Below, piece by piece: positions 1 to 64,000 of a stretch of 64,000 nucleotides of DNA (position 1 is its first letter; every line of letters begins with the position of its first letter). The stretch is from assembly GCA_022509025.1 (NCBI GenBank), contig JAFLUB010000007.1:1-64000 (forward strand), given 5' to 3'. Source of the stretch: Oscillospiraceae bacterium (GTDB lineage: Bacteria > Bacillota > Clostridia > UBA1381). Under the pieces are notes generated by a model. The model had not been told where the DNA came from. It saw nothing but the letters and a program-made list of their open reading frames with translations, and ran no database searches. A program made the position numbers and the translations under genes.

Positions 1-21
1 TCCCCGACGCTCTTCCGATCT
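1..21 (+). other. Illumina adapter remnant at contig end
   Basis: The first bases contain GACGCTCTTCCGATCT, the 3' part of the standard TruSeq read-1 adapter. This is library sequence and not genomic. It shows that the assembly ends here, so genes upstream of the OLE locus are not visible. Confidence 0.93.
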
Positions 22-48
22 AAGATTTTATTACAGAATAATACATTC

Positions 49-180
49 AAAGGGGGTGTTGCGTTAAGCAACACCCCCTTCGGGGCTGAATGAATTTAGA
101 TGCAGAATGGATGAAACGAAGCATAATGCGGGAAATACCGCATTATGCCTTTCCATGGTCTGCGCCAAATTGGGCAGCCT
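49..180 (+). repeat. R1 MITE-like palindromic repeat, copy A
   Basis: This copy starts with a perfect hairpin (GGGGGTGTTG and its complement CAACACCCCC at 52-78). The repeat proper follows: its left end is GGGCTG-N4-AATTTAGATGCAGAA, and its right end (to 179) is the inverted, imperfect copy of it (GGGCTGCC-N-AATTTGGCGCAGA read on the minus strand). The interior holds a second hairpin, GCATAATGCGG with its complement. No coding capacity is present. The same hairpin-plus-terminal-repeat arrangement recurs at 48241-48590, and further copies lie at 50230 and 63906. Confidence 0.8.
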
Positions 181-216
181 CTTTTTATTCAATTGCCTGA
201 CTCTTTCCGTCATGCA

Positions 217-245
217 TTGACTTTTTAACGAAAATATGATATATT
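217..245 (+). promoter_or_regulatory. Candidate sigma-A promoter for OLE RNA
   Basis: TTGACT and TATATT are separated by 17 bases, predicting a start near 252. A second TATAAT at 256-261 lacks a good -35 box. The position just before the structured RNA and just after the R1 repeat suggests that the RNA operon has its own promoter here. Confidence 0.55.
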
Positions 246-251
246 GAATAT

Positions 252-890
252 TAAATATAATAGTGGTGCAGTATCCTAGTCAGTACGGCTTTTCGGAAAG
301 CGGGCCTAAAAATCCGCCAAATGGCACATCGATGAAGTTTCTGGTGTTTTGCTTTGAACGCCCAGTTCGGGGCTGATGCTGGGAGTTAAGGTTTAGGGGC
401 GGTTTCCAACGGCATGGTTACCTTTCCCCCTTTTCCGTGGAGGCCTGTGACTGTGGCGGCCTAGACCCCCTAAGGGAGCAAGTCGTTACGGCACAGGGGA
501 AAACCTGTTTCGCGGTTAGTAATCCGCCGCCTCACAAGGGCAGCGGTATGAATGCTGTGGGCAGCGTAGCCAGCCTTGAGTGGATATGGCGGATACACGA
601 ACCAAACCCCCGCGCGGCGTAGGCCTTGCTGCAAAGGGGTATCGCGTGTTGAAACCATGTTCTGCAAAAGAGGATACGGAGAGCTATGGCTGTTTGGGAA
701 AACTTCTAGGCTGTCATAAAATGGATGAACAGAGGATTGCAGTGCGGACTAAGTGGCAATCCGGCAACCGTAAAAAGTGTGCGCCTTTAAAGGGAAACCG
801 CTTCTTCGGCGACGATAAAGCAGGCGCTCGGGAAAGCCTGCCGGACCTAAGCCGCAAACTTTACTCTGTTCATTACCCTATTTATATTTT
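252..890 (+). ncRNA. ole: OLE RNA (ornate, large, extremophilic RNA)
   Basis: About 640 bases of GC-richer, stem-rich sequence without a convincing reading frame lie directly upstream of an oapA homologue, dxs and tlyA. This is the context known for OLE RNA (length about 600 nt) in Halalkalibacterium and anaerobic Clostridia. Visible elements include local stems such as GCAGGC/GCCTGC near the 3' end (820-843) and long purine-rich joining segments. In the family, OLE RNA forms a membrane ribonucleoprotein with OapA and other Oap proteins and affects tolerance to magnesium, ethanol and cold. The assignment rests on context, length and structure-like composition, not on a covariance search. Both ends are approximate. 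Short frames at 437-622 and 580-897 cross it but have no ribosome binding site or family resemblance. Confidence 0.85.
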
Positions 891-939
891 TATATAATAT
901 GAAAATAATTATATTATGATATAAAAGGAGAGAAATTAC

Positions 940-1530
940 TTGGATAAATCCGGCATACCGAAACGAAAAAAATTTAAGGTGCCGCGCCCCGACTCAAACG
1001 TATCTACCTCGCATAAGTGGACTGTTATTGTACTTTTGCTGTCATTTATACTTTCAGTATTTTTCAGCTTCATAACATCGGCGGCGATGCAGTCAATTAC
1101 GATATTTTTCGCGTTTATATTACTTCTTGTCATAATTGCGGTAAATATACTTTTTGACATGGTAGGCACAGCTGTTCAGTCTGCCGAGGAGAAACCGTTC
1201 CATTCTCTTGCGTCAAGAAAAGTACCGGGCGCGAGGGAAAGTATTTCGGTGATCCGTCATGCTCCGCAGCTTGCGAATATGTGCTGTGATGTCATAGGAG
1301 ATATAGCGGGTATTATATCCGGCGCGACCACCGCGCTTATTGTGACGGAGCTTGTGGCAATGTTTGAACTCAAAGGTATGCTTCCCAGCCTTATTCTTAC
1401 GGGTCTCGTGGGAGCGCTTACCATAGGAGGAAAGGCGATGTCCAAAGGAATTTCAATGCAAAACGGTAATTCTATTGTATTTATCGTCGGAAAAATGATG
1501 TACTTTTTCAGACATTTGAAAAAACACTGA
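940..1530 (+). CDS. oapA: OLE-associated membrane protein OapA
   Basis: A 196-residue integral membrane protein expected to anchor OLE RNA to the cytoplasmic membrane. The N-terminus is strongly basic (PKRKKFKVPR). It is followed by paired hydrophobic segments at about 27-47 and 50-72, a basic loop, and two or more helices at about 120-165. A DVIGD motif near residue 118 matches the aspartate pair conserved in OapA. The start is TTG, placed 7 bases after AAAGGAGAG; no upstream ATG fits, and the next in-frame ATG would remove the first helix. Its stop overlaps an in-frame ATG of the dxs reading frame (TGATG), so it is co-transcribed with dxs. The assignment comes from sequence character plus its position directly after OLE RNA. 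Confidence 0.85.
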   Translation: MDKSGIPKRKKFKVPRPDSNVSTSHKWTVIVLLLSFILSVFFSFITSAAMQSITIFFAFILLLVIIAVNILFDMVGTAVQSAEEKPFHSLASRKVPGARESISVIRHAPQLANMCCDVIGDIAGIISGATTALIVTELVAMFELKGMLPSLILTGLVGALTIGGKAMSKGISMQNGNSIVFIVGKMMYFFRHLKKH

Positions 1531-1550
1531 TGATATACGAGGCTTTGGTG

Positions 1551-3392
1551 ATGAATAAACTTTTAGACAATATCAATTCACCTGATGATTTGAAAAAACT
1601 TAATATAGACGAGCTTGCCGCACTATGCGGTGAGATTCGTGAGTTTTTGATTGACAGTGTATCAAAAACCGGCGGTCATCTTGCCTCCAATCTCGGAGTG
1701 GTTGAGCTGACCGTTGCTCTTCACACTGTTTTTAACGTTCCCCAGGATAAAATTATTTTTGACGTAGGTCATCAGTCATATGTTCATAAAATCCTCACAG
1801 GCAGAAAGGATAGCTTTTCAACGCTGCGCCAATTCGGAGGACTGTCAGGATTTCCAAAACGGTCAGAAAGCGATTGTGACGCGTTTGACACAGGACACAG
1901 TTCAACCTCTGTTTCCGCAGCTCTCGGACTCGCGCGCGCGCGCGACCTTGCCGGTGATGATTTTAATATCATAACCGTATTCGGCGACGGAGCGCTTACG
2001 GGCGGCATGATGTATGAAGCGATGAATGACGCGGGGCATGTTAAAACTCCGCTGATACTTGTTCTCAACGACAATGCAATGTCTATATCAAAGAATGTCG
2101 GCGCTGTTGCAAAGCACCTCAGGAAGCTTCGCATGTCTCCTGTCTACTTCCGCTCAAAGCATGTGGTTGAAAGTGTCCTGAAAAAAATACCGCTGTTGGG
2201 AAAAGTATCGGTAAATATTATAAAAAAGATAAAAAGATTCTTCCGCAGACTCGTTATACCCACAACAATGTTTGACGATATGGGATTCACATATATGGGG
2301 CCTGTGGACGGTCATGACATAAAAGCTATGATACAGTGCTTCGAATACGTCAAGGACGAGAAAAAGCCTGTGTTTATACACATTCAGACGAAAAAAGGCA
2401 AGGGGTACGCGCACGCGGAATCAAATCCGCGCAAATTCCACGGAATATCCCCGTTTGACATAGCTACCGGAGAAACTAAAGAAGGAAGCGAAACATATAG
2501 TTCACGGTTCGGCTCTGTCCTGGTAAACCTCGCGCAAGATAATGATAAAATTGTGGCTATAACTGGCGCAATGCCTGACGGAACCGGGCTTGAGGAATTT
2601 GAAAAGCATTTCAAAAACAGATTTTTCGATGTCGGAATTGCGGAGCAGCACGGTGTAACGCTCTCTGCCGGACTTGCAGCAGGCGGCTATATACCTGTTA
2701 TACCATTGTATTCCTCATTTTTACAGCGCGCTTACGACCAGGTTCTTCACGACGTGTGTCTGCAAAATCTGCACGTTGTGTTCCCTATCGACCGCGCCGG
2801 TATTGTCGGTCAGGACGGAGAAACACATCAGGGCATTTATGATATATCATATCTTTCACATATGCCGAATATGACAATACTTTCCCCTGCAACTCTGGGT
2901 CAGCTTGAGGAAATGCTTAAATTTGCCATAAACGACTTCAACGCTCCCATCGCTATCCGCTATCCGCGCGGCGGTACGGAAGCGGATAATATTCCGCAGG
3001 ACTTTACTTTGGGAAAAGCTCAGCTTGTGCAGGAAGGTAACGATGTTACAATAGTCGCGTCCGGCAGAATGGTGAAGCGCGCCGAGGAGGTTTCGGCTCT
3101 CGCCGGTAAATCAGTGGAGATACTTGCTCTGCCAACGATAAAGCCACTTGATACTGAGGCTATAATAGCCTCAGCTTTAAAGACAAAACACCTCATAACC
3201 ATAGAAGACAACGTTAAAACAGGCGGCATGGGAAGCATGGTGGCAGCATTGCTTGAAGAAACACATACGGAATGCGAGTTTAAGATATTCGCTTTCCCGG
3301 ATACTCCGATTACTCACGGAACAGTTGAGGAACTGGACAAGCTTTACGGACTTGACGCGATAGCAATAGCATCAAAAATACAGGAATTATAA
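1551..3392 (+). CDS. dxs: 1-deoxy-D-xylulose-5-phosphate synthase
   Basis: A thiamine-diphosphate transketolase-like enzyme that condenses pyruvate with glyceraldehyde 3-phosphate. This is the first step of the MEP isoprenoid pathway and also feeds thiamine and pyridoxal synthesis. The protein is 613 residues, the usual length. Landmarks are SKTGGHLASNLGVVEL near the N-terminus, the ThDP motif GDGALTGGMMYEAMN and the transketolase C-half (GIAEQHGVTLSAGLA, DRAGIVGQDGETHQG). The start at 1551 is chosen because MNKLLDNINSPDDLKKL aligns with the family N-terminus and GAGG lies upstream. An in-frame ATG at 1530 overlaps the oapA stop and could serve through translational coupling. With ispE downstream, it makes this an isoprenoid operon. 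Confidence 0.96.
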   Translation: MNKLLDNINSPDDLKKLNIDELAALCGEIREFLIDSVSKTGGHLASNLGVVELTVALHTVFNVPQDKIIFDVGHQSYVHKILTGRKDSFSTLRQFGGLSGFPKRSESDCDAFDTGHSSTSVSAALGLARARDLAGDDFNIITVFGDGALTGGMMYEAMNDAGHVKTPLILVLNDNAMSISKNVGAVAKHLRKLRMSPVYFRSKHVVESVLKKIPLLGKVSVNIIKKIKRFFRRLVIPTTMFDDMGFTYMGPVDGHDIKAMIQCFEYVKDEKKPVFIHIQTKKGKGYAHAESNPRKFHGISPFDIATGETKEGSETYSSRFGSVLVNLAQDNDKIVAITGAMPDGTGLEEFEKHFKNRFFDVGIAEQHGVTLSAGLAAGGYIPVIPLYSSFLQRAYDQVLHDVCLQNLHVVFPIDRAGIVGQDGETHQGIYDISYLSHMPNMTILSPATLGQLEEMLKFAINDFNAPIAIRYPRGGTEADNIPQDFTLGKAQLVQEGNDVTIVASGRMVKRAEEVSALAGKSVEILALPTIKPLDTEAIIASALKTKHLITIEDNVKTGGMGSMVAALLEETHTECEFKIFAFPDTPITHGTVEELDKLYGLDAIAIASKIQEL

Positions 3393-3500
3393 CGTGAAAA
3401 ACAAACAAACGGCGCATCTTACCCTTTTTCGGGACCCCGAGTATCAGCATACGTCAGCGTCCCTCAAAATGGCAATCTGTTTGTTTCTTTCCCACGTTAC
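3388..3500 (-). repeat. R3 palindromic repeat, copy 1
   Basis: It begins within the dxs stop region with ATAACGTGAAA and ends with TTTCCCACGTTAC, so the ends are inverted. The interior (CGGGACCCC, ATACGTC, CCTCAAAATGGCAATCTG) matches the reverse complement of the repeats at 59150-59278 and 60948-61096. A second ACGTTAC follows at 3503. No open reading frame is present. It separates dxs from tlyA. Confidence 0.75.
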
Positions 3501-3546
3501 ACACGTTACAATTTGCGCCGTTGCACGGCGGAATGGAGAGTAAAAA

Positions 3547-4353
3547 ATGGGAAAAATAAGACTTGACGCTCTGCTTGTAAAAAACGGGCTGACTCAGAGC
3601 CGCGAAAGAGCAAAGGCTCTCATAATGGCAGGACAGGTATATATAGATAATCAGAAATGTGACAAAGCCGGTCAGATGGTAGACGAAGATACCGTAAAGC
3701 CTGAGATACGCGGTGAGACGCTAAAATATGTCAGCCGCGGCGGGCTAAAGCTTGAAAAGGCTATGAAGGAATTCCCTATTACTCTCGAAGGCAAAACCAC
3801 AATGGATATAGGCGCATCTACAGGCGGTTTTACAGACTGTATGCTTCAGAACGGAGCAAAAAAGGTGTTTGCGGTTGATGTCGGATACGGACAGTTCGCA
3901 TGGAAGCTCCGTCAGGACGAGAGAGTAGTTAACATGGAGCGCACCAACATACGCTATGTCACTCCCGAGGATATAGGCGGTGAAATTATAGATTTCGCGT
4001 CTATTGACGTATCATTTATATCACTTACGCTTGTTCTCCCGGTCGCGAAAAATCTTCTCGGCGAAGACGGAGAAATAGTGGCTCTTATAAAGCCCCAGTT
4101 TGAGGCGGGACGTGAGCAAGTCGGGAAAAAGGGTGTTGTGCGCGATATCAACGTGCATTTTGACGTTATAAAGAAAGTACTTGATTTTTCGGAGAGTATA
4201 GGACTTCACACAGCGGGACTTTCATATTCACCCATCAAAGGACCTGAGGGAAATATCGAATATCTTGCGTACATCAAAAAGAAAGACTGTGATGTTAAAA
4301 TTACCGATGAAATTATAAAAGAGATTGTAGACAAATCACACACGGCTCTTTAA
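3547..4353 (+). CDS. tlyA: TlyA family 2'-O-ribose rRNA methyltransferase
   Basis: A 268-residue protein with an N-terminal S4 RNA-binding domain (residues about 5-65, starting RLDALLVKNGLTQSRERA) and an FtsJ/RrmJ-type SAM-dependent methyltransferase domain (TMDIGASTGGFTDCMLQNGA is motif I, DFASIDVSFISL is motif IV). TlyA enzymes methylate the ribose of rRNA cytidines at the subunit interface; some homologues are annotated as hemolysin A or YqxC. GGAGAG precedes the ATG. Its position after oapA and dxs matches the gene order around OLE loci, where this gene (yqxC) also follows dxs. Confidence 0.92.
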   Translation: MGKIRLDALLVKNGLTQSRERAKALIMAGQVYIDNQKCDKAGQMVDEDTVKPEIRGETLKYVSRGGLKLEKAMKEFPITLEGKTTMDIGASTGGFTDCMLQNGAKKVFAVDVGYGQFAWKLRQDERVVNMERTNIRYVTPEDIGGEIIDFASIDVSFISLTLVLPVAKNLLGEDGEIVALIKPQFEAGREQVGKKGVVRDINVHFDVIKKVLDFSESIGLHTAGLSYSPIKGPEGNIEYLAYIKKKDCDVKITDEIIKEIVDKSHTAL

Positions 4354-4381
4354 AAGAAATATACGGGAAGGAGAGATAATC

Positions 4382-5263
4382 ATGCTGGCCGAAGATACAG
4401 TTATTGCGGGAAAACGCGCAATGTCGCGTTCATATGCAAAGATAAATCTTACGCTTGATGTGCTCGGTAAACGCGCGAACGGATACCATGACATTAAAAT
4501 GATTATGCAGACGGTTTCTTTGTTTGATCTTGTTCTGACAGATAAAACCGACAACGGTATATCAGTTTCGACAAACCTGCGTTATCTCCCTACCAATGAA
4601 AGAAATATAGCCTATAAAGCGGCGCTGGAATTTTTCAGGAATACAGGTATCAGAGGCGGAGCAAAAATCATGATTCATAAAAATATTCCTGTCGCAGCCG
4701 GACTTGCCGGCGGCAGCGGAAACTGCGCCGCAGTACTTGTTGCATTGAATATGCTGTATAATAATCCGCTTTCTTCAGATAAACTCAAGGAAATAGGCGC
4801 GTCTTTAGGCGCTGATGTTCCCTATTGTTTTGATGGAGGCACGCAGATGGCTGAGGGAATAGGTGAAATACTCTCTCCCCTGCCGTCCATGCCGGATGCT
4901 TATCTGCTGCTGGTTAAACCACAGATAAATGTTTCAACTGCCGCGGTATATGAAAAAATCGACAGCGCGGAAATTGCCGTCCGCCCTGATACGGATAGTA
5001 TGATTATGGCTCTCAGAGATAAAAATATAAGACAGGTAGCGGATAACCTGTGCAACGTTATGGAGTCTGTCACCGAAAAAATGTATCCTATTATCGGCGG
5101 TATTAAAAAGAAAATGATTATGAACGGCGCAATAGGCGCAGTAATGAGCGGGTCAGGTCCTACTGTGTTCGGAATTTTTGATGATTTTGAAACGGCAAAA
5201 AAAAGCGCAGACAGCTTTTCGATGCAATTTAAGGATGTTTTTCTTACCCGAACCATGAATTAG
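4382..5263 (+). CDS. ispE: 4-diphosphocytidyl-2-C-methyl-D-erythritol kinase
   Basis: A GHMP-family kinase that phosphorylates CDP-methylerythritol, the fourth step of the MEP pathway. At 293 residues it is typical. SYAKINLTLDVLGKRANGYHDI is the substrate-binding N-terminus, VAAGLAGGSGNCAAVL the glycine-rich ATP motif and GAVMSGSGPTVFG the third GHMP motif. GGAAGGAGAG lies a normal distance before ATG 4382; an internal ATG at 4421 would give a form closer to the shortest homologues. Together with dxs it supplies two non-adjacent MEP steps within one OLE-linked operon. Confidence 0.95.
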   Translation: MLAEDTVIAGKRAMSRSYAKINLTLDVLGKRANGYHDIKMIMQTVSLFDLVLTDKTDNGISVSTNLRYLPTNERNIAYKAALEFFRNTGIRGGAKIMIHKNIPVAAGLAGGSGNCAAVLVALNMLYNNPLSSDKLKEIGASLGADVPYCFDGGTQMAEGIGEILSPLPSMPDAYLLLVKPQINVSTAAVYEKIDSAEIAVRPDTDSMIMALRDKNIRQVADNLCNVMESVTEKMYPIIGGIKKKMIMNGAIGAVMSGSGPTVFGIFDDFETAKKSADSFSMQFKDVFLTRTMN

Positions 5264-5283
5264 TTGCAAAGGAGGTGCCGGGA

Positions 5284-6063
5284 ATGGATAAGGATATCAA
5301 TAATACAGATTTTAATGGAGATACTCCGGATAATGAATCTTTATATGATGGAAATGATAAATTTGACGAAGATGATGTAATTGACGAAGATTACGAAGAA
5401 GAGGTTTCTGATGATAATATATCGGACAAAGATAAACTTTCTAAAAACAATCATTTTAGAAATCTCAAAAAAGACTTATCGTCACGTTTCGTTAAAATTT
5501 CCTGTTTGATTTACGCGGCTGTATTGTTTGCCGCATTTACTTTCGGGTATGTCACTCCCGGATCCGATTCAGCAATATCAAAAAGACTGGATTCAATGCA
5601 TACAAAAAATAAATTATATGTCCAGACAAAGAAAAATTATGACGAGGCGCTTGAAAAGAAAAAAGACGCATCCGAACAGCTCGGGCACAAACAGCGTGAT
5701 TTGGATAAACTGACACAGTCACAGGATGGACTTCGTAAGCTTTCAGAGAGTAACAGCGCATTAGAAGAAGAAAAGAATACTCTGAGAGAGGAAGTAGAGA
5801 AAAAGCAATCAGAGCTTGAAACATTGAATCTTTCTGTTGCGGAAAAGACAAAAAAGACTGTTACATGGTCTTCGGGCAGATACTCTGTAGGAGAAAATAT
5901 TGCATCAGGCAATTACACCGTTACCGGTTCAGGGAGTATTTCTATAGGTAATTCCGGCAAATCGATTATAAATAAAGCGCTGAATTCATCAGGAGACAAC
6001 ATTGCGCTGAATAACGGCGATGTGATTCAGATAGACGGAACGGCGAAATTTGTTCCGGAATAA
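5284..6063 (+). CDS. Membrane coiled-coil protein, paralogue 1
   Basis: A 259-residue protein of unknown function. Residues 1-50 are highly acidic and probably disordered in the cytoplasm, 70-90 form one transmembrane helix, about 100-190 are a long charged coiled coil, and 195-259 are a small beta-rich domain (GRYSVGENIASGNYTVTGSG, then NGDVIQIDG). That last unit resembles a glycine-rich domain seen in many Firmicute surface proteins. Start ATG 5284 is preferred over the GTG at 5275, because AGGAGGTG lies directly at that GTG and 6 bases before the ATG. It lies 20 bases after ispE and may be co-transcribed. The next gene has the same architecture, so the pair arose by tandem duplication. Confidence 0.8.
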   Translation: MDKDINNTDFNGDTPDNESLYDGNDKFDEDDVIDEDYEEEVSDDNISDKDKLSKNNHFRNLKKDLSSRFVKISCLIYAAVLFAAFTFGYVTPGSDSAISKRLDSMHTKNKLYVQTKKNYDEALEKKKDASEQLGHKQRDLDKLTQSQDGLRKLSESNSALEEEKNTLREEVEKKQSELETLNLSVAEKTKKTVTWSSGRYSVGENIASGNYTVTGSGSISIGNSGKSIINKALNSSGDNIALNNGDVIQIDGTAKFVPE

Positions 6064-6087
6064 ATTACAGAGAAAGGCTGAAATGTA

Positions 6088-6699
6088 ATGAAAAGAGTCT
6101 ATATTATACTAACCTCATCTCTGACAGTTATATTAGCGGCTGTATTTTTCTTTATCGGGTACTCTGTTCCGACAGGACAGGAGGCATCAAAACAGCTACA
6201 GCAGGAAATTGTGATTTTAGATACGGATATAGCTAAAATCAATGCGGAAACAGGAGAAATACAGAAGCAGATAGACGATATGGATACACAGCTTGATGCC
6301 AAAAGCGTAATTTCTGACGAATATATGGAGTACAAGAATACACATGATACGCTTGTCAGTGAGATTGGGGAATTAAAGAACCGCTCAGCGCAGCTTGACG
6401 CGGAAATAGAGCAGAGCCGTATTACACTCGAAGAAGCATCCGGAGTAAAAGAGGAAAAAAAGGGCAGGTCATACGCGCTTGAAGCTAATAAAACATACTC
6501 ATGTCCGAATGAGATTCCTGTCGGACGATACACCGTTTCGGGAAGCGGCACATTGGTTATCACCGCGGCTAACGGTAAAATACGCGCGACGCAAAACCTT
6601 GACGTTTCCTATAACAACACCTACACATTTAATTTAGCGGACAAGGAAAGAATTAAATCCAGCGCGGCGATTAATATTACGCAGTTGGTGACAAATTAA
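6088..6699 (+). CDS. Membrane coiled-coil protein, paralogue 2
   Basis: A 203-residue protein sharing layout with the preceding gene but lacking its acidic N-terminal arm. It has a transmembrane helix at 5-26, a coiled coil at about 30-128 and a C-terminal beta domain (IPVGRYTVSGSGTLVITAANG). The helix-first orientation places the coil and beta domain outside the cell. The C-terminal domain is recognisably homologous to that of paralogue 1 (both carry YTVxGSG), while the coil sequences have diverged. GAAAGGCTG lies ahead of the ATG. A strong bidirectional terminator follows. Function unknown; a structural role at the cell surface is only a guess. Confidence 0.78.
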   Translation: MKRVYIILTSSLTVILAAVFFFIGYSVPTGQEASKQLQQEIVILDTDIAKINAETGEIQKQIDDMDTQLDAKSVISDEYMEYKNTHDTLVSEIGELKNRSAQLDAEIEQSRITLEEASGVKEEKKGRSYALEANKTYSCPNEIPVGRYTVSGSGTLVITAANGKIRATQNLDVSYNNTYTFNLADKERIKSSAAINITQLVTN

Positions 6700-6703
6700 C
6701 CAC

Positions 6704-6746
6704 AAATAAAAATATCCATCCGAATGCTGGATGGATATTTTTATTT
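6704..6746. terminator. Bidirectional terminator between ORF 6088 and rplQ
   Basis: A perfect 18-bp inverted repeat (AAATAAAAATATCCATCC at 6704-6721 with its complement at 6729-6746, loop GAATGCT). A-runs on one side and T-runs on the other make it usable on both strands. It ends the OLE-dxs operon and the alpha operon at one convergent point. Confidence 0.9.
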
Positions 6747-6765
6747 CCATAATATAATTTCTACA

Positions 6766-7110
6766 TTAGTCTACAAGCTCAAGAATTGCCATAGGCGCGC
6801 TGTCACCACGACGCGGACCTGTCTGATAAATTCTTGTGTAACCGCCGTTTCTTTCAGCGTACTTAGGAGCAATTTCACTGAAAACCTTTGTTACAACGTC
6901 TTCCTTTGTGATAAACTCCAATGCCTGACGACGAGAATGCAATGTATTAGTTTTGCCAAGAGTAATCATTTTCTCAGCCATACTCTGAGTTTCCTTTGCT
7001 CTTGTCAAAGTAGTTTCAATTCTACCCGTCTCCAAAAAGCTTGTTACGAGATTACGAAGCATAGCTTTTCTCTGATCGGTCGGGCGATTTAACTTTCTTG
7101 TTCCCGGCAT
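6766..7110 (-). CDS. rplQ: 50S ribosomal protein L17
   Basis: A 114-residue L17 of the short bacterial form, starting [20 protein letters not shown]. It is a core protein of the large subunit and the last gene of the alpha operon. GGAGGTAACAGTT precedes the ATG. It begins 16 bases after rpoA, the usual rpoA-rplQ order, and ends just before the shared terminator. Confidence 0.98.
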
Positions 7111-7126
7111 AACTGTTACCTCCTAT

Positions 7127-8077
7127 TTAATCTTCTTCTTTTTTAAGGTAAAGACCTAAACCATTCAATTTGTTTATGACTTCTTCAAGCGACTTTCTTC
7201 CGAGGTTTCTTACTTTCATCATATCCTCTTCGGACTTGTTTATAAGATCCTCTACCGTATTAATAGCTGCGCGCTTTAAGCAGTTATATGAACGAACTGA
7301 CAGGTCAAGCTCCTCAATTGTCATTTCAAGAACCTTTTCCTTCTTGTTTTCTTCCTTCTCAACGATGATTTCCGCGTTCTTCGCGTCATCAGAAAGGTCT
7401 ACAAACAATGAAAGCAAGTCGTTCATTATCTTAGCAGCTAACGATATAGCCTCATCAGGCTTTATAGTACCGTTTGTCCAAACTTCAACCACAAGTTCTT
7501 CTCTATCTGTATATTGACCTACTCTGGTGTTTTCTACAGTGTAATTCACCTTCGTTACAGGAGTATATATAGAATCCACAGGTATTACTCCTATTATTGG
7601 CTGTATGCTCTGCTTATTCTTCTCAGCGCTCACATAGCCTCTGCCCTTTGAAAGGGTAATCTCAATATAAAGATTAGCATCATCATTAAGTGTTGCAATA
7701 TGAAGGTCGGGATTGAATATTTCAACATCGTCATCACGCTTAATATCAGCGGCTGTTATTTCCTGCGCGCCTTTTGCTTCAATGTAAACGGTTTTGGGAA
7801 GATCGCCGTGAATTTTAAGAGCGAGCTTCTTGATGTTAAGTATAATCTCCGTAACATCCTCCGTTACTCCGGGCACTGTTGAAAACTCATGCTGTACGCC
7901 CTCAATCTTGATTGACGTAGCAGCTGCGCCCGGCAAAGATGAAAGCAAAATTCTGCGAAGTGAATTTCCGAGTGTGGTACCGTAACCGCGCTCAAGAGGC
8001 GATACGACGAATCTACCGTATCTGCCGTCTTCACTCATTTCAGCGCATTCTATATTAGGCTTTTCCATTTCTATCAT
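7127..8077 (-). CDS. rpoA: RNA polymerase subunit alpha
   Basis: A 316-residue alpha subunit. The N-terminal domain ([16 protein letters not shown]) dimerises and nucleates RNA polymerase assembly. The C-terminal domain from about residue 245 ([31 protein letters not shown]) has the helix-hairpin-helix that binds UP elements and activators. AAGGAGGG precedes the ATG. It lies 113 bases downstream of rpsD, inside the alpha operon. Confidence 0.99.
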
Positions 8078-8190
8078 TTCAGAACCCTCCTTTAAAATCT
8101 GAGATGAGTCCGGAACGATTTATCCGTTCCGTTCCGAAACAACAACTCTTTAAAACGTATATATATCCACTTACCGAGGGTAACATATGA

Positions 8191-8784
8191 TTACTTAGAA
8201 TAAAGTTCGACGATAAGGTGTTCCTCTACTTCATAATCAATGTCTTCTCTGGTAGCCAGGGCAAGAACCTTACCTGTGAGTGTATTCTTGTCCATTGAAA
8301 GCCACTTTGGAATAATTCTGTTAGCGTTTGTTTCAACGATTTCCTTAATTCTTACTGAGTTCCTACTCTTCTCTCTTACTGCAATCACGTCGCCAGGCTT
8401 TACAAGATATGAAGGAATATCTACCTTCTGACCGTTAACTGTGATATGACCATGGTTAACAATCTGTCTTGCCTCTCTTCTTGTGTTAGCCAGACCTAAT
8501 CTGAAAACAACGTTATCAAGTCTTGACTCAAGAATCTGAAGAAGCATTTCACCTGTGATACCCTGTCTCTTAGTAGCCATTACGTAGTACTTCTTGAACT
8601 GCTTTTCAAGTAAGCCGTAGATAAACTTAACCTTCTGCTTTTCGTTAAGCTGCAAGCCGTACTCTGACTGCTTTTTTCTGCCCTGCTTCGGGTTTCTGTT
8701 TGATGACTTATCAATACCCATTGTAGCCGGGTTAATACCTAAAGTTTTGCATCTCTTTAAAACCGGTTGTCTGTTTACTGCCAT
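8191..8784 (-). CDS. rpsD: 30S ribosomal protein S4
   Basis: A 197-residue S4 with the RNA-binding S4 domain ([33 protein letters not shown]). It initiates 16S rRNA folding and helps set translational fidelity. The N-terminal cysteine cluster of zinc-binding S4 is absent (only one Cys, in KRCKTLG), so this is the zinc-free form. AAAGGAGG lies before the ATG. Many Firmicutes carry rpsD elsewhere; here it sits in the alpha operon. Confidence 0.98.
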
Positions 8785-8815
8785 GCTCTTTTTCCTCCTT
8801 TACAATAATATACAA

Positions 8816-9214
8816 TCAGACTCTTCTTCTCTTAGGCGGTCTGCATCCATTATGAGGAATAGGTGTTACGTCCTTAATCATTGTAACATCAAGACCTGTT
8901 GCCTGCAATGCACGGATTGCCGCTTCTCTGCCGGCGCCCGGTCCCTTAACGTAAACCTCTACCGTCTTCATACCATGCTCCATAGCTGCCTTTGCCGCAG
9001 TCTCAGCAGCAGTCTGAGCAGCGAACGGAGTGCTCTTTCTTGAACCGCGGAAGCCTAAACCACCGGCACTAGCCCAAGATATAGCATTTCCGGCTGTATC
9101 TGTAATTGTAACGATTGTATTGTTAAAGGTTGAACGGATATGAGCCGCACCCTTTTCAACGTTTTTTCTATCACGACGTCTTGTTCGTGTAGTTCTCTTT
9201 GCTACCTTAGCCAT
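8816..9214 (-). CDS. rpsK: 30S ribosomal protein S11
   Basis: A 132-residue S11 on the small-subunit platform near the mRNA exit. Family signatures are [16 protein letters not shown] and the C-terminal [15 protein letters not shown]. An AAAGGAGGG ribosome binding site precedes it; it starts 17 bases after rpsM. Confidence 0.98.
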
Positions 9215-9231
9215 TTAGTTTAGTCCCTCCT

Positions 9232-9600
9232 TTATTTCTTCTTACCTGCGATTGTTCTTGCAGGGCCCTTGCGGGTTCTTGCATTGTTCTTTGTATTCTG
9301 TCCTCTTACAGGAAGACCCTTTCTGTGACGGATACCTCTGTAGCATCCGATTTCCATAAGTCTCTTGATATCAAGAGCGATCTGACGTCTTAAATCACCT
9401 TCAACTGTGTATTCAGCGTCGATAACCTCTCTGAGCTTACTAACGTCAGCCTCTGTAAGGTCCTTTACTCTTGTGTCGGGATTAACCCCTGTCTTGGAAA
9501 GAATTTTCTGTGAGCTCTTAAGTCCAATGCCGTATATATAGGTAAGACCAATTTCAACTCTCTTTTCTCTTGGTAAGTCAACACCTGCTATTCTTGCCAT
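9232..9600 (-). CDS. rpsM: 30S ribosomal protein S13
   Basis: A 122-residue S13 of the 30S head that contacts the P-site tRNA and forms an intersubunit bridge. The start [20 protein letters not shown] and the basic tail ([19 protein letters not shown]) are typical. GGAGGTGTAGAAAAGT precedes the ATG. It is separated from rpmJ by a 308-base gap filled with repeats. Confidence 0.98.
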
Positions 9601-9662
9601 ACTTTTCTACACCTCCATTAAAAGATATCATCAAAAAATTTATATAGTGTTGGTATTTAAAA

Positions 9663-9714
9663 CTTCTTCAAGCTACCTGTACTGTTGTACAGTCAGCCGC
9701 ACTTGAATAAGTCA
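9663..9714. repeat. Imperfect palindrome in the rpmJ-rpsM gap
   Basis: The arms are imperfectly inverted about CTGTACTGTTGTACAG (9678-9693); ACTTCTTCAAG on the left pairs with CTTGAATAAGT on the right. It is non-coding and transcribed as part of the ribosomal operon. Confidence 0.5.
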
Positions 9715-9745
9715 TAAACAAATTTTATATTATATGATGAAAACC

Positions 9746-9769
9746 ACATAATCACATAATCACATAATC
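9746..9769. repeat. 8-bp tandem repeat, three units
   Basis: Three exact copies of CACATAAT lie head to tail in the rpmJ-rpsM intergenic gap, followed by a partial unit. No function can be inferred. Confidence 0.7.
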
Positions 9770-9796
9770 ATCTAATAAGCTTGATTTTGCAAACGT

Positions 9797-9905
9797 TTAA
9801 AAAGTTCGGATTTGAGTACAGGTCGGATTTTCTTGACGGGCGCCGCGTACATGCGGTACGCAAGTCCGGCAAAAAATCCGAGATGTGCCAAATACGGGCT
9901 TTTTA
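9797..9905 (-). repeat. R2 palindromic repeat, copy 1
   Basis: An imperfect inverted repeat. The left arm AAAAAGTTCGGATTTG pairs with the right arm ending ATACGGGCTTTTT, around a core with GACGG, CCGCGTAC, GTCCGGCAAAAAAT and GTGCCAAATA. The same core recurs at 12014-12107 in another gap of the same operon. No coding capacity is present. Confidence 0.75.
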
Positions 9906-9908
9906 ATT

Positions 9909-10028
<120 letters not shown>

Positions 10029-10058
10029 TTACCTCCTTGTCGTCTCAGTTCAAGTTTA

Positions 10059-10277
10059 TTACTTGGATCTCCATGTAATTCTGCCTCTTGTAAGGTCATA
10101 CGGACTCATTTCAAGCGTTACCTTATCTCCCGGCAAAATCTTTATGAAATTCATTCTCAGCTTGCCTGAAATATGTGCCAGCACCTGATGCCCATTTTCA
10201 AGCTCTACTTTAAACATTGCGTTCGGCAGGTTTTCAACAACCGTACCCTCTAATTCTAATACATCATCCTTAGCCAC
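10059..10277 (-). CDS. infA: Translation initiation factor IF-1
   Basis: A 72-residue OB-fold protein that binds the ribosomal A site during initiation. The start is GTG 10277 (protein begins [11 protein letters not shown]), because AGGAGG lies 6 bases upstream and the length equals canonical IF-1; an upstream ATG would add 11 foreign residues. [20 protein letters not shown] and the tail [13 protein letters not shown] are diagnostic. It is followed by rpmJ in the usual order. Confidence 0.97.
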
Positions 10278-10317
10278 GTTATATCCTCCTATTTTCGTGA
10301 TACGCTCCAAAGAAACT

Positions 10318-10575
10318 TCAATTAAATTCCGACAATGCTTTTCGCACCTCAGAGTTCGTAACCTTTCCCGTTGTCTGCAATTTATTCTGTATAAATTCAG
10401 AAACAGAGTGGCTGCCCTGCAAGTGCTTGAGCTTTTTCTTTTTGGGACGATCCACTTTTCTCAGTTCCCCGTTGGCGAGATATGCGTAATCACCCTCGCG
10501 GGAAAGAACTATAAATAAATCTCCCTTGTCGCGTCCCGCTATGGAACGGACTATTGAACCCTCTATAATATCCAT
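10318..10575 (-). CDS. KOW-domain RNA-binding protein
   Basis: An 85-residue protein with an N-terminal KOW-type fold ([19 protein letters not shown]) like that of L14e/L27e-type ribosomal proteins, then a basic stretch ([12 protein letters not shown]) and a short helical tail. Such genes occur between map and infA in many Clostridia and are presumed to bind rRNA; their exact role is not settled. It starts 9 bases after map and precedes infA by 40 bases, so it is made with the translation machinery. Confidence 0.85.
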
Positions 10576-10584
10576 ACCTTACTC

Positions 10585-11331
10585 CTACAGCGTTAATATT
10601 TCATAACCGTCTTTTGTAATCAATACAGTATTTTCATAGTGGGCCGACAAACTCCCGTCATCGGTTACAACTGTCCAGTCATCATCTAATACCGCCACAT
10701 TGTATTTTCCCTCATTGACCATAGGCTCAATAGCGAGAGTCATACCTGCGGCAAGCTTCACGCCCCGACCCGCTTTACCGAAATTCGGTACGCTCGGATC
10801 CTCATGAAGACTCTGACCTATACCGTGACCTACCAGGTCACGCACAACGCTGTAACCATGCTCTTCAACATATGTCTGAATAGCCGACGAAACATCGCCT
10901 AATTTGGCACCATGCTTTAAATACTTAATTCCCTCAAAAAAACTTTCACGCGTCACATCGATTAATCTCTGAGCTTCATCGGAAATCTTTCCGACTCCGA
11001 ATGTTCTCGCCGCATCACTGTGCCAGCCGTCCAGAACAGCGCCCATATCTATACTGATTATGTCGCCTTCCTTTAACACAACGTGTTTATCCGGTATTCC
11101 GTGTACAACTTCGTCGTTCACAGAAGCGCATATGCTTCCGGGGAAACCGTTATAATTGAGGAAATTTGGCTTAGCACCCTTTGAAACAATAAAATCATGC
11201 GCGATTTTATTAAGCTGCGCCGTAGTGACACCGGGTTTGATATGCTCCTCAAGAAGCTCCAACGCTTCTTTTGTAATTTTTGCCGATGCGCGCATTTTAT
11301 CAACCTGTTTCGCAGATTTGATTGTTATCAT
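10585..11331 (-). CDS. map: Methionine aminopeptidase, type I
   Basis: A 248-residue cytosolic metalloprotease that removes the initiator methionine. The metal ligands are visible: two Asp in IDMGAVLDGWHSDAARTF, the His of GHGIGQSLHEDP, the Glu of IEPMVNEG and the Glu of YENTVLIT. No N-terminal SEC-C or zinc extension is present, which makes it type Ia. It begins 3 bases after adk, and secY-adk-map is the standard order. Confidence 0.98.
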   Translation of the reverse strand: MITIKSAKQVDKMRASAKITKEALELLEEHIKPGVTTAQLNKIAHDFIVSKGAKPNFLNYNGFPGSICASVNDEVVHGIPDKHVVLKEGDIISIDMGAVLDGWHSDAARTFGVGKISDEAQRLIDVTRESFFEGIKYLKHGAKLGDVSSAIQTYVEEHGYSVVRDLVGHGIGQSLHEDPSVPNFGKAGRGVKLAAGMTLAIEPMVNEGKYNVAVLDDDWTVVTDDGSLSAHYENTVLITKDGYEILTL

Positions 11332-11334
11332 AAA

Positions 11335-11973
11335 TCACACCTCAAGTCCGAGAGCCTTTTTGACATTACTTGTAGTATCTTCCAATTTTTCCTCGCCCTG
11401 AGCGGTAACAAGAAGACCTGCCTTTTCATAATATGCCTTTATCGGCTCTGTCTCACTGTGATAAACATTAAGTCTGTTCTTAATAGTTTCAGGATTATCA
11501 TCAGCGCGCTGAATCAAGTCGCCGCCGCATTTATCGCATTTGCCCTCTGTTTCGGGCTTATTTGAAATAACATTATACGGCGCGCCGCACTTTGAACATT
11601 CACGTCTTGATGAAAGACGCTCAACTATTTTTTCATCATCAACTTCAAGTGACAATACCTTGTCTATCTTTATGCCTGATTCTGTAAGCGCCTCAGCCTG
11701 AGCTGTTGTGCGCGGAAATCCGTCAAGGATAAATCCTTTCGCACAATCAGGCTTACTAAGTCTTTCTTTGACAATCTTAACTATTACGTCATCCGGAACA
11801 AGCTTGCCTTCATTAATATACTGTTCCGCAAGCTTACCGACTTCAGTCTGTTCCTTGATTGCGGTTCTCAGCATAACTCCCGTGGAAATTGTGTCGATGC
11901 CCAATCTCTTGGATAAAATTTCACCCTGAGTGCCTTTTCCTGCCCCCGGGGGACCCATTAATACTAAATTCAT
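11335..11973 (-). CDS. adk: Adenylate kinase
   Basis: A 212-residue enzyme converting ATP and AMP to 2 ADP. The P-loop GPPGAGKGTQG is at residues 7-17. The long LID domain carries a Cys4 zinc site (CSKCGAPYN ... CDKCGG), the structural zinc form common in Gram-positives. It has the DGFPRT motif and the conserved arginine-bearing segment RLSSRREC. It lies between secY and map; an R2 repeat fills its gap to secY. Confidence 0.98.
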   Translation of the reverse strand: MNLVLMGPPGAGKGTQGEILSKRLGIDTISTGVMLRTAIKEQTEVGKLAEQYINEGKLVPDDVIVKIVKERLSKPDCAKGFILDGFPRTTAQAEALTESGIKIDKVLSLEVDDEKIVERLSSRRECSKCGAPYNVISNKPETEGKCDKCGGDLIQRADDNPETIKNRLNVYHSETEPIKAYYEKAGLLVTAQGEEKLEDTTSNVKKALGLEV

Positions 11974-12013
11974 ACTAATATACCGCCTTTCTGTTATTCT
12001 TTACTTTATCATA

Positions 12014-12107
12014 AAATTTCAGATTTGGTCGGATTTTATTGACGGACACCGCGTACTTGCGGCGCGTAAGTCCGGCAAAAAATTCGAAGTGTGCCAAATA
12101 TGGTATT
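12014..12107 (-). repeat. R2 palindromic repeat, copy 2
   Basis: It shares the core of the copy at 9797-9905 (GGTCGGATTTT, TTGACGG, CCGCGTAC, AAGTCCGGCAAAAAAT, GTGTGCCAAATA) with scattered substitutions. Outer arms AAAATTTCAGATTTGG and CCAAATATGGTATTTT are roughly inverted. It touches the secY stop codon. Confidence 0.75.
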
Positions 12108-13427
12108 TTATTCAAGGAAGCCTCTGTAGTGACGCATAGTCATCTGTGACTCAATCTGTCTTACAGTCTCAAGAGCAACACCTTCCATGATAAGCAGTGA
12201 AGTACCACCAATCTGAAGTGAAGCGATGTTAAACACTGCGCCAACGATTACCGGCAGTATAGCAATAACTGCAAGGAAGAATGCTCCGACAAGATTAAGT
12301 CTTGACGAAATTTTCTGAATATACTCACTTGTCGGTCTACCCGGTCTGATACCAGGAATATAACCGCCGCTCTTCTTCATATTATTCGCAAGTTCAATAG
12401 GATTGAACTGGATTGATGAATAGAAGTATGTGAAGAACAATATCAAGAGTGCATAGATTACTGCGTATACAACGCTGGTCCACCACTCTGATGCGAAACC
12501 TGCTGACAGACAGCCGAGGATATAATATCCAATGTTCGGACTTGTCGGCATATTTCCGCCTGTAAGCAATCTTACTATTGTTGCGGGGAACGCCATGATT
12601 GATGACGCGAAGATAATCGGCATAACGCCGCCTGCCGCAACCTTAATAGGAATGTTTGTGCTCTGTCCGCCGTACATCTTTCTTCCGACAACTCTCTTTG
12701 CGTACTGCACAGGGATTCTGCGCTCCGCGTCTGAGAAGAACACAACGAATGTTATAGCTGCGATAGCTACAATCAATACAGCAGCAACGAATACAAGTCC
12801 GCCTGCTGTTATACCGCTGCCGAGCTTCTGGTTATACAGATTATAAGCAGCTGTCGGTATTCTTGAAACGATACCAGCAAAGATAATCATTGACACACCG
12901 TTGCCAAGACCTTTTTCAGTAATCAATTCACCCAGCCAGATGATAAACGCTGTACCGGCTGTAAATGTGAGCACGATTGTGAAGAATGTCAGCACGCTCG
13001 GATTGATTATAGCGCTGCCCATATTGTAAAGCGTTACATATAAACCTGCGCCCTGTATAAATGCCAATGCGATACCTAAATATCTTGTTATCTTATTTAA
13101 CTTCTTTCTTCCCTCTAAGCCTTCCTTTGCCATACGCTCAAGAGCAGGAATTGCAACTGTTAAAAGCTGCACAATAATCGATGCGTTGATGTACGGTGAA
13201 ACACCCATCGCCATAACGGTCGCGTTTGAGAACGCGCCGCCTGTGAACACATCAAACAAACTGAATAAATCAGTTCCCTGTCCGAGGAAAGCCTGCATTG
13301 CCTCAGATGACAGATACGGCACAGGAACGTGCGCGCCGAATCTGAACACAACAAGCATCATCAAAGTGAAAAGCATTCTGCGGCGAAGATCAGGGATTTT
13401 CCATGCATTTCTTAAAGTCTGAAGCAT
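12108..13427 (-). CDS. secY: Protein translocase subunit SecY
   Basis: The 439-residue pore subunit of the SecYEG translocon with about ten transmembrane helices. Family markers are FRFGAHVPVPYLSS near the N-terminus, MGVSPYINASIIVQLL in helix 2 and the cytoplasmic loop IPVQYAKRVVGRKMYGGQST. It starts 1 base after rplO. SecG is encoded at 58854. Confidence 0.99.
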   Translation of the reverse strand: MLQTLRNAWKIPDLRRRMLFTLMMLVVFRFGAHVPVPYLSSEAMQAFLGQGTDLFSLFDVFTGGAFSNATVMAMGVSPYINASIIVQLLTVAIPALERMAKEGLEGRKKLNKITRYLGIALAFIQGAGLYVTLYNMGSAIINPSVLTFFTIVLTFTAGTAFIIWLGELITEKGLGNGVSMIIFAGIVSRIPTAAYNLYNQKLGSGITAGGLVFVAAVLIVAIAAITFVVFFSDAERRIPVQYAKRVVGRKMYGGQSTNIPIKVAAGGVMPIIFASSIMAFPATIVRLLTGGNMPTSPNIGYYILGCLSAGFASEWWTSVVYAVIYALLILFFTYFYSSIQFNPIELANNMKKSGGYIPGIRPGRPTSEYIQKISSRLNLVGAFFLAVIAILPVIVGAVFNIASLQIGGTSLLIMEGVALETVRQIESQMTMRHYRGFLE

Positions 13428-13428
13428 T

Positions 13429-13869
13429 TTATATCACCTCTGCCTTTCCGCCTGCCTTTTCTATCTTTTCCTTTGCAGAAGCGCTCATTTTAGCCACCTT
13501 TACGTTAAGCTTCTTATTAAGCTCGCCTCTGCCGAGAATTTTAACACCGTCAAGTGTTTTACTTATGATACCGTTTTCCTTCAGTACCTCAGCTGTAACA
13601 TCAATTCCGTCCTCAAGCTTGTTAAGCTCCTCAACGTTAACTGCCACATACTGCTTTGCAAATATATTCTTAAAACCACGCTTAGGAAGTCTTCTGTACA
13701 GCGGCATCTGTCCGCCTTCAAATCCCGGTCTTACTCCGCCGCCTGAACGTGCGTTTTGTCCCTTATGACCTTTACCCGAAGTTTTACCTGTTCCGCTTCC
13801 GATACCTCTGCCCACTCTTTTGGGAGCAAATTTTGAACCTTCAGCAGGTTGTAATTCGTTTAAGTTCAT
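13429..13869 (-). CDS. rplO: 50S ribosomal protein L15
   Basis: A 146-residue L15 starting [20 protein letters not shown], with the Gly-rich N-terminal extension [20 protein letters not shown] that penetrates 23S rRNA. Start 13869 is chosen because AAGGAGGTG lies 7 bases upstream; a longer frame adds 11 residues across that site. It sits between rpmD and secY. Confidence 0.98.
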
Positions 13870-13888
13870 TTTGCTGCACCTCCTTACT

Positions 13889-14068
13889 TTAGATTTCTTC
13901 AACTGTTACAAGGTGAGAAACCTTGTTAATCATTCCTCTTATCTGAGGTGTGTCATTGTGTTCAACAACACTTCTTATTTTCTTCAATCCAAGAGCTTCA
14001 ACATTGGCAATCTGATTCTTCTTTGCGCCTATTGTGCTCTTGACTAATGTTATCTTTAACTTAGCCAT
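13889..14068 (-). CDS. rpmD: 50S ribosomal protein L30
   Basis: A 59-residue L30 starting [20 protein letters not shown], then LGLKKI and the C-terminal [29 protein letters not shown] is the upstream site. It lies between rpsE and rplO in the spc operon. Confidence 0.97.
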
Positions 14069-14086
14069 TATTCACGTGCCTCCTTA

Positions 14087-14590
14087 TTAACCTCTGATTT
14101 GGTCTACAGTCTTGCCGCGAAGCTTAGCAACATCTTCAATGTTCTTAAGTTCTGACAAGCCCTGTACAGTAGCACTAACCACGTTTCTCTTGTTGTTTGA
14201 ACGCAGACTCTTTGCTCTGATATCCTTAACGCCCGCAAGCTCAAGCACAGCACGCGCCGCGCCGCCGGCGATAACGCCAGTACCCTGTGAAGCAGGCTTT
14301 AAAAGAACTTTACCTGCACCGGCTATACCCATTACCTCGTGAGGAATAGTTGTACCTACAAGAGGAACATTTATAAGGTTTTTCTTAGCGCTGTCGATAC
14401 CCTTTCTGATAGCATCGGGAATTTCAGCAGCCTTACCCTGACCGTAGCCTACGTGACCGTTTCTGTCACCTACAACGACCAAAGCACTGAATCTCATTGT
14501 TCTGCCGCCCTTAACTGTTTTAGCAACACGATTTATTGCTACGACATTTTCTTCAAGCTCTAAAGCTTCTAAGTCTAATTTCTCAGCCAC
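14087..14590 (-). CDS. rpsE: 30S ribosomal protein S5
   Basis: A 167-residue S5, part of the mRNA entry site and important for accuracy and spectinomycin response. The double-stranded-RNA-binding N-half is [20 protein letters not shown]; the C-half has [20 protein letters not shown]. It starts 18 bases after rplR. Confidence 0.98.
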
Positions 14591-14608
14591 TTATTCGTCC
14601 TCCTTCTG

Positions 14609-14968
14609 TTAGAATTCCAGGCCGCCTTCTCTTGCGCCTTCTGCAAGAGCAGCGACTCTGCCGTGATATACATATCCGCCTCTGTCGAATACTACCGCTT
14701 TAATGCCTGCGGCGCTTGCCTTCTCGGCAATCTTAGCTCCGACCTTCTTAGCGCCTTCAACATTACCGCCGTAACCGTCGAAATCCTTATCCATGCTTGA
14801 TGCTGCAACAAGTGTTACACCCTTTGTATCATCAATAATCTGAGCGTAGATATGTTTCGCGCTTCTGAACACGTTCAGGCGGGGTCTCTCCGCTGTTCCG
14901 GAGATGTTCTTTCTAACTCTCTTATGACGACGAATTCTTGCCGCTTTTGTATCTATCTTCTTAATCAT
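14609..14968 (-). CDS. rplR: 50S ribosomal protein L18
   Basis: A 119-residue L18 that brings 5S rRNA to the large subunit. Signatures are [19 protein letters not shown] and the C-terminal [35 protein letters not shown] precedes the ATG. Confidence 0.98.
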
Positions 14969-14987
14969 TTAAGAACACTCCTTTCAA

Positions 14988-15536
14988 TTATTTCTTCTTA
15001 GCTCCTGCTTTACCTTCTTTACGTCTAATATGCTCTGTAGCATACTTGATACCCTTGCCCTTATACGGCTCAGGCTGTCTGAACTCTCTTATCTTTGCAG
15101 CAGTAGCTCCAACATCTTCTTTGTTAGCGCCCTTTACAATGATTTTGTTCGGAGCGGGTACTTCGATTGTAACCCCTTCCTTTGCTTCATATAATACAGG
15201 GTGTGAATAACCAAGACTCAGGTTAAGAGTCTTGCCCTGCATAGCTGCTCTGTAACCAACACCGTTGATTTCAAGCTCCTTAGTGAAGCCCTCAGTAACG
15301 CCAACAACCATGTTATTTACAAGTGTTCTTGTAAGACCATGCAGCGACTTGTGCATTTTATCCTCTGACGGACGCTCTACTGTGATAGTGTCACCCTCAT
15401 GCTTAACAATCATGTCAGGATGAAGCTGTCTTTGAAGAGTGCCGTTCTTACCTTTTACTGTGATTTCATTTGTATCACTGATCTTAACCTCAACTCCGGC
15501 AGGAACAGTGATAGGTAATTTACCTATTCTTGACAT
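14988..15536 (-). CDS. rplF: 50S ribosomal protein L6
   Basis: A 182-residue L6 with two repeated L6 domains near the factor-binding centre. It starts [20 protein letters not shown] and ends [20 protein letters not shown] plus a lysine tail. AAGGAGGAAAATCCT precedes the ATG. The gap to rpsH upstream holds a large palindrome. Confidence 0.98.
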
Positions 15537-15612
15537 AGGATTTTCCTCCTTAACTTAAATTTACTCTGCATTACAGCAGGTTTTCAGTTATTTATATCTC
15601 ATTTGAAATGAG

Positions 15613-15748
15613 TGTGGAATTTTTCAAATTCAGATTCGATTTTTTGTTTACCAAGGCAAAACCTTGCAGACAGTACTCTTGTACGGCAAAAGGTTTTAAC
15701 GCAGATAAACGGGAAATCGGGCTGAATTTTAAAAATTCTTCCTTAATT
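15613..15748. repeat. Long palindromic element in the rpsH-rplF gap
   Basis: The arms are about 33 bases and strongly inverted (GAATTTTTCAAATTCAG on the left; CTGAATTTTAAAAATTC on the right), continuing inward as CGATTTTTTGTTTA / TAAACGGGAAATCG. The centre carries a smaller hairpin around CAAGGCAAAACCTTG and GTACTCTTGTAC. It would fold as one long hairpin in the spc transcript. No open frame or terminator U-tract is present. Confidence 0.75.
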
Positions 15749-15750
15749 TT

Positions 15751-16149
15751 TTACCATACGAAAGCCAAGACTTCGCCACCTATATGCTGCTTTCTTGCTT
15801 CCTTATCCGTCATAATACCCTTTGATGTGGATACTATAGCGATACCAAGACCCTTCAGGACTCTTGGGATTTCGTCAACACCGGCATAGAATCTAAGACC
15901 AGGCTTAGAAACTCTCTTAAGACCGCTGATAACCTTTTCCTTATTGGGACCATACTTCAATGTAATTCTGATAACGCCCTGTTTGCCGTCCTCAATTACC
16001 TGATAGCCCTTTATATAGCCCTCATCGTTAAGAATTTCAACAATTGCCTTCTTCATGTTTGAAGCAGGAACATCAACTGTTTCATGCTTTGATGAGCTTG
16101 CATTTCTGATTCTTGTAAGCAAATCCGCGATTGGATCAGTTATTTGCAT
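15751..16149 (-). CDS. rpsH: 30S ribosomal protein S8
   Basis: A 132-residue S8, a primary 16S rRNA binder. It starts [20 protein letters not shown] and has the C-terminal signature [20 protein letters not shown]. In E. coli S8 represses the spc operon; no comparable site can be assigned here by eye. It ends 2 bases from the palindromic element. Confidence 0.98.
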
Positions 16150-16225
16150 TTAATTTACCTCCTTCCGAAATCTTTAAAAGAATTCGTACTCTATCTAATA
16201 ACTTGTATAACAGACTGAGTTGTTT

Positions 16226-16411
16226 TTACCAGCTTGCCTTTCTTACTCCCGGAATCTGACCCTTATAAGCCAGTTCTCTGAAGCAAATACGGCAAATACC
16301 AAACTTTCTGAGGTAAGCGTGCGGTCTGCCGCAAATCTTACATCTTGTATAAGCTTGTGTAGAATACTTAGGTTTTCTCTGCTGCTTTATAATCATTGCT
16401 TTTCTTGCCAT
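16226..16411 (-). CDS. rpsZ: 30S ribosomal protein S14 type Z
   Basis: The 61-residue zinc-binding S14 ([20 protein letters not shown] has the four Cys ligands), the short form usual in Clostridia. It starts [19 protein letters not shown]. It lies between rplE and rpsH. Often annotated as rpsN type Z. Confidence 0.97.
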
Positions 16412-16431
16412 TGTTAAATCCTCCTTCTCAA

Positions 16432-16971
16432 TTATGAACGAAACGGAGCGCCCATTAAGCTTAAAAGCTCGCGAGCTTCTTCATCTGTCTTTGCAGTAGT
16501 AACAATGTTAATGTCCATACCTCTGATCTTGTCAATCTTATCATAGTCAATCTCAGGGAATATAAGCTGTTCTCTGATACCAACAGAATAGTTTCCTCTG
16601 CCGTCAAAACCGTTCGGGTTGATACCTCTGAAGTCTCTTACGCGCGGAAGCGCAACATTGAAAAATCTATCTAAGAATTCATACATCTTGTCAGCTCTAA
16701 GAGTTACCTTACAGCCGATGTTCATTCCTTCTCTCAGTTTGAAGTTAGCAACCGACTTCTTAGCCTTTGTGATAATAGGCTTCTGACCTGTGATTGCAGC
16801 CAAATCTGAGCAAGCTGCCTCAATCGCCTTTGGATTGTCCTTAGCTTCACCCATACCGATATTCACAACGATTTTGTCGAGCTTAGGGATTTGCATTATG
16901 CTTTTATAACCGAACTTCTCCATAAGAGCCGGAGCAACTTCTTTATTATACTTATCTTGCATTCTACTCAT
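16432..16971 (-). CDS. rplE: 50S ribosomal protein L5
   Basis: A 179-residue L5 that contacts 5S rRNA and P-site tRNA. Start [20 protein letters not shown] is chosen because GAGAGGAGGAAG lies upstream; the longer frame adds ten residues across that site. It contains [20 protein letters not shown] and the C-terminal [20 protein letters not shown]. Confidence 0.97.
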
Positions 16972-16997
16972 TGTCAGAATCTTCCTCCTCTCGAAAA

Positions 16998-17321
16998 TCA
17001 ATCGTTAAGTTCTGCATCACATTTTTTGCAGTATCTTATTTTTGAACCGTCTGCAAGAACTCTAACTCCTGTTCTTGCCGGCTTTCCGCACTTTGAGCAA
17101 ACTCTCATTACGTTTGAAGCGTCGATAGGCATCTCCTTATGGATGATACCGCTTTCCTGACCCTGAACTCTCGCCTTCTGGTGTCTCTTTGCAACCGCAA
17201 CACCTTCAACGATTACCTTGTTCTTTTCAGGAATGGCTGTAATAATCTTGCCTTCTCTGCCCTTATCTTTACCGGCGATAACCTTTACGGTGTCGCCTCT
17301 TTTAACATGCATTTTCTTCAT
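16998..17321 (-). CDS. rplX: 50S ribosomal protein L24
   Basis: A 107-residue L24, an assembly initiator with an N-terminal KOW motif ([20 protein letters not shown]). The C-terminal part has a Cys4 zinc-ribbon pattern ([15 protein letters not shown]), as in many clostridial L24 proteins. ATG 17321 follows AAGGAGG by about 10 bases; a TTG two codons upstream and an ATG three codons downstream are alternatives. Confidence 0.96.
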
Positions 17322-17340
17322 TATCAATTATCCTCCTTAA

Positions 17341-17709
17341 TTAAAGAACTTCCGGAGCCAATGATAGTATCTTCATGTACTCTTTATCTCTGAGCTCTCT
17401 TGCGACAGGGCCAAAGATACGAGTACCTCTCGGGTTTTTGTCATCTCTTACGATAACCGCCGCATTCTCATCAAATCTGATGTATGAACCGTCAGCACGC
17501 TTTGACTCTTTAACCGTTCTGACTACAACAGCCTTTACAACGTCACCCTTCTTTACAACGCCGCCCGGTGTTGCCTTTTTGACACTGCAAATGATTTCGT
17601 CGCCAACTGCTGCATATCTTTTTCTGCTGCCGCCCATTACACGGATACACATTACTTCCTTAGCGCCTGTATTATCAGCCACTTTTAAAAGTGTTTGTTG
17701 TTGAATCAT
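17341..17709 (-). CDS. rplN: 50S ribosomal protein L14
   Basis: A 122-residue L14 at the subunit interface, starting [20 protein letters not shown], with [17 protein letters not shown] and the C-terminal [30 protein letters not shown]-type site lies upstream. Confidence 0.98.
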
Positions 17710-17739
17710 TAAAACTTCCTCCTTCCGGGAAACGTTATA

Positions 17740-17997
17740 TTACTTAACTTTCTCAACGATTTCCACTAATCTCCATCTCTTATCCTTTGACAAAGGTCTT
17801 GTTTCCATAACCTTTACCTTATCTCCGATGGAGCATACGTTCTCTTCATCATGCGCCTTTAATTTGTAGGTATTCTTTACGATCTTACCATAAAGCGCGT
17901 GCTTTCTGTTTTCTTCAATAGCAACAACGATTGTTTTGTCCATCTTATTGCTGATTACTTTACCAATCTTAACCTTACGGCTGTTTCTTTCTTCCAC
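17740..17997 (-). CDS. rpsQ: 30S ribosomal protein S17
   Basis: An 85-residue OB-fold S17, a primary 16S binder. [20 protein letters not shown] and [20 protein letters not shown] are diagnostic. It sits 54 bases downstream of rpmC. Confidence 0.98.
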
Positions 17998-18051
17998 AGA
18001 TAAGTGCCTCCTTCCGCACGTTCTTCATAAATTCTATCTGCTCTGTCACAA

Positions 18052-18255
18052 TCACATTGCACTGCCTTGCAGTTCTCTTTCATGAATGATGGTTAAAATA
18101 CGAGCGATAGTCTTCTTTACATCGCCAATTCTCTTTGGATTATCCAACTGGTTAATGGCGTGCTGAAATCTCAAGTTAAAAAGTTCCTGCTTGCTCTCGG
18201 CAAGCTTTTCCTCTAATTCAGGTGTTGATAAATCTCTTAGCTCATTTACTTTCAT
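18052..18255 (-). CDS. rpmC: 50S ribosomal protein L29
   Basis: A 67-residue helical-hairpin L29 near the polypeptide exit, starting MKVNELRDLSTPELEEKLAE, with KQELFNLRFQHAINQLDNP. It begins 2 bases after rplP, so translation is probably coupled. Confidence 0.97.
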   Translation of the reverse strand: MKVNELRDLSTPELEEKLAESKQELFNLRFQHAINQLDNPKRIGDVKKTIARILTIIHERELQGSAM

Positions 18256-18257
18256 TC

Positions 18258-18680
18258 TTATTCACCATCCTCTGCTTGACGTGTCACAAACTTACACTTA
18301 ACAGGAAGCTTGTGCATAGCAAGACGCATAGCTTCTCTTGCTACTTCTTCGCTTACGCCCGCCATCTCAAATAAAATTCTGCCGGGCTTTACTACTGCTA
18401 CCCAGTACTCAGGAGCACCCTTACCTGAACCCATTCGTGTTTCAGCAGGCTTTCTTGTTACCGGCTTGTCAGGGAATATCTTAATCCAAACCTGACCGCC
18501 ACGGCGTGTATATCTTGTCATAGCGATACGGGCCGCCTCAATCTGTCTTGAAGTAATCCATGCAGGCTCTAATGCCTGAAGACCAAACTGACCGTTTGAT
18601 ACAACGTTACCGCGTGTTGCCTTACCCTTCATTCTGCCGCGCATAACTCTTCTGTATTTAACTCTTTTTGGTAACAACAT
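18258..18680 (-). CDS. rplP: 50S ribosomal protein L16
   Basis: A 140-residue L16 that organises the A-site finger region. It starts [40 protein letters not shown] is the conserved centre. The start follows the rpsC stop by 2 bases. Confidence 0.98.
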
Positions 18681-18682
18681 GA

Positions 18683-19408
18683 TTATCTGCCTCCCTTCGG
18701 TCTTCTGTCACCACGGCGACGATTATCACGTCTGTTGTCAGCTGCCTGTGCGGCTGCTTCCTTTCTTCTGCCGTCAGCGACATTCAGAATTTCGCCCTTG
18801 TATATCCATACCTTGATGCCCAGAATACCGTATGTTGTGTGAGCCTCAGCGAAACCGTAATCAATATCCGCTCTCAAGGTCTGCAGGGGGATTGTACCCT
18901 CGTGATACTGCTCTGTTCTCGCGATTTCAGCGCCGCCCACACGACCTGCAACCGCTGTCTTTATACCCTTTACTCCAAGACGCATAGCTCTGCCCATAAC
19001 CTGCTTCATAGCACGTCTGAATGAAATTCTTCTTTCAAGCTGTGCTGCGATGTTCTCAGCAACGAGCTGCGCATTTGTATCAGGAACCTTAACCTCCATG
19101 ATGTTTACGTTAACTGTCTTTGAAGTAAGCTTCTCAATCTGAGCCTTAAGCTTGTCAATCTCAGCTCCGCCTCTACCGATAATGATACCTGGCTTAGCGG
19201 CATGGATAGTGATGAAAACTCTGTTCTGCTTTCTCTCTATACCAATCTTTGCAATACCTGCATCGAAACAAGCCTTTTTAACAAACTTTCTTATATTATA
19301 GTCTTCAACCAACTGGTCTCCGAAATCTTTTCTGCCGGCAATCCATGTAGAATCCCAGTCCTTTATAACACCGACTCTAAGTCCGTGCGGATTAACCTTT
19401 TGTCCCAT
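18683..19408 (-). CDS. rpsC: 30S ribosomal protein S3
   Basis: A 241-residue S3 at the mRNA entry channel. The N-terminal KH domain ([20 protein letters not shown]) and the C-terminal S3 domain ([20 protein letters not shown]) are clear. The tail is extended and arginine-rich ([16 protein letters not shown]), a common lineage-specific addition. Confidence 0.98.
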
Positions 19409-19427
19409 TAGTGAACCTCCTTTTCGA

Positions 19428-19766
19428 TTAGTTTTCCATTTCCTTTAATACTAAAGTGATATGGCTGGTTCTCTTTAAAATCTTAAACGCTCTGCCCTGA
19501 GCATGAGGCTGTATTCTCTTTAAAGTAGGACCCTGTGTTGCAAAACATTCTGCAACGTATAACTTATCTTTATCCATATCATGATTGTTCTCTGCGTTCG
19601 CAACAGCTGACGCAAGAAGCTTTTTTAAATACTCGCTTGCTGACTTAGGTGTATTATCAAGAATACCCTTTGCAACGTTTACCGGCTTGTTTCTTATTAA
19701 ATCAAGCACTATCTTCACCTTTCTCGGCGAAATACGAGCATATCTCAACACTGCACGTGCCTCCAT
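19428..19766 (-). CDS. rplV: 50S ribosomal protein L22
   Basis: A 112-residue L22 lining the exit tunnel. It starts [20 protein letters not shown]; the beta-hairpin [20 protein letters not shown] reaches into the tunnel and is where macrolide-resistance changes arise in other bacteria. It lies 75 bases after rpsS. Confidence 0.98.
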
Positions 19767-19841
19767 GTGGATTCCTCCTTTTGCAATATTCTCGAACGGA
19801 GTTAATGAACTCCTCTGTAAATCTTTTTATTTTCTTCTAAA

Positions 19842-20114
19842 TTATTTAGAAGTCTTTGCGCCGGCATGGCCTTTATAAGTTCTTGTCGGTGCAAATTCGC
19901 CGAGTCTGTGGCCAACCATATCCTCGCTTATAAATACAGGGACATGCTTTCTGCCGTCGTGAACTGCGATTGTGTGTCCAACCATTTCAGGGAAAATTGT
20001 GGAAGCTCTTGACCAAGTCTTAACGACCTTTTTCTCATTTGCTGCGTTCATAGCGTCAATTCTCTTCATAAGACGCTCTTCAACGAAAGGTCCCTTTTTA
20101 AGTGATCTGCCCAT
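19842..20114 (-). CDS. rpsS: 30S ribosomal protein S19
   Basis: A 90-residue S19 of the 30S head, starting [20 protein letters not shown], with [33 protein letters not shown] precedes the ATG. Confidence 0.98.
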
Positions 20115-20142
20115 TAAATCTTCCTCCTTTCAAATTTATCAA

Positions 20143-20976
20143 TTATTTAGCGTTTCTTCTCTTTACAATGAACTTATCAGTTCTGTTCTTATGTTTTCTC
20201 GTCTTAAGACCGAGAGCAGGCTTACCCCAAGGAGTAACCGGTGCCGGACGTCCGATAGGTGACTTACCTTCACCACCGCCGTGCGGGTGATCGTTCGGGT
20301 TCATAACAACGCCTCGAACTGTAGGTCTCCAACCCATGTGACGCTTTCTTCCTGCCTTACCGATTGAGATATTTGAATGCTCCTGATTGCCGACAACACC
20401 GATTGTTGCCTTACAGTCAAGACGAATCATTCTAACCTCGCCCGAAGGAAGCTTAACCTGAGCATACTTACCCTCTTTAGCCATAAGCTGAGCGCTGTTA
20501 CCTGCGCTTCTTACAAGCTGTGCGCCCTTACCCGGGTAAATCTCAATATTGTGAATGAGTGTACCAACGGGAATATCCTTTATAAACAGTGCGTTACCCG
20601 GCTTGATGTCCGCGCCTGTGCCTGATACTACAACGTCACCGTCTGTAAGACCAACCGGAGCGATGATATAAGCCTTTTCACCGTCTTCATACTGAATAAG
20701 AGCGATGTTTGCAGTTCTGTTCGGATCGTACTCGATACCGATTACAGTTGCGGGCATTCCGTCCTTATTTCTCTTAAAGTCTATGATTCTGTACTTTCTT
20801 CTGTTGCCGCCGCCTCTATGACGAACAGTAATTCTACCGTATGAGTTTCTGCCTGCGTGCTTATCCTTCTTAGCAAGAAGTGAGCGTTCAGGTGACTTCT
20901 TTGTGATTTCAGCGAAGTCGGAAACCGTCATAAATCTTCTGGCAGGCGAAGTAGGATTATACTTTTTAAGTGCCAT
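20143..20976 (-). CDS. rplB: 50S ribosomal protein L2
   Basis: A 277-residue L2, needed for subunit joining and peptidyl-transferase centre structure. The start [20 protein letters not shown] and the conserved [20 protein letters not shown] loop are diagnostic. It begins 33 bases after rplW. Confidence 0.99.
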
Positions 20977-21009
20977 TATCCTTTACTCTCCTTATCTGTA
21001 AATTTACGA

Positions 21010-21312
21010 TTAAATATCGAAGAATTCAATAGTCTTGCTGTCGTCTGTAAGAGTTACGATAGCCTTTTTCCATGAAGCGCGTCTGCCTTCAAATCTACCC
21101 ATTCTCTTAACCTTGCCAAGAACGTTCATTGTGTTGACCTTTGCAACCTTTACGCCGAACACTTCTTCGACAGCCTTCTTTATCTCAACCTTGTTTGCAG
21201 TCTTTGGAACTTCGAAGGTATACTTCTTTATCTCGTTACCCTCTCTGTCATAAATCTTATCCATACTGCGTTCAGAGATGACTGGTCTTTTAAGAATATC
21301 ATATGAATTCAT
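21010..21312 (-). CDS. rplW: 50S ribosomal protein L23
   Basis: A 100-residue L23 at the exit port, where trigger factor and SRP dock. It starts [40 protein letters not shown] is typical. Its ATG overlaps the rplD stop (TAATG), indicating translational coupling. Confidence 0.98.
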
Positions 21313-21935
21313 TATGCAAGCACCTCCTCAATTTTCGCAACGGCGTCCTTTGAAACGATGAATGCATCGTGATTAAGAACATCGTATGTGTTAAGTGTAC
21401 CGACATGAGTCGGAGTAACATTCTTTATATTTCTTGCTGACTTGTAGATTGTCTCGTCAGCCTCCGCTGTAACTATAAGAGCCTTTGTGTTAACCTCAAG
21501 ACCCTTTAAAAGATTTGCAATCTTCTGAGTCTTAATCTCGTCAAGCTTTAATTCGTCTATTACGAATACCTTATAATCAGCATACTTAACTGAAAGAGCG
21601 CTCTTTAAAGCAATTCTCTTTATCTTCTTGTTAACGCTGAATCTGTAGCTTCTCGGCTTAGGACCAAGCGCTACGCCGCCGCCTGTCCACTGCGGAGCAC
21701 GGATACTACCCTGTCTTGCACGGCCTGTACCCTTCTGTCTCCAAGGCTTAATACCGCCGCCGCGTACTTCCGTACGTGTCTTGGTACTCTGTGTGCCTTG
21801 TCTCTGGTTTGCAAGATAGTTAACAACTACCTGATGCAGTACCGAATTATTCACTTCAGCCGCGAAGATAGCATCTGAAACTTCCATGCTGCCTGTCTTT
21901 GCGCCTTCCATGTTATATAAAGCAACTGTAGCCAT
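21312..21935 (-). CDS. rplD: 50S ribosomal protein L4
   Basis: A 207-residue L4. [20 protein letters not shown] is the tunnel-reaching loop. In other bacteria L4 also represses the S10 operon by binding its mRNA leader; a structured leader with a terminator-like hairpin precedes rpsJ here, but L4 control is only a possibility. Confidence 0.98.
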
Positions 21936-21963
21936 TATATTTCCTCCTTTCCAATAACCTCGA

Positions 21964-22590
21964 TTATGCCTTTACGCTGTTTCTGATTGTAACCAGTCCG
22001 CCCTTGCTTCCGGGTATTGCACCCTTAACAAGAATCAAGTTCTCAGCAGCGTCCACCTTGACAACCTCAAGATTCTGGACTGTAACTTTCTGAACACCCA
22101 TGTGTCCCGGCAGTACCTTACCCTTGAAAACTCTACCAGGGTTCGAGCACATACCCATTGAACCGGAAACTCTCTTACTCTTTGAACCGTGAGTCATAGG
22201 ACCTCTGTGAAGACCGTGCTTCATCGGGCCGGCAAAGCCTTTACCCTTTGAGATACCTGTAACGTCAACCTTTTCTCCGGCTGCGAAAATGTCAGATTTA
22301 ATCTCATCGCCTACGTTAAGCGCTGAACAATCGTCGAGTCTGAACTCTCTGACATACTTTTTATTTGCAGTGTCTGCCTTTTTGAAGTGACCCAACTGCG
22401 GCTTATTGAGGTGCTTTTCCTTTACATCACCAAAGCCTACCTGAACAGCTTCATAGCCGTCTGTCTCAACAGTCTTCTTCTGTGTAACAACACAAGGACC
22501 TGCCAAAACAACCGTTACCGGAATAACTACTCCGCCTTCACCAAAGATCTGGGTCATACCAATCTTTGTACCTAAAATTGCTTTTTCCAT
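21964..22590 (-). CDS. rplC: 50S ribosomal protein L3
   Basis: A 208-residue L3, an early assembly protein near the peptidyl-transferase centre. It starts [20 protein letters not shown]; the long loop holds [20 protein letters not shown]. It follows rpsJ after 111 bases. Confidence 0.98.
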
Positions 22591-22701
22591 GTTTCTTCCT
22601 CCTTAAACAGTTATTGGTTTCCGCAAAAGCGAACGGAAACTTGACCTGCATCATAGCTTTTTAGCTACTGCATTTTTGAGTTGATTTACTCCGCCCGGAA
22701 A

Positions 22702-23016
22702 TTACTTTTGAATTACATCAATTTCTACGCCTGCAGGTAAATCTATTTTGATTAGTGATTCCATAGTCTTTGCGCCAGGAACAACTATATCAATCAATCT
22801 CTTGTGAGTTCTTCTTTCGAACTGCTCACGCGAATCCTTATACTTATGAACCGCTCTCAAGATTGTGATTACTTCCTTGTCTGTCGGAAGAGGAATAGGT
22901 CCTGATACTTTAGCACCTGTTCTCTTTGCAATCTCCACAATCTTTTCCGCGCTCTGATCAAGAACAACGTGGTCATAAGCCTTAAGCTTGATTCTGATTT
23001 TCTGGTTTGCTGCCAT
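22702..23016 (-). CDS. rpsJ: 30S ribosomal protein S10
   Basis: The 104-residue first protein of the S10 operon ([20 protein letters not shown]); it also acts as NusE in antitermination complexes. ATG 23016 follows AAGGAGG; an in-frame extension of 23 residues has no support. Unlike many Firmicutes, no str operon (rpsL-rpsG-fusA-tuf) stands directly upstream. Confidence 0.97.
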
Positions 23017-23364
23017 ACTTTTCCCTCCTTGAAAAAATTTTATTGTGTTGTAATCTGCACGACAGCGCTTAAGAAAATTGCACACACCGCCGGGTGTTTC
23101 GCACCACCCTTAAAGAAAACCCGAACATATTACTTATATATTCGGGCAAAGTTAGTCAATTTTCACCGCGCGCTTCCCTTGTGCCGCCACTAAAGACCGC
23201 AACTCAAACACAGATATAGCGCGCGTATACTTAACTGCCGCCCGGTTTCATGAATCGGACTCACTCCGCGGAAAAACCGGCTTCTTATGAGCCGCAACCT
23301 CCCGTTTCATCGTTTATCAGTCCTGTTATGCGAGGCGCTTTTTTCACTCGCATAAAGTCACAAC
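23017..23364 (-). promoter_or_regulatory. S10 operon structured 5' leader
   Basis: About 350 bases of untranslated leader between the rpsJ promoter and its ATG. Hairpins visible on the minus strand are TGCGAG/CTCGCA near the 5' end, an arm with GCCGGTTTTTCCGCGG and GAAACCGGGCGGC in the middle, and the terminator-like stem at 23120-23146. GGGTG/CACCC pairing follows near 23094-23110. The arrangement resembles ribosomal-protein attenuators, but the ligand cannot be told by eye. Confidence 0.6.
23112..23146 (-). terminator. Candidate attenuator hairpin in the S10 leader
   Basis: On the minus strand CCCGAATAT pairs with ATGTTCGGG (9 bp including one G-T pair, 9-base loop), followed at once by TTTTCTTT. 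It stands about 220 bases after the predicted start and 96 bases before rpsJ, so it could stop transcription before the operon. Confidence 0.65.
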
Positions 23365-23370
23365 ATGAGT

Positions 23371-23399
23371 ATTATACATGATTTTAAGCCATTTGGCAA
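23371..23399 (-). promoter_or_regulatory. S10 operon promoter
   Basis: On the minus strand TTGCCA and a perfect TATAAT are separated by 17 bases, predicting a start near 23364. It is the only strong promoter seen ahead of rpsJ and could drive all of rpsJ to rplQ. Confidence 0.8.
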
Positions 23400-23525
23400 G
23401 CTTTTCATCAAAAAAATTTCATTAAATTTTCTACAAATTTGTAGAAAATCCAATGAAATTTTTGTGCACATTTTCAGGTATATTTTTACACATTATGGAT
23501 AATAATATTGGATTATATAAATAAA

Positions 23526-23948
23526 TTATTCAATAGCGTCTTCAAATTTAAGCGAATGCATAAACCCGTTTATACTTACTGTCATAATATCTCCCGCTAC
23601 AGGTTCAGAGTCAATACAGATAACATTCGCACGTACAGCTTCGCCCACATCCGAAGGATAATTTTTCACGATATACGTGTAGCGCACACCGCGCATACCC
23701 ATATATGGCCGCAGATCAAGCCCCGCGCGAAGCTGAATGTTATTATAGTTTTCGTACACTTTGTCAAACGGATCCGGGATTATAACCTCCGCGCTTTCCA
23801 TCGCCCGCGTCTCCACATCCCAGCCGTAGCCTTTCAGAAATTCAATATTTTTCACGTCTGTTTCTCCGCTTGCAAACATTACAAAAACAAACGTCGTTAC
23901 TATTATAATAGCCACCGCCGCAAAATACATCATAACTTTTCTCCCCAT
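23526..23948 (-). CDS. DUF4830 domain protein
   Basis: A 140-residue protein with one N-terminal transmembrane helix (MMYFAAVAIIIVTTFVFVMF) and an extracytoplasmic domain. NIEFLKGYGWDV, IPDPFDKVYENYNNIQ and DIMTVSINGFMHSL match the DUF4830 pattern found in clostridial exported proteins of unknown role. Start 23948 is preferred, with GGGGTGAG ahead of it; ATG 23963 and the upstream frame are alternatives. It is a single gene, divergent from the next plus-strand unit. Confidence 0.78.
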   Translation of the reverse strand: MGRKVMMYFAAVAIIIVTTFVFVMFASGETDVKNIEFLKGYGWDVETRAMESAEVIIPDPFDKVYENYNNIQLRAGLDLRPYMGMRGVRYTYIVKNYPSDVGEAVRANVICIDSEPVAGDIMTVSINGFMHSLKFEDAIE

Positions 23949-24050
23949 CTTCTCACCCCGCATATTATTGTATGCTTTTTTAAAGGAAAAAATTACCATG
24001 TTTAAAACTCATAAAACGACCCAAAACTAAAACCGTACTATTATAAATAA

Positions 24051-24146
24051 GGAGATATTAACGTGATAAATCACGTTAATAGGATTTAATTGCCCGCGCG
24101 AGTATTTTTCGCAAGCGAAAAATACTCGCACATGGGCATAATCTCC
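24051..24146. repeat. Nested palindromic element
   Basis: The outer arms GGAGATAT and ATAATCTCC are inverted; TTGCCCGCGCGAG and CTCGCACATGGGCA pair further in. Two perfect inner palindromes occur: TTAACGTGAT/ATCACGTTAA (near 24059-24080) and CGAGTATTTTTCGC/GCGAAAAATACTCG (near 24101-24128). It is non-coding and lies upstream of the DUF378 gene. Confidence 0.75.
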
Positions 24147-24230
24147 ATTTAACGCCTTGTCCGCCCACGATGAGGATGTTAAATTTTTTATTATCAAATT
24201 TTGTGGGCAGAAAGGCTATGGAGATTTTTT

Positions 24231-24443
24231 ATGGACAACACATCATTAGTAATAACAATTATAGGCGCTATAAATTGGCTGCTTGTCGGACTTTTCAAAT
24301 TCGACCTTGTAGCGGCGGTGTTCGGCGGACAGACATCATGGATAAGCAGAATTGTTTACATCATCGTCGGTCTTGCGGGACTCTGGTGCATCAGTATCCT
24401 GTTTAAGGATAAGGTTCCTAAGCGTCAGCACAGCAACGCTTAA
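24231..24443 (+). CDS. DUF378 family small membrane protein
   Basis: A 70-residue protein with two transmembrane helices. TIIGAINWLLVGLFKFDLVA and RIVYIIVGLAGLWCI match the DUF378 (YuzA-like) pattern. ATG 24231 has GGAG in front; a longer frame from 24201 has no site. Function is unknown in the family. A terminator hairpin follows directly. Confidence 0.88.
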   Translation: MDNTSLVITIIGAINWLLVGLFKFDLVAAVFGGQTSWISRIVYIIVGLAGLWCISILFKDKVPKRQHSNA

Positions 24444-24446
24444 CGC

Positions 24447-24498
24447 AAAAAAGCTGTTGTACCAAAACCGTACGGTTTTTGTGCAACAGCTTTTGTAT
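24447..24498. terminator. Bidirectional terminator
   Basis: AAAAGCTGTTGTAC and GTGCAACAGCTTTT pair around an inner CAAAAACCGTACGGTTTTTG stem, with A- and T-runs on the flanks. It serves the DUF378 gene on the plus strand and the kinase-like gene on the minus strand. Confidence 0.85.
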
Positions 24499-24512
24499 AC
24501 ATATGAAAAAAT

Positions 24513-25070
24513 CTATTCATTCCCTTTAAATTTCGCGTCAATATAGCTTTTTATAATATCGACGCACTGTTCCGCGTCAAGTCCTGACGTGTTGAGACAT
24601 AAATCATAATGAGCAGGATCAGACCAGACAAGTCCGGTATTATGGAGATAGTAATCGCTCCTCGTTTTATTCATCGAATGAACAAGGCTTTTAGCGTCCT
24701 CAGGATTAAGCTCATACAGACGTATAACCCGCCGCATACAGTCACGCATAGGCGCATGGAGATAAATCTTCACAACATTATCCATGTCTTTAAGCACATA
24801 ATCCGCACAGCGTCCGACAATAACGCAGCTTTCACGCTCCGCCAGCTCTCTTACGGTCTTTGCCTGCTGTTTAAAAAGCTCATTTGCCTCATCAAGCGAG
24901 GATTCGTGTATACTCTCATCATTGATCTCATAGTTCCCGCTTCCGTCACCCTGAGAAATCTCAAAGATTTCACGTCCGTAATACGGCACACCGAGTTCCC
25001 TCGCAAGTGTCTTACCGATTTCCTTACCGCCGCTGCCATAGGTTCTGGCAATAGTAACAATGATTTTCAT
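24513..25070 (-). CDS. Cytidylate kinase-like family protein
   Basis: A 185-residue P-loop protein. MKIIVTIARTYGSGGKEIGK is the nucleotide-binding start; GVPYYGREIFEIS and VIVGRCADYVLKDMDNVVKI follow the cytidylate-kinase-like pattern. These proteins are shorter than true Cmk and their substrates are mostly untested. ATG 25070 is chosen because homologues begin at this motif; the 16 residues upstream are hydrophobic and unlike the family. Confidence 0.85.
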   Translation of the reverse strand: MKIIVTIARTYGSGGKEIGKTLARELGVPYYGREIFEISQGDGSGNYEINDESIHESSLDEANELFKQQAKTVRELAERESCVIVGRCADYVLKDMDNVVKIYLHAPMRDCMRRVIRLYELNPEDAKSLVHSMNKTRSDYYLHNTGLVWSDPAHYDLCLNTSGLDAEQCVDIIKSYIDAKFKGNE

Positions 25071-25139
25071 AATACACACCACCATCTCTTTTTCAGTATA
25101 TATAATATATACCACCAAATTTCACTTTTTAAACATTTT

Positions 25140-26666
25140 TCAGAAATTACCAAAAACAAATTTTCCGCTATCGGTCAGCTCACTATCGCTTATTCCGTCA
25201 CTCACGTTCGCGCCGGCTTTTAAAGCGGCAGAGCTTTCGTTCTTATCGCACAGCGACCAGTTCGCCCAGCTTATTCCGCGCCCGTTCATAAAATCAATCC
25301 AGCGCTGCGCTTCTTCAAGATACACTCCGCCGTTACCGTCCGCCGCGCTCGTGCCCCATTCGGAAACAAACACAGGCAGACCGCAGTCTACAATACGCTG
25401 TCTTAACCAGTCGGTATGAGTACCCGCATAGAAATGACAGGTATACATTATATTTTCACCACTTAAAGGATTTCTTGCCGCCTCGTGTAAATCCTGACTC
25501 CACGTTGGACTGCCAACTAATATAATACCGTTACTGTTTGCGCGGATAACGGGAATTATCCTTTCCGCGTACGGCTTCACATTACCGTCCCAGGTAACGT
25601 TTCCGTTCGGCTCATTGCAAATCTCGTATAGAACTGCCGGATTATCCGCGTAACGCGCGGATACTTCCGCGAAAAACTCCGCTGCCGCGTCCGCGTTTGC
25701 AAGCGGGTCGCCGTCCGAAAGAATATGCCAGTCTATTATTACATACATATCCTGACGTATCGCACTGTCAACAGCGTTTATCAGAGTATCCTTAACCGAT
25801 CTGTCTGACAAATATCCTCCCTCGCCCGTATACATCGCCAAGCGGAACAGGTTTGCGCCGTAGTCTGCCGTCGCCTTTATTGCATTTTCAGTCGCAAAGT
25901 TACCAAACCATTGCAAGCCGTGGCTTGACATGCCCTTTAACTGTACCGCCTCGCCCCTCTCGTTTACAAGACGGGTACCATCAACATGAAGATAACCGTT
26001 TTCACTCACTCCACCGCTTCGTGCCGTGACAGGCGCGGCAGGCTCAGTTGAGACAGGCGGCTCATACGGGCTTAAATTACCTTTTTTATTCGCGGCGCGC
26101 ATTATTATCGCGCATGCCTCGGCGCGTGTTATCGGACTCTTGGGATTAAGCTGTCCGTTGTCGTCACCGAATACAATTCCATTAGAATATGCGGCAATCA
26201 CAGTATCATAATATCGTCCGTCAAGATTTGAAAAATCGCTCACGCTATTTGCAGCCTGATTATAATCGCCTCTTTCGTCAGGCAAAAACGCCTTCATTAC
26301 TATTTTAATAGCAAGCTGCCGCGTTATCGGCTCATTGAACGTCTCACCGGTCGGCGGTATCTCGTCCCAGTCGTAGTACTGAGCATCAAGAGCAGCCTGA
26401 AGCATTCCCGAAGCCCAGTGATTAGTCTGCGCCGATTTTTGAGTCAGTCCGCTCACTCTGCCGACTACGCTGACAAGCTCCGCCTTCGTTATAATTCCAG
26501 CCGGGCGGAATGTACCGTCCTCGTAGCCGCTGAGATATCCACTATCCGTCATATCGGTTACATTTTCATAGAACCAGTCTCCATTATTCACGTCAGAAAA
26601 ACCATATGCGCAGCCGCATATCATCATTACGAATACAATCGCCAAAAAGAATATCCGTTTTTTCAT
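25140..26666 (-). CDS. SLH-anchored GH5 endoglucanase-like glycosidase
   Basis: A 508-residue exported enzyme: a signal peptide (1-22, KKRIFFLAIVFVMMICGCAYG), three SLH modules (about 23-195; the first ends GYLSGYEDGTFRPAG, the third has GQLNPKSPITRAEACAIIMR), a linker, and a glycoside hydrolase family 5 TIM barrel (about 220-490). Acid/base E352 lies in YEICNEPNG and nucleophile E436 in PVFVSEWGTS; VIIDWHILSDG is the strand-4 motif. SLH modules attach proteins to wall polymers, so this should be a surface beta-glucanase or beta-mannanase; the exact substrate cannot be told. AGAGGTAGT precedes the ATG. Confidence 0.9.
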   Translation of the reverse strand: MKKRIFFLAIVFVMMICGCAYGFSDVNNGDWFYENVTDMTDSGYLSGYEDGTFRPAGIITKAELVSVVGRVSGLTQKSAQTNHWASGMLQAALDAQYYDWDEIPPTGETFNEPITRQLAIKIVMKAFLPDERGDYNQAANSVSDFSNLDGRYYDTVIAAYSNGIVFGDDNGQLNPKSPITRAEACAIIMRAANKKGNLSPYEPPVSTEPAAPVTARSGGVSENGYLHVDGTRLVNERGEAVQLKGMSSHGLQWFGNFATENAIKATADYGANLFRLAMYTGEGGYLSDRSVKDTLINAVDSAIRQDMYVIIDWHILSDGDPLANADAAAEFFAEVSARYADNPAVLYEICNEPNGNVTWDGNVKPYAERIIPVIRANSNGIILVGSPTWSQDLHEAARNPLSGENIMYTCHFYAGTHTDWLRQRIVDCGLPVFVSEWGTSAADGNGGVYLEEAQRWIDFMNGRGISWANWSLCDKNESSAALKAGANVSDGISDSELTDSGKFVFGNF

Positions 26667-26687
26667 TTTACTACCTCTTATATAGCG

Positions 26688-27191
26688 CTATTTCACTCTC
26701 TTATATGCCGGTACTTTTAATTTCAGAAATTCCGCAAGCTCCTCTGAGCCGCCTTTCACACTTTCCTTATCCACAATACTTATACTCTCAATACTATGAA
26801 ATATAAAGAAATATTTATCTGTTTCAATGACTTTCATAAGTTCTGAATAATTATAATCTGTTTCATTTGAACTTATCTTTTCACCAACATAAGTTTCATA
26901 GAATGCGAAGCGTGTCGTCTGCTTTGCATCACGCGCCTTTTTATAAGGTTTTCTGTACGCGACGTGCGGATAGAACAGCAGAAACGCACCTATCCACAGA
27001 GCGATAACTGACCACATAAGAGGAAAGTTGTTATAATACATGTACAGTCCGCCGATAATAGCGGCTATTGCGATTACAGTTGCCACGAATCTGAAAACCT
27101 TTAATCTTTCCTTATAATACAGCTTATAAAAATCCTTGTAAATCACAGGTGTCATAATCGTGACCGCGCTGAATAATTTTTCCTTTTCCAT
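26688..27191 (-). CDS. YcxB-like membrane protein
   Basis: A 167-residue protein with two adjacent transmembrane helices (about 34-54 and 58-76) and a C-terminal cytoplasmic domain. FAFYETYVGEKISSNETDYN, YSELMKVIETDKYFFIF and the ending GGSEELAEFLK follow the YcxB-like pattern. GGGAGACGATT precedes the ATG. It starts 18 bases after the next upstream membrane protein. Role unknown. Confidence 0.75.
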   Translation of the reverse strand: MEKEKLFSAVTIMTPVIYKDFYKLYYKERLKVFRFVATVIAIAAIIGGLYMYYNNFPLMWSVIALWIGAFLLFYPHVAYRKPYKKARDAKQTTRFAFYETYVGEKISSNETDYNYSELMKVIETDKYFFIFHSIESISIVDKESVKGGSEELAEFLKLKVPAYKRVK

Positions 27192-27209
27192 AATCGTCTC
27201 CCATCATTG

Positions 27210-27635
27210 TCACAGATTCATCAGTTTCTTTATAAACGCGCCTACAGCGGTTGACACAAAAGAAAACGCGATATATACAACCGCCATAACCATCAGAGTT
27301 TGCATCATATAAGAATTCGTCTCAAAATTATAATACATAGGTATTGAAATTGAGGCGATAACACCCATAAACAGCGGATATTTAGAATTATATCCCTTTC
27401 TTATTCCATATATAAGACCCGTCAGCGCAATAAATATAGGGTTGAGCATTACCAAAAACGACATCAACAACACTTCCTGACCCTTTTCTCCAAGCATAAC
27501 AAGAGCAAGAGGCAGAATATGAAACATGACGATTGTGAGAATAATATAAATCTTGGAATCATCCATTCTGAACTCGCCTTTTCTGATCATGCCTTCTTTT
27601 TTAGTTAGTGTCTTTCTTCTGTTCTTTTTACTCAT
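27210..27635 (-). CDS. Four-helix membrane protein, hypothetical
   Basis: A 141-residue protein with a basic N-terminus and four hydrophobic segments (about 28-47, 53-77, 86-104 and 110-133). I do not recognise a family. AGGAAGGG lies 9 bases before the ATG. It pairs with the YcxB-like gene 18 bases downstream, suggesting a two-gene unit after hisF. Confidence 0.65.
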   Translation of the reverse strand: MSKKNRRKTLTKKEGMIRKGEFRMDDSKIYIILTIVMFHILPLALVMLGEKGQEVLLMSFLVMLNPIFIALTGLIYGIRKGYNSKYPLFMGVIASISIPMYYNFETNSYMMQTLMVMAVVYIAFSFVSTAVGAFIKKLMNL

Positions 27636-27670
27636 AATAAATATCCCTTCCTAAATATTTCTTCCTTATT

Positions 27671-28432
27671 CTATAATCTGACGCTTTCGCCGTTCTCACG
27701 CAGATATTTCTTCAAATCCGATATTTCTATCTCTTTAAAATGGAACAGGCTCGCTGCGAGAACCGCGTCCGCCTTTCCCTCATTGAAAGCGTCAAGAAAA
27801 TGCTCCATTTTCCCCGCTCCGCCTGACGCTATCACTGGAATTTTCGCTCTTTCGCTTATACGGCGCGTAAGCTCCGTGTCATATCCCTCTTTTGTACCGT
27901 CGCAGTCCATGCTCGTGAGAAGTATTTCGCCCGCGCCCAGTTCCTCGGCTTTCTTTGCCCATTCAAGCGCGTCTATACCGGCATTCACCCTGCCGCCGTT
28001 TAAATATACATCCCATCCGCTGCCGTCTTCGCGGCGCTTAGCGTCAATCGCGCATACAACGCATTGACTTCCGAATTTTTCCGCCGCTTCTTTTATAAGC
28101 AAGGGACGCTTTATCGCGGCGCTGTTTACCGCCACCTTATCCGCGCCCGCGTTTAATATTTTACGGAAATCTTCGACTGTGCGTATTCCGCCGCCCACGG
28201 TGAACGGTATAAACACCTGTTTCGCCACAGCCTCAACCATGTCAACCACTGTTTCTCTCGCGTCAGATGACGCGGTTATATCAAGGAACACAAGCTCGTC
28301 CGCGCCGGCTTTATCATACACCTTCGCGCATTCAACAGGGTCGCCCGCGTCTATAAGATTTACAAAATTAACACCCTTTACCACCCTGCCATTCTTAACG
28401 TCCAGGCATGGGATAATCCGTTTTGCGTACAT
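27671..28432 (-). CDS. hisF: Imidazole glycerol phosphate synthase subunit HisF
   Basis: A 253-residue TIM-barrel cyclase of histidine synthesis. It uses ammonia from HisH to turn PRFAR into IGP and AICAR. Catalytic D11 ([16 protein letters not shown]) and D130 (CAIDAKR) are present, as is the phosphate-binding [12 protein letters not shown]. It begins 10 bases after hisH. No other his genes are in the window. Confidence 0.98.
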
Positions 28433-28442
28433 AAGTTTCTCC

Positions 28443-29045
28443 CTATAGTTCTATAAAATTCTTTAATATCTTCATGCCAACCTCACCGCTCTTTTCCGGG
28501 TGAAACTGCGTTGCGAATACATTATCATTTTCCACCGCAATAGAAAGGCTTTGTCCATACTCGGTATAAGCGCTGACAATTTCCTTATCTGACGGCTGTA
28601 TATAATACGAATGAACAAAGTACACATACGGAGCCTCACCGATATTGTTGAATATCTTGCTGCTCTTCGCCAGCGTAATACTGTTCCAGCCCATATGCGG
28701 AATTTTAAGTCCTCTGTCCGGTATTTTTACCACTTTCCCTTTAAAGACGCCGAGACCTTTTGCCCCCGGGCTTTCCTCGCTCTCCTCAAATAAAAGATGC
28801 AGTCCCAGGCATATGCCCAGGAAAGGCTTGCCGCTATCGATTGCTTGCTTTACTGTTTCTGAAAGTCCATTGTCTTCAAGAGACTTCATAGCATCTCCGA
28901 ACGCGCCCACTCCCGGGAGTATGACCTTATCTGCATTTAATATTTCATCTCTGTCGCCCGTTATTATACACTGAGCGCCAAGAAAATCAAGCGCGTTTTT
29001 AACGCTGTGCAGATTACCTGCTCCGTAATCTATAATAGCTATCAT
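28443..29045 (-). CDS. hisH: Imidazole glycerol phosphate synthase subunit HisH
   Basis: A 200-residue class I glutamine amidotransferase that feeds ammonia to HisF. Nucleophile C79 lies in [16 protein letters not shown]182 and E184 lie in [11 protein letters not shown]. The start [14 protein letters not shown] is the family start, yet AAGGAG lies 14 bases upstream, well placed instead for a four-codon frame (ATG at 29056, MKFL) whose TGA overlaps the hisH ATG (ATGA). This may be a short coupling leader. Confidence 0.97.
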
Positions 29046-29145
29046 AGGAATTTCATAATCTCCTTTTAAATCGTATATATACTATTCTACCATATTTTTT
29101 TATATCTTTCAACAAAAAAATTCGACAGTATGGCTTCCGTGCTTA

Positions 29146-29174
29146 TTGACTTGCCGTAAATATAATGTTAATAT
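29146..29174 (+). promoter_or_regulatory. Promoter for rsmA
   Basis: TTGACT and TAATAT are separated by 17 bases, about 35 bases before the rsmA start. Confidence 0.55.
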
Positions 29175-29207
29175 ATATGTATATAAAAGAAACAAGGGGA
29201 ATATATA

Positions 29208-30089
29208 ATGAATTTAACATCTCCGCGTGTAATAAAGGACATACAACAAAAATTCGGCTTCACCTTCAAAAAAGGTCTGGGGCAGAATTTCCTTACATCA
29301 CAGGATATTCTCGACGATATAGTTGACGCGTTAGGCGATGAAAGCGCCGTCCTGGAAATCGGTCCGGGATTCGGGACTCTTACCGCCGCGCTCGCCGAGC
29401 GTATGGACAAGGTTGTGTCAATAGAAATTGATGAAAGGCTTTTAGATGTTCTTGATTACACTCTTGAGGAATTTAACAATATTAAAATAATAAACGGCGA
29501 TGCTTTAAAGCTTGATTTGCATGCTCTTATCCGGGAAGAGTTCGGGGACAGGAAAATAAGCGTCGCGGCAAATCTTCCGTATTATATCACGACACCGGTT
29601 ATAACTACACTGCTTGAAAACAAGCTGCCGCTTAACAGCATAGTAGTAATGGTGCAGAAGGAGGTTGCCGAACGTTTAACAGCACTCCCCGGTTCTAAAG
29701 ATTACGGAGCAATAACTGTTATGTGCCGCTACTTTTCCGAGCCTTCAATAGTAACAAAGGTTCCTTCATCACTATTTCTACCGCCGCCAAAGGTGGACAG
29801 CGCAGTACTGAAACTGAGGCTACGCGAAACTCCTGCGGTAGATGTTCGTGATGAAAAGATGTTTTTCAGAGTTGTGAAAGCGGCATTTTCACAAAGACGG
29901 AAAACATTATTGAACTGTATGTGCGCTAATTTCCCGTTCACAAAAGACGATATGGCATCTATTCTCTCAAAAAACGGCATTGAACCGTCAAGACGCGGTG
30001 AAACATTGTCGCTCGAGGAATTCGCGCTTATCGCGGACAGTATGAACAAAATGAAAGACTTTGCTAAAGAGCAAAGTCCTCCGGTTTAA
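29208..30089 (+). CDS. rsmA: 16S rRNA dimethyladenosine transferase
   Basis: The 293-residue KsgA enzyme that dimethylates two adjacent adenosines near the 3' end of 16S rRNA as a late check on 30S assembly. KKGLGQNFLTSQDILDDIVD is the N-terminus, LEIGPGFGTLTAAL the SAM motif and AANLPYYITTPVI the catalytic NLPY motif. AAGGGG precedes the ATG. Its 3' end overlaps a convergent small gene by 26 bases. Confidence 0.98.
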   Translation: MNLTSPRVIKDIQQKFGFTFKKGLGQNFLTSQDILDDIVDALGDESAVLEIGPGFGTLTAALAERMDKVVSIEIDERLLDVLDYTLEEFNNIKIINGDALKLDLHALIREEFGDRKISVAANLPYYITTPVITTLLENKLPLNSIVVMVQKEVAERLTALPGSKDYGAITVMCRYFSEPSIVTKVPSSLFLPPPKVDSAVLKLRLRETPAVDVRDEKMFFRVVKAAFSQRRKTLLNCMCANFPFTKDDMASILSKNGIEPSRRGETLSLEEFALIADSMNKMKDFAKEQSPPV

Positions 30090-30276
30090 AATCTGTTTTT
30101 AATTTTTTTGCACGTCTTACTGTGCGCTTCATAATATCATATGAAAATTTCTTACAGCCCTCGCCGTTCACCGGCACGGGCTGTTTTTTTATTTCGCAGT
30201 ACATCTCATCATCGCTGTGAGTATGCGCTCTGGTACACAGAGCGCAGATTTTTCTTATGTCCTGTGAATATATCAT
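30064..30276 (-). CDS. Small cysteine-containing conserved protein
   Basis: A 70-residue protein with CALCTRAHTHSDDEMYC and GEGCKKFSYD, giving four cysteines that could bind a metal, then a basic stretch (KRTVRRAKKLKTDFKPEDFAL). The KKLKTDF-x-EDF ending recurs in small clostridial proteins of unknown function. It overlaps the end of rsmA by 26 bases on the other strand and lies 24 bases after argS, in the same direction. Confidence 0.7.
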   Translation of the reverse strand: MIYSQDIRKICALCTRAHTHSDDEMYCEIKKQPVPVNGEGCKKFSYDIMKRTVRRAKKLKTDFKPEDFAL

Positions 30277-30300
30277 GTCTACCCCTCCATGACGTGAAAT

Positions 30301-32001
30301 TTACATACTTTCCACCGTTTCAATTCCCAGAAGTCCTAAAGCGGTACGTATAACCTGCGTTACAGCATCAACAATCGCAAGACGCGCTTTTCTGGTCTCT
30401 TCGTCCGTTCCTTCTTTCATAATCGGGTTTGTATTGTAGAACTTGTTAAACGCCTTTGTAAGATTAGTTACATATCTGTTTATATAAAACGGCTCATTTT
30501 TATCCGCCGCATCCTTCACAGCATCGCCAAACGCGTTAAGCTGCTTTATTAAAGAATATGCCTCATCAGAAACAGCCTTGCCAAAATCCGGCCGGGAGTA
30601 GTCTATCCCCTCTGCGCGTCTTAAAATACTTCTTCCGCGCGCATAGCCGTACTGACAGTACGGAGCGGACTCGCCTTCAAAGTCAAGCATACTTTCCCAG
30701 CTGAATATGATATCCTTTTCGCGCGAGTTCTTCAGGAATGTGTATAAAATAGCGCCGATACCTATTTTCTTAGCCGCCTCGTCTATATCATCCACTTCCG
30801 AGCCGTTGCTCATGATAATCTCGCGTGTTTTATCTATAGCCTCATTAAGCACATCCTCAAGGAATACCACGTCGCCGTGACGCGTAGACATTGCCTTACC
30901 GGGGAACTTGACAAGTCCGAAGCCGACAAACTCGCATCCCTCGCCCCATTCCCAGCCGGCGCGCTTTATAACCTCAAAAATCTGTCTGAAATGCAGCGCC
31001 TGCGGTGTTCCGACAACATAGATATTTTTATAGAAATCATACGTTCTGTGGCGATAAAGCGCCGCCGCAATATCACGCGTAGCATAAATCGTCGCTCCGT
31101 CTGATTTCAGAATAATACACGGCGGGATATTCAGGTCGGATAAATCCACTACCTGCGCGCCGTCAGAAAGTGTGAGCAATCCCTTTTCGCGAAGCAGTTC
31201 CACAACCTCGTCCATTTTATCGGAATAGAACGCCTCGCCGTTATACGAGTCGAACGAAACACCGAGCATATCATAAACGCGTTTGAATTCAACAAGAGAA
31301 ATATCCCTGAAATACTGCCACAGAGCAGTTGTTTCCTCGTCTCCGTCCTCCAGCTTTTTGAAATACTCTCTCGCCTCATCTTCAAGAGCCGGATTCTTTT
31401 CCGCCTCCTCATGGAATTTCACATAAATCTTTAAAATCTCGTTAATCGGGTCTTTTTCGATAACCTCTCTGTCACCCCACCTGTGATACGCGCAAATCAG
31501 CTTACCGAACTGAGTTCCCCAGTCACCTAAATGGTTAAGTGATACGACATTATAACCCAGATGCTTATAAATACGCGCCAGCGAGTTTCCAATCGCTGTG
31601 GTGAACAGATGTCCTATATGGAACGGCTTTGCGATGTTCGGTGAGGAATACTCAACAAGCACCGTTCTCTTTCCGCCCATATCCGACGCGCCCCACTTGT
31701 CCCCCGCTGCACGCGCGGCAGTTACAGTTGACGCGATAAATTTCTCGCGGTTCAAAAAGAAATTCAAGTATCCGCCTGCCGCCTCAGCCTTATCTATCAT
31801 ATCATCGTCAGATAGTTTTTCGGCAAGCTCGGCAGCAATCAACGGCGGAGCTTTATGCATTATTTTAGCAAGCGGAAAGCACGGAAAAGCGAAATCTCCC
31901 ATCTTTTCATCGGGCGGTATTTCAATAGATTTTTCAACCGTTTCCCTGTCAAGCTCCGTTATATCAATTATTTTTTCTATTATATGTTCCTTAAAATCCA
32001 T
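30301..32001 (-). CDS. argS: Arginyl-tRNA synthetase
   Basis: A 566-residue class I synthetase. The N-terminal Add-1 tRNA-recognition domain precedes the HIGH motif (SSPNIAKPFHIGHLFTTAIG). The KMSKS counterpart is KAMSTRHG, as in many ArgRS. The C-terminal DALR anticodon-binding domain (QYGYARGRSILRRAE onward) is complete. A 17-bp-spaced promoter lies just upstream. Confidence 0.98.
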   Translation of the reverse strand: MDFKEHIIEKIIDITELDRETVEKSIEIPPDEKMGDFAFPCFPLAKIMHKAPPLIAAELAEKLSDDDMIDKAEAAGGYLNFFLNREKFIASTVTAARAAGDKWGASDMGGKRTVLVEYSSPNIAKPFHIGHLFTTAIGNSLARIYKHLGYNVVSLNHLGDWGTQFGKLICAYHRWGDREVIEKDPINEILKIYVKFHEEAEKNPALEDEAREYFKKLEDGDEETTALWQYFRDISLVEFKRVYDMLGVSFDSYNGEAFYSDKMDEVVELLREKGLLTLSDGAQVVDLSDLNIPPCIILKSDGATIYATRDIAAALYRHRTYDFYKNIYVVGTPQALHFRQIFEVIKRAGWEWGEGCEFVGFGLVKFPGKAMSTRHGDVVFLEDVLNEAIDKTREIIMSNGSEVDDIDEAAKKIGIGAILYTFLKNSREKDIIFSWESMLDFEGESAPYCQYGYARGRSILRRAEGIDYSRPDFGKAVSDEAYSLIKQLNAFGDAVKDAADKNEPFYINRYVTNLTKAFNKFYNTNPIMKEGTDEETRKARLAIVDAVTQVIRTALGLLGIETVESM

Positions 32002-32027
32002 TATTCTGACTCCTCTCTATTATGCTC

Positions 32028-32056
32028 ATTATACCATTGAAGCCATGTTAATGCAA
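32028..32056 (-). promoter_or_regulatory. Promoter for argS
   Basis: On the minus strand TTGCAT and TATAAT are separated by 17 bases, about 27 bases ahead of the argS ATG. Confidence 0.7.
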
Positions 32057-32117
32057 GACAAATAAACGGGACATAAGAAAATTTTATGCCATATACAATA
32101 AAAATTAACAAAATATC

Positions 32118-32147
32118 TTGACATATCCATGCAAAATAAGGTATAAT
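32118..32147 (+). promoter_or_regulatory. Promoter for rpsU-yqeY
   Basis: TTGACA and TATAAT are separated by 18 bases, giving a leader of about 73 bases before rpsU. Confidence 0.75.
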
Positions 32148-32226
32148 AAGTGTTGTTGTACGAAAAGTACAGCTGATTCCATCAAGTCCGTTTTTTAGAA
32201 TTGACTTGCCGGAGGGAGGGGAAACA

Positions 32227-32400
32227 ATGTCTGAAGTAAGAGTAAAAGATAATGAATCATTGGACAGCGCGCTTCGCAGATTTAAGCGTCAATGCGCAAA
32301 GTCAGGTGTTATGTCTGAAATCAGAAAGCGTGAGCATTACGAGAAGCCAAGTGTTAAGCGTAAGAAGAAGTCTGAAGCAGCAAGAAAAAGAAAATTCTGA
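32227..32400 (+). CDS. rpsU: 30S ribosomal protein S21
   Basis: A 57-residue S21 ([20 protein letters not shown] ... [13 protein letters not shown]) that helps mRNA-rRNA pairing at initiation. ATG 32227 follows the purine-rich GGAGGGAGGGG; seven extra residues upstream would span that site. It is followed by yqeY, a common pairing in Firmicutes. Confidence 0.97.
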
Positions 32401-32427
32401 TTTTTCTATCGTAAGGAGATGAATGTG

Positions 32428-32871
32428 ATGTCCTTAAAAGAAAAATTGGCTCAGGACTTGAAAGAGTCGATGAAAAACAAGGACATTGTCCGTAAAAGTA
32501 CTGTACAGCTTGTCAGAACAGCTATATTACAGGTCGAAAAGGACAAAAAGGTAACTCTTGATGATGAGGATATTTTAGAGGTAATTGCAAAGCAGCTTAA
32601 GCAGCGCAAGGACTCACTTCCCGAATATGAAAAGAGTGGCAGAGAGGATTTAATCTCTCAGTTGAAGCAGGAAATGGAAGTTTTGATGGAATACCTTCCC
32701 AAACAGCTTACAGAGGACGAGCTGAGACCTATTGTTGAAGCCGCTGTTAAATCAGTCGGCGCGACAGGTATGAAGGATATGGGAAAGGTCATGGAAGCTG
32801 TTATGCCTCAGGTTAAGGGCAGAGCAGACGGAAAGGCTATAAGCGCAATCGCTAAGAGCCTGTTTAATTAA
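32428..32871 (+). CDS. yqeY: GatB/YqeY domain protein
   Basis: A 147-residue helical protein related to the C-terminal tRNA-binding domain of GatB (MSLKEKLAQDLKESMKNKDI, DEDILEVIAKQLKQRKDS, GMKDMGKVMEAVMPQVKGRA). Its own role is unclear; a link to tRNA metabolism is assumed from the fold. ATG 32428 has AAGGAG at a normal distance, while ATG 32419 is too close to it. The gene is in an operon with rpsU. Confidence 0.94.
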   Translation: MSLKEKLAQDLKESMKNKDIVRKSTVQLVRTAILQVEKDKKVTLDDEDILEVIAKQLKQRKDSLPEYEKSGREDLISQLKQEMEVLMEYLPKQLTEDELRPIVEAAVKSVGATGMKDMGKVMEAVMPQVKGRADGKAISAIAKSLFN

Positions 32872-32877
32872 AATATT

Positions 32878-32906
32878 ATAGAGAGAGCTGCGGCTCTCTC
32901 TTGTAT
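32878..32906 (+). terminator. Terminator after yqeY
   Basis: GAGAGAGC and GCTCTCTC pair around a short loop, followed by TTGTATTT. It is close to the tRNA gene that follows. Confidence 0.7.
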
Positions 32907-32915
32907 TTACTTTAT

Positions 32916-32991
32916 GCTGGTATAGCTCAGTCGGTAGAGCAGCTCATTCGTAATGAGCAGGCCGCGGGTTCGAGTCCCATTACCAGCTCCA
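32916..32991 (+). tRNA. tRNA-Thr (anticodon CGU)
   Basis: A complete cloverleaf. The acceptor GCTGGTA pairs with TACCAGC, the anticodon arm CTCATTCGTAATGAG carries CGT, the T arm has GGTTCGAGTCC, the discriminator is T and CCA is encoded. It reads ACG threonine codons. Its last 47 bases are duplicated at 35381-35427, which marks it as an integration site. Confidence 0.97.
32945..32991 (+). repeat. Left 47-bp direct repeat (att-like), within tRNA-Thr
   Basis: It runs from the anticodon arm through the encoded CCA and is identical to 35381-35427. Such 3'-end duplications are left by site-specific integration into tRNA genes. Confidence 0.85.
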
Positions 32992-33035
32992 AAGAAAAAC
33001 CGCTTAAACACTATGTTTAAGCGGTTTTTCTTTGT
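32992..33035 (+). terminator. Terminator after tRNA-Thr
   Basis: AAAGAAAAACCGCTTAAACA and its exact complement flank a three-base loop, followed by TTTTTATTTTT. The stem, counted from the last bases of the tRNA, is about 21 bp. Confidence 0.88.
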
Positions 33036-33061
33036 TTTTATTTTTAATGTCCAACGCAAAA

Positions 33062-33081
33062 GTGACGCCAGCTGGCATCAC
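33062..33081. promoter_or_regulatory. Palindromic operator-like site 1 (GYGAYGCCA-TGGCATCAC)
   Basis: A 20-bp palindrome, GTGACGCCAGCTGGCATCAC, with one mismatched pair. The same site with TT in the centre lies at 35646-35665, at a matching position upstream of a second gene. It could bind a shared regulator or be a recombination site. Confidence 0.55.
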
Positions 33082-33121
33082 TTTATTATTGTAATTGCGG
33101 TCTTTTTATATTTGGAAAACC

Positions 33122-33150
33122 TTGCTTTTCTTTTTGAAATGTGGTATATT
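33122..33150 (+). promoter_or_regulatory. Promoter for structured RNA / CHAP protein
   Basis: TTGCTT and TATATT are separated by 17 bases, predicting a start near 33157, at the first base pairs of the structured RNA. A TATAAT at 33150-33155 is an alternative -10 box. Confidence 0.55.
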
Positions 33151-33154
33151 ATAA

Positions 33155-33300
33155 TTGCTACACAATATCGATACGCGGTTTACGTCGAAAAAGACGTAAG
33201 CCTTAGCTGTCATACCGCGTATTGTATGAATTGTGTAGCAACAATAAGCAGGCTGCGTTTTTTTGTGCGTAGTCTTGCAAAAGGCTACGCATTTTTATAT
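33155..33300 (+). ncRNA. Candidate structured small RNA or leader with terminator
   Basis: Three nested helices are perfectly paired by eye: P1 TTGCTACACAAT with ATTGTGTAGCAA (33155-33166/33230-33241, 12 bp), P2 ATACGCGGT with ACCGCGTAT (33171-33179/33214-33222, 9 bp) and P3 TTACGTC with GACGTAA (33180-33186/33193-33199, GAAAAA loop). A 14-base unpaired strand follows P3. An 11-bp stem TGCGTAGTCTT-GCAA-AAGGCTACGCA with a T-run follows at 33266-33297, forming an intrinsic terminator 30 bases before the CHAP gene. It may be an independent small RNA or a regulated leader. It matches no riboswitch class I know. Confidence 0.6.
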
Positions 33301-33330
33301 AGAACTTTTTAGTAAGAAAGGTGTATCAAT

Positions 33331-35250
33331 ATGAAATATAAACAGTATTTAGCAGGTTTAATCTCGTCAATTTTTTTGTGTCTTCTTATTTTTTCGGATA
33401 TAGTCGTATATGCTGTCACATACACAGATATTACATATGCAGGACAGATAGTTGATAGTATAACCTACAATGGTATTACAGTGAATGCTATTTATGCTCC
33501 ATATTATTCGATAAGCAATTATAATGAAGATGCAACATATTGTTGTGCTGCATTTGTGAAAAAATTTTATTCATCTGTCTATGGTGTAAATCCGTATAAT
33601 CTGAATTATAAACAGATTCCCAAAGTATCCGGTGGCAGTTTTTCGGAAACATCGTCACCTAAAAAAGGCGATATAGTAAGATTTAACAATGTTTCGCATT
33701 GGGCAATAGTAAAAAATGTCAGCGGTGACACTGTAACTATTATTCAGCAAAACTCTTGGTGGAATTCAAAAACATCTGCCGTGGTAGGAGAAACAATATC
33801 TGCATCGAGTTCTGCATATACATTTTTTAGATATAGCGGATATAAAGATGATGATAGCGGTGAAGAAATAACACAAACGCCTGTTGATTTAGGTAACTTT
33901 TATGCCAGTATAATAAATGTAAATGCACAAAAGAACCTAAACAATGATTACGACAACAATGGAAATGTAACCTTGCGTACCGCTAATATAAATTTAAGTC
34001 AAAAATGGAAATTTGAGAAGCAGAGCGATGGTAGTTATAAGATAAGTTCCGTTTGGGACGGTAAATGCCTTGAAGTAGAAAACGCAGGAAAAACAAACGG
34101 TTCAAATGTAAGGGTTTATGAAGATAATGGTACAGATGCTCAAAGATGGTATATATACAGTGAATCGGGTGCCTATTATTTTAAATCTAAGTTAAGTGAC
34201 TGTGTTATTGATATATACAGCGGAAACACAACTGACGGTACTAATGCTCAAATATATGATTATAACGGCAGTGCCGCACAGTTATTTACCTTTTGGCCTG
34301 AAACGGATATTCCCTCAAATTTAGGAGATTGTTTTGTCGCTTATATATATAATACACAGGCAAATAAAGCATTAACATATGATGACGACAAGAATGTTAC
34401 AATAAGAACTAAAACCTTAGAAAAGAGTCAATTATGGAAATTTACAAGATATCCGGACGGTAGTTATCAAATTAAATCCCTAGTGGATGGAAGTTGTCTG
34501 GATTGTGAATCAGCGTCGGATAATGTACATTTGATTTATGAAAAAAATAATAGTGCGCAAAAATGGAAAGTGTATGGTTCTAATGGAGCTTATAAAATTA
34601 AGCCAAATAATATAAACAAATATATGGATATATATAGCGGTAGCACCGCTGACGGGACCAATGTACAAGTCTATGATACTAATGATACATATTCACAAAA
34701 ATACACTATAACTACAATGGCATTAACAAAAAAGCCGGTATTACATACACCGATAATTGAAGAAACTTCTGTTACACTGGCATGGGATGCTGTTTCTTAT
34801 GCTAACGGTTATACAGTGAGAGTATATAAAGATAGTACGATTGTTCAAGAAATTGATGTTACAGATGCAACCATGTGTAATTTGAATCTGAGTAGCGGAA
34901 ATTATAGCGCGGAAGTGGCAGCATATAATACTTATGCAGGGATTTCTAATAACAGCGGAAAAGCAAACTTTATGGTTGAATCTACTTCTACACCACAATC
35001 GCAATACTTCACCATAACATCATACGAAGGATACAGCAACATAACAAACACCGCCGACACTTCACAAGCTGCAACAGTGATTGTTGCGGAATACAACAAT
35101 GGTCGTCTAGCTGACATGAACAGTACGGTGCTTACATTTGAGGCGGGTGAAACGCGCATGTTTATGCATAATAACCACAGCAAGATTTTTGTATGGGACA
35201 GCCTTAAAGGAATGAAGCCATTATGTGACACGGTTAGTAAAGGGATTTAA
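33331..35250 (+). CDS. Secreted CHAP amidase-ricin lectin protein
   Basis: A 639-residue exported protein, AT-rich compared with its neighbours. In order: a signal peptide (1-28); a CHAP cysteine peptidase/amidase domain (about 45-165) with Cys in TYCCAAFVKKFY (71/72) and His in VSHWAIVKN (123); two ricin-B-type lectin repeats (about 185-320 and 330-465, with QKWKFEKQSDGSYKI, DAQRWYIY, SQLWKFTRYPDGSYQI); a fibronectin III-like domain (about 475-555); and a C-terminal module ending FVWDSLKGMKPLC, found at the ends of several clostridial exoenzymes. CHAP enzymes cut peptidoglycan and the lectins should bind sugars, so it may act on cell walls of neighbours or host glycans. It is the only gene between the 47-bp repeats. 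Confidence 0.85.
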   Translation: MKYKQYLAGLISSIFLCLLIFSDIVVYAVTYTDITYAGQIVDSITYNGITVNAIYAPYYSISNYNEDATYCCAAFVKKFYSSVYGVNPYNLNYKQIPKVSGGSFSETSSPKKGDIVRFNNVSHWAIVKNVSGDTVTIIQQNSWWNSKTSAVVGETISASSSAYTFFRYSGYKDDDSGEEITQTPVDLGNFYASIINVNAQKNLNNDYDNNGNVTLRTANINLSQKWKFEKQSDGSYKISSVWDGKCLEVENAGKTNGSNVRVYEDNGTDAQRWYIYSESGAYYFKSKLSDCVIDIYSGNTTDGTNAQIYDYNGSAAQLFTFWPETDIPSNLGDCFVAYIYNTQANKALTYDDDKNVTIRTKTLEKSQLWKFTRYPDGSYQIKSLVDGSCLDCESASDNVHLIYEKNNSAQKWKVYGSNGAYKIKPNNINKYMDIYSGSTADGTNVQVYDTNDTYSQKYTITTMALTKKPVLHTPIIEETSVTLAWDAVSYANGYTVRVYKDSTIVQEIDVTDATMCNLNLSSGNYSAEVAAYNTYAGISNNSGKANFMVESTSTPQSQYFTITSYEGYSNITNTADTSQAATVIVAEYNNGRLADMNSTVLTFEAGETRMFMHNNHSKIFVWDSLKGMKPLCDTVSKGI

Positions 35251-35380
35251 TCACATTATAGTTTGTGGGCATTACAACATAAAAAATGGCTGAGTATTGT
35301 GGCATCAGTTGGCATCACCTGATGTTAAGCTGAATGGCTGAAACCTTGTAAAATCAAGGGTTTTACAATTTAGGCACTAG
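35251..35380 (+). other. Non-coding tail of the island
   Basis: It contains a variant of the island palindrome (GGCATCAGTTGGCATCACC near 35301-35319) and the inverted pair TTGTAAAAT/GTTTTACAA just before the right direct repeat. No open frame is seen. Confidence 0.45.
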
Positions 35381-35427
35381 CATTCGTAATGAGCAGGCCG
35401 CGGGTTCGAGTCCCATTACCAGCTCCA
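35381..35427 (+). repeat. Right 47-bp direct repeat (att-like), tRNA-Thr 3' end copy
   Basis: An exact copy of bases 32945-32991 (anticodon arm to CCA). It lacks the 5' half, so it cannot make a tRNA. The flanking bases differ from the intact gene, which defines the crossover boundaries. Confidence 0.85.
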
Positions 35428-35608
35428 CGTCGGAACGGACTTTGCTCCGTTCCGATTTTTGTTTGCACAAAAATCAGTCACACGCTCCGTCGTTCCTCCT
35501 TTTCCACGAAAAACCACGCTTCGCATTGGCTAAGCCCTTGTAAACGCGGGCTTCACGCCAATCGCTTGCTACCACTTTTTCGTGGGTGTGCGCCTTCGGC
35601 GCGTTTTT
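35428..35608. repeat. Hairpins downstream of the right repeat
   Basis: TCGGAACGGA and TCCGTTCCGA form a terminator-like stem with TTTTTG (35430-35461). A larger imperfect palindrome runs from CCACGAAAAA (35504) to TTTTTCGTGG (35585), with inner AAGCCC/GGGCTT and GCGATT/AATCGC-like pairs. GCGCCTTCGGCGCG with a T-run closes it. No coding frame is seen. Confidence 0.6.
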
Positions 35609-35645
35609 TAGCGGTTTGTTTTTATTTTTAGTATTTTAAGAAAAA

Positions 35646-35665
35646 GCGATGCCATTTGGCATCAC
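35646..35665. promoter_or_regulatory. Palindromic operator-like site 2
   Basis: GCGATGCCATTTGGCATCAC, the counterpart of 33062-33081. The following text (CTTTATT-TTGTAATT-CGGTCTTTT) is also shared, so both cargo genes carry a common upstream region. Confidence 0.55.
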
Positions 35666-35763
35666 TTTATTCTTGTAATTACGGTCTTTTCTATGAGTTG
35701 CTTTTCTATTGTATATTTGGTATAATTCTACTAATAGACAAATCAGAACTTAGAGGTACAACG

Positions 35764-36261
35764 ATGAAAAGTAAAAAGAAATTCAAACTCAGATACATAG
35801 TTATCCCTTTAATTGGGGTAGTGTTATTATTTATGTGCTATACATGCCTCCCTGGTTCCGGAATACCTATGGAGTATGAGATAGCCCATTTCGGTAAGAG
35901 TAGTACAGAACTATACAGCTTTCAGACATTGAAAGAAAAGAAGGTCGGTAAAGAAATTGTTGAGCGTGCAAAATTCTGCATGGAATATAACGGAGATGAA
36001 CAGTCTGCTCCAGAAACAGATGAGCTTGCAAGGTATTACTATTTCCCCTCTTATGACAGACCGTCACGCACTGAGGTTAAGATAAATTTGGTCAAGTGTG
36101 TGATTCACGGCAAAAGAGGCAGCGTATGGTTCAGATACAGTCTTCGATCATTCGGTAATGGTATATGTACACATGGTTCTTGGAATATCCTGACAAGGTG
36201 CACCATAGAGAAAGATGATTCGGGAGATTGGATAGTTACGAATGTTAATGAACCTCCCTAA
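35764..36261 (+). CDS. Small membrane-anchored exported protein, hypothetical
   Basis: A 165-residue protein with a basic N-terminus, one hydrophobic segment (about 11-31, YIVIPLIGVVLLFMCYTCL) and an extracytoplasmic domain with no family I recognise. No strict lipobox is present. ATG 35764 has GAGGT ahead; the frame open from 35656 crosses the promoter region. Its upstream DNA is homologous to that of the CHAP gene, so it may be a second cargo of the same mobile unit. Confidence 0.65.
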   Translation: MKSKKKFKLRYIVIPLIGVVLLFMCYTCLPGSGIPMEYEIAHFGKSSTELYSFQTLKEKKVGKEIVERAKFCMEYNGDEQSAPETDELARYYYFPSYDRPSRTEVKINLVKCVIHGKRGSVWFRYSLRSFGNGICTHGSWNILTRCTIEKDDSGDWIVTNVNEPP

Positions 36262-36355
36262 TTTATAAAAAGCGTTTTATAGCTTGCAAATTCCTGTTTG
36301 CAGTGCAGATAACAATTATAGTATATAAAAAACAAGCCGAACAGCACATCATCAT

Positions 36356-36715
36356 TCAAATACGCAAACATCGGCGCAATATCACGTCTCCGGTTGGTTC
36401 GTGAATTAAAAACAAGTCAATATAATCCATGTTGAGCTTATTCAACGAGCCTTCAATCGAACGCAGCGTATCTTTATATCCGTGACAAGCCCATAGTTTC
36501 GTTGTGACAAATAATTCTGTTCTTGCAATTCCAGACTTCCTGCAGGCAAGACCAACCTCGCGCTCACTTCCGTAGCATTGCGCGGTATCAATTGAACGAT
36601 ATCCCACACTGAGCGCATCGGACACGCAGCATTCGGTAATGCGTGATGGTGTTTGATATGTGCCATAACCTAATATCGGCATTTTCACTCCATTATTTAA
36701 AGTAATAGTTTCCAT
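36356..36715 (-). pseudogene. Aldo/keto reductase, C-terminally truncated
   Basis: Residues 1-110 match the start of an aldo/keto reductase: TLNNGVKMPILGYGTYQTP, the catalytic Asp/Tyr in SIDTAQCYGSEREVG, the Lys in VTTKLWACHGYKD and DLFLIHEP. The frame then ends after a few foreign residues, leaving 119 of the usual 270-280 residues, without the cofactor-binding half. The start follows the flavodoxin gene by 19 bases. It is almost certainly a deletion remnant. Confidence 0.8.
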
Positions 36716-36734
36716 TATATCTTAGTTGCTGCAT

Positions 36735-37244
36735 TTATATAGAGGCTCCGAGTTTATAGGCTTCTTTAATCTTTCCCTTGCCAAGCACTTCACCTAAGTT
36801 TTTCCACCTGATATTTCTCTCATAAGTACGATACCATGTTACTGCCTGAGAATAATCTCCGCCGTCCGCAGTCATCAGCAATACGCTCTGTTTCGGAAAC
36901 TTGCCGTATCCCAGACATTCCAATTCCGCATATAGCCTGTCGGCTGCTGTTTTCAATGTTCCCGTTATTGTCCAGAAATACAATGGCGAAGCAAATACGA
37001 CCACATCCGCATTTTCAAATTCTGCATAGATTTTATCCATATCGTCCTTTTGGCTGCACGGACTTTTTGAATCTCTGCCTGCATTTAAACAGCCTTTGCA
37101 GCTATGAATTTCCATCCCGTCAAGATAAAAAATATTTACTTGATTTCCCGCAGCTTTCGCTCCGTCTGAAAAAGCGTCTATCAGTTTTGCTGTATTTCCG
37201 TTTTTTCTTGCTGCACCATTCAAAACAATAATTTTTTTATTCAT
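36735..37244 (-). CDS. Flavodoxin family NAD(P)H oxidoreductase
   Basis: A 169-residue FMN-binding protein. VLNGAARKNGNTAKLIDAFS is the phosphate loop, and VVVFASPLYFWTITGTLKTA the flavin-binding strand-loop. A CKGC-x(n)-C cluster (HSCKGCLNAGRDSKSPC) is typical of iron-sulfur flavoprotein-like relatives. Likely a reductase for quinones or other small electrophiles. It appears intact, unlike the two redox genes that flank it in the same minus-strand cluster. Confidence 0.85.
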   Translation of the reverse strand: MNKKIIVLNGAARKNGNTAKLIDAFSDGAKAAGNQVNIFYLDGMEIHSCKGCLNAGRDSKSPCSQKDDMDKIYAEFENADVVVFASPLYFWTITGTLKTAADRLYAELECLGYGKFPKQSVLLMTADGGDYSQAVTWYRTYERNIRWKNLGEVLGKGKIKEAYKLGASI

Positions 37245-37249
37245 TTACT

Positions 37250-37494
37250 TCATACCTCTCTACCGTAGTTTTTTACAACTTCATTGAATGTCTTTAAAAA
37301 AGAATCAAAGTCTGCTGCATCTGCCGCCTGTGTGTACACTTCAATGCCTTTTGCTGTAAACCCTGCCGCATACTCTTTCAGATGCTCCTCGTTTCTTGCC
37401 ATTAGGATTACGCGGAAATCGTTATCGCCGAATTTCTCGGCAACTCCATTACCAAGTCCCTTTCCTGCTCCTACCACTACAATTGTTTTTTCAT
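37250..37494 (-). pseudogene. Short-chain dehydrogenase remnant with A-tract frameshift
   Basis: ATG 37494 follows AAGGAG, but its frame stops at once (ATG AAA AAA CAA TTG TAG). Adding one A to the six-A run restores MKKTIVVVGAGKGLGNG, the glycine-rich Rossmann start of an SDR enzyme. The restored frame reads about 80 residues and ends in NYGREV, where the family would continue with its NAG strand and YxxxK site. It is therefore broken at both ends: a frameshift at the start and a large 3' deletion. Confidence 0.8.
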
Positions 37495-37530
37495 ATTAAA
37501 ATATCTCCTTGGTTGCATAGGCGAGCAGCC

Positions 37531-38901
37531 TTAAAATGATTCACCTTCTAATGATTGTTGTTCTATCGCAGAATTTCTCTGCCACCGATTGCTAAGATAA
37601 TAGCTCCACGCAATAAGGAATCCCATACCAAATCCGAATAAACCGTTCCACCAGATAATCGTATATCCGAATAAAGGACTATGCTGAAATAAATATGTGG
37701 TAAGTACCCTCATTCCTAACGCTCCTGTTGCGACAATTGTAGCCGCTCCACCGTGGTTTGCGCCCTGAAACACGCCGAACAAGGGTATATAAAGCGATAA
37801 TATAATATTAATCATCGCTATTGTTTTGAGGTGCGCTCTGCAATATATCGCCGCTTGGTCGCTAAGTCCGAACAAGCCTATGATATTACCGGATAAAGTC
37901 CATATAAGAACTGAAATACACAGTGTAAGCAATAAAGACATAAGAAGCGCCTGATATGCTCCTTTTTTTACTCTGTCCATTTTGCCTGCGCCGATATTCT
38001 GTCCTGTATACGTTGCAAGCGTGGTCTGAAAAGCGTTGCACGGTAAGCCTATGTACATCTCTATTCTCTGACCCACGGTAAATGATGCTGTCATCGTCTG
38101 TCCGAATCCGTTTACTGCTCTCTGAATAAATGTAAGTCCGAAGGATACGACTATAAGCTGCAACGCAATCGGAAATCCTGTAGTCAATGTCTTTTCTGCC
38201 AATCTTGTACTCCACGTAAATTCTTTTATTTTAAACCGAAATATAGGATATTTGCGCGTCATGTAAATATACGCAGCGATAAATGAAGCCGCCTGTGCAA
38301 TATCCGTCGCAACAGCCGCTCCTGCTGCTCCCCAATGAAATCCCGCTACAAATACTAAATCCAGAATAATATTCAGTACAGACGCTATCAGCAGAAAATA
38401 CAGCGTGGCTGCGCTGTCTCCCACCGCTCTCAGTATTGACGAAAATATGTTATATCCAAACTGAAATACCAAGCCTATCGCATATATCCTGAAATACTGT
38501 AACGTGATTTCCAGAATGTCCTCCGGAACCGCAACCAAATGCGTATACGCCGGACGAGATACAAGAATTCCCGCTATGGTAGACAAGATACCCATACCAA
38601 GCATAAGTAAAATTCCTGTTGAAGCGTTCGCGCGCACCTGTTTTTCATTCCCCGCGCCGTAATGCTGTGCAACAACTACACCGTTACCCGCTGAAAAGCC
38701 CGTTGCAAGCGCAAGAAACAGAAACGTAAAGCTACCCGTAGTGCCGACCGCTGAAAGAGCAGCCTCGCCCGAGAAATTTCCAACTATTATTGTATCCACT
38801 GTATTGTACAACTGCTGAAGTAACGCACCTGCGAGTACCGGAAGCGCAAACAGTAAAATATGCTTCCACGGCGCTCCTGCAGTCATTGATTTCCCTTTCA
38901 T
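37531..38901 (-). CDS. MATE family efflux transporter
   Basis: A 456-residue, roughly twelve-helix multidrug and toxin extrusion protein of the DinF/NorM class. ALPVLAGALLQQLYNTVDTI and GNFSGEAALSAVGTTGSFTF are the N-terminal signature; the C-terminal bundle repeats it. These transporters exchange cationic drugs or dyes for Na+ or H+. ATG 38901 follows GGAGGTGAGGAG; the longer frame covers leader hairpins. It leads a minus-strand cluster with redox genes, divergent from a LysR regulator. Confidence 0.92.
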   Translation of the reverse strand: MKGKSMTAGAPWKHILLFALPVLAGALLQQLYNTVDTIIVGNFSGEAALSAVGTTGSFTFLFLALATGFSAGNGVVVAQHYGAGNEKQVRANASTGILLMLGMGILSTIAGILVSRPAYTHLVAVPEDILEITLQYFRIYAIGLVFQFGYNIFSSILRAVGDSAATLYFLLIASVLNIILDLVFVAGFHWGAAGAAVATDIAQAASFIAAYIYMTRKYPIFRFKIKEFTWSTRLAEKTLTTGFPIALQLIVVSFGLTFIQRAVNGFGQTMTASFTVGQRIEMYIGLPCNAFQTTLATYTGQNIGAGKMDRVKKGAYQALLMSLLLTLCISVLIWTLSGNIIGLFGLSDQAAIYCRAHLKTIAMINIILSLYIPLFGVFQGANHGGAATIVATGALGMRVLTTYLFQHSPLFGYTIIWWNGLFGFGMGFLIAWSYYLSNRWQRNSAIEQQSLEGESF

Positions 38902-38904
38902 CTC

Positions 38905-39043
38905 CTCACCTCCTACGCCATTTGTTGCCTTTGGCAACATGGCTATCGAATGCCCTTCGGTCATTCGATGTACCTCATCTTCTATTACATTATACACCAA
39001 ATCGGCTTGACTTTGAAGTACAAATATGTTAACATGGTGTTAA
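38905..39043. promoter_or_regulatory. Divergent promoters and LysR operator
   Basis: Minus strand: TTCAAA (39012-39017) and TATAAT (38989-38994), 17 bases apart, drive the MATE cluster. Plus strand: TTGACT (39007-39012) and TAACAT, 17 bases apart, drive lysR. A perfect inverted repeat TTAACA-TGG-TGTTAA at 39029-39043 has the T-N11-A form bound by LysR proteins. The MATE leader also carries short hairpins (GTTGCC/GGCAAC and CGAATG/CATTCG). Confidence 0.65.
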
Positions 39044-39071
39044 TATAAACTTAACGCTTGGAAGTGATGAT

Positions 39072-40037
39072 GTGCTTAATCCATATATAAAAACATTTGT
39101 AAAAGTAGCTGAGTGTGGCAGCTTTTCATCTGCATCGGAGCAGCTTTATATATCAAAGGTATCTGTTATGAACCAGATGAACGCATTGGAAACCCGCATC
39201 GGTGTACAGCTCTTTGAACGCACATATCAAGGCATCATTTTAACTGACGCCGGAAAGTCTTTCTACAAGAACGCTATAAAGCTGATACGCTTATCAGAAA
39301 ATGCAATTGAAGAAGCAAAACGAATCAGCGGCACAAAATCAAAAACTATTCGTATAGGCACTTCTATGATGCGCCCCTGCAACAGTCTGGTAGAATTGTG
39401 GGAAAATATTAATGGCAATAATCAGGAATACCAATTCAGTATTGTGCCGTTTAATGATGATATTGACAGCTTGAATACCATGCTCACAAGTCTCGGAGAT
39501 AAAATAGATTGTTTTGTTACACCCTGCGGCTCTATGAGTCTGCTTATGAACTACAGCTTTTTACCGTTCGATTCCTGCAAATGCGCGGTCGCAATGTCAA
39601 AAAAACACCCATTAACAAAAAAAGAAATCCTCGATTGGGAGGATATTGAACATGAATCATTATTATTGATGAAACGCGGGGATTCTTATGTGCTTGATGA
39701 GATGAGAGACGATATACTTCGTAATCATAGGTCAATTAACATCGTTGATTTCAACGGGTATTATGACATATCCACTTTCAATATGTGTGAGCAGCAAGGT
39801 TATATAATGGAAACTTTGGATATATGGGCAAGCATTCATCCGTCTTTGGTAACTATACCCGTTGACTGGGAATATAAAATACCGTATGGGATTATATATT
39901 CAAAGGAGCCTTCTGATAGTGTAAGAGAATTTATTGATATTATCGCTAAAGCTGCTACAGAGCAAAAGAGAATGAAAAAAGATAATAATGATATATCGAA
40001 TGTTAGATATTACTGGGACAAAGCCTATCGAGGATAA
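39072..40037 (+). CDS. LysR family transcriptional regulator
   Basis: A 321-residue regulator with an N-terminal winged helix-turn-helix (FVKVAECGSFSSASEQLYIS) and a C-terminal effector domain. The start is GTG, with GGAAGTG upstream. It is divergent from the MATE transporter and faces a T-N11-A palindrome, so it should control that cluster and itself. The effector is unknown; toxic compounds handled by the exporter or flavodoxin are plausible. Confidence 0.93.
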   Translation: MLNPYIKTFVKVAECGSFSSASEQLYISKVSVMNQMNALETRIGVQLFERTYQGIILTDAGKSFYKNAIKLIRLSENAIEEAKRISGTKSKTIRIGTSMMRPCNSLVELWENINGNNQEYQFSIVPFNDDIDSLNTMLTSLGDKIDCFVTPCGSMSLLMNYSFLPFDSCKCAVAMSKKHPLTKKEILDWEDIEHESLLLMKRGDSYVLDEMRDDILRNHRSINIVDFNGYYDISTFNMCEQQGYIMETLDIWASIHPSLVTIPVDWEYKIPYGIIYSKEPSDSVREFIDIIAKAATEQKRMKKDNNDISNVRYYWDKAYRG

Positions 40038-40083
40038 TATAACTTTTATTATGAAACAGATACGGAAAATATAATAGAGCAAA

Positions 40084-40120
40084 TGGAGCATGACCGCATA
40101 TTAGCGGTTATGCTCCAATA
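40084..40120. terminator. Bidirectional terminator between lysR and sdpI
   Basis: TGGAGCATGACCGC and GCGGTTATGCTCCA pair around ATATTA, between two convergent genes. Confidence 0.8.
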
Positions 40121-40128
40121 TAGTTTCA

Positions 40129-40770
40129 TTATATATTTTTCCTATACAGCACATATGAGTATATTGCCGGAACTATTGCGGCAATAATCAATGTTGCAAA
40201 AGGAATATATGAAGGTATATTAAGAAAAGTAAAAAGTGCCATCGCAAATCCCATTATTATAAATAGCTTTCCTGCAAGTCTGTGTGTTCTGTTCCAGTTT
40301 TCTTCACTCGCAAGTGTCCACGGCAGTTTGATTCCCGTTGTGTAATTCTGTTTGCATTTCGGCATGTAATTACCTACAACAATCATTAACAGTCCCATCA
40401 GCACAGGGAGAAATCGCACAAGATTTATATTCTCATCTACTGCATATAAAAGCATCGCACTCTGTACAAAACACGACAAAACCGGTATTATCCATCTCGC
40501 AACAGATTTTAATTTACCGTTTATAGCCGTTCTTTTCGGGTCAGCCTCAAGTATAAACCATACAAATACATTCATTATAAGCATAAATGACGGTATCATA
40601 AACACTGCCTGCCATTTAGGACTATAATCATTAGGTTTGAAATTCATATCAAAACTTGTTGCGATACTATCCGGCAATTTATTATAAAGAAATGCGCCAA
40701 ATACAACAGGCAGCGCGCATACTGCAACAGAAATCCAGAATCCTTTTGTTTTATAAAAACTATTCTTCAT
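40129..40770 (-). CDS. sdpI: SdpI/DUF1648 family membrane protein
   Basis: A 213-residue, six-helix membrane protein. The N-terminal DUF1648 part has LYNKLPDSIATSFDMNFKPN. The C-terminal SdpI part has GNYMPKCKQNYTTGIKLPWT and ENWNRTHRLAGKLF. In Bacillus subtilis SdpI gives immunity to the SdpC toxin and sequesters the repressor SdpR at the membrane. No sdpC-like toxin gene is in the window, so it may guard against a toxin of a neighbour. Its start overlaps the end of sdpR by 11 bases. Confidence 0.87.
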   Translation of the reverse strand: MKNSFYKTKGFWISVAVCALPVVFGAFLYNKLPDSIATSFDMNFKPNDYSPKWQAVFMIPSFMLIMNVFVWFILEADPKRTAINGKLKSVARWIIPVLSCFVQSAMLLYAVDENINLVRFLPVLMGLLMIVVGNYMPKCKQNYTTGIKLPWTLASEENWNRTHRLAGKLFIIMGFAMALFTFLNIPSYIPFATLIIAAIVPAIYSYVLYRKNI

Positions 40771-41035
40771 TGCTATCCTCCTTAAACTGAGCTATCCACA
40801 GCATTATTTCCTCAAAAACTGAAATATTAAGTTCGTAATAAATAAAATTTTTTTCTTTCGTTTCAGTTATTAAATCCGCTTTTTTTAGCTGTGATAGATG
40901 ATATGATATAGTGGCGTTTGTCATATTAAATTTTGAAGCTATTTCTCCTGCCGACATACGCCCGCTTTTTAACATTGTAAGTATTTCGCGTCTATTCGAG
41001 TCTGCAAGAGCCTTAAATGTTTCCGCAAATCCCAT
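40760..41035 (-). CDS. sdpR: ArsR-type autorepressor of the SdpR family
   Basis: A 91-residue winged-helix repressor (MGFAETFKALADSNRREILT, MSAGEIASKFNMTNATISYH is the recognition region). It lacks the metal-binding cysteines of ArsR and fits the SdpR branch. ATG 41035 is at the family start; the longer frame runs through the operator. It is followed by sdpI in an overlapping two-gene operon and preceded by two matching palindromes over the promoter, so autorepression relieved by SdpI is likely. Confidence 0.9.
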   Translation of the reverse strand: MGFAETFKALADSNRREILTMLKSGRMSAGEIASKFNMTNATISYHLSQLKKADLITETKEKNFIYYELNISVFEEIMLWIAQFKEDSNEE

Positions 41036-41052
41036 TATAATCCCCCTCACAG

Positions 41053-41135
41053 TATTTAGATAATTATCTAAATAGAGTATATCATGTCGCGGGTAATATG
41101 TCAATAACTATTTAGATTTTTTTCTAAATAGTTAT
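41053..41135 (-). promoter_or_regulatory. sdpRI promoter with two operators
   Basis: On the minus strand TTGACA (41099-41104) and TATACT (41076-41081) are 17 bases apart. A perfect 22-bp palindrome containing ATTTAGATAATTATCTAAAT covers the predicted start (41053-41074). A second inverted repeat, ATAACTATTTAGA with its complement and a 6-base spacer, overlaps the -35 box (41104-41135). Both share ATTTAGA/TCTAAAT. Confidence 0.85.
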
Positions 41136-41235
41136 CTCACAATAGAACTATGTCTTGAATACGGATTGAAATATCTGCATACTTGTGATAAAATTATATA
41201 AATTGATAAATTGGGGTTTAAAAGGAGAATTTCTT

Positions 41236-41397
41236 ATGGAGCGTTTTAAAAAGGTTTATAGCCAAGGAAAGATTGATGTGATTGAAATTTGGGTGGACAC
41301 TGAAACAGGTGTAAATTATGTATTTCACAGGAATGGAAATGCAGCAGGCTTTACCCCATTACTTGATAAAGAGGGAAAACCGATAGTAACACCATAA
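41236..41397 (+). CDS. DUF6440 family small protein
   Basis: A 53-residue protein. ERFKKVYSQGKIDVIEIWVD, TGVNYVFHRNGNAAGFTPLL and DKEGKPIV match the DUF6440 pattern. No signal or membrane segment is present, so it should be cytosolic. AAAGGAG lies 9 bases before ATG 41236. Function unknown. Confidence 0.83.
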   Translation: MERFKKVYSQGKIDVIEIWVDTETGVNYVFHRNGNAAGFTPLLDKEGKPIVTP

Positions 41398-41447
41398 CTT
41401 CCTGTTTGTTAAGTAGGAAAATCAGAATTTATTAGGAAGTGAAGTTC

Positions 41448-42098
41448 ATGCAATTAAGTAAACAGCGACCTTTTGCACGACCGCAGCCGTTTTTGAAGCG
41501 GCTCATATTGATGATTTCAGGAGTAACGGTTCAGGGTTTCGGGCTGTCTATACTTCGCTCTATTGACCTCGGTGTTGATCCGTGTTCATGTCTGACACAG
41601 GGCGTAGCGAACCACATTCCGCTGAGCTTCGGAACTTGTCAGCTTTTGTGTCATCTGGTGACGTTTATTTTTGTCATAAAATATGATATGAGTTATATAG
41701 GTTTCGGAACTGTCGGGAACATGTGTTTTCTCGGATACATATCAGATTTTTTCACATGGGTATGGCAGCTTATCCTGCCAACCGGATTTTTTGCGGCGGT
41801 ATCAGTACGGTATTGTATGCTGCTTCCGGGACTTGCCGGATTGTTATTCGGCGCAGCGGCATATATGTGTTCCGGTCTTGGCTCTTCTCCATATGACGCA
41901 ATGCCGTTTATCATATCCAACAAAACGAAAAAATTGTCGTTCAGAATAGTGCGAATGTTATGGGATATAGCTTTCATGGCTGCCGGTTTTGCTCTCGGCG
42001 GTTCGGTCGGAATAGTGACTGTGGCGGTTGCATTTTTCTGCGGCCCGATTGTGGCATGGATGCAGAAGAAACTTACAGAATGTATTGGAATAGTCTGA
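41448..42098 (+). CDS. YczE/YitT-like membrane protein
   Basis: A 216-residue protein with about five transmembrane helices. GVTVQGFGLSILRSIDLGVD, PCSCLTQGVANHIPLSFGTC and GLGSSPYDAMPF are typical of the YczE/YyaS family, whose transported substrate is unknown. ATG 41448 follows AGGAAG by 8 bases. It stands alone between DUF6440 and the amidase. Confidence 0.8.
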   Translation: MQLSKQRPFARPQPFLKRLILMISGVTVQGFGLSILRSIDLGVDPCSCLTQGVANHIPLSFGTCQLLCHLVTFIFVIKYDMSYIGFGTVGNMCFLGYISDFFTWVWQLILPTGFFAAVSVRYCMLLPGLAGLLFGAAAYMCSGLGSSPYDAMPFIISNKTKKLSFRIVRMLWDIAFMAAGFALGGSVGIVTVAVAFFCGPIVAWMQKKLTECIGIV

Positions 42099-42155
42099 TA
42101 AATACGGAGAACAAATAAAATATTACGCAATCCGTAAATGAAAGGAACTAATAAC

Positions 42156-43544
42156 ATGAAAAAAGCAGTATTAATAGTAATATTAATTTTCTCTCTTTGT
42201 CTGACATCAGCACACGCAGATTTCTCTGATATGGAAACGAAAGGCGATGAAATGATAAACGCTGTCAATCTGCTTACGGAAAAAAATTACGTAAGCGGAA
42301 AATCCGCGACGGAATTTTACCCGGACGCGGAAATCACAAGAGCTGAATTTGCGGCGGTAGTTTTACGAATGTTAGACTATATGGGCGAAAACCGTCCGTA
42401 TTTCCTTAAAGACGTACCCAAAAGCACATGGTATTATTATGTTGCCGGTTCTGCGTTTGAAACAGGAATAATGAGCGGATTTGAGGACGGAACATTCAGG
42501 GGTGATGAGATTATACCGAAAGTTCAGGCAGTGGCAATTGCATCAAGAATTTTAAAAGACAAGCTCGGTATAAATGCTCTTGATTACGCCGTAGAATATA
42601 CGGACATCGTTCCCGAATGGGCGGAGGAATACGTTCGCATTGCCGCACAGGAGAACATAATCGAAAGAAGCGGTGATTTCAATGCCGAAAGCAGCATGAC
42701 AAGAGGCGAAGCCGCCGTTATGCTTGCAAGAGTCTATAATAAAATAAAGGATACTCTGTCTCAGACCGGATACACAGGCAATTACGAAACAAGAAAGCCG
42801 CCTGTCACAATAGTTATAGACCCCGGACACGGAGTTGACTCCGGCAGAATGAGCAATGAGGAACGTTATAACAATGGCTGGGTCTGGAACGAAAGTAAAG
42901 GTCAATGGGGCGAGTGGCGGCATTGGAAATCGCATACGCTATGGCAGGACTGCGGCGGCTATGGCTGCATCGGCAAAGGTAACTGCTGGTACAGAATGGA
43001 GAACGGCGACAGAGAGATTGAGCCTGAGATAGATTTAAAAAATGCGCAGAGCGCCGTGAAATACCTTGAGGATATGGGATATGAGGCGCGTATTACAAGA
43101 GGCGGAGGAGATAATCCTTCCATGACAAATCGGCTTATGTACTGCTATCCGAATAAAGATATAAACGCCGTTCCCGACGCTGATTTATTTGTATGTCTTC
43201 ATTCAAATGCAGGCGGCGGCAGGGGCAGCGCATACATTGAGCTTGCCGGCACGTACGACCAGGAAGGGATACCTGAAAATTATGCATATACCGGCAATTC
43301 ACTCGGTAAATACATAAATGATGAAATCACATCTACCACTTCAATGCCGCGGCATGGCGACGGGGTGATAAGCGGTATGCCGGAGCTTATTCTGTTTTGT
43401 AAATCCCCTGTGCCTATAGCATACCTTGAAATAGGATTTTTCGATAATCAAAACGATTTATCAATATTAAATTCCGAGTATGACGCAATCGGAAAAGCGG
43501 TTGCCGCAGGAATTGATAAATATTGTAAGGATACCATGAAGTAA
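42156..43544 (+). CDS. SLH domain N-acetylmuramoyl-L-alanine amidase
   Basis: A 462-residue exported wall hydrolase: a signal peptide (1-21), SLH modules (about 22-200; FYPDAEITRAEFAAVVLRML, SGFEDGTFRGDE) and an Amidase_3 catalytic domain (about 216-460). Zinc ligands H225 (IVIDPGHG), E291 and H349 (FVCLHSNAGG) and catalytic E425 (AYLEIGFFDN) are present. Between the first ligand and E291 lies an insert of roughly 45-60 residues rich in Trp, Gly and Cys (WVWNESKGQWGEWRHWKSH), which most amidases lack and which may shape substrate choice. ATG 42156 follows AAAGGAAC. Confidence 0.9.
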   Translation: MKKAVLIVILIFSLCLTSAHADFSDMETKGDEMINAVNLLTEKNYVSGKSATEFYPDAEITRAEFAAVVLRMLDYMGENRPYFLKDVPKSTWYYYVAGSAFETGIMSGFEDGTFRGDEIIPKVQAVAIASRILKDKLGINALDYAVEYTDIVPEWAEEYVRIAAQENIIERSGDFNAESSMTRGEAAVMLARVYNKIKDTLSQTGYTGNYETRKPPVTIVIDPGHGVDSGRMSNEERYNNGWVWNESKGQWGEWRHWKSHTLWQDCGGYGCIGKGNCWYRMENGDREIEPEIDLKNAQSAVKYLEDMGYEARITRGGGDNPSMTNRLMYCYPNKDINAVPDADLFVCLHSNAGGGRGSAYIELAGTYDQEGIPENYAYTGNSLGKYINDEITSTTSMPRHGDGVISGMPELILFCKSPVPIAYLEIGFFDNQNDLSILNSEYDAIGKAVAAGIDKYCKDTMK

Positions 43545-43673
43545 AAATTTTTTCGAAAAGTGAAACATTTTATAATTTTTAAAAGTATTTAAGATGAAAT
43601 GATACCATGAGATAAAAGTCAATGTAGAGCAGATATGTTCTCCAAAAAAATTTTAAAAATTTTTTTAATTTGT
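43545..43673 (+). other. AT-rich intergenic stretch, nothing assigned
   Basis: Runs of A and T (for example CCAAAAAAATTTTAAAAATT), without a gene, clear hairpin or promoter apart from the site that follows. Confidence 0.4.
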
Positions 43674-43700
43674 GCAACCAATTCCTTTTCCGATTCGTTA
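43674..43700 (+). promoter_or_regulatory. Candidate ECF-sigma promoter
   Basis: GCAACC, 16 bases, then CGTTA: the AAC/CGT layout of ECF-sigma promoters. It lies 46 bases ahead of the small gene that leads into the ECF sigma gene, so it may be its autoregulated promoter. Confidence 0.5.
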
Positions 43701-43745
43701 TAAGAGTGTAAGCATCTTAAAACGAACGAAAAAGGAGTGATAGAT

Positions 43746-43883
43746 ATGCTTGATAAATTTATTAAAAGAATTTTAGTGGCAGCTATTGAGTCGTTTCCGG
43801 TCAATGAATCGAAGAAAAAGAAGCTGCTGCTAAATATTATCGACAAGAAAAATATTGAGGGGGTAAATAGCGATGTACTGTAA
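43746..43883 (+). CDS. Small basic protein upstream of the sigma factor
   Basis: A 45-codon frame starting MLDKFIKRILVAAIESFPVN, amphipathic and lysine-rich, with no known family. AAAAAGGAGTGATAGAT gives it a strong ribosome binding site. Its stop lies 11 bases inside the sigma gene, so translation of the two should be coupled. It could be a real short protein or a coupling leader. Confidence 0.6.
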   Translation: MLDKFIKRILVAAIESFPVNESKKKKLLLNIIDKKNIEGVNSDVL

Positions 43884-45843
43884 ATATTGCGGAAAGAACC
43901 TGCCTGATACTAACGCATTTTGTACGTACTGCGGAAGACCCACAGGGATTCAACCGCAGAATGAGCTTTCCTATTGGGTGGCTTTAGCACGCGAAGGTAA
44001 TCAACAGGCAATATCAGTACTGTATGAGAAAACCTACAGTAAGGTCTTTTATACCGTAAAATCTTCAATTAAGGACGAGGACGTGGTATTGGATATTTTG
44101 CAAGACGCTTATATAAAGGCGTTCACGCATCTTAACACATTTGCAGGAAATGAAAATTTTCTTGCATGGGTAAAGCAAATTGCCGCGAATACGGCACGTG
44201 ATTGGCTGAAAAAGAAAAGACCTCAGCTATTCTCTGAGATGACATCAAGCGATGAACAGGACACACCGCCGGAAGAGCTTTTCGCGGATGAACGAAACGA
44301 CTACATACCTGAACATGTCATTGATCAAAACGAAACAAAACGGCTTATTCGCGAAATAATCGACGACCTGCCGGATGATCAGCGCGCAGTAATCGGTATG
44401 TACTATTATGAAGAAATGTCGATAAAAGAAATCTCTGCGGCTATGGAGTCCACTGAAAGCGCAGTCAAAAGCAGGTTGATGTATGGCCGGAAAAAGATTG
44501 AAAAGAAGGTGCGCGAACTGGAAAAGAGAGGTACAAAGCTGTACGGTCTCGCTCCTATTCCTTTCCTGTTACTACTATTCCGCAATCAGGACGCATCCGC
44601 ATCCGAACTTGCAAACAGTCAGATACTTCAAAGAGTACTGGAAAATGCACCAAGCATAGGCAGAACGGCATTTCCGACAGCCGGAACGCAAGCGGGAGCA
44701 TCAGTCGGAACACAAGCGGGAACCACTGCATCAGTTGTTGGTACGCTTGGAACAGCAAAGATTGTGTTAATCTCAATAATTGCCGCAGTGGCTATCGGGT
44801 CAGGCATTTTTGGAGCAACGTGGTTTAGGTCATATAGCAACAATCATCAAAACGATGCTGTTATGGAAACCAACACTGAAAACAGTATGGAAACCGTTGA
44901 ACCCGCAGCTGAGACATCACCTGTTGACGAGGCTCTGGAGCAGTATCGTATCATTATAAATAATGCTTCGTCATACCGGTATAACCCTTACGACGACCCG
45001 AATATCAACGAAAAATACAGGTATGCGCTGGTACAGATGCAGACCGAAGATACAGTTCCCACACTGCTTCTGGAACAGGAAACTTCCGACCATATGTATT
45101 ATATGCGCGCGTTTAAATATGATCCGGACAGTAAAACGGTACACCAGCCGCCGGAGAATCTTATGGAAGGCGTTGCATCGTCAGGCGGTTACCGCGGCGG
45201 TATCGCTATGGCGGGGGATGGAAGAGGTATTATAGAGATGGATGGATCAAGCCAGGGCATGGCAATATTTTACCGCGCGGTGTTAAATGGTGATTCACTT
45301 GTTAAAACAAAGGAATGGGAAGGCAATATCTTCCAGACGGATCCTAATATTCCTACTGTAGATATTGACTGGCATGACATCGGAGATTTATCTGCTTTGG
45401 GTAGTTTACCGGCAACGTCGTCTGATTCCGGAGCGGCCGGCGCAGAAGCAGCGGTTCCAGCTGCAGCTCCTGCGGCTATTCCGACCGACGGCGACAGAAT
45501 TGTGCTTACCGGAACGGTAGGATTATACACCTATGATGAGGTTCTCTCCCTGCAGGGAATATCAGATCCGAATGCTTCCGTACCGGCGCAATATAAAAGT
45601 AAAAATCCTATCAGACTGATTGTTCTTGACACACCGCAAACTATTGAAGCGACAAATGGTGACGGAGACGGTCTCAGAAGCGGAGTAGCCTCAATGATAG
45701 ATGTTTCCCACGCCGGCGGTCTTGAGCAATATGACGGACAGCATGTAATATTCAGTATAGACACTAACCATACAGGTTGGCCCAGCGACACAAGTCTGCC
45801 TTTGGGAGAGCCGGGTACGAGTGATATTCATATATTAAATTAA
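43873..45843 (+). CDS. Membrane-tethered ECF-type sigma factor with zinc ribbon and sensor domain
   Basis: A 656-residue fusion. Residues 1-22 form a zinc ribbon (CKYCGK, CTYCGR). About 40-115 are sigma region 2 (DEDVVLDILQDAYIKAFTHL, FLAWVKQIAANTARDWLKK) and 155-212 sigma region 4 (LPDDQRAVIGMYYYEEMSIK, TESAVKSRLMYGRKKI). About 294-318 form a transmembrane helix (AKIVLISIIAAVAIGSGIFG). 320-656 are an exported domain, Pro/Ala-rich in part, of unknown family. The sigma part should start transcription at GCAACC/CGTT-like promoters, and the outer domain may sense an envelope signal in place of a separate anti-sigma factor. GGGGG lies before ATG. Confidence 0.85.
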   Translation: MYCKYCGKNLPDTNAFCTYCGRPTGIQPQNELSYWVALAREGNQQAISVLYEKTYSKVFYTVKSSIKDEDVVLDILQDAYIKAFTHLNTFAGNENFLAWVKQIAANTARDWLKKKRPQLFSEMTSSDEQDTPPEELFADERNDYIPEHVIDQNETKRLIREIIDDLPDDQRAVIGMYYYEEMSIKEISAAMESTESAVKSRLMYGRKKIEKKVRELEKRGTKLYGLAPIPFLLLLFRNQDASASELANSQILQRVLENAPSIGRTAFPTAGTQAGASVGTQAGTTASVVGTLGTAKIVLISIIAAVAIGSGIFGATWFRSYSNNHQNDAVMETNTENSMETVEPAAETSPVDEALEQYRIIINNASSYRYNPYDDPNINEKYRYALVQMQTEDTVPTLLLEQETSDHMYYMRAFKYDPDSKTVHQPPENLMEGVASSGGYRGGIAMAGDGRGIIEMDGSSQGMAIFYRAVLNGDSLVKTKEWEGNIFQTDPNIPTVDIDWHDIGDLSALGSLPATSSDSGAAGAEAAVPAAAPAAIPTDGDRIVLTGTVGLYTYDEVLSLQGISDPNASVPAQYKSKNPIRLIVLDTPQTIEATNGDGDGLRSGVASMIDVSHAGGLEQYDGQHVIFSIDTNHTGWPSDTSLPLGEPGTSDIHILN

Positions 45844-45902
45844 TGCTTAAAAAGTTTAATAAAAAATTATAATAGAAATAAATTTTCGGGAGGATGAAGA
45901 AA

Positions 45903-46663
45903 ATGAAAAAAGAATTAAAGGGATTTGCAATCGGGGTAACAGCGGCGGCGCTTGCTATGGGTAGTATGGCTTATGCAAAAACCGGTTCAGAAATGATTGA
46001 AGCCGCATACAACAACGTTAAAATCTATGTGGACGGTTTGCTGGTAAACCCGAAAGACGGAAACGGAAACACCGTTGAGCCGTTTATCTCCAACGGGACA
46101 ACATATCTTCCTGTCAGAGCAGTGGCTGACGCACTCGGCAAGGAAGTAAACTGGGACCAGGAGACGAGCAGTGTTATCCTCGGCAACAAAAATTATGACT
46201 GGCTCGACCAGATGGATTTTCGGATTCAAATATGACTGGTAATATAAATAAATTTTATGCAATCCCTTCGAAAACACGGCTATCTGATGATACAATATGT
46301 AACAGAGGATTACAATTTGTTATTGACGATGACTCTGCAATCAAAAATAGCGATGGCACAAAAGACTGTTATGTTGATATTTCATATTCGCTTAACAACC
46401 AATATGACAGCTTTGAGGGTATAATATCAGCGATTGAAGATGCGTATGATAAGAAAGATACTGCGATTATAAGTATATACGGAGATGATGAATTGCTATA
46501 TTCATCACCGATAATATCAAGGGGAATGAAATCAACAGATTTTAAAATTGATGTTTCAGGAGTTGATGTGTTAAAAATACACACAGCTTGTTACAATCCC
46601 GACTATCCATATTCATATTATATAAAGCCCTGTATTGCCGAAGCGAGATTATTAAAAAAATAA
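45903..46663 (+). pseudogene. Stalk-domain (copper amine oxidase N-like) exported protein, frameshifted
   Basis: The first frame has a signal peptide (FAIGVTAAALAMGSMAYAKT) and a stalk domain of the copper-amine-oxidase N-terminal type (VKIYVDGLLVNPK, GTTYLPVRAVADALGKEVNW), then stops at 46235. The next frame continues with DSNMTGNINKFYAIPSKTRL and about 140 residues of a beta-sandwich-like module (DCYVDISYSLNNQYDS, DFKIDVSGVDVLKIHT), to 46663. One extra T in the four-T run near 46217 would join them into one protein of about 250 residues. It may be a true pseudogene, phase-variable or a sequencing error. ATG 45903 is chosen because GGGAGG abuts the earlier ATG 45894. Confidence 0.75.
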
Positions 46664-46694
46664 GTAATTGATAATATTATTTTACCGACTCTAT

Positions 46695-46733
46695 GGAAAA
46701 ACCGCTTAAACGAAGGTTTTGGCGGTTTTCGAT
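46695..46733 (+). terminator. Terminator after the stalk-domain gene
   Basis: GAAAAACCGC and GCGGTTTTC pair around a 16-base loop and are followed by a short T-run. Confidence 0.65.
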
Positions 46734-46772
46734 TTTATGCGGCTTTATTTATATATAAACCCGCTTTTTCTA

Positions 46773-46801
46773 TTGAAAAAGACAAAAAAGTATACTATAA
46801 T
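46773..46801 (+). promoter_or_regulatory. Promoter for the GGDEF regulator
   Basis: TTGAAA and TATAAT are separated by 17 bases, with a leader of about 42 bases. Confidence 0.75.
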
Positions 46802-46849
46802 GATAATATTCTTACGGTGTATATCAATACAAAGGAGCATGTTTAAATC

Positions 46850-48241
46850 ATGAAAACAATACTTGTGGTAGACGATAACGAACTTAATCTTTCCACTGCA
46901 GAAAAAATACTCAGCGACAAATATAAGGTTGTTCCTGTTATGAATGGACAACAGGCGCTTACATATCTGGAAAATGGAGAATGTGATATAATTCTGCTGG
47001 ATATCAATATGCCGGATATGGACGGTTTTGAGGCTCTCAGAAGAATACGCGCCATCGGGCAATACGCCGGTATACCTGTGATTTTCCTTACTGAGGATAT
47101 CAATGCCGAGACTGAAATGGGCTGTTTTAATGAAGAGGCGGCAGATTTTATCGCAAAACCATTTGTTCCCCATGTTATGCTGTCAAGGATAAGCAGGATT
47201 CTTGAGCTTGAGGATTTGAGACACTCTCTTATGAATATGCTTGAGGAAAAGACCCGCGAGGTTTGGGATATAAAGAGCAAGGCGCGCCAGGACGTTCTTA
47301 CGGAACTATGGAACAGGGCGCACACTGAAGAAATGGTAAACAGCTTGATAGAAGCCGGAACACACGGTGCTCTGATGATGATAGACATTGATAATTTCAA
47401 GTCTATAAATGATAATTACGGTCATATCGCAGGCGACCGTACTTTGAAAATGTTTGCCGACACACTGCGAAAATTCTCCGCTGACGGAGATGTTCTTTGC
47501 CGTATCGGCGGCGATGAATTCATAGTGTTTGTGAAAGATGTGACCTCAAAGGAGGAGCTTAGCAAGCGCGCGTCAGATATGATATCTGACATATGCAACA
47601 AAATTAAAGAATCTGAATTTGAAACGAACAACTCAATTTCTATCGGCATTGCCCAGACTCCGGAGGACGGAACTGAATTCACTAAGCTTTATAACTCCGC
47701 TGACAAAGCGCTTTATTACGTTAAGCAGAACGGTAAAAATTCCTATCACTTTTTCAGCGATAAAATTCAGGCGGAAAACAGCCGCAGCGGAAGAACTGTT
47801 GACCTTAAATATTTGCAGGATTTGATGAGCCGCGCGGATACGGGTTCAGGAGCTTATCAGCTTGATTTTGAAAGCTTCCACCATGTATATAATTTTATAC
47901 GCCGGTTTATTGACCGCAGCAACAATGATGTTCAAACCGTGCTTTTCACGGTAAGTGAAAACCCGGACGCGGAGCTTGACGCGGCGGAAACAGAATTTGC
48001 TCTCGAACTCCTTGAAAAGGCCATATACACTTCCCTGCGCCGTTCGGATGTATCAACCAGATATTCAAGCAAGCAGCTCATAGTTATTCTTATGGATGCA
48101 AACAATGAAAATGGCGATAAAGTAGCAGAACGTATTATGGAAAACTTCAACAAACTATATACCGGCGGAAAAATCCATATTGACTACGGCATAGCGCGTA
48201 TGGACAGCGGCGGTATAATCGGGAAAAATAAAAAAGATTAA
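46850..48241 (+). CDS. Response regulator with GGDEF domain (diguanylate cyclase)
   Basis: A 463-residue protein. The receiver domain (1-125) has acidic D8/D9, phosphoacceptor D51, T81 and K103. A coiled linker (about 120-148) leads into a GGDEF domain with an intact GGDEF at 220-224 and substrate-binding DIDNFKSINDNYGH. The product-inhibition RxxD site is changed to ADGD, so feedback by c-di-GMP is probably lost. Residues about 320-455 form a further domain with cyclase-like strands but no active motif. Its partner HD-GYP regulator lies convergently 360 bases downstream. Confidence 0.92.
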   Translation: MKTILVVDDNELNLSTAEKILSDKYKVVPVMNGQQALTYLENGECDIILLDINMPDMDGFEALRRIRAIGQYAGIPVIFLTEDINAETEMGCFNEEAADFIAKPFVPHVMLSRISRILELEDLRHSLMNMLEEKTREVWDIKSKARQDVLTELWNRAHTEEMVNSLIEAGTHGALMMIDIDNFKSINDNYGHIAGDRTLKMFADTLRKFSADGDVLCRIGGDEFIVFVKDVTSKEELSKRASDMISDICNKIKESEFETNNSISIGIAQTPEDGTEFTKLYNSADKALYYVKQNGKNSYHFFSDKIQAENSRSGRTVDLKYLQDLMSRADTGSGAYQLDFESFHHVYNFIRRFIDRSNNDVQTVLFTVSENPDAELDAAETEFALELLEKAIYTSLRRSDVSTRYSSKQLIVILMDANNENGDKVAERIMENFNKLYTGGKIHIDYGIARMDSGGIIGKNKKD

Positions 48242-48590
48242 AAGGGGGTGTTGTGTTAAGCAACACCCCCTTTTGGGCTGAATGAATTTAGATGCAGAAC
48301 GGACGAAACGAAGCATAATGCGGGAAATCCCGCATTATGCCTTGCCCGAAGTCGTACCGTGACGGTTTTGCTTTTAGCAAAACTCGCCTGTGGCGACTAT
48401 CGGCTGTAAGCCGATAGCGTCAGCGTACGTCGAGTGGTGAGTTTCGTTCGTAATAGAAAGGCATAGAAACGAAGAATTTCGCAAAATATTGCGAAATTCC
48501 ACATTAAGAACTATTTAAAATTATCTAAAAATTCAGGCTTTATGCTGATTCAATGCCTTTCTATGGTCTGCGCTAAATTGGGCAGCCCCT
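48241..48590 (+). repeat. R1 MITE-like repeat, copy B (long form)
   Basis: The hairpin GGGGGTGTTG/CAACACCCCC at the start can also serve as the terminator of the GGDEF gene. The left end GGGCTGAATGAATTTAG and the right end CTAAATTGGGCAGCCC are imperfect inverted repeats. The interior is modular: CATAATGCGGG/CCCGCATTATG, an ATCGGCTGTAAGCCGAT stem, AAACTCGCC/GGTGAGTTT, and ATTTCGCAAAATATTGCGAAAT. It fills the gap between two convergent genes. Confidence 0.85.
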
Positions 48591-48599
48591 TATTTTAGT

Positions 48600-50117
48600 T
48601 TATTCGCAATCCGTTATTATACCCATTACTCCTGTTTTCTTCTGAGGATTGGTATCTGACCATACGACACGGCATATAAGACAGTATTTTTTCTTTTCAC
48701 CGCCAACATTAAATTCACATTCATACGTAAAATCAGGTTTTTCGGAAGTTGCGGCTGAAACCGCATGTATCATTCCATTTATATTATCCTCTCCGAAAAT
48801 GCTCTTGACCTTCTCATTTTTTCTCGGATGCATAATCGCGTCGCTTGTACCAAACATTTTTGCCGTCTGCTGAGAAAGCATAAGCATTGACGGATCGCCT
48901 GTATATTCAAAGCGCATCTCACGCGTTACAGATGCAAAAAATTCGTACTTTTCTCTTTCATGCTCCATGATACGCAAGGTTCTCTCCGATGCAGATAAAT
49001 CATCATACTGCTTCATTTCCTCAAGAATACCGTTTAACTTATTACGTCCGCTACTCTTATCAAGGATAGAATTAACATGAAGTTCATCACGGATAGTGTC
49101 GGCAGCCTCTTTGAGACATTCAAGAAGCAGCGGATTAAACGCGCCGCACTCACCGTTCAGAATCATTTCCATAGCCTTCTCATGTGAGTATGCTTTTTTG
49201 TATACTCTCTCGCTCGTCAACGCGTCATAAACGTCCGCAATGGACACAATCTGAGCTGAAATGGGTATTTCATCACCCTTTAATCCGTCCGGATATCCCC
49301 TGCCGTCATAGCGTTCATGGTGGTATCGGCATATTTCATATGCGACTTTTATAAGAGGTTCATTCTTATATTCAGTAAGTTCATCCAGCATAGTCGCGCC
49401 GAGCATTGAATGCGTCTTCATTACTGCGAATTCTTCATCGGTAAATCTGCCCGGCTTATTGAGTACCTTACCCGGGATTCCGATTTTACCTATATCATGC
49501 AGCGCGGACGCCATACTGATAAGAGAAATATCTGAGCTCTTGAGATGGTATTTATCCGTCTTATGCACAAGAACATTCAGAAGAATTTCTGTAATGGTCT
49601 GAACGTGCAGTACGTGCATACCGCTTTCTCCGTTACGGAATTCAACTATGTGGCTCAGAATTGAAATCATGAGATTATTGCTTTTTTCCTTCTCATAAAT
49701 CTGATCGGATACCATTCCGACGAGCCGCTTATTTTTCGCGTAGAGCATGATAGTGTTCATAACTCTCGTATGTACTATACGCGCGTCAAACGGACGGCTG
49801 ATATAATCCGACACACCTAAATCATAAGCGCGCTCTATATAGGTCGGAGTTGTTTCCGCTGAAATCATAATCACCGGAATATCTTCAATCAGCTTATACT
49901 TATTCATCACAGCCAGCACTTCAAAGCCGTCCATATTAGGCATTACTATATCCAGAAGCAATAGCGACAGCTCTGCGCCATACTGTTTCAGAACAGCCAC
50001 CGCCTCCGCGCCGTCTTGCACTTCTATTATTTCAAACTCATTTTCGAGCATCTGGGCTAGAATCGCCCTGTTCATTTCCGAGTCGTCAGCAATCAGAATC
50101 TTCTGTCTGTTCGGCAT
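48600..50117 (-). CDS. Response regulator with HD-GYP domain (c-di-GMP phosphodiesterase)
   Basis: A 505-residue protein. The receiver domain (1-125) has D11/D12 and phosphoacceptor D56, but the conserved Lys of the KP pair is Arg (ISRPF). The HD-GYP domain (about 150-340) has ALHDIGKIGIP, HHERYDGRGYPDG and IVSIADVYDAL, complete for metal binding and catalysis. A C-terminal segment (about 380-505) resembles a PAS-like sensory fold. It should hydrolyse c-di-GMP, opposing the GGDEF regulator that points towards it. Confidence 0.93.
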   Translation of the reverse strand: MPNRQKILIADDSEMNRAILAQMLENEFEIIEVQDGAEAVAVLKQYGAELSLLLLDIVMPNMDGFEVLAVMNKYKLIEDIPVIMISAETTPTYIERAYDLGVSDYISRPFDARIVHTRVMNTIMLYAKNKRLVGMVSDQIYEKEKSNNLMISILSHIVEFRNGESGMHVLHVQTITEILLNVLVHKTDKYHLKSSDISLISMASALHDIGKIGIPGKVLNKPGRFTDEEFAVMKTHSMLGATMLDELTEYKNEPLIKVAYEICRYHHERYDGRGYPDGLKGDEIPISAQIVSIADVYDALTSERVYKKAYSHEKAMEMILNGECGAFNPLLLECLKEAADTIRDELHVNSILDKSSGRNKLNGILEEMKQYDDLSASERTLRIMEHEREKYEFFASVTREMRFEYTGDPSMLMLSQQTAKMFGTSDAIMHPRKNEKVKSIFGEDNINGMIHAVSAATSEKPDFTYECEFNVGGEKKKYCLICRVVWSDTNPQKKTGVMGIITDCE

Positions 50118-50229
50118 GTTTTCCCCTCCGAATCTTGTTCTATACAGTAATTATACAACAAATCCTTTTAAATATCAACAGAAATTTTCGAGAAAAAAAT
50201 AGACCGCCGCGTTAAGGAACAGCCACAAT

Positions 50230-50346
50230 GGGCTGATTGGATTTAGATGCAGAACGGACAAAACTCACCCGACGGCGTACGAGTGTACTCCGAGTGGTGA
50301 GTTTTGTTCGTAGTTTTAACGGTCTGCGCTAAATCCGGCAGTCCCA
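50230..50346 (+). repeat. R1 MITE-like repeat, copy C (short form)
   Basis: Left end GGGCTGATTGGATTTAGATG, right end CTAAATCCGGCAGTCCC. The interior keeps only the AAACTCACC/GGTGAGTTT stem with GGCGTACGAGTG in the loop, a subset of the modules in copy B. It lies upstream of the HD-GYP gene and abuts the GNAT stop codon. Confidence 0.8.
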
Positions 50347-50844
50347 TCAACAATCCTTCTTTTGATACTCCTTAATAAGCAGCGCGCGCGGATATCCGCG
50401 CGACTTGTCTACTGAGTCTATGTAGAACCCACGTCCGTAATAGAACCTTATAAGCGGCGTTATTTTTGAGCCTGTATGAAGTGTGATTTGGCTCACACCC
50501 TTTTTTATCATAATCCTGTCCACGAGATTCATTATCGATTTACCTATACCGTTGTTCTGGCTTGTCACCTTAACGGCAAATCGCGACAGATACGCGGTTT
50601 TATCGGGAAACACCTCCACTCTCACGCTGCCTACCGGCTCGCCGTCGGAAAGCGCGAGAAGAACAACCTTTGTGTCTATATCCTTTTTCACATCATTATA
50701 TGATTCATCAAGAGCCGCCAGCTTCTGAACTCCGGACATCTGCTGATATTTCACAAATGCCTCACGGGTTATATTCATTATTGCCGGTATGTCATCATAA
50801 TTTGCCAGACGCACCTGAAACAGCGACTGATAATCGTTTTCCAT
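50347..50844 (-). CDS. GNAT family N-acetyltransferase
   Basis: A 165-residue acetyl-CoA-dependent transferase. VRLANYDDIPAIMNITREAF is the N-terminal strand-helix, and SQNNGIGKSIMNLV the acetyl-CoA pyrophosphate loop; RFYYGRGFYIDSV is motif B. The acceptor is unknown. ATG 50844 follows AAAGGAAGTG; twelve residues upstream are excluded. Confidence 0.9.
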   Translation of the reverse strand: MENDYQSLFQVRLANYDDIPAIMNITREAFVKYQQMSGVQKLAALDESYNDVKKDIDTKVVLLALSDGEPVGSVRVEVFPDKTAYLSRFAVKVTSQNNGIGKSIMNLVDRIMIKKGVSQITLHTGSKITPLIRFYYGRGFYIDSVDKSRGYPRALLIKEYQKKDC

Positions 50845-50899
50845 TTTTACACTTCCTTTAGAAAATTGCAAATACAACAAATTGTTGTTTAGCAGTACA

Positions 50900-51118
50900 A
50901 TTTATTTGGGCGAACATGGTTCACCCCTACACCCCAAAATTAATGTCATCGATTATAGGAGAGCGCGAGGGGAACCCCTCGCGTGGTTATACGACGACAC
51001 GAGCGTCGGATAATATTAAAATTTAAAAAGTTTCTTCAGGAACTTTTTAAATTTCTCTGTTCCCGAATCAAATGAAAACAGAGTTTTCATTTGGCGTGCG
51101 CGGACGCGCGCACGCAGT
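50900..51118. repeat. Cluster of inverted repeats upstream of GNAT / downstream of argF
   Basis: Short palindromes in series: GGGCGAACATGGTTCACCC, GCGAGGGGAACCCCTCGC, ATTTAAAAAGTTTC/GGAACTTTTTAAAT and GCGTGCGCGGACGCGCGCACGC. The third can end transcription of argF. The GGGCGAACATGGTTCACCC motif with flanking CCTAC resembles a repeat widespread in clostridial genomes. Confidence 0.6.
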
Positions 51119-52036
51119 TTACTTCATCAATGTAACCATAACCGCTTTCTGCGCGTGAAGTCTGTTTTCCGCCTCGTCAAATATAACAGATTGCGGTCCG
51201 TCGATTACCTCCTCAGTCACCTCATAGCCCCTGTACGCAGGCAGACAGTGCATAAACACAGCATCGTCCGCGGCATGCTTAAACAACTCACCATTAACCT
51301 GATACGGCATAAATATTTTCTGTCTCTCCGCCTTTTCAGCCTCCTGACCCATTGAAACCCATGTGTCTGTATAAACAACATCGGCGTTCTTTATAGCCTC
51401 CACAGGGTCGTTTGTTATAATAAGCTCCTTACCGGACTTCTTAAAATCGTCCTTCGCATTCGCGACAACTTCACTGTCGCACTGATAATTGTCAGGCGTA
51501 GCAATAGCGCAGTCAAGCCCTGCCTTTGCGCATCCATACATAAGCGAGTGAGCCATGTTATTTCCATCGCCTATATACGCAAGCTTTAATCCCTCTAACC
51601 TGCCCTTATGCTCATAAGCCGTCATAAGATCCGCAAGCACCTGACACGGATGAAGCAAATCCGTAAGCGCATTGATAACTGGAATATCAGCATACTCCGC
51701 TAAATCAATAACATCCTGATGGTCAAATGTTCTTATCATTATACCGTCAAGAAATCTTTCCAGAACCTTTGCGGTATCATAAATTGTCTCACCGCGTCCG
51801 AGCTGAATATCATTTGAAGAAAGGAACAGCGGATAACCGCCAAGCTGAGTCATTCCGACCTCAAACGATACTCTGGTACGGGTCGATGATTTCGTGAAAA
51901 TCATACCGAGCGTCTTACCCTTTAAAATATGATGTTCAATTCCGCTTTTCTGCTCCTTTTTCAGCTTTATTCCCAGCTCCAGGAGGTCTTTTACCTCCTC
52001 ATTTGTTAAGTCGTGTAAACTGATTAAGTCCTTCAT
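51119..52036 (-). CDS. argF: Ornithine carbamoyltransferase
   Basis: A 305-residue enzyme making citrulline from ornithine and carbamoyl phosphate. STRTR (51-55) binds carbamoyl phosphate, LLHPCQVLADL is the HPCQ motif, and MHCLPAYRG holds the ornithine-binding Cys. It lies 38 bases after argD, giving a small argDF operon; the other arginine genes are elsewhere. Confidence 0.97.
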   Translation of the reverse strand: MKDLISLHDLTNEEVKDLLELGIKLKKEQKSGIEHHILKGKTLGMIFTKSSTRTRVSFEVGMTQLGGYPLFLSSNDIQLGRGETIYDTAKVLERFLDGIMIRTFDHQDVIDLAEYADIPVINALTDLLHPCQVLADLMTAYEHKGRLEGLKLAYIGDGNNMAHSLMYGCAKAGLDCAIATPDNYQCDSEVVANAKDDFKKSGKELIITNDPVEAIKNADVVYTDTWVSMGQEAEKAERQKIFMPYQVNGELFKHAADDAVFMHCLPAYRGYEVTEEVIDGPQSVIFDEAENRLHAQKAVMVTLMK

Positions 52037-52074
52037 AATTACAATAAACCCCTTTCAAAAAATCATCTGAGAAC

Positions 52075-53268
52075 TTATAGTTCTTTTAAAATATTTTCTA
52101 AGTTCTCAACGAATAAATCAATATCCTTTTCTTTTATAATCAGCGGAGGCGCGACTCTTATCGTGTTTCCGCCGCAAAGACTCGTTAAAAATCCCTTTTC
52201 AAACAAAGCGTTAAATACCGCTTTCGCAATTTCATCCTTAAGCTGTATACCTATAAGCAATCCGGCGCTTCTTATTTCGGTAATTTTTCCGCCGCTCTTT
52301 TCTTTGAGAGCGTTAAGCTTCCCGGCAAAATATTCGCCCATGCTTTTCGCGTTTTCCGGAAGTCCTTCCTTTTCATATATATCAAATACTGCAAGACCCG
52401 CCGCCGTTGAAAACGGATTTCCGCCGAAGGTTGTTCCGTGGTCGCCCGGCTCAAATGCGTCCGCCGCCTTTTTGCGCGCGCACACAGCGCCTATCGGTAT
52501 TCCGCCGCCCAAAGCCTTTGCGCAGGTGAATATATCAGGCTCAACGCCGTACATCTCGCTTGCGAAAAGATATCCGGTTCTGCCCATGCCTGTCTGCACC
52601 TCGTCGAATATCAGCATAATATCCTTTTCATCGCAAAGCTGTCTTATCTTTTCAACGTATTCCTTATCCATAGGATACACGCCGCTCTCACCCTGAATAA
52701 GCTCTATCATAATCGCGGCCGTATTGTCGGTTACCGCATTTTTGAGTTCCTCAAAATCGTTAGGCTTAACCTGTATAAAGCCGCGTGTGAGACCTCTGTA
52801 TGGTTTTTGATATTTTTCCTGTCCTGTTGCAGCGACAGTCGCGACAGTTCTGCCGTGGAATGACTTATCAAGCGATATTATCTCGTTCTTTTCCATTCCT
52901 TTTTTATAGTAATAAATCTTTGCAAGCTTAATCGCGCCCTCGTTTGCTTCCGCGCCGCTGTTGCAGAAAAATACTCTTTCGGCACAGCTAAGCTGCACCA
53001 TTTTTTGGGCAAGCTTTGCTTGATTTTCTATGTAATAGAGGCTTGAGGTGTGTATAACCTTATCAAGCTGATTTTTAAGTGCGGCGATGAAATCCTTATG
53101 TCCGTGACCTAAAGCGTTCACAGCAATACCGCCTAAAAAATCATAATACGTATTTCCCTTATCATCAAAAAGCTTCATTCCCTCGCCCTTTTCAAAGCAC
53201 ACCGGAAGTCTTGAACCAAAGGTATTCATATAATATTTTTTATCAAGCTGTATAATATCTTCAAGCAT
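52075..53268 (-). CDS. argD: Acetylornithine aminotransferase
   Basis: A 397-residue PLP enzyme of class III aminotransferases. SCAERVFFCNSGAEANEGAI and LIFDEVQTGMGRTGYLFASE are typical, with the PLP lysine in CAKALGGGIPIGAV. It converts N-acetylglutamate semialdehyde to N-acetylornithine and can also act in lysine synthesis. A good promoter precedes it. Confidence 0.96.
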   Translation of the reverse strand: MLEDIIQLDKKYYMNTFGSRLPVCFEKGEGMKLFDDKGNTYYDFLGGIAVNALGHGHKDFIAALKNQLDKVIHTSSLYYIENQAKLAQKMVQLSCAERVFFCNSGAEANEGAIKLAKIYYYKKGMEKNEIISLDKSFHGRTVATVAATGQEKYQKPYRGLTRGFIQVKPNDFEELKNAVTDNTAAIMIELIQGESGVYPMDKEYVEKIRQLCDEKDIMLIFDEVQTGMGRTGYLFASEMYGVEPDIFTCAKALGGGIPIGAVCARKKAADAFEPGDHGTTFGGNPFSTAAGLAVFDIYEKEGLPENAKSMGEYFAGKLNALKEKSGGKITEIRSAGLLIGIQLKDEIAKAVFNALFEKGFLTSLCGGNTIRVAPPLIIKEKDIDLFVENLENILKEL

Positions 53269-53300
53269 TACCTATTCCTCCAATTTGAAATATGTTATTG

Positions 53301-53329
53301 ATTATACTACTATCTGAATAAAAATGCAA
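53301..53329 (-). promoter_or_regulatory. Promoter for argDF
   Basis: On the minus strand TTGCAT and TATAAT are 17 bases apart, about 33 bases ahead of the argD ATG. No clear ARG box was found. Confidence 0.7.
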
Positions 53330-53371
53330 GAGTTTTTTTGAAAAACTTTAAATTCAGTACACTGCAATAAC

Positions 53372-53419
53372 AAAATACCGCATAAATATTCAACATAATG
53401 AATATTTATGCGGTATTTT
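53372..53419. terminator. Perfect 21-bp hairpin downstream of trxA
   Basis: AAAATACCGCATAAATATTCA and its exact complement flank a 6-base loop. It can end transcription from the hflX-trxA operon before argD. Confidence 0.8.
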
Positions 53420-53439
53420 GAATATTTTTTCATACTAAC

Positions 53440-53560
53440 CCTTATTACGCCGCGTAGTGGCGACTTCGTCACCTTGTCACTCAGCTTCGCTTCATGACGT
53501 CACACCGGCGCGCTCGTATGTTATCGCAACTTCACTTTGTGAAGTTGCTTGAGATGCGAC
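53440..53560. repeat. Short palindromes between trxA and its terminator
   Basis: GGCGACTTCGTCACC-like and GCAACTTCAC-TTT-GTGAAGTTGC hairpins (the latter near 53525-53547) stand in series. No coding frame. They would lie in the 3' end of the trxA message. Confidence 0.55.
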
Positions 53561-53569
53561 GTTTATTTT

Positions 53570-53887
53570 TCATATTATTTTATCTATTTCGTCCTCGTAG
53601 TCGTCTATCGCGTGAGCTCCGACTATTTTTTTCACCGGTTTACCGTCCGCAAACAGAATAACTGTGGGAATTGACACAATCGCGTTCTGCGCGGCGATGG
53701 CTCCCTCGTTATCCACATTCACCTTGCATACCTTTATTTTACCGTCATACTCCTCGCTCAATTCCTTTATTACAGGACCAAGCATCTGACACGGTCCGCA
53801 CCACGGCGCCCAGAAATCCACCAATACAGGCTTATCTGAATTTAATACCTCTCCCTCATAGTTTGCGCTTGTTAATTCTATTTCCAT
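53570..53887 (-). CDS. trxA: Thioredoxin
   Basis: A 105-residue disulfide reductase with the classic active site WAPWCGPCQ (C30, C33) and the cis-proline in VSIPTVILFADGKPV. Last gene of an operon with hflX and yigZ. GGAGGAAAATAAA precedes the ATG. Confidence 0.97.
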   Translation of the reverse strand: MEIELTSANYEGEVLNSDKPVLVDFWAPWCGPCQMLGPVIKELSEEYDGKIKVCKVNVDNEGAIAAQNAIVSIPTVILFADGKPVKKIVGAHAIDDYEDEIDKII

Positions 53888-53905
53888 TTTATTTTCCTCC
53901 TTAAT

Positions 53906-54532
53906 TTAAAATGTTGATGTTCTTACGTTTAGAATACCCGAATTATACACGGTCTGTCCTTCAAAAGCAGTACCATTGTATGTATACTTCTCTACGGAAA
54001 GTCCTGAACTTGTCGAAACAACAGCTGTGATTACGCCTTCGCCGTTTTCATCATCAGCAACCATAAGGCTTACCTTGCCCAGCTGGACATACTTATTCAG
54101 AAGCGTGTAATACGCGCCGTCCTTTTCCACTTCCAGCACCCACTGATTTCCGTCATTCCACACGAAGCTTCCGTCAGCGTCCTTGTCGGCGGACGTATAC
54201 AGCTTAACATCGGCGCTTTCTCCCGCAATATTTATATTAACATTGCTTACCACCGTTTTGGCTTCCGCTGCCGCGGTTTGTGAATTTTTCTCTATTATAT
54301 TTCGTTCAATCTGTACCACGTCCTTAGGTGGTATATTTTCCTGCGGAGCGGCGCTCTCTGTCGAAATATTATTTTCCGTCACGGGCGCACTTTCCTCGGG
54401 TTTATCAAGAATATTCTTAGGCAATGCGGATGATATACTGCTTATCTGCGCTCTCTGTCCTGCCACATAACCTCCGGCGGCAATCGCAGCCGCAAGCACT
54501 AACGCTCCGATAACCTTTAACACGTTCTTCAT
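53906..54532 (-). CDS. Membrane-anchored exported protein, hypothetical
   Basis: A 208-residue protein with an N-terminal hydrophobic anchor (about 5-25), a Pro/Glu-rich spacer (about 40-90) and a beta-rich C-terminal part with DGSFVWNDGNQWVLEVEKDG. I do not recognise a family. Its ATG overlaps the yigZ stop (ATGA), so it belongs to the hflX-yigZ-trxA operon. Confidence 0.75.
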   Translation of the reverse strand: MKNVLKVIGALVLAAAIAAGGYVAGQRAQISSISSALPKNILDKPEESAPVTENNISTESAAPQENIPPKDVVQIERNIIEKNSQTAAAEAKTVVSNVNINIAGESADVKLYTSADKDADGSFVWNDGNQWVLEVEKDGAYYTLLNKYVQLGKVSLMVADDENGEGVITAVVSTSSGLSVEKYTYNGTAFEGQTVYNSGILNVRTSTF

Positions 54533-55173
54533 TCTTCTTTTGCCTCCATATCCACATATTTTTTATCAGTTTTTTCACATACCGCGCGCGCGTTTGTCAT
54601 ATCGGTAATTTCAGCAATAACTCTGTCTGATGAACTCACCGGACACGCTATTATGAACGAAACGTTGTCAGCATATACTGTATCCTCCAGGATATATCCT
54701 TTAGACATGATTTCATGCTGCATCTTTCCAAGAAGCGTGTAATCAACCCTGACAGATATAATATCGCACAGCTGTCTTACAACTATTTTTGAAGCCTCAA
54801 GCCCTTGTTTAGCACTTGCGCCATAGGTATGTACCAATCCGCCGGTACCCAGAAGAGTACCGCCGAAATACCGGGTCACGACAACTGCCGCGTCTACTAT
54901 TCCCGCCTTTCTAATCGCGTCGAGAACAGGCATACCGGCTGTTCCTGACGGCTCGCCATCATCGCTGTAGCGGAAAATATTATTCTCGTCAATAACATAC
55001 GCATAGACATTATGCGTCGCATCGGGATAGAGTGAGCGAATCTCGTTCACGAAATCTATCGCGTCCTTTTCATTATCCACAGGCTTGACGCTTGCAATAA
55101 ACTTAGATTTTTTTTCAATAAGCAGTGATTCTGACCGCTCACGTATTGTTTTGTAAACGTCTTTAGTTGACAT
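54529..55173 (-). CDS. yigZ: YigZ/IMPACT family protein
   Basis: A 214-residue protein. The N-terminal UPF0029 domain has SKFIASVKPVDNEKDAIDFV, DATHNVYAYV, SDDGEPSGTAGMPVLDAI and VVVTRYFGGTLLGTGGL; the C-terminal part is the DUF1949 ferredoxin-like fold. Relatives are linked to translation control (IMPACT), though the bacterial role is unsettled. It starts 1 base after hflX. Confidence 0.93.
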   Translation of the reverse strand: MSTKDVYKTIRERSESLLIEKKSKFIASVKPVDNEKDAIDFVNEIRSLYPDATHNVYAYVIDENNIFRYSDDGEPSGTAGMPVLDAIRKAGIVDAAVVVTRYFGGTLLGTGGLVHTYGASAKQGLEASKIVVRQLCDIISVRVDYTLLGKMQHEIMSKGYILEDTVYADNVSFIIACPVSSSDRVIAEITDMTNARAVCEKTDKKYVDMEAKEE

Positions 55174-55174
55174 T

Positions 55175-56443
55175 TCAGATTATATACTCCCTTATTTTAT
55201 CGTACATTTTAGCATCCACCATAAGCTCGGTTAGTGTGCCGTCTTCAACATATTCCTCAGAAATAACCTTCTGCGTTTCATGCAATTCACTCATAAGAGC
55301 GCCCTCGCTGTACGGTATGCACGCCTTGACGCGCTGTTTCTTACCAGGGGCAGCGTCTGCAAGCGCCATAAGCAGCTTCTCTATATTCTTTTTATACTTC
55401 GCGCTTATATACACGCGGCTTCCATCGGCCTTTTCGCTGTATTCCTCAGCCTTGTCACATTTATTAAAGACCTCTATCACAGGCTTACCTACAGCGCCTA
55501 TATCTGAAAGCACCTGTTCAACAACGGTAATCTGATTATCAACATCATCTCCTGACGAGTCAATAACGTGCAGAAGCACGTCCGCTACGACCGCCTCTTC
55601 AAGAGTGGATTTAAACGCTTCAATAAGATGATGCGGAAGCTTTCTGATAAAGCCTACGGTATCTACAAGAAGTATCTGTCTGTTATCGTCAAGCACTATC
55701 GCGCGCGAAGTGGGGTCAAGAGTTGCGAACAGCTTATCCTCGGCGAACACCTGAGCATCTGTAAGCGTGTTTAAAAGCGTCGATTTTCCCGCGTTTGTAT
55801 ATCCTACCAAAGCCGCGGTTATAACCCCGTCCTTTTTCCTTCTTTCGCGTATCAGTTCACGGTGTTTTCTAAGCTCCTGAATTTCATCCTCCAGAGCGCC
55901 TATGCGCCTCCTGATATGACGTCTGTCGCTTTCAAGTCTCGTTTCACCCGGGCCTCTCGTTCCTATACCCGCGCCGGTACGGCTCATTTCCGTTCCGAAC
56001 CCTCTCAGACGCGGCAAACGGTATTTAAGCTGCGCCAATTCCACCTGCAGCTTACCTTCCCTGCTCAAAGCACGCATAGCGAATATATCAAGTATAAGCA
56101 TGGAGCGGTCAAGTACCTTCACTTCAAGGAAATCCGTTATATTCCTCATCTGTACAGGCGTAAGCTCATCGTCAAAAACAACGGTGTCAGCGTCCAGACC
56201 CTCTATTGCTGTTTTCAGTTCCTCCAGCTTGCCCTCGCCCATGTAGGTGGCGCTTTCGATATCAGCCTTATTCTGCACCATTTCCCCTACAACATCACCG
56301 CCGGCTGTTTTCACAAGCTCCCGGAGCTCTGCCATAGACTGCTCTGTCGTATCAGAAATGGCGTCACGGAGTCCGCGATGTACACCTGCTATTATTACCT
56401 TTTCTCTTTTTTCTTCATTATAATCCATATTGTTTGCATTCAT
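55175..56443 (-). CDS. hflX: GTPase HflX
   Basis: A 422-residue ribosome-splitting GTPase active under stress. The N-terminal HflX domain (VVFDDELTPVQMRNI) and Gly-rich linker (GTRGPGETRLESDRRHIRRR) precede the G domain: G1 GYTNAGKSTLLN, G3 DTVGFIRKLPHHL and G4 NKCD. First gene of the operon with yigZ, an exported protein and trxA. Confidence 0.96.
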   Translation of the reverse strand: MNANNMDYNEEKREKVIIAGVHRGLRDAISDTTEQSMAELRELVKTAGGDVVGEMVQNKADIESATYMGEGKLEELKTAIEGLDADTVVFDDELTPVQMRNITDFLEVKVLDRSMLILDIFAMRALSREGKLQVELAQLKYRLPRLRGFGTEMSRTGAGIGTRGPGETRLESDRRHIRRRIGALEDEIQELRKHRELIRERRKKDGVITAALVGYTNAGKSTLLNTLTDAQVFAEDKLFATLDPTSRAIVLDDNRQILLVDTVGFIRKLPHHLIEAFKSTLEEAVVADVLLHVIDSSGDDVDNQITVVEQVLSDIGAVGKPVIEVFNKCDKAEEYSEKADGSRVYISAKYKKNIEKLLMALADAAPGKKQRVKACIPYSEGALMSELHETQKVISEEYVEDGTLTELMVDAKMYDKIREYII

Positions 56444-56601
56444 TGTCCATAGTATTTACATTCCTCATATTCTTCAGATTTATTATAGCAAAAATCAGCC
56501 GTTAAGTATACCCTTTATGTGAAAAATTCAAAAAATTTTAATATAATGATAATAAATGTAACTTTTTTTATAGTACTTCTTAGATTAAAGCTTTTTTAAT
56601 G

Positions 56602-56630
56602 TTGTAAATTTTCAATTTTCGTGCTATAAT
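56602..56630 (+). promoter_or_regulatory. Promoter for the DUF5662-cls operon
   Basis: TTGTAA and TATAAT are 17 bases apart, 43 bases before the ATG at 56674. Confidence 0.65.
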
Positions 56631-56673
56631 TATACTTATATTGAAAATAATACTAAGGGGAAGTTTGCTTTAT

Positions 56674-57195
56674 ATGATGCATATAATAAAACATTTTCTG
56701 ACTATAACGCGTCACCGGCACAAGGTGATATATCATTGCGCTAAATGCGGTGTTTTATGGCAGGGACTGAGACATGATTTGTCAAAATACAGTCCATGCG
56801 AGTTTTTCGCGGGCGCAAAGTTTTATCTTGGAGACAGAAGTCCCACAGAGGCGGAAAGAAAAGAATACGGATATTCCGCCGCGTGGATGCACCATAAAGG
56901 CAGAAACAAGCACCACTTTGAATACTGGACTGATTACAATGCCAAAACACGCCGGCTTGAACCTGTTGAAATGCCGCTTAAATATGTAAAAGAAATGTTT
57001 TGCGACAGAGTTGCGGCGGGTAAAATATACCTCGGCAAAAAGTATACAACAGATAATCCGATAGATTATTTCCAAAAAGGCAACGCCAAATCAATTATGC
57101 ATCCTAAAACAGCCGAGCTTCTTGAGGGCTGGCTCAGAATGCTGCAAAGAGACGGGGAAAAGAAAACCTTCGCATACATAAAAGCACTGAAATGA
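56674..57195 (+). CDS. DUF5662 family protein
   Basis: A 173-residue protein with conserved His/Asp motifs: ITRHRHKVIYHCAKCG, GLRHDLSKYSPCEF, AWMHHKGRNKHHFEYW and the ending GWLRMLQRDGEKKTF. The histidine-aspartate pattern resembles a metal-dependent HD-like hydrolase, but no activity is established for the family. ATG 56674 follows AGGGGAAG; a TTG at 56641 would be too early for that site. It precedes cls by 13 bases. Confidence 0.87.
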   Translation: MMHIIKHFLTITRHRHKVIYHCAKCGVLWQGLRHDLSKYSPCEFFAGAKFYLGDRSPTEAERKEYGYSAAWMHHKGRNKHHFEYWTDYNAKTRRLEPVEMPLKYVKEMFCDRVAAGKIYLGKKYTTDNPIDYFQKGNAKSIMHPKTAELLEGWLRMLQRDGEKKTFAYIKALK

Positions 57196-57208
57196 GGAGA
57201 GATATGAC

Positions 57209-58744
57209 GTGAAAAGGCTTAACAAGCTATTATATTCAAACAAATTTTTCGCGCTTATAATGCTGCTTATCCAGATAGCGGTTTTTATTGCGATGTTTAT
57301 ATGGATTTCCGATTATTCGAAGGTGATTATCGGCTTTACCACTCTTTTAAGCGCAGTTATGATAATATTTGAGGTGAATCGTACTGAGGAGAGCACGTTC
57401 AAAATGACATGGATAACACTTATCGCGATTATTCCTGTATTTGGTGTGCTGTTTTACCTGTTCACCCGCACAAAAATGATATCAAGAAACATAAGCGACG
57501 ATTATAACAGTGCACGTGATATAAATAAAAAATATATGATTGAAAATGAAGAGGTAATGAAAAGCATTACTCTTGAAAAAAGATATGAAAACGCATTTGC
57601 GCGTTATCTTTCACGTTATGGAGGCGCGCCGGTATATTCCAATACCTCGGTGCAATATTTCGCCATAGGCGAAAGAATGTTTGAAGATATCAAGAAGGAG
57701 CTTCTGAAGGCTGAAAAATTTATATTTATGGAATTTTTTATCATTAATTATACAAGCCGTATGTGGAGTGAAATACTTGAAATTCTCCGTCAGAAAGCAA
57801 GACAAGGCATTGAGGTAAGGATTATATATGATGCAATGGGCTGCGCCGGAACTCTGCCGCGTCACTACAACGAAGTGCTCGCGCGTTACGGTATAAAATG
57901 CCATGTATTCTCGCCCATCGTTCCGCTCATGTCCACGCATCAGAATAACCGTGACCACAGAAAAATCATAGTTGTAGACGGAACGGCGGCATTCTGCGGC
58001 GGTATAAATATCGCAGATGAGTATATAAATGAAAAGATACGATTCGGGCATTGGAAGGATACAGGTTTTATGCTCAGAGGAGCGGCTGTCGCCGGATTTA
58101 CGGCGATGTTCCTGAATATGTGGAATATATATGACACAGACATTGAGGACGGAGGAAAATATATTACCGCTTCTGAACCCAATTGCGTAAGCGAAGACGG
58201 ATTTGTCATTCCGTTCGGCGATACGCCCCTCGATAATATATATTTAGGTAAGAGAGCCTATCTCCATAATCTCGACAATGCCTCAGATTATGTGTATATA
58301 ATGACGCCGTATCTCGTTATTGATGATGAGATGTATGAGAGCATGAAATACGCGGCGCAGCGCGGAGTGGATGTTAAGCTGATTCTTCCGCATATTCCCG
58401 ACAAGCCGTTTGCATTCTATCTTGCAAGAACATATTACAAGCCGCTTATAAAGGAAGGTATAGAGATTTATGAATATACACCCGGCTTTGTCCATGCGAA
58501 AATGTCGGTAAGCGACGGCTCAAGGGCTATTGTCGGCACAATAAACCACGATTACAGGAGTCTTTACTTGCATTATGAGTGTGCCGCATATATGATGGAC
58601 GTGCCGGCTATTATTGATATAGAGCGCGATTTTAAGGATACCCTTTTAAAATGCAAAAAGATTACGCTCAAGGATATTAAACGCTTTAATATCTTCACGC
58701 GTCTTGCAGGTTATATCATGCGTCTTGTTGCGCCACTGATGTAG
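57209..58744 (+). CDS. cls: Cardiolipin synthase
   Basis: A 511-residue membrane phospholipase-D-family enzyme that joins phosphatidylglycerol into cardiolipin. Two N-terminal transmembrane helices (about 14-33 and 37-55) precede two PLD domains with HKD motifs: DHRKIIVVDG (about 250) and FVHAKMSVSDG (about 429). RMWSEILEILRQKARQGIEV is typical. The start is GTG, with GAGGAGA ahead. Confidence 0.94.
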   Translation: MKRLNKLLYSNKFFALIMLLIQIAVFIAMFIWISDYSKVIIGFTTLLSAVMIIFEVNRTEESTFKMTWITLIAIIPVFGVLFYLFTRTKMISRNISDDYNSARDINKKYMIENEEVMKSITLEKRYENAFARYLSRYGGAPVYSNTSVQYFAIGERMFEDIKKELLKAEKFIFMEFFIINYTSRMWSEILEILRQKARQGIEVRIIYDAMGCAGTLPRHYNEVLARYGIKCHVFSPIVPLMSTHQNNRDHRKIIVVDGTAAFCGGINIADEYINEKIRFGHWKDTGFMLRGAAVAGFTAMFLNMWNIYDTDIEDGGKYITASEPNCVSEDGFVIPFGDTPLDNIYLGKRAYLHNLDNASDYVYIMTPYLVIDDEMYESMKYAAQRGVDVKLILPHIPDKPFAFYLARTYYKPLIKEGIEIYEYTPGFVHAKMSVSDGSRAIVGTINHDYRSLYLHYECAAYMMDVPAIIDIERDFKDTLLKCKKITLKDIKRFNIFTRLAGYIMRLVAPLM

Positions 58745-58781
58745 AAGGTTCAAAAAAAATTAATTTTTTTTGCAAAAAGTA

Positions 58782-58809
58782 TTGTAAAATCTAAAATTTG
58801 TGTTATAAT
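58782..58809 (+). promoter_or_regulatory. Promoter for secG
   Basis: TTGTAA and TATAAT are 16 bases apart; the leader is about 38 bases. Confidence 0.6.
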
Positions 58810-58853
58810 GTAATAGTTTCATATATACTTCACGGACAAAGGAGGTTTATTCA

Positions 58854-59096
58854 ATGCAGACTCTATTTGTAATTGCACACTTGATTGTTACTGTTATACT
58901 TATATTCGTAGTTATGGCTCAGGAGGGTAAGGATCCCGGTATGAGAGGTATTCAGGGCGCATCATCAGATATGGGTGATTCGTTCTTCAAGAAGAACGGC
59001 GGAACCACTAAGGAAGCTATGTTCTCTAAGCTTACAACAACATTGGCGATACTTTTCCTTATTACAACAATGGTTCTTGTTATTCTTGGGGCATAA
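58854..59096 (+). CDS. secG: Protein translocase subunit SecG
   Basis: An 80-residue, two-helix subunit of the SecYEG channel. VTVILIFVVMAQEGKDPGMR and the loop GASSDMGDSFFKKNGG match SecG; the second helix ends the protein. AAAGGAGG precedes the ATG. Single gene with its own promoter and terminator. Confidence 0.96.
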   Translation: MQTLFVIAHLIVTVILIFVVMAQEGKDPGMRGIQGASSDMGDSFFKKNGGTTKEAMFSKLTTTLAILFLITTMVLVILGA

Positions 59097-59112
59097 ACAA
59101 AAAAACGTAAAC

Positions 59113-59142
59113 TAAAAGACTGCCGGCGGCAGTCTTTTTTAT
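59113..59142 (+). terminator. Terminator after secG
   Basis: AAAAGACTGCC and GGCAGTCTTTT pair, with a T-run. Confidence 0.88.
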
Positions 59143-59149
59143 TTGCATG

Positions 59150-59278
59150 ATACGGAACAGGTTGGTCGTAAATTGCATTTGCTGCTAACCCATGCAGCAT
59201 AGGAATCAAGCAGATCGCCATTTTGAGGATACGCGTGGTTCCAAAAAATGGTGATATGCGCCGCTTACATTCCGTGTT
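59150..59278 (+). repeat. R3 palindromic repeat, copy 2
   Basis: Ends ATACGGAACAGG and ATTCCGTGTTAT are imperfectly inverted. The inside GGTCGTAAATTGCA, TTTGCTGCT, GATCGCCATTTTGAGGA and GGTTCC matches copy 3 at 60948. Its right end reaches the glycosyltransferase stop codon. Confidence 0.75.
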
Positions 59279-60554
59279 ATTTCTTCACCGTTTCTTTTGT
59301 CTGCTCTATCTTATCCGAGCTTACCGTCGGTCCATGATGACGCGTAGGCTCCCATTTAACATTTTTGAATATTGCAACTACTGAAATGGGTGCATATGTA
59401 AAAAGAAAAAACGGGAAAGTAAACAGGTATTTTATCTTTTTCCATGTTCCGGTATGTATATGCTTATTCTCAGCAATGGTGGTTACGAGTCCTATTAAAA
59501 ATATTGTTACATACGCTCCCGCAACCCACTGCCCCAGAGAGATAAGAAGCGGCATAAAGCTTTCACCGCGAATTGCGCCTGTAATCATCGCGGCGGCATT
59601 TACCAATACTACTAACAGAGTTATAAAAATTGACGGCAGAATAGTCATTGACATATCATAGCAGGTGGATTTATTCTTTCTGAATATTGAACCAATAAGT
59701 CTTAAGCCGTATCTCCTGAAAACCTGCAAAAACCCGCGCGCCCATCTGAGACGCTGAGTCCATGATTGTTTAAATGTCTGCGGCTGTTCATCATACAAAA
59801 TCGCATCGCTTGAGAAGGCAATCTTCTCCCCTTCCATCGCGTTGGCTATTGAGAACTCTATATCCTCTGTAAGCAGGAAATATTTCCAGCCTCCTATCCT
59901 TTTTACAATATCCTTATGCATAAGAAAACCGGTACCGGATATCGCACAACCGGTATTCAGAAGCATTCTTGAATGATTAAGGAACTTCGATTCCCTTATG
60001 TACCATAAAGCATAACCGGCTGTTATCCAGTTGGTTCCATAATTAGTGGAATTTCTGTAGCTTGTTATAATCCTGTGTCCGTCCGAAAAGGTTCTGTTCA
60101 TTGCGCTGATATAATTCGTGTCCAGGATATTATCCGCGTCAAACACAAAAAAGCCGTCATAAAAATCGCATCCTTTTTCGCCGGCTATTCTGTTTATAGC
60201 ATAATCAAGCGCGTAGCCCTTGCCTAATTTTTCCATATCATTGCGCACAAAAACCTCAGCGCCCGCTTTGCGCGCCGCGTCGGCGGTATTGTCCGTGCAG
60301 TTATCAGCTATTACATATATGTCAATCAACTCCTGCGGATAATCCTGATGATGGATGGAGTTGACCAGCGTTGCAATCACATTTTCTTCGTTCCGCGCTG
60401 AAATCAACACAGCAAATCTGTGCAGCACAGTTTCTTTATGCGGCTTATCCTTTTTAATAAAAGGTACAAAAAAATATATAATCTGATAAAAATATAACAC
60501 AAAAAATATTGCGCCGACAATTAAGTTAAAATTTTTAATTGTTTCTATAATCAT
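59277..60554 (-). CDS. Membrane glycosyltransferase family 2 protein
   Basis: A 425-residue processive-type GT2 enzyme. A transmembrane helix (about 10-30), a cytoplasmic GT-A domain (SARNEENVIATLVNSIHHQD, FDADN at 138-142, TED in YFLLTEDIEF, QRLRW near 266) and three or more C-terminal helices follow the layout of cellulose/poly-GlcNAc synthases. The sugar and product cannot be told; an exopolysaccharide or glycolipid is likely. No PilZ domain is present, so direct c-di-GMP control is not indicated. Confidence 0.9.
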   Translation of the reverse strand: MIIETIKNFNLIVGAIFFVLYFYQIIYFFVPFIKKDKPHKETVLHRFAVLISARNEENVIATLVNSIHHQDYPQELIDIYVIADNCTDNTADAARKAGAEVFVRNDMEKLGKGYALDYAINRIAGEKGCDFYDGFFVFDADNILDTNYISAMNRTFSDGHRIITSYRNSTNYGTNWITAGYALWYIRESKFLNHSRMLLNTGCAISGTGFLMHKDIVKRIGGWKYFLLTEDIEFSIANAMEGEKIAFSSDAILYDEQPQTFKQSWTQRLRWARGFLQVFRRYGLRLIGSIFRKNKSTCYDMSMTILPSIFITLLVVLVNAAAMITGAIRGESFMPLLISLGQWVAGAYVTIFLIGLVTTIAENKHIHTGTWKKIKYLFTFPFFLFTYAPISVVAIFKNVKWEPTRHHGPTVSSDKIEQTKETVKK

Positions 60555-60751
60555 TATATTCCCCTTCGTAAATCCTTCCCAATGTTTTATACCACCTATA
60601 GTCAGAATTAAACCATTTTCCCCCCGGAAATACTTCTCTGATAGTTTAGCTATTTATAACTTATTTTACTATTTTTATTATAAAATAGCAATACATTTCC
60701 CGTAATTTTTTTAAATTTAATAATTCTTTAATGATTACGACATTATCTTCA
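60555..60751. other. AT-rich intergenic stretch
   Basis: No gene or strong hairpin seen. TTTTACTATTTTTATTATAAAA near 60661 is palindromic but too AT-rich to interpret. Confidence 0.4.
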
Positions 60752-60913
60752 TTAATATGAAACAGAAGAAATTATAATATATAGTCCTGTGCATATAATA
60801 GATAGTACAGAGAAAAACACAATAAGCTCACCTCTGAGTTTCCGTCCCCTGCGCTGTATCCTGTAATTCACTGCTGCTATGTACCTACTGTTTCTTTCGT
60901 GCTGTGTATTCAT
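60752..60913 (-). CDS. Small single-helix membrane protein, hypothetical
   Basis: A 53-residue protein: a basic cytoplasmic N-terminus (RIQRRGRKLRGELIV) and one C-terminal transmembrane helix (FFSVLSIICTGLYIIISSVS). GGAG lies 6 bases before ATG 60913. No family recognised; the size and layout resemble small membrane peptides near cell-wall genes. Confidence 0.55.
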   Translation of the reverse strand: MNTQHERNSRYIAAVNYRIQRRGRKLRGELIVFFSVLSIICTGLYIIISSVSY

Positions 60914-60947
60914 TTTAATCTCCATTCTGCCGCCTTGCGGCACATAT

Positions 60948-61096
60948 TATAACGTGGAAAAGGCTGGTCGCAAATTGCAATTTGCTGCTCGCCCATGAAA
61001 CCCGTGAGCAAGCAGATTGCCCTTTTGAGGAACGCCGACGTATGGTGGACGTGGGGTTCCGAAAAAGAGTGAGATGCCTGTCTCTTTCACGTTATC
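60948..61096 (+). repeat. R3 palindromic repeat, copy 3
   Basis: Ends TATAACGTGGAAA and TTTCACGTTAT are inverted. The inside holds AAATTGCAATTT, GCTCGCCCATG, GATTGCCCTTTTGAGGAA and GGGGTTCCGAAAAAGAG. It matches the reverse complement of 3388-3500 over most of its length. It is the fullest copy of R3 here. Confidence 0.8.
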
Positions 61097-61283
61097 CATC
61101 TCCCGTAAAATATTTTTAGTATTACGTAATTATATGCACGCAATTTACAAAATATTCCAGTTATTTTAAAAAAAATGAAATATTTGTAAACATAATAAAA
61201 AAGGGGTTTAAAAATTGAGTTTAATGTGGTAAAATAATTCTCGGCGTATATTTATATAAATATAAACCAGAAAGGGAATGAAA

Positions 61284-63617
61284 ATGAATTTATGTTCAAA
61301 ATGTAAGCAAAACCCTGCGGTTTTCTACATCACAAAAATGGAAGGCTCAAAGACAAGCAGCGAGGGACTTTGTCTGCCCTGCGCAAAAGGGCTTGGAATT
61401 GCGCCATTAAATAAAATGATTGAAAATTTCGGCGTGTCCGATGATGAGCTTAATAATCTTAACGCTCAGATGTCTGAGTTCATGGAAAGTCTTGAGGGGA
61501 TAGACGGTATGGACGGCATAGACGGAGACCCGATGGAAATGATGTCTCAGCTTTCAGGCGGCGAAGATGACGAAGGCGGCGCGGCAACCGCTCCTCTTGA
61601 TATTTTCAAGAACTTCTTTGGAGGCGCTCAGCCGGACGGACAGAGCGGTGTGGATAGCGCTAAGTCCAAAGAAAAGAAATCCAAAAAAAAGCAGAAAAAG
61701 ACAATGCTTGACACATATGGCACAAATCTTACGGAACAGGCGGCTTTGGGCAAGGTTGACAGAGTTGTGAACAGAAATACGGAGATTGAGCGCGTCATCC
61801 AGATTCTCAACAGACGCTCAAAAAATAACCCCGTGCTTCTGGGTGAGCCGGGCGTTGGTAAAACAGCGGTTGCGGAAGGACTGGCTTGTCGGATTTTCGA
61901 GAAAAACGTCCCGCCGAAGCTGTTTGATTATCAGCTTTATCTCCTTGATTTCACGGCGCTTGTTGCCGGAACACAGTTCCGCGGTCAGTTTGAGGCAAGG
62001 CTCAAAAGCCTTCTGACGGAAGCTGCAGAAAGAGGAAATGTTATACTCGTAATTGACGAGATACACAATATAGTTGCGGCAGGTGACGCGGAGGGCGCAA
62101 TGAGCGCGGCTAATATTTTAAAACCGGCTCTCGCGCGCGGTGAAATACAGATTATCGGAGCGACCACGCTTACGGAATACAGGAAGCATATTGAAAAGGA
62201 CAGCGCGCTGGAAAGACGTTTTCAGCCCGTTATGGTTGACGAACCTTCAATTGAGGAAAGCATAGAAATTTTAAGCGGTATAAAGGACTACTATGAAAAG
62301 TATCACGGTGTTAAAATCAGCGATGATGTGATAGGTCAGTCTGTCAGAATGTCTGAAAGGTATATAACCGACAGGTTCCTGCCCGATAAGGCGATTGACG
62401 TTATAGACGAGGCTGGTTCAAGAGTAAATCTCAAAAACAGAGCGTTATACGATATGAAGGTTCTTGAGGGCAGACTTGATGTGCTGAACGGCGAGGAGAC
62501 GGCAGCAGCGGAATCGAGTGATTTTGAGAAAATGGCGAACATAAGAGTCGAAAAGCTCAAAATAGAGAATGAAATCGAAAGAGCGCGCCGTGAAGCGGCA
62601 AACGCCGAGATTACTTTTGACGATATCGCGGCTGTTATCGAAGGCTGGACAAAGATACCGGTACACCGTCTGACTGAAAGTGAAACGGAAAAGCTTTTAA
62701 ATCTCGAAAGCCGTATACATGAGCGCGTAATAGGTCAGGATAATGCTGTTGATGCTGTTTCACGCGCTATAAGACGCGGCAGAGCGGATATTACAACGCG
62801 CAAACGTCCCGTATCATTTATATTTGCGGGACCCACAGGCGTTGGTAAAACAGAGCTTGTTAAAACATTAGCGGAAGTAATGTTCGACAACGAGGAAGCG
62901 CTTATAAGAATTGATATGTCAGAATATATGGAAAAGCATTCTGTATCAAAGCTTATCGGCTCGCCCCCGGGATACGTCGGCTATGACGACGCGGGACAGC
63001 TTACCGAGAAGGTGCGCAGAAAGCCGTACTCCGTTATACTTCTCGATGAGATTGAAAAGGCGCACCCGGAAGTGTTTAACCTGTTCCTTCAGATTCTCGA
63101 CGACGGAAGAATCGCGGACAGCCACGGTAAGATAATCAATTTTGAAAACACGATTATTATAATGACTACAAACGCCGGCTCAGAGTTTAAGACATCTGCG
63201 GCAGGCTTTAACATTAGCGAAGACAGAAGAAACGAGGACAACGTAGACAAGAGCCTCAAGCAGTTCTTTAAGCCTGAGTTTCTTAACAGAATTGACGAGA
63301 TTGTGACCTTCAGTCCGCTTACAGACGATAATCTGCGTCAGATTATAGACTTACTGCTAAAAGATATTGTCGCAAAGTTATCAGAAAAGAACGCAACGCT
63401 TGTTGTTACTGACGCGGCTAAGGAGCTTATACTGGAAAAGGGCTGCGACAAGAAGTACGGCGCGAGACCTTTAAAGCGCGCAATCCAGAAGCTATTGGAG
63501 GATAAGCTGTCACAGCTATCCCTGACAGGACAGATTACAGAGGGCTGTACAGTAACTGCTGACAGGGTTGGAGATGAGCTTTCTGTTTCGGCAGAGCACC
63601 GCCTCCTTGAAGATTAG
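61284..63617 (+). CDS. ClpE-like ATP-dependent protease ATPase
   Basis: A 777-residue AAA+ unfoldase expected to pair with ClpP. Residues 2-34 form a zinc finger (CSKCKQNPAVFYI, CLPCAKG) in place of the usual Clp N-domain. A low-complexity, acidic linker (about 65-140, IDGMDGIDGD) ends in lysines. AAA+ module 1 has GEPGVGKT (187-194) and VILVIDEIHNI; a middle domain follows (about 385-435); module 2 has GPTGVGKT (near 515) and LLDEIEKAHPEVF. The finger plus two AAA+ rings is the ClpE layout. ATG 61284 sits 7 bases after AAAGGG. No CtsR heptad repeat was seen upstream. Confidence 0.9.
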   Translation: MNLCSKCKQNPAVFYITKMEGSKTSSEGLCLPCAKGLGIAPLNKMIENFGVSDDELNNLNAQMSEFMESLEGIDGMDGIDGDPMEMMSQLSGGEDDEGGAATAPLDIFKNFFGGAQPDGQSGVDSAKSKEKKSKKKQKKTMLDTYGTNLTEQAALGKVDRVVNRNTEIERVIQILNRRSKNNPVLLGEPGVGKTAVAEGLACRIFEKNVPPKLFDYQLYLLDFTALVAGTQFRGQFEARLKSLLTEAAERGNVILVIDEIHNIVAAGDAEGAMSAANILKPALARGEIQIIGATTLTEYRKHIEKDSALERRFQPVMVDEPSIEESIEILSGIKDYYEKYHGVKISDDVIGQSVRMSERYITDRFLPDKAIDVIDEAGSRVNLKNRALYDMKVLEGRLDVLNGEETAAAESSDFEKMANIRVEKLKIENEIERARREAANAEITFDDIAAVIEGWTKIPVHRLTESETEKLLNLESRIHERVIGQDNAVDAVSRAIRRGRADITTRKRPVSFIFAGPTGVGKTELVKTLAEVMFDNEEALIRIDMSEYMEKHSVSKLIGSPPGYVGYDDAGQLTEKVRRKPYSVILLDEIEKAHPEVFNLFLQILDDGRIADSHGKIINFENTIIIMTTNAGSEFKTSAAGFNISEDRRNEDNVDKSLKQFFKPEFLNRIDEIVTFSPLTDDNLRQIIDLLLKDIVAKLSEKNATLVVTDAAKELILEKGCDKKYGARPLKRAIQKLLEDKLSQLSLTGQITEGCTVTADRVGDELSVSAEHRLLED

Positions 63618-63704
63618 AAAAATTTCCCTGTGTATTTTAAACTCCGTATGCAGATAATATTTATGTCGAACAACGGCAAAATACTATTACGGAGGTAAAA
63701 TATT

Positions 63705-63881
63705 ATGTCATGCGATTGCAGCAATGCTAACAGAAGCATTAAATGTACTGTAACACAGTGCGCTAACCACTGCGATAACGCGGATTACTGCGCGCTCTCA
63801 TCAATCCAGGTAGGAACACACGAGTCAAACCCGACAGTGATTGAATGTACAGATTGTACTTCATTCGAGTTAAAGAAATAA
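63705..63881 (+). CDS. DUF1540 domain small protein
   Basis: A 58-residue Cys-rich protein (CDCSNANRSIKC, QCANHCDNADYCALSSIQV, ECTDCTSFEL). The spacing of Cys and His matches DUF1540, found singly or in tandem in Clostridia, sometimes in sporulation-linked proteins; metal binding is likely. GGAGGT lies 9 bases before the ATG. Confidence 0.88.
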   Translation: MSCDCSNANRSIKCTVTQCANHCDNADYCALSSIQVGTHESNPTVIECTDCTSFELKK

Positions 63882-63905
63882 CTAACAAAATTTCAGAACC
63901 CATAA

Positions 63906-64000
63906 GGGGCTGCCCAATTTAGCGCAGACCATAGAAAGGCATTGAATCAGCGTAAAAACTGAATTTTTAGACTATTTTAAATTGTCTAAATGTTGAATTT
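63906..64000 (-). repeat. R1 MITE-like repeat, copy D, cut by window end
   Basis: It begins GGGGCTGCCCAATTTAGCGC, then CAGACCATAGAAAGGCATTG and AATCAGC. This is the reverse complement of the right end of copy B (48480-48590), with close similarity through TGAATTTTTAGA. The other end lies beyond the window. Confidence 0.82.

Follow-up and report, generated by a model that had tools for sequence, protein, structure and literature searches.

The window analyzed here, the first 64,000 nucleotides of contig JAFLUB010000007.1 of an Oscillospiraceae bacterium (GCA_022509025.1), carries near its start a complete and genuine copy of the OLE RNA, an ordinary family member in a gut-type Clostridia bacterium. 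Taken as a whole, the locus is very probably that of a standard, full-length OLE ribonucleoprotein. This explanation is built on the RNA, its promoter, the genes of all its partners, the conserved sites for OapB and OapC, and the exclusion of MpfA, each observed in this analysis (Table 1); how the complex assembles, where it localizes and what physiological role it plays in this organism, we infer. OLE is one of the largest conserved bacterial RNAs, and its biochemical function is still unsolved. OLE itself is known; this copy comes with a family-specific extension of the operon by ispE, a conserved TTG start of oapA and a clean local exclusion between ole-oapA and MpfA.

Table 1. Features of the OLE locus and of related genes in the window
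Feature	Positions	Strand	Evidence or remark
Illumina adapter remnant, non-genomic	1-21		exact 17-base match ending at base 21
R1 dispersed repeat	45-190		15-pair hairpin at 48-82, flanked by palindromic modules; 63 partial matches in the genome
OLE promoter TTGACT-17-TATATT	217-245	+	no better site in the region; -10 hexamer preceded by TG
OLE RNA	247-895	+	RF01071, full model; transcript probably from ~252
Shine-Dalgarno AGGAG of oapA	926-930	+	sequence; family-conserved
oapA, TTG start, 196 aa	940-1530	+	four predicted transmembrane helices; D117xxxD121
dxs	1530-3392	+	TIGR00204, 763 bits; second possible start ATG at 1551
Dispersed repeat between dxs and tlyA	3393-3546		43 genome matches
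tlyA (S4 + FtsJ rRNA methyltransferase)	3547-4353	+	TIGR00478, 281 bits
ispE	4382-5263	+	TIGR00154, 233 bits
Membrane/coiled-coil protein, unknown function	5275-6063	+	kept after ispE in the genus
Second related protein, same build	6088-6699	+	likewise kept downstream of ispE in the genus; weakly similar to DivIC
oapB (KOW-type OLE-binding protein)	10318-10575	-	PDB 7k9b 'OLE-associated protein B'
rpsU, ribosomal protein bS21	32227-32400	+	PF01165, 88 bits
yqeY	32428-32871	+	PF09424, 173 bits; directly after rpsU

The OLE RNA and its promoter

The initial annotation had proposed that a structured RNA of about 640 bases in this region is OLE, and the Rfam covariance model (RF01071; cmscan) recognizes it with 436.4 bits (E 8.1e-125; gathering score 50) over model positions 1-616 of 616, so that the copy is not truncated. 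Covariance-model search of the 2.49 Mb assembly returned this one copy, and none of 14 control genomes gave a match to RF01071 (0/14). The accompanying claim that the RNA has a promoter of its own was likewise borne out, as the TTGACT-17-TATATT site is conserved in 17/17 family loci, with TTGAC invariant in all 17 and the complete hexamer TTGACT present in 16 of them, and with a TG preceding the -10 hexamer in the family's promoters. Beyond the promoter, the upstream sequence of these loci is mostly unrelated between species. Because of the position of this promoter the 5' end of the RNA is predicted to lie near 252, in agreement with the start given earlier. No terminator was seen on the forward strand between the RNA and oapA.

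OapA and its relation to CNNM transporters

Lying 45 nt after the end of the OLE model match, oapA is intact and its product shares 58-90% identity with relatives within its family. Its earlier assignment as an OapA homologue is upheld by a CNNM-like fold, by CorB as the best structural match and by the presence of the DxxxD motif. Sequence comparison with the PDB, by single sequence and by profile, found nothing, and only fold comparison succeeded; the match to Pfam CNNM (E 2.5e-4) falls under the cut-off, as it does in published work (PMC11332333). The structure model of OapA (pLDDT 79) has long helices at residues 25-50, 55-81, 108-142 and 147-174, and four transmembrane helices are predicted. 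The top matches to this model are two structures, 7m1t, the archaeal CNNM protein MtCorB (Z 11.2, rmsd 2.5 over 129 residues), and 7m1u (Z 10.9), and CorB 7M1U is also the published structural match of OapA from Halalkalibacterium halodurans (PMC11332333). Foldseek too ranks CorB first, with a weak E-value (0.05); this rank, together with the Z score of the second aligner, suggests the match in fold. Compared with the CNNM transporters MpfA, CorB and CorC, which exceed 400 aa in length, the 196-aa OapA shares the CNNM-like membrane core but is without CBS domains, carries one extra N-terminal helix in its model, as in published OapA, and bears the DxxxD motif (D117 and D121, invariant in 22 sequences), an OapA feature absent from CNNM proteins. 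In one genome of the same order (G025), OLE and oapA, which are normally adjacent, are found on different contigs (L063 around 8554; L173), OLE being located far from the ends of its contig and next to other genes.

Other partner genes

The statement that the window lacks the other Oap proteins proved wrong, since oapB lies in it, flanked by infA and map within the ribosomal protein cluster. Its product had no match in Pfam or NCBIfam at E 0.01, and its identity was decided by the match to 7k9b (E 6.1e-14, residues 6-84 of 85). In the rest of the genome, a gene for an L7Ae protein is found directly before rpsL on another contig (C23:53947-54189), the product of which best matches YbxF (3v7e, 1e-10; also 4lck); the other protein of the L7Ae type, encoded within the nusA-infB operon, best matches YlxQ (3v7q). 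Because of its best match to YbxF and its position before rpsL, the former is assigned as OapC, and the host genome thus encodes all three known essential protein partners of OLE. The window also encodes bS21, for which binding to OLE has been published, and YqeY, so far a preliminary OLE partner (PMC12054373).

The junction at 6699-6766, where the OLE operon meets the end of the ribosomal protein cluster, reflects either a rearrangement or a misassembly. That OLE and oapB lie so near each other (~9 kb) on one contig may accordingly be an artefact of assembly, which we regard as unlikely, if less so than the other alternatives considered below: rplQ is followed by genes other than the OLE operon in 9/9 relatives read, and the gene after the OLE operon also differs from the window in nine relatives, but no repeat was seen at the junction (6.70-6.77 kb) and gene order is generally variable among the genomes compared. 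The presence of oapB in the genome is in any case independent of this question. The window further contains an S10-Clostridia ribosomal protein leader on the reverse strand (23236-23319; RF03136, 44.9 bits).

Protein-binding sites and substructures of the RNA

An alignment of 17 family OLEs reveals a predicted OapB site in P12.2/P13, UUUAA[AU]GGGAAACC with a GGCGAC loop, that is conserved across the family; the window OLE presents UUUAAAGGGAAACC with the GGCGAC loop at this location as a putative OapB-binding site. The J4a/5 kink-turn segment, GGCACAUCGAUGAAG, is invariant in all 17 and is a putative site for OapC. The P6 region of the window OLE (e.g. 385-437) reads CCCCCUUUUCC and features three U-U mismatches, the same pattern being present in nearly all members of the family. 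It differs from P6 of the H. halodurans OLE, for which a CCUCC anti-Shine-Dalgarno mimic has been reported, in that the exact CCUCC is absent; among the 68 OLE loci readable by simple pattern, it occurs in P6 of two and is absent in 66. Published P6 mutants indicate that the exact mimic is dispensable for bS21 binding (PMC12054373). P12.1 is almost lost in the window species, another difference from H. halodurans.

The window OLE is like the variant 1 (TANB77) and variant 2 (RF39) OLE RNAs in coming from uncultured gut-type Bacillota. In those variants, however, P7-P9 are shortened or missing and the OapB site is missing, whereas the window OLE has both and, in contrast to them, is accompanied in its genome by genes for OapB and OapC, and it is therefore assigned to the full-length type.

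The TTG start of oapA

An in-frame stop codon 18 nt upstream and a next in-frame ATG at residue 50 leave TTG as the only available start of oapA, as had been annotated. Among 20 family loci where the oapA start has Shine-Dalgarno support, TTG is used in 19 and GTG in one; at these loci, tlyA and ispE begin with ATG nearly without exception. Beyond the family, TTG is common for oapA in Clostridia, whereas Bacilli loci mostly offer ATG. The earlier suggestion that this weak start keeps OapA limited relative to the RNA is better founded through the conservation of TTG in the family: a conserved TTG that limits OapA relative to an abundant RNA is consistent with the codon usage, but unproven, and the strong Shine-Dalgarno of oapA counts as a caveat. 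It is a tentative idea, which we are inclined to doubt, that selection maintains TTG throughout the lineage to set the OapA:OLE ratio, in which case a strong promoter would give much RNA and the start codon would cap the membrane partner; similarly speculative is the corollary that the non-ATG start would be fixed across many Clostridia and that OapA must not exceed the RNA. Whether the conserved TTG sets the protein-to-RNA ratio is a simple new question. Masking of oapA translation by the 3' end of OLE was considered and found no support, as folding of 870-1000 gave a z of -1.6 and left part of the Shine-Dalgarno unpaired. No published discussion of the oapA start codon was found in a literature search outside the 2006, 2011 and 2018 OLE papers, and because those papers lie outside the search the novelty of the observation is provisional.

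The dxs-tlyA-ispE operon

Gene identification by NCBIfam equivalog/subfamily models confirms the annotated order of oapA, dxs, tlyA and ispE in the operon headed by the RNA. The same order recurs in 19/19 family loci with an OLE-oapA junction. In public genomes, dxs follows oapA in 60 of the 80 loci with an oapA relative, and ispE belongs to the OLE cluster in 8/80, all of them among the nine closest by OapA sequence; in the remaining loci, ispA is often found upstream instead of ispE downstream. Four family members that lack OLE (G017, G018, G022 and G023) have dxs-tlyA-ispE intact, with no ole-oapA before dxs, and the link to ispE therefore belongs to the dxs operon of this family rather than to OLE. 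Of the claim that two MEP-pathway steps are tied to the RNA, it stands that ispE joins dxs in this operon; the tie to the RNA does not, as the three genes persist in those four relatives in its absence and as ispE lies outside the OLE cluster beyond the family and its closest kin. The ispE linkage was rejected as evidence for the function of OLE, since it persists in genomes without ole. In the genome of the window, a dispersed repeat of some 150 bp moreover separates dxs from tlyA. A literature search of the same scope found no report of ispE together with the OLE RNA. The two proteins encoded at 5275-6699 each comprise one membrane helix, a coiled coil and a C-terminal beta-like domain.

The position of OLE at the head of this operon with its own conserved promoter, the lack of a visible forward-strand terminator before oapA and the frequency of dxs as the first gene after oapA in public loci (60/80) would also agree with OLE acting mainly in cis, as a leader that controls oapA-dxs-tlyA-ispE and hence as a regulator of isoprenoid synthesis rather than a trans-acting ribonucleoprotein. 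This is quite improbable, as the genome retains oapB and oapC elsewhere and their binding sites are conserved in the RNA, part of the order has ole-oapA away from dxs, G025 has ole and oapA on different contigs, dxs-tlyA-ispE persists without ole, and published ole deletions affect growth under many stresses (PMC11332333). Least probable is that OLE has decayed here or lost its activity, for which the near loss of P12.1, the U-U mismatches of P6 and the dispersed repeat that interrupts the operon could be cited, but against which stand an end-to-end match of 436 bits, a conserved promoter, an intact oapA with 58-90% identity to its relatives and the recurrence of this P6 pattern in almost the whole family.

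Exclusion between ole-oapA and MpfA

OLE was found in 33 of 41 genomes of one order, and OapA is missing from all eight genomes without an OLE match, such that OLE and OapA co-occur; OapB is retained by most of these eight. Full-length CNNM proteins of the MpfA type (over 400 aa, at least 90 bits) are present in 7/8 OLE-negative and 3/33 OLE-positive genomes (Fisher p 4e-5 for the 41 genomes of one order, uncorrected for relatedness), and no MpfA was found in the genome of the window. The eighth OLE-negative genome (G012) is without a full-length CNNM protein, and because its contig ends inside tlyA, its lack of OLE may be no more than a gap in the assembly. An anticorrelation of OLE and MpfA has been published across Bacillota (PMC11332333) and repeats here within one order. 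The family thereby forms a compact natural comparison, with close relatives that have or lack ole-oapA at one dxs-tlyA-ispE operon, and with transporters of the MpfA type in those that lack ole.

Proposed function and comparison with H. halodurans

In the preferred reading of the locus as a full-length OLE ribonucleoprotein, a sigma-A-type promoter would start the RNA at ~252 and, because no terminator precedes oapA, OLE would make up the 5' portion of a polycistronic transcript that includes this gene. It would then be released by processing, or accumulate through its stability, by analogy with the published H. halodurans case. OapA, a predicted four-helix, CNNM-like membrane protein, would anchor the RNA to the membrane, while OapB would bind P12.2/P13, OapC the P5 kink turn and bS21 P6. 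The complex may help the cell to withstand stress by divalent metals and of other kinds, replacing MpfA-type transporters; this has been published for H. halodurans, and the exclusion within one order supports it here. Counting against this reading are the missing exact CCUCC in P6, the near loss of P12.1 and the weak Foldseek E-value of the OapA match.

The locus resembles that of H. halodurans in the full-length fold of the RNA, in oapA directly downstream with dxs and tlyA next, in the OapB and OapC genes of its genome, and in conserved kink-turn and P12.2/P13 sites. It differs in having ispE after tlyA and no ispA upstream in the window, the relatives having a divergent proB upstream.

The contig end and dispersed repeats

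Positions 22-147 of the window recur at 100% identity on another contig, which accounts for the break in the assembly, and since the contig ends in a dispersed repeat with adapter, the gene upstream of OLE is missing from the window. Several relatives have divergent proB and proA upstream of OLE, and the RNA therefore heads its operon in those genomes. The R1 repeat that had been noted before the promoter is real, as its partial matches across the genome attest. R1 (45-190) and the element at 3393-3546 are two different short dispersed repeats, with 63 and 43 matches, respectively.
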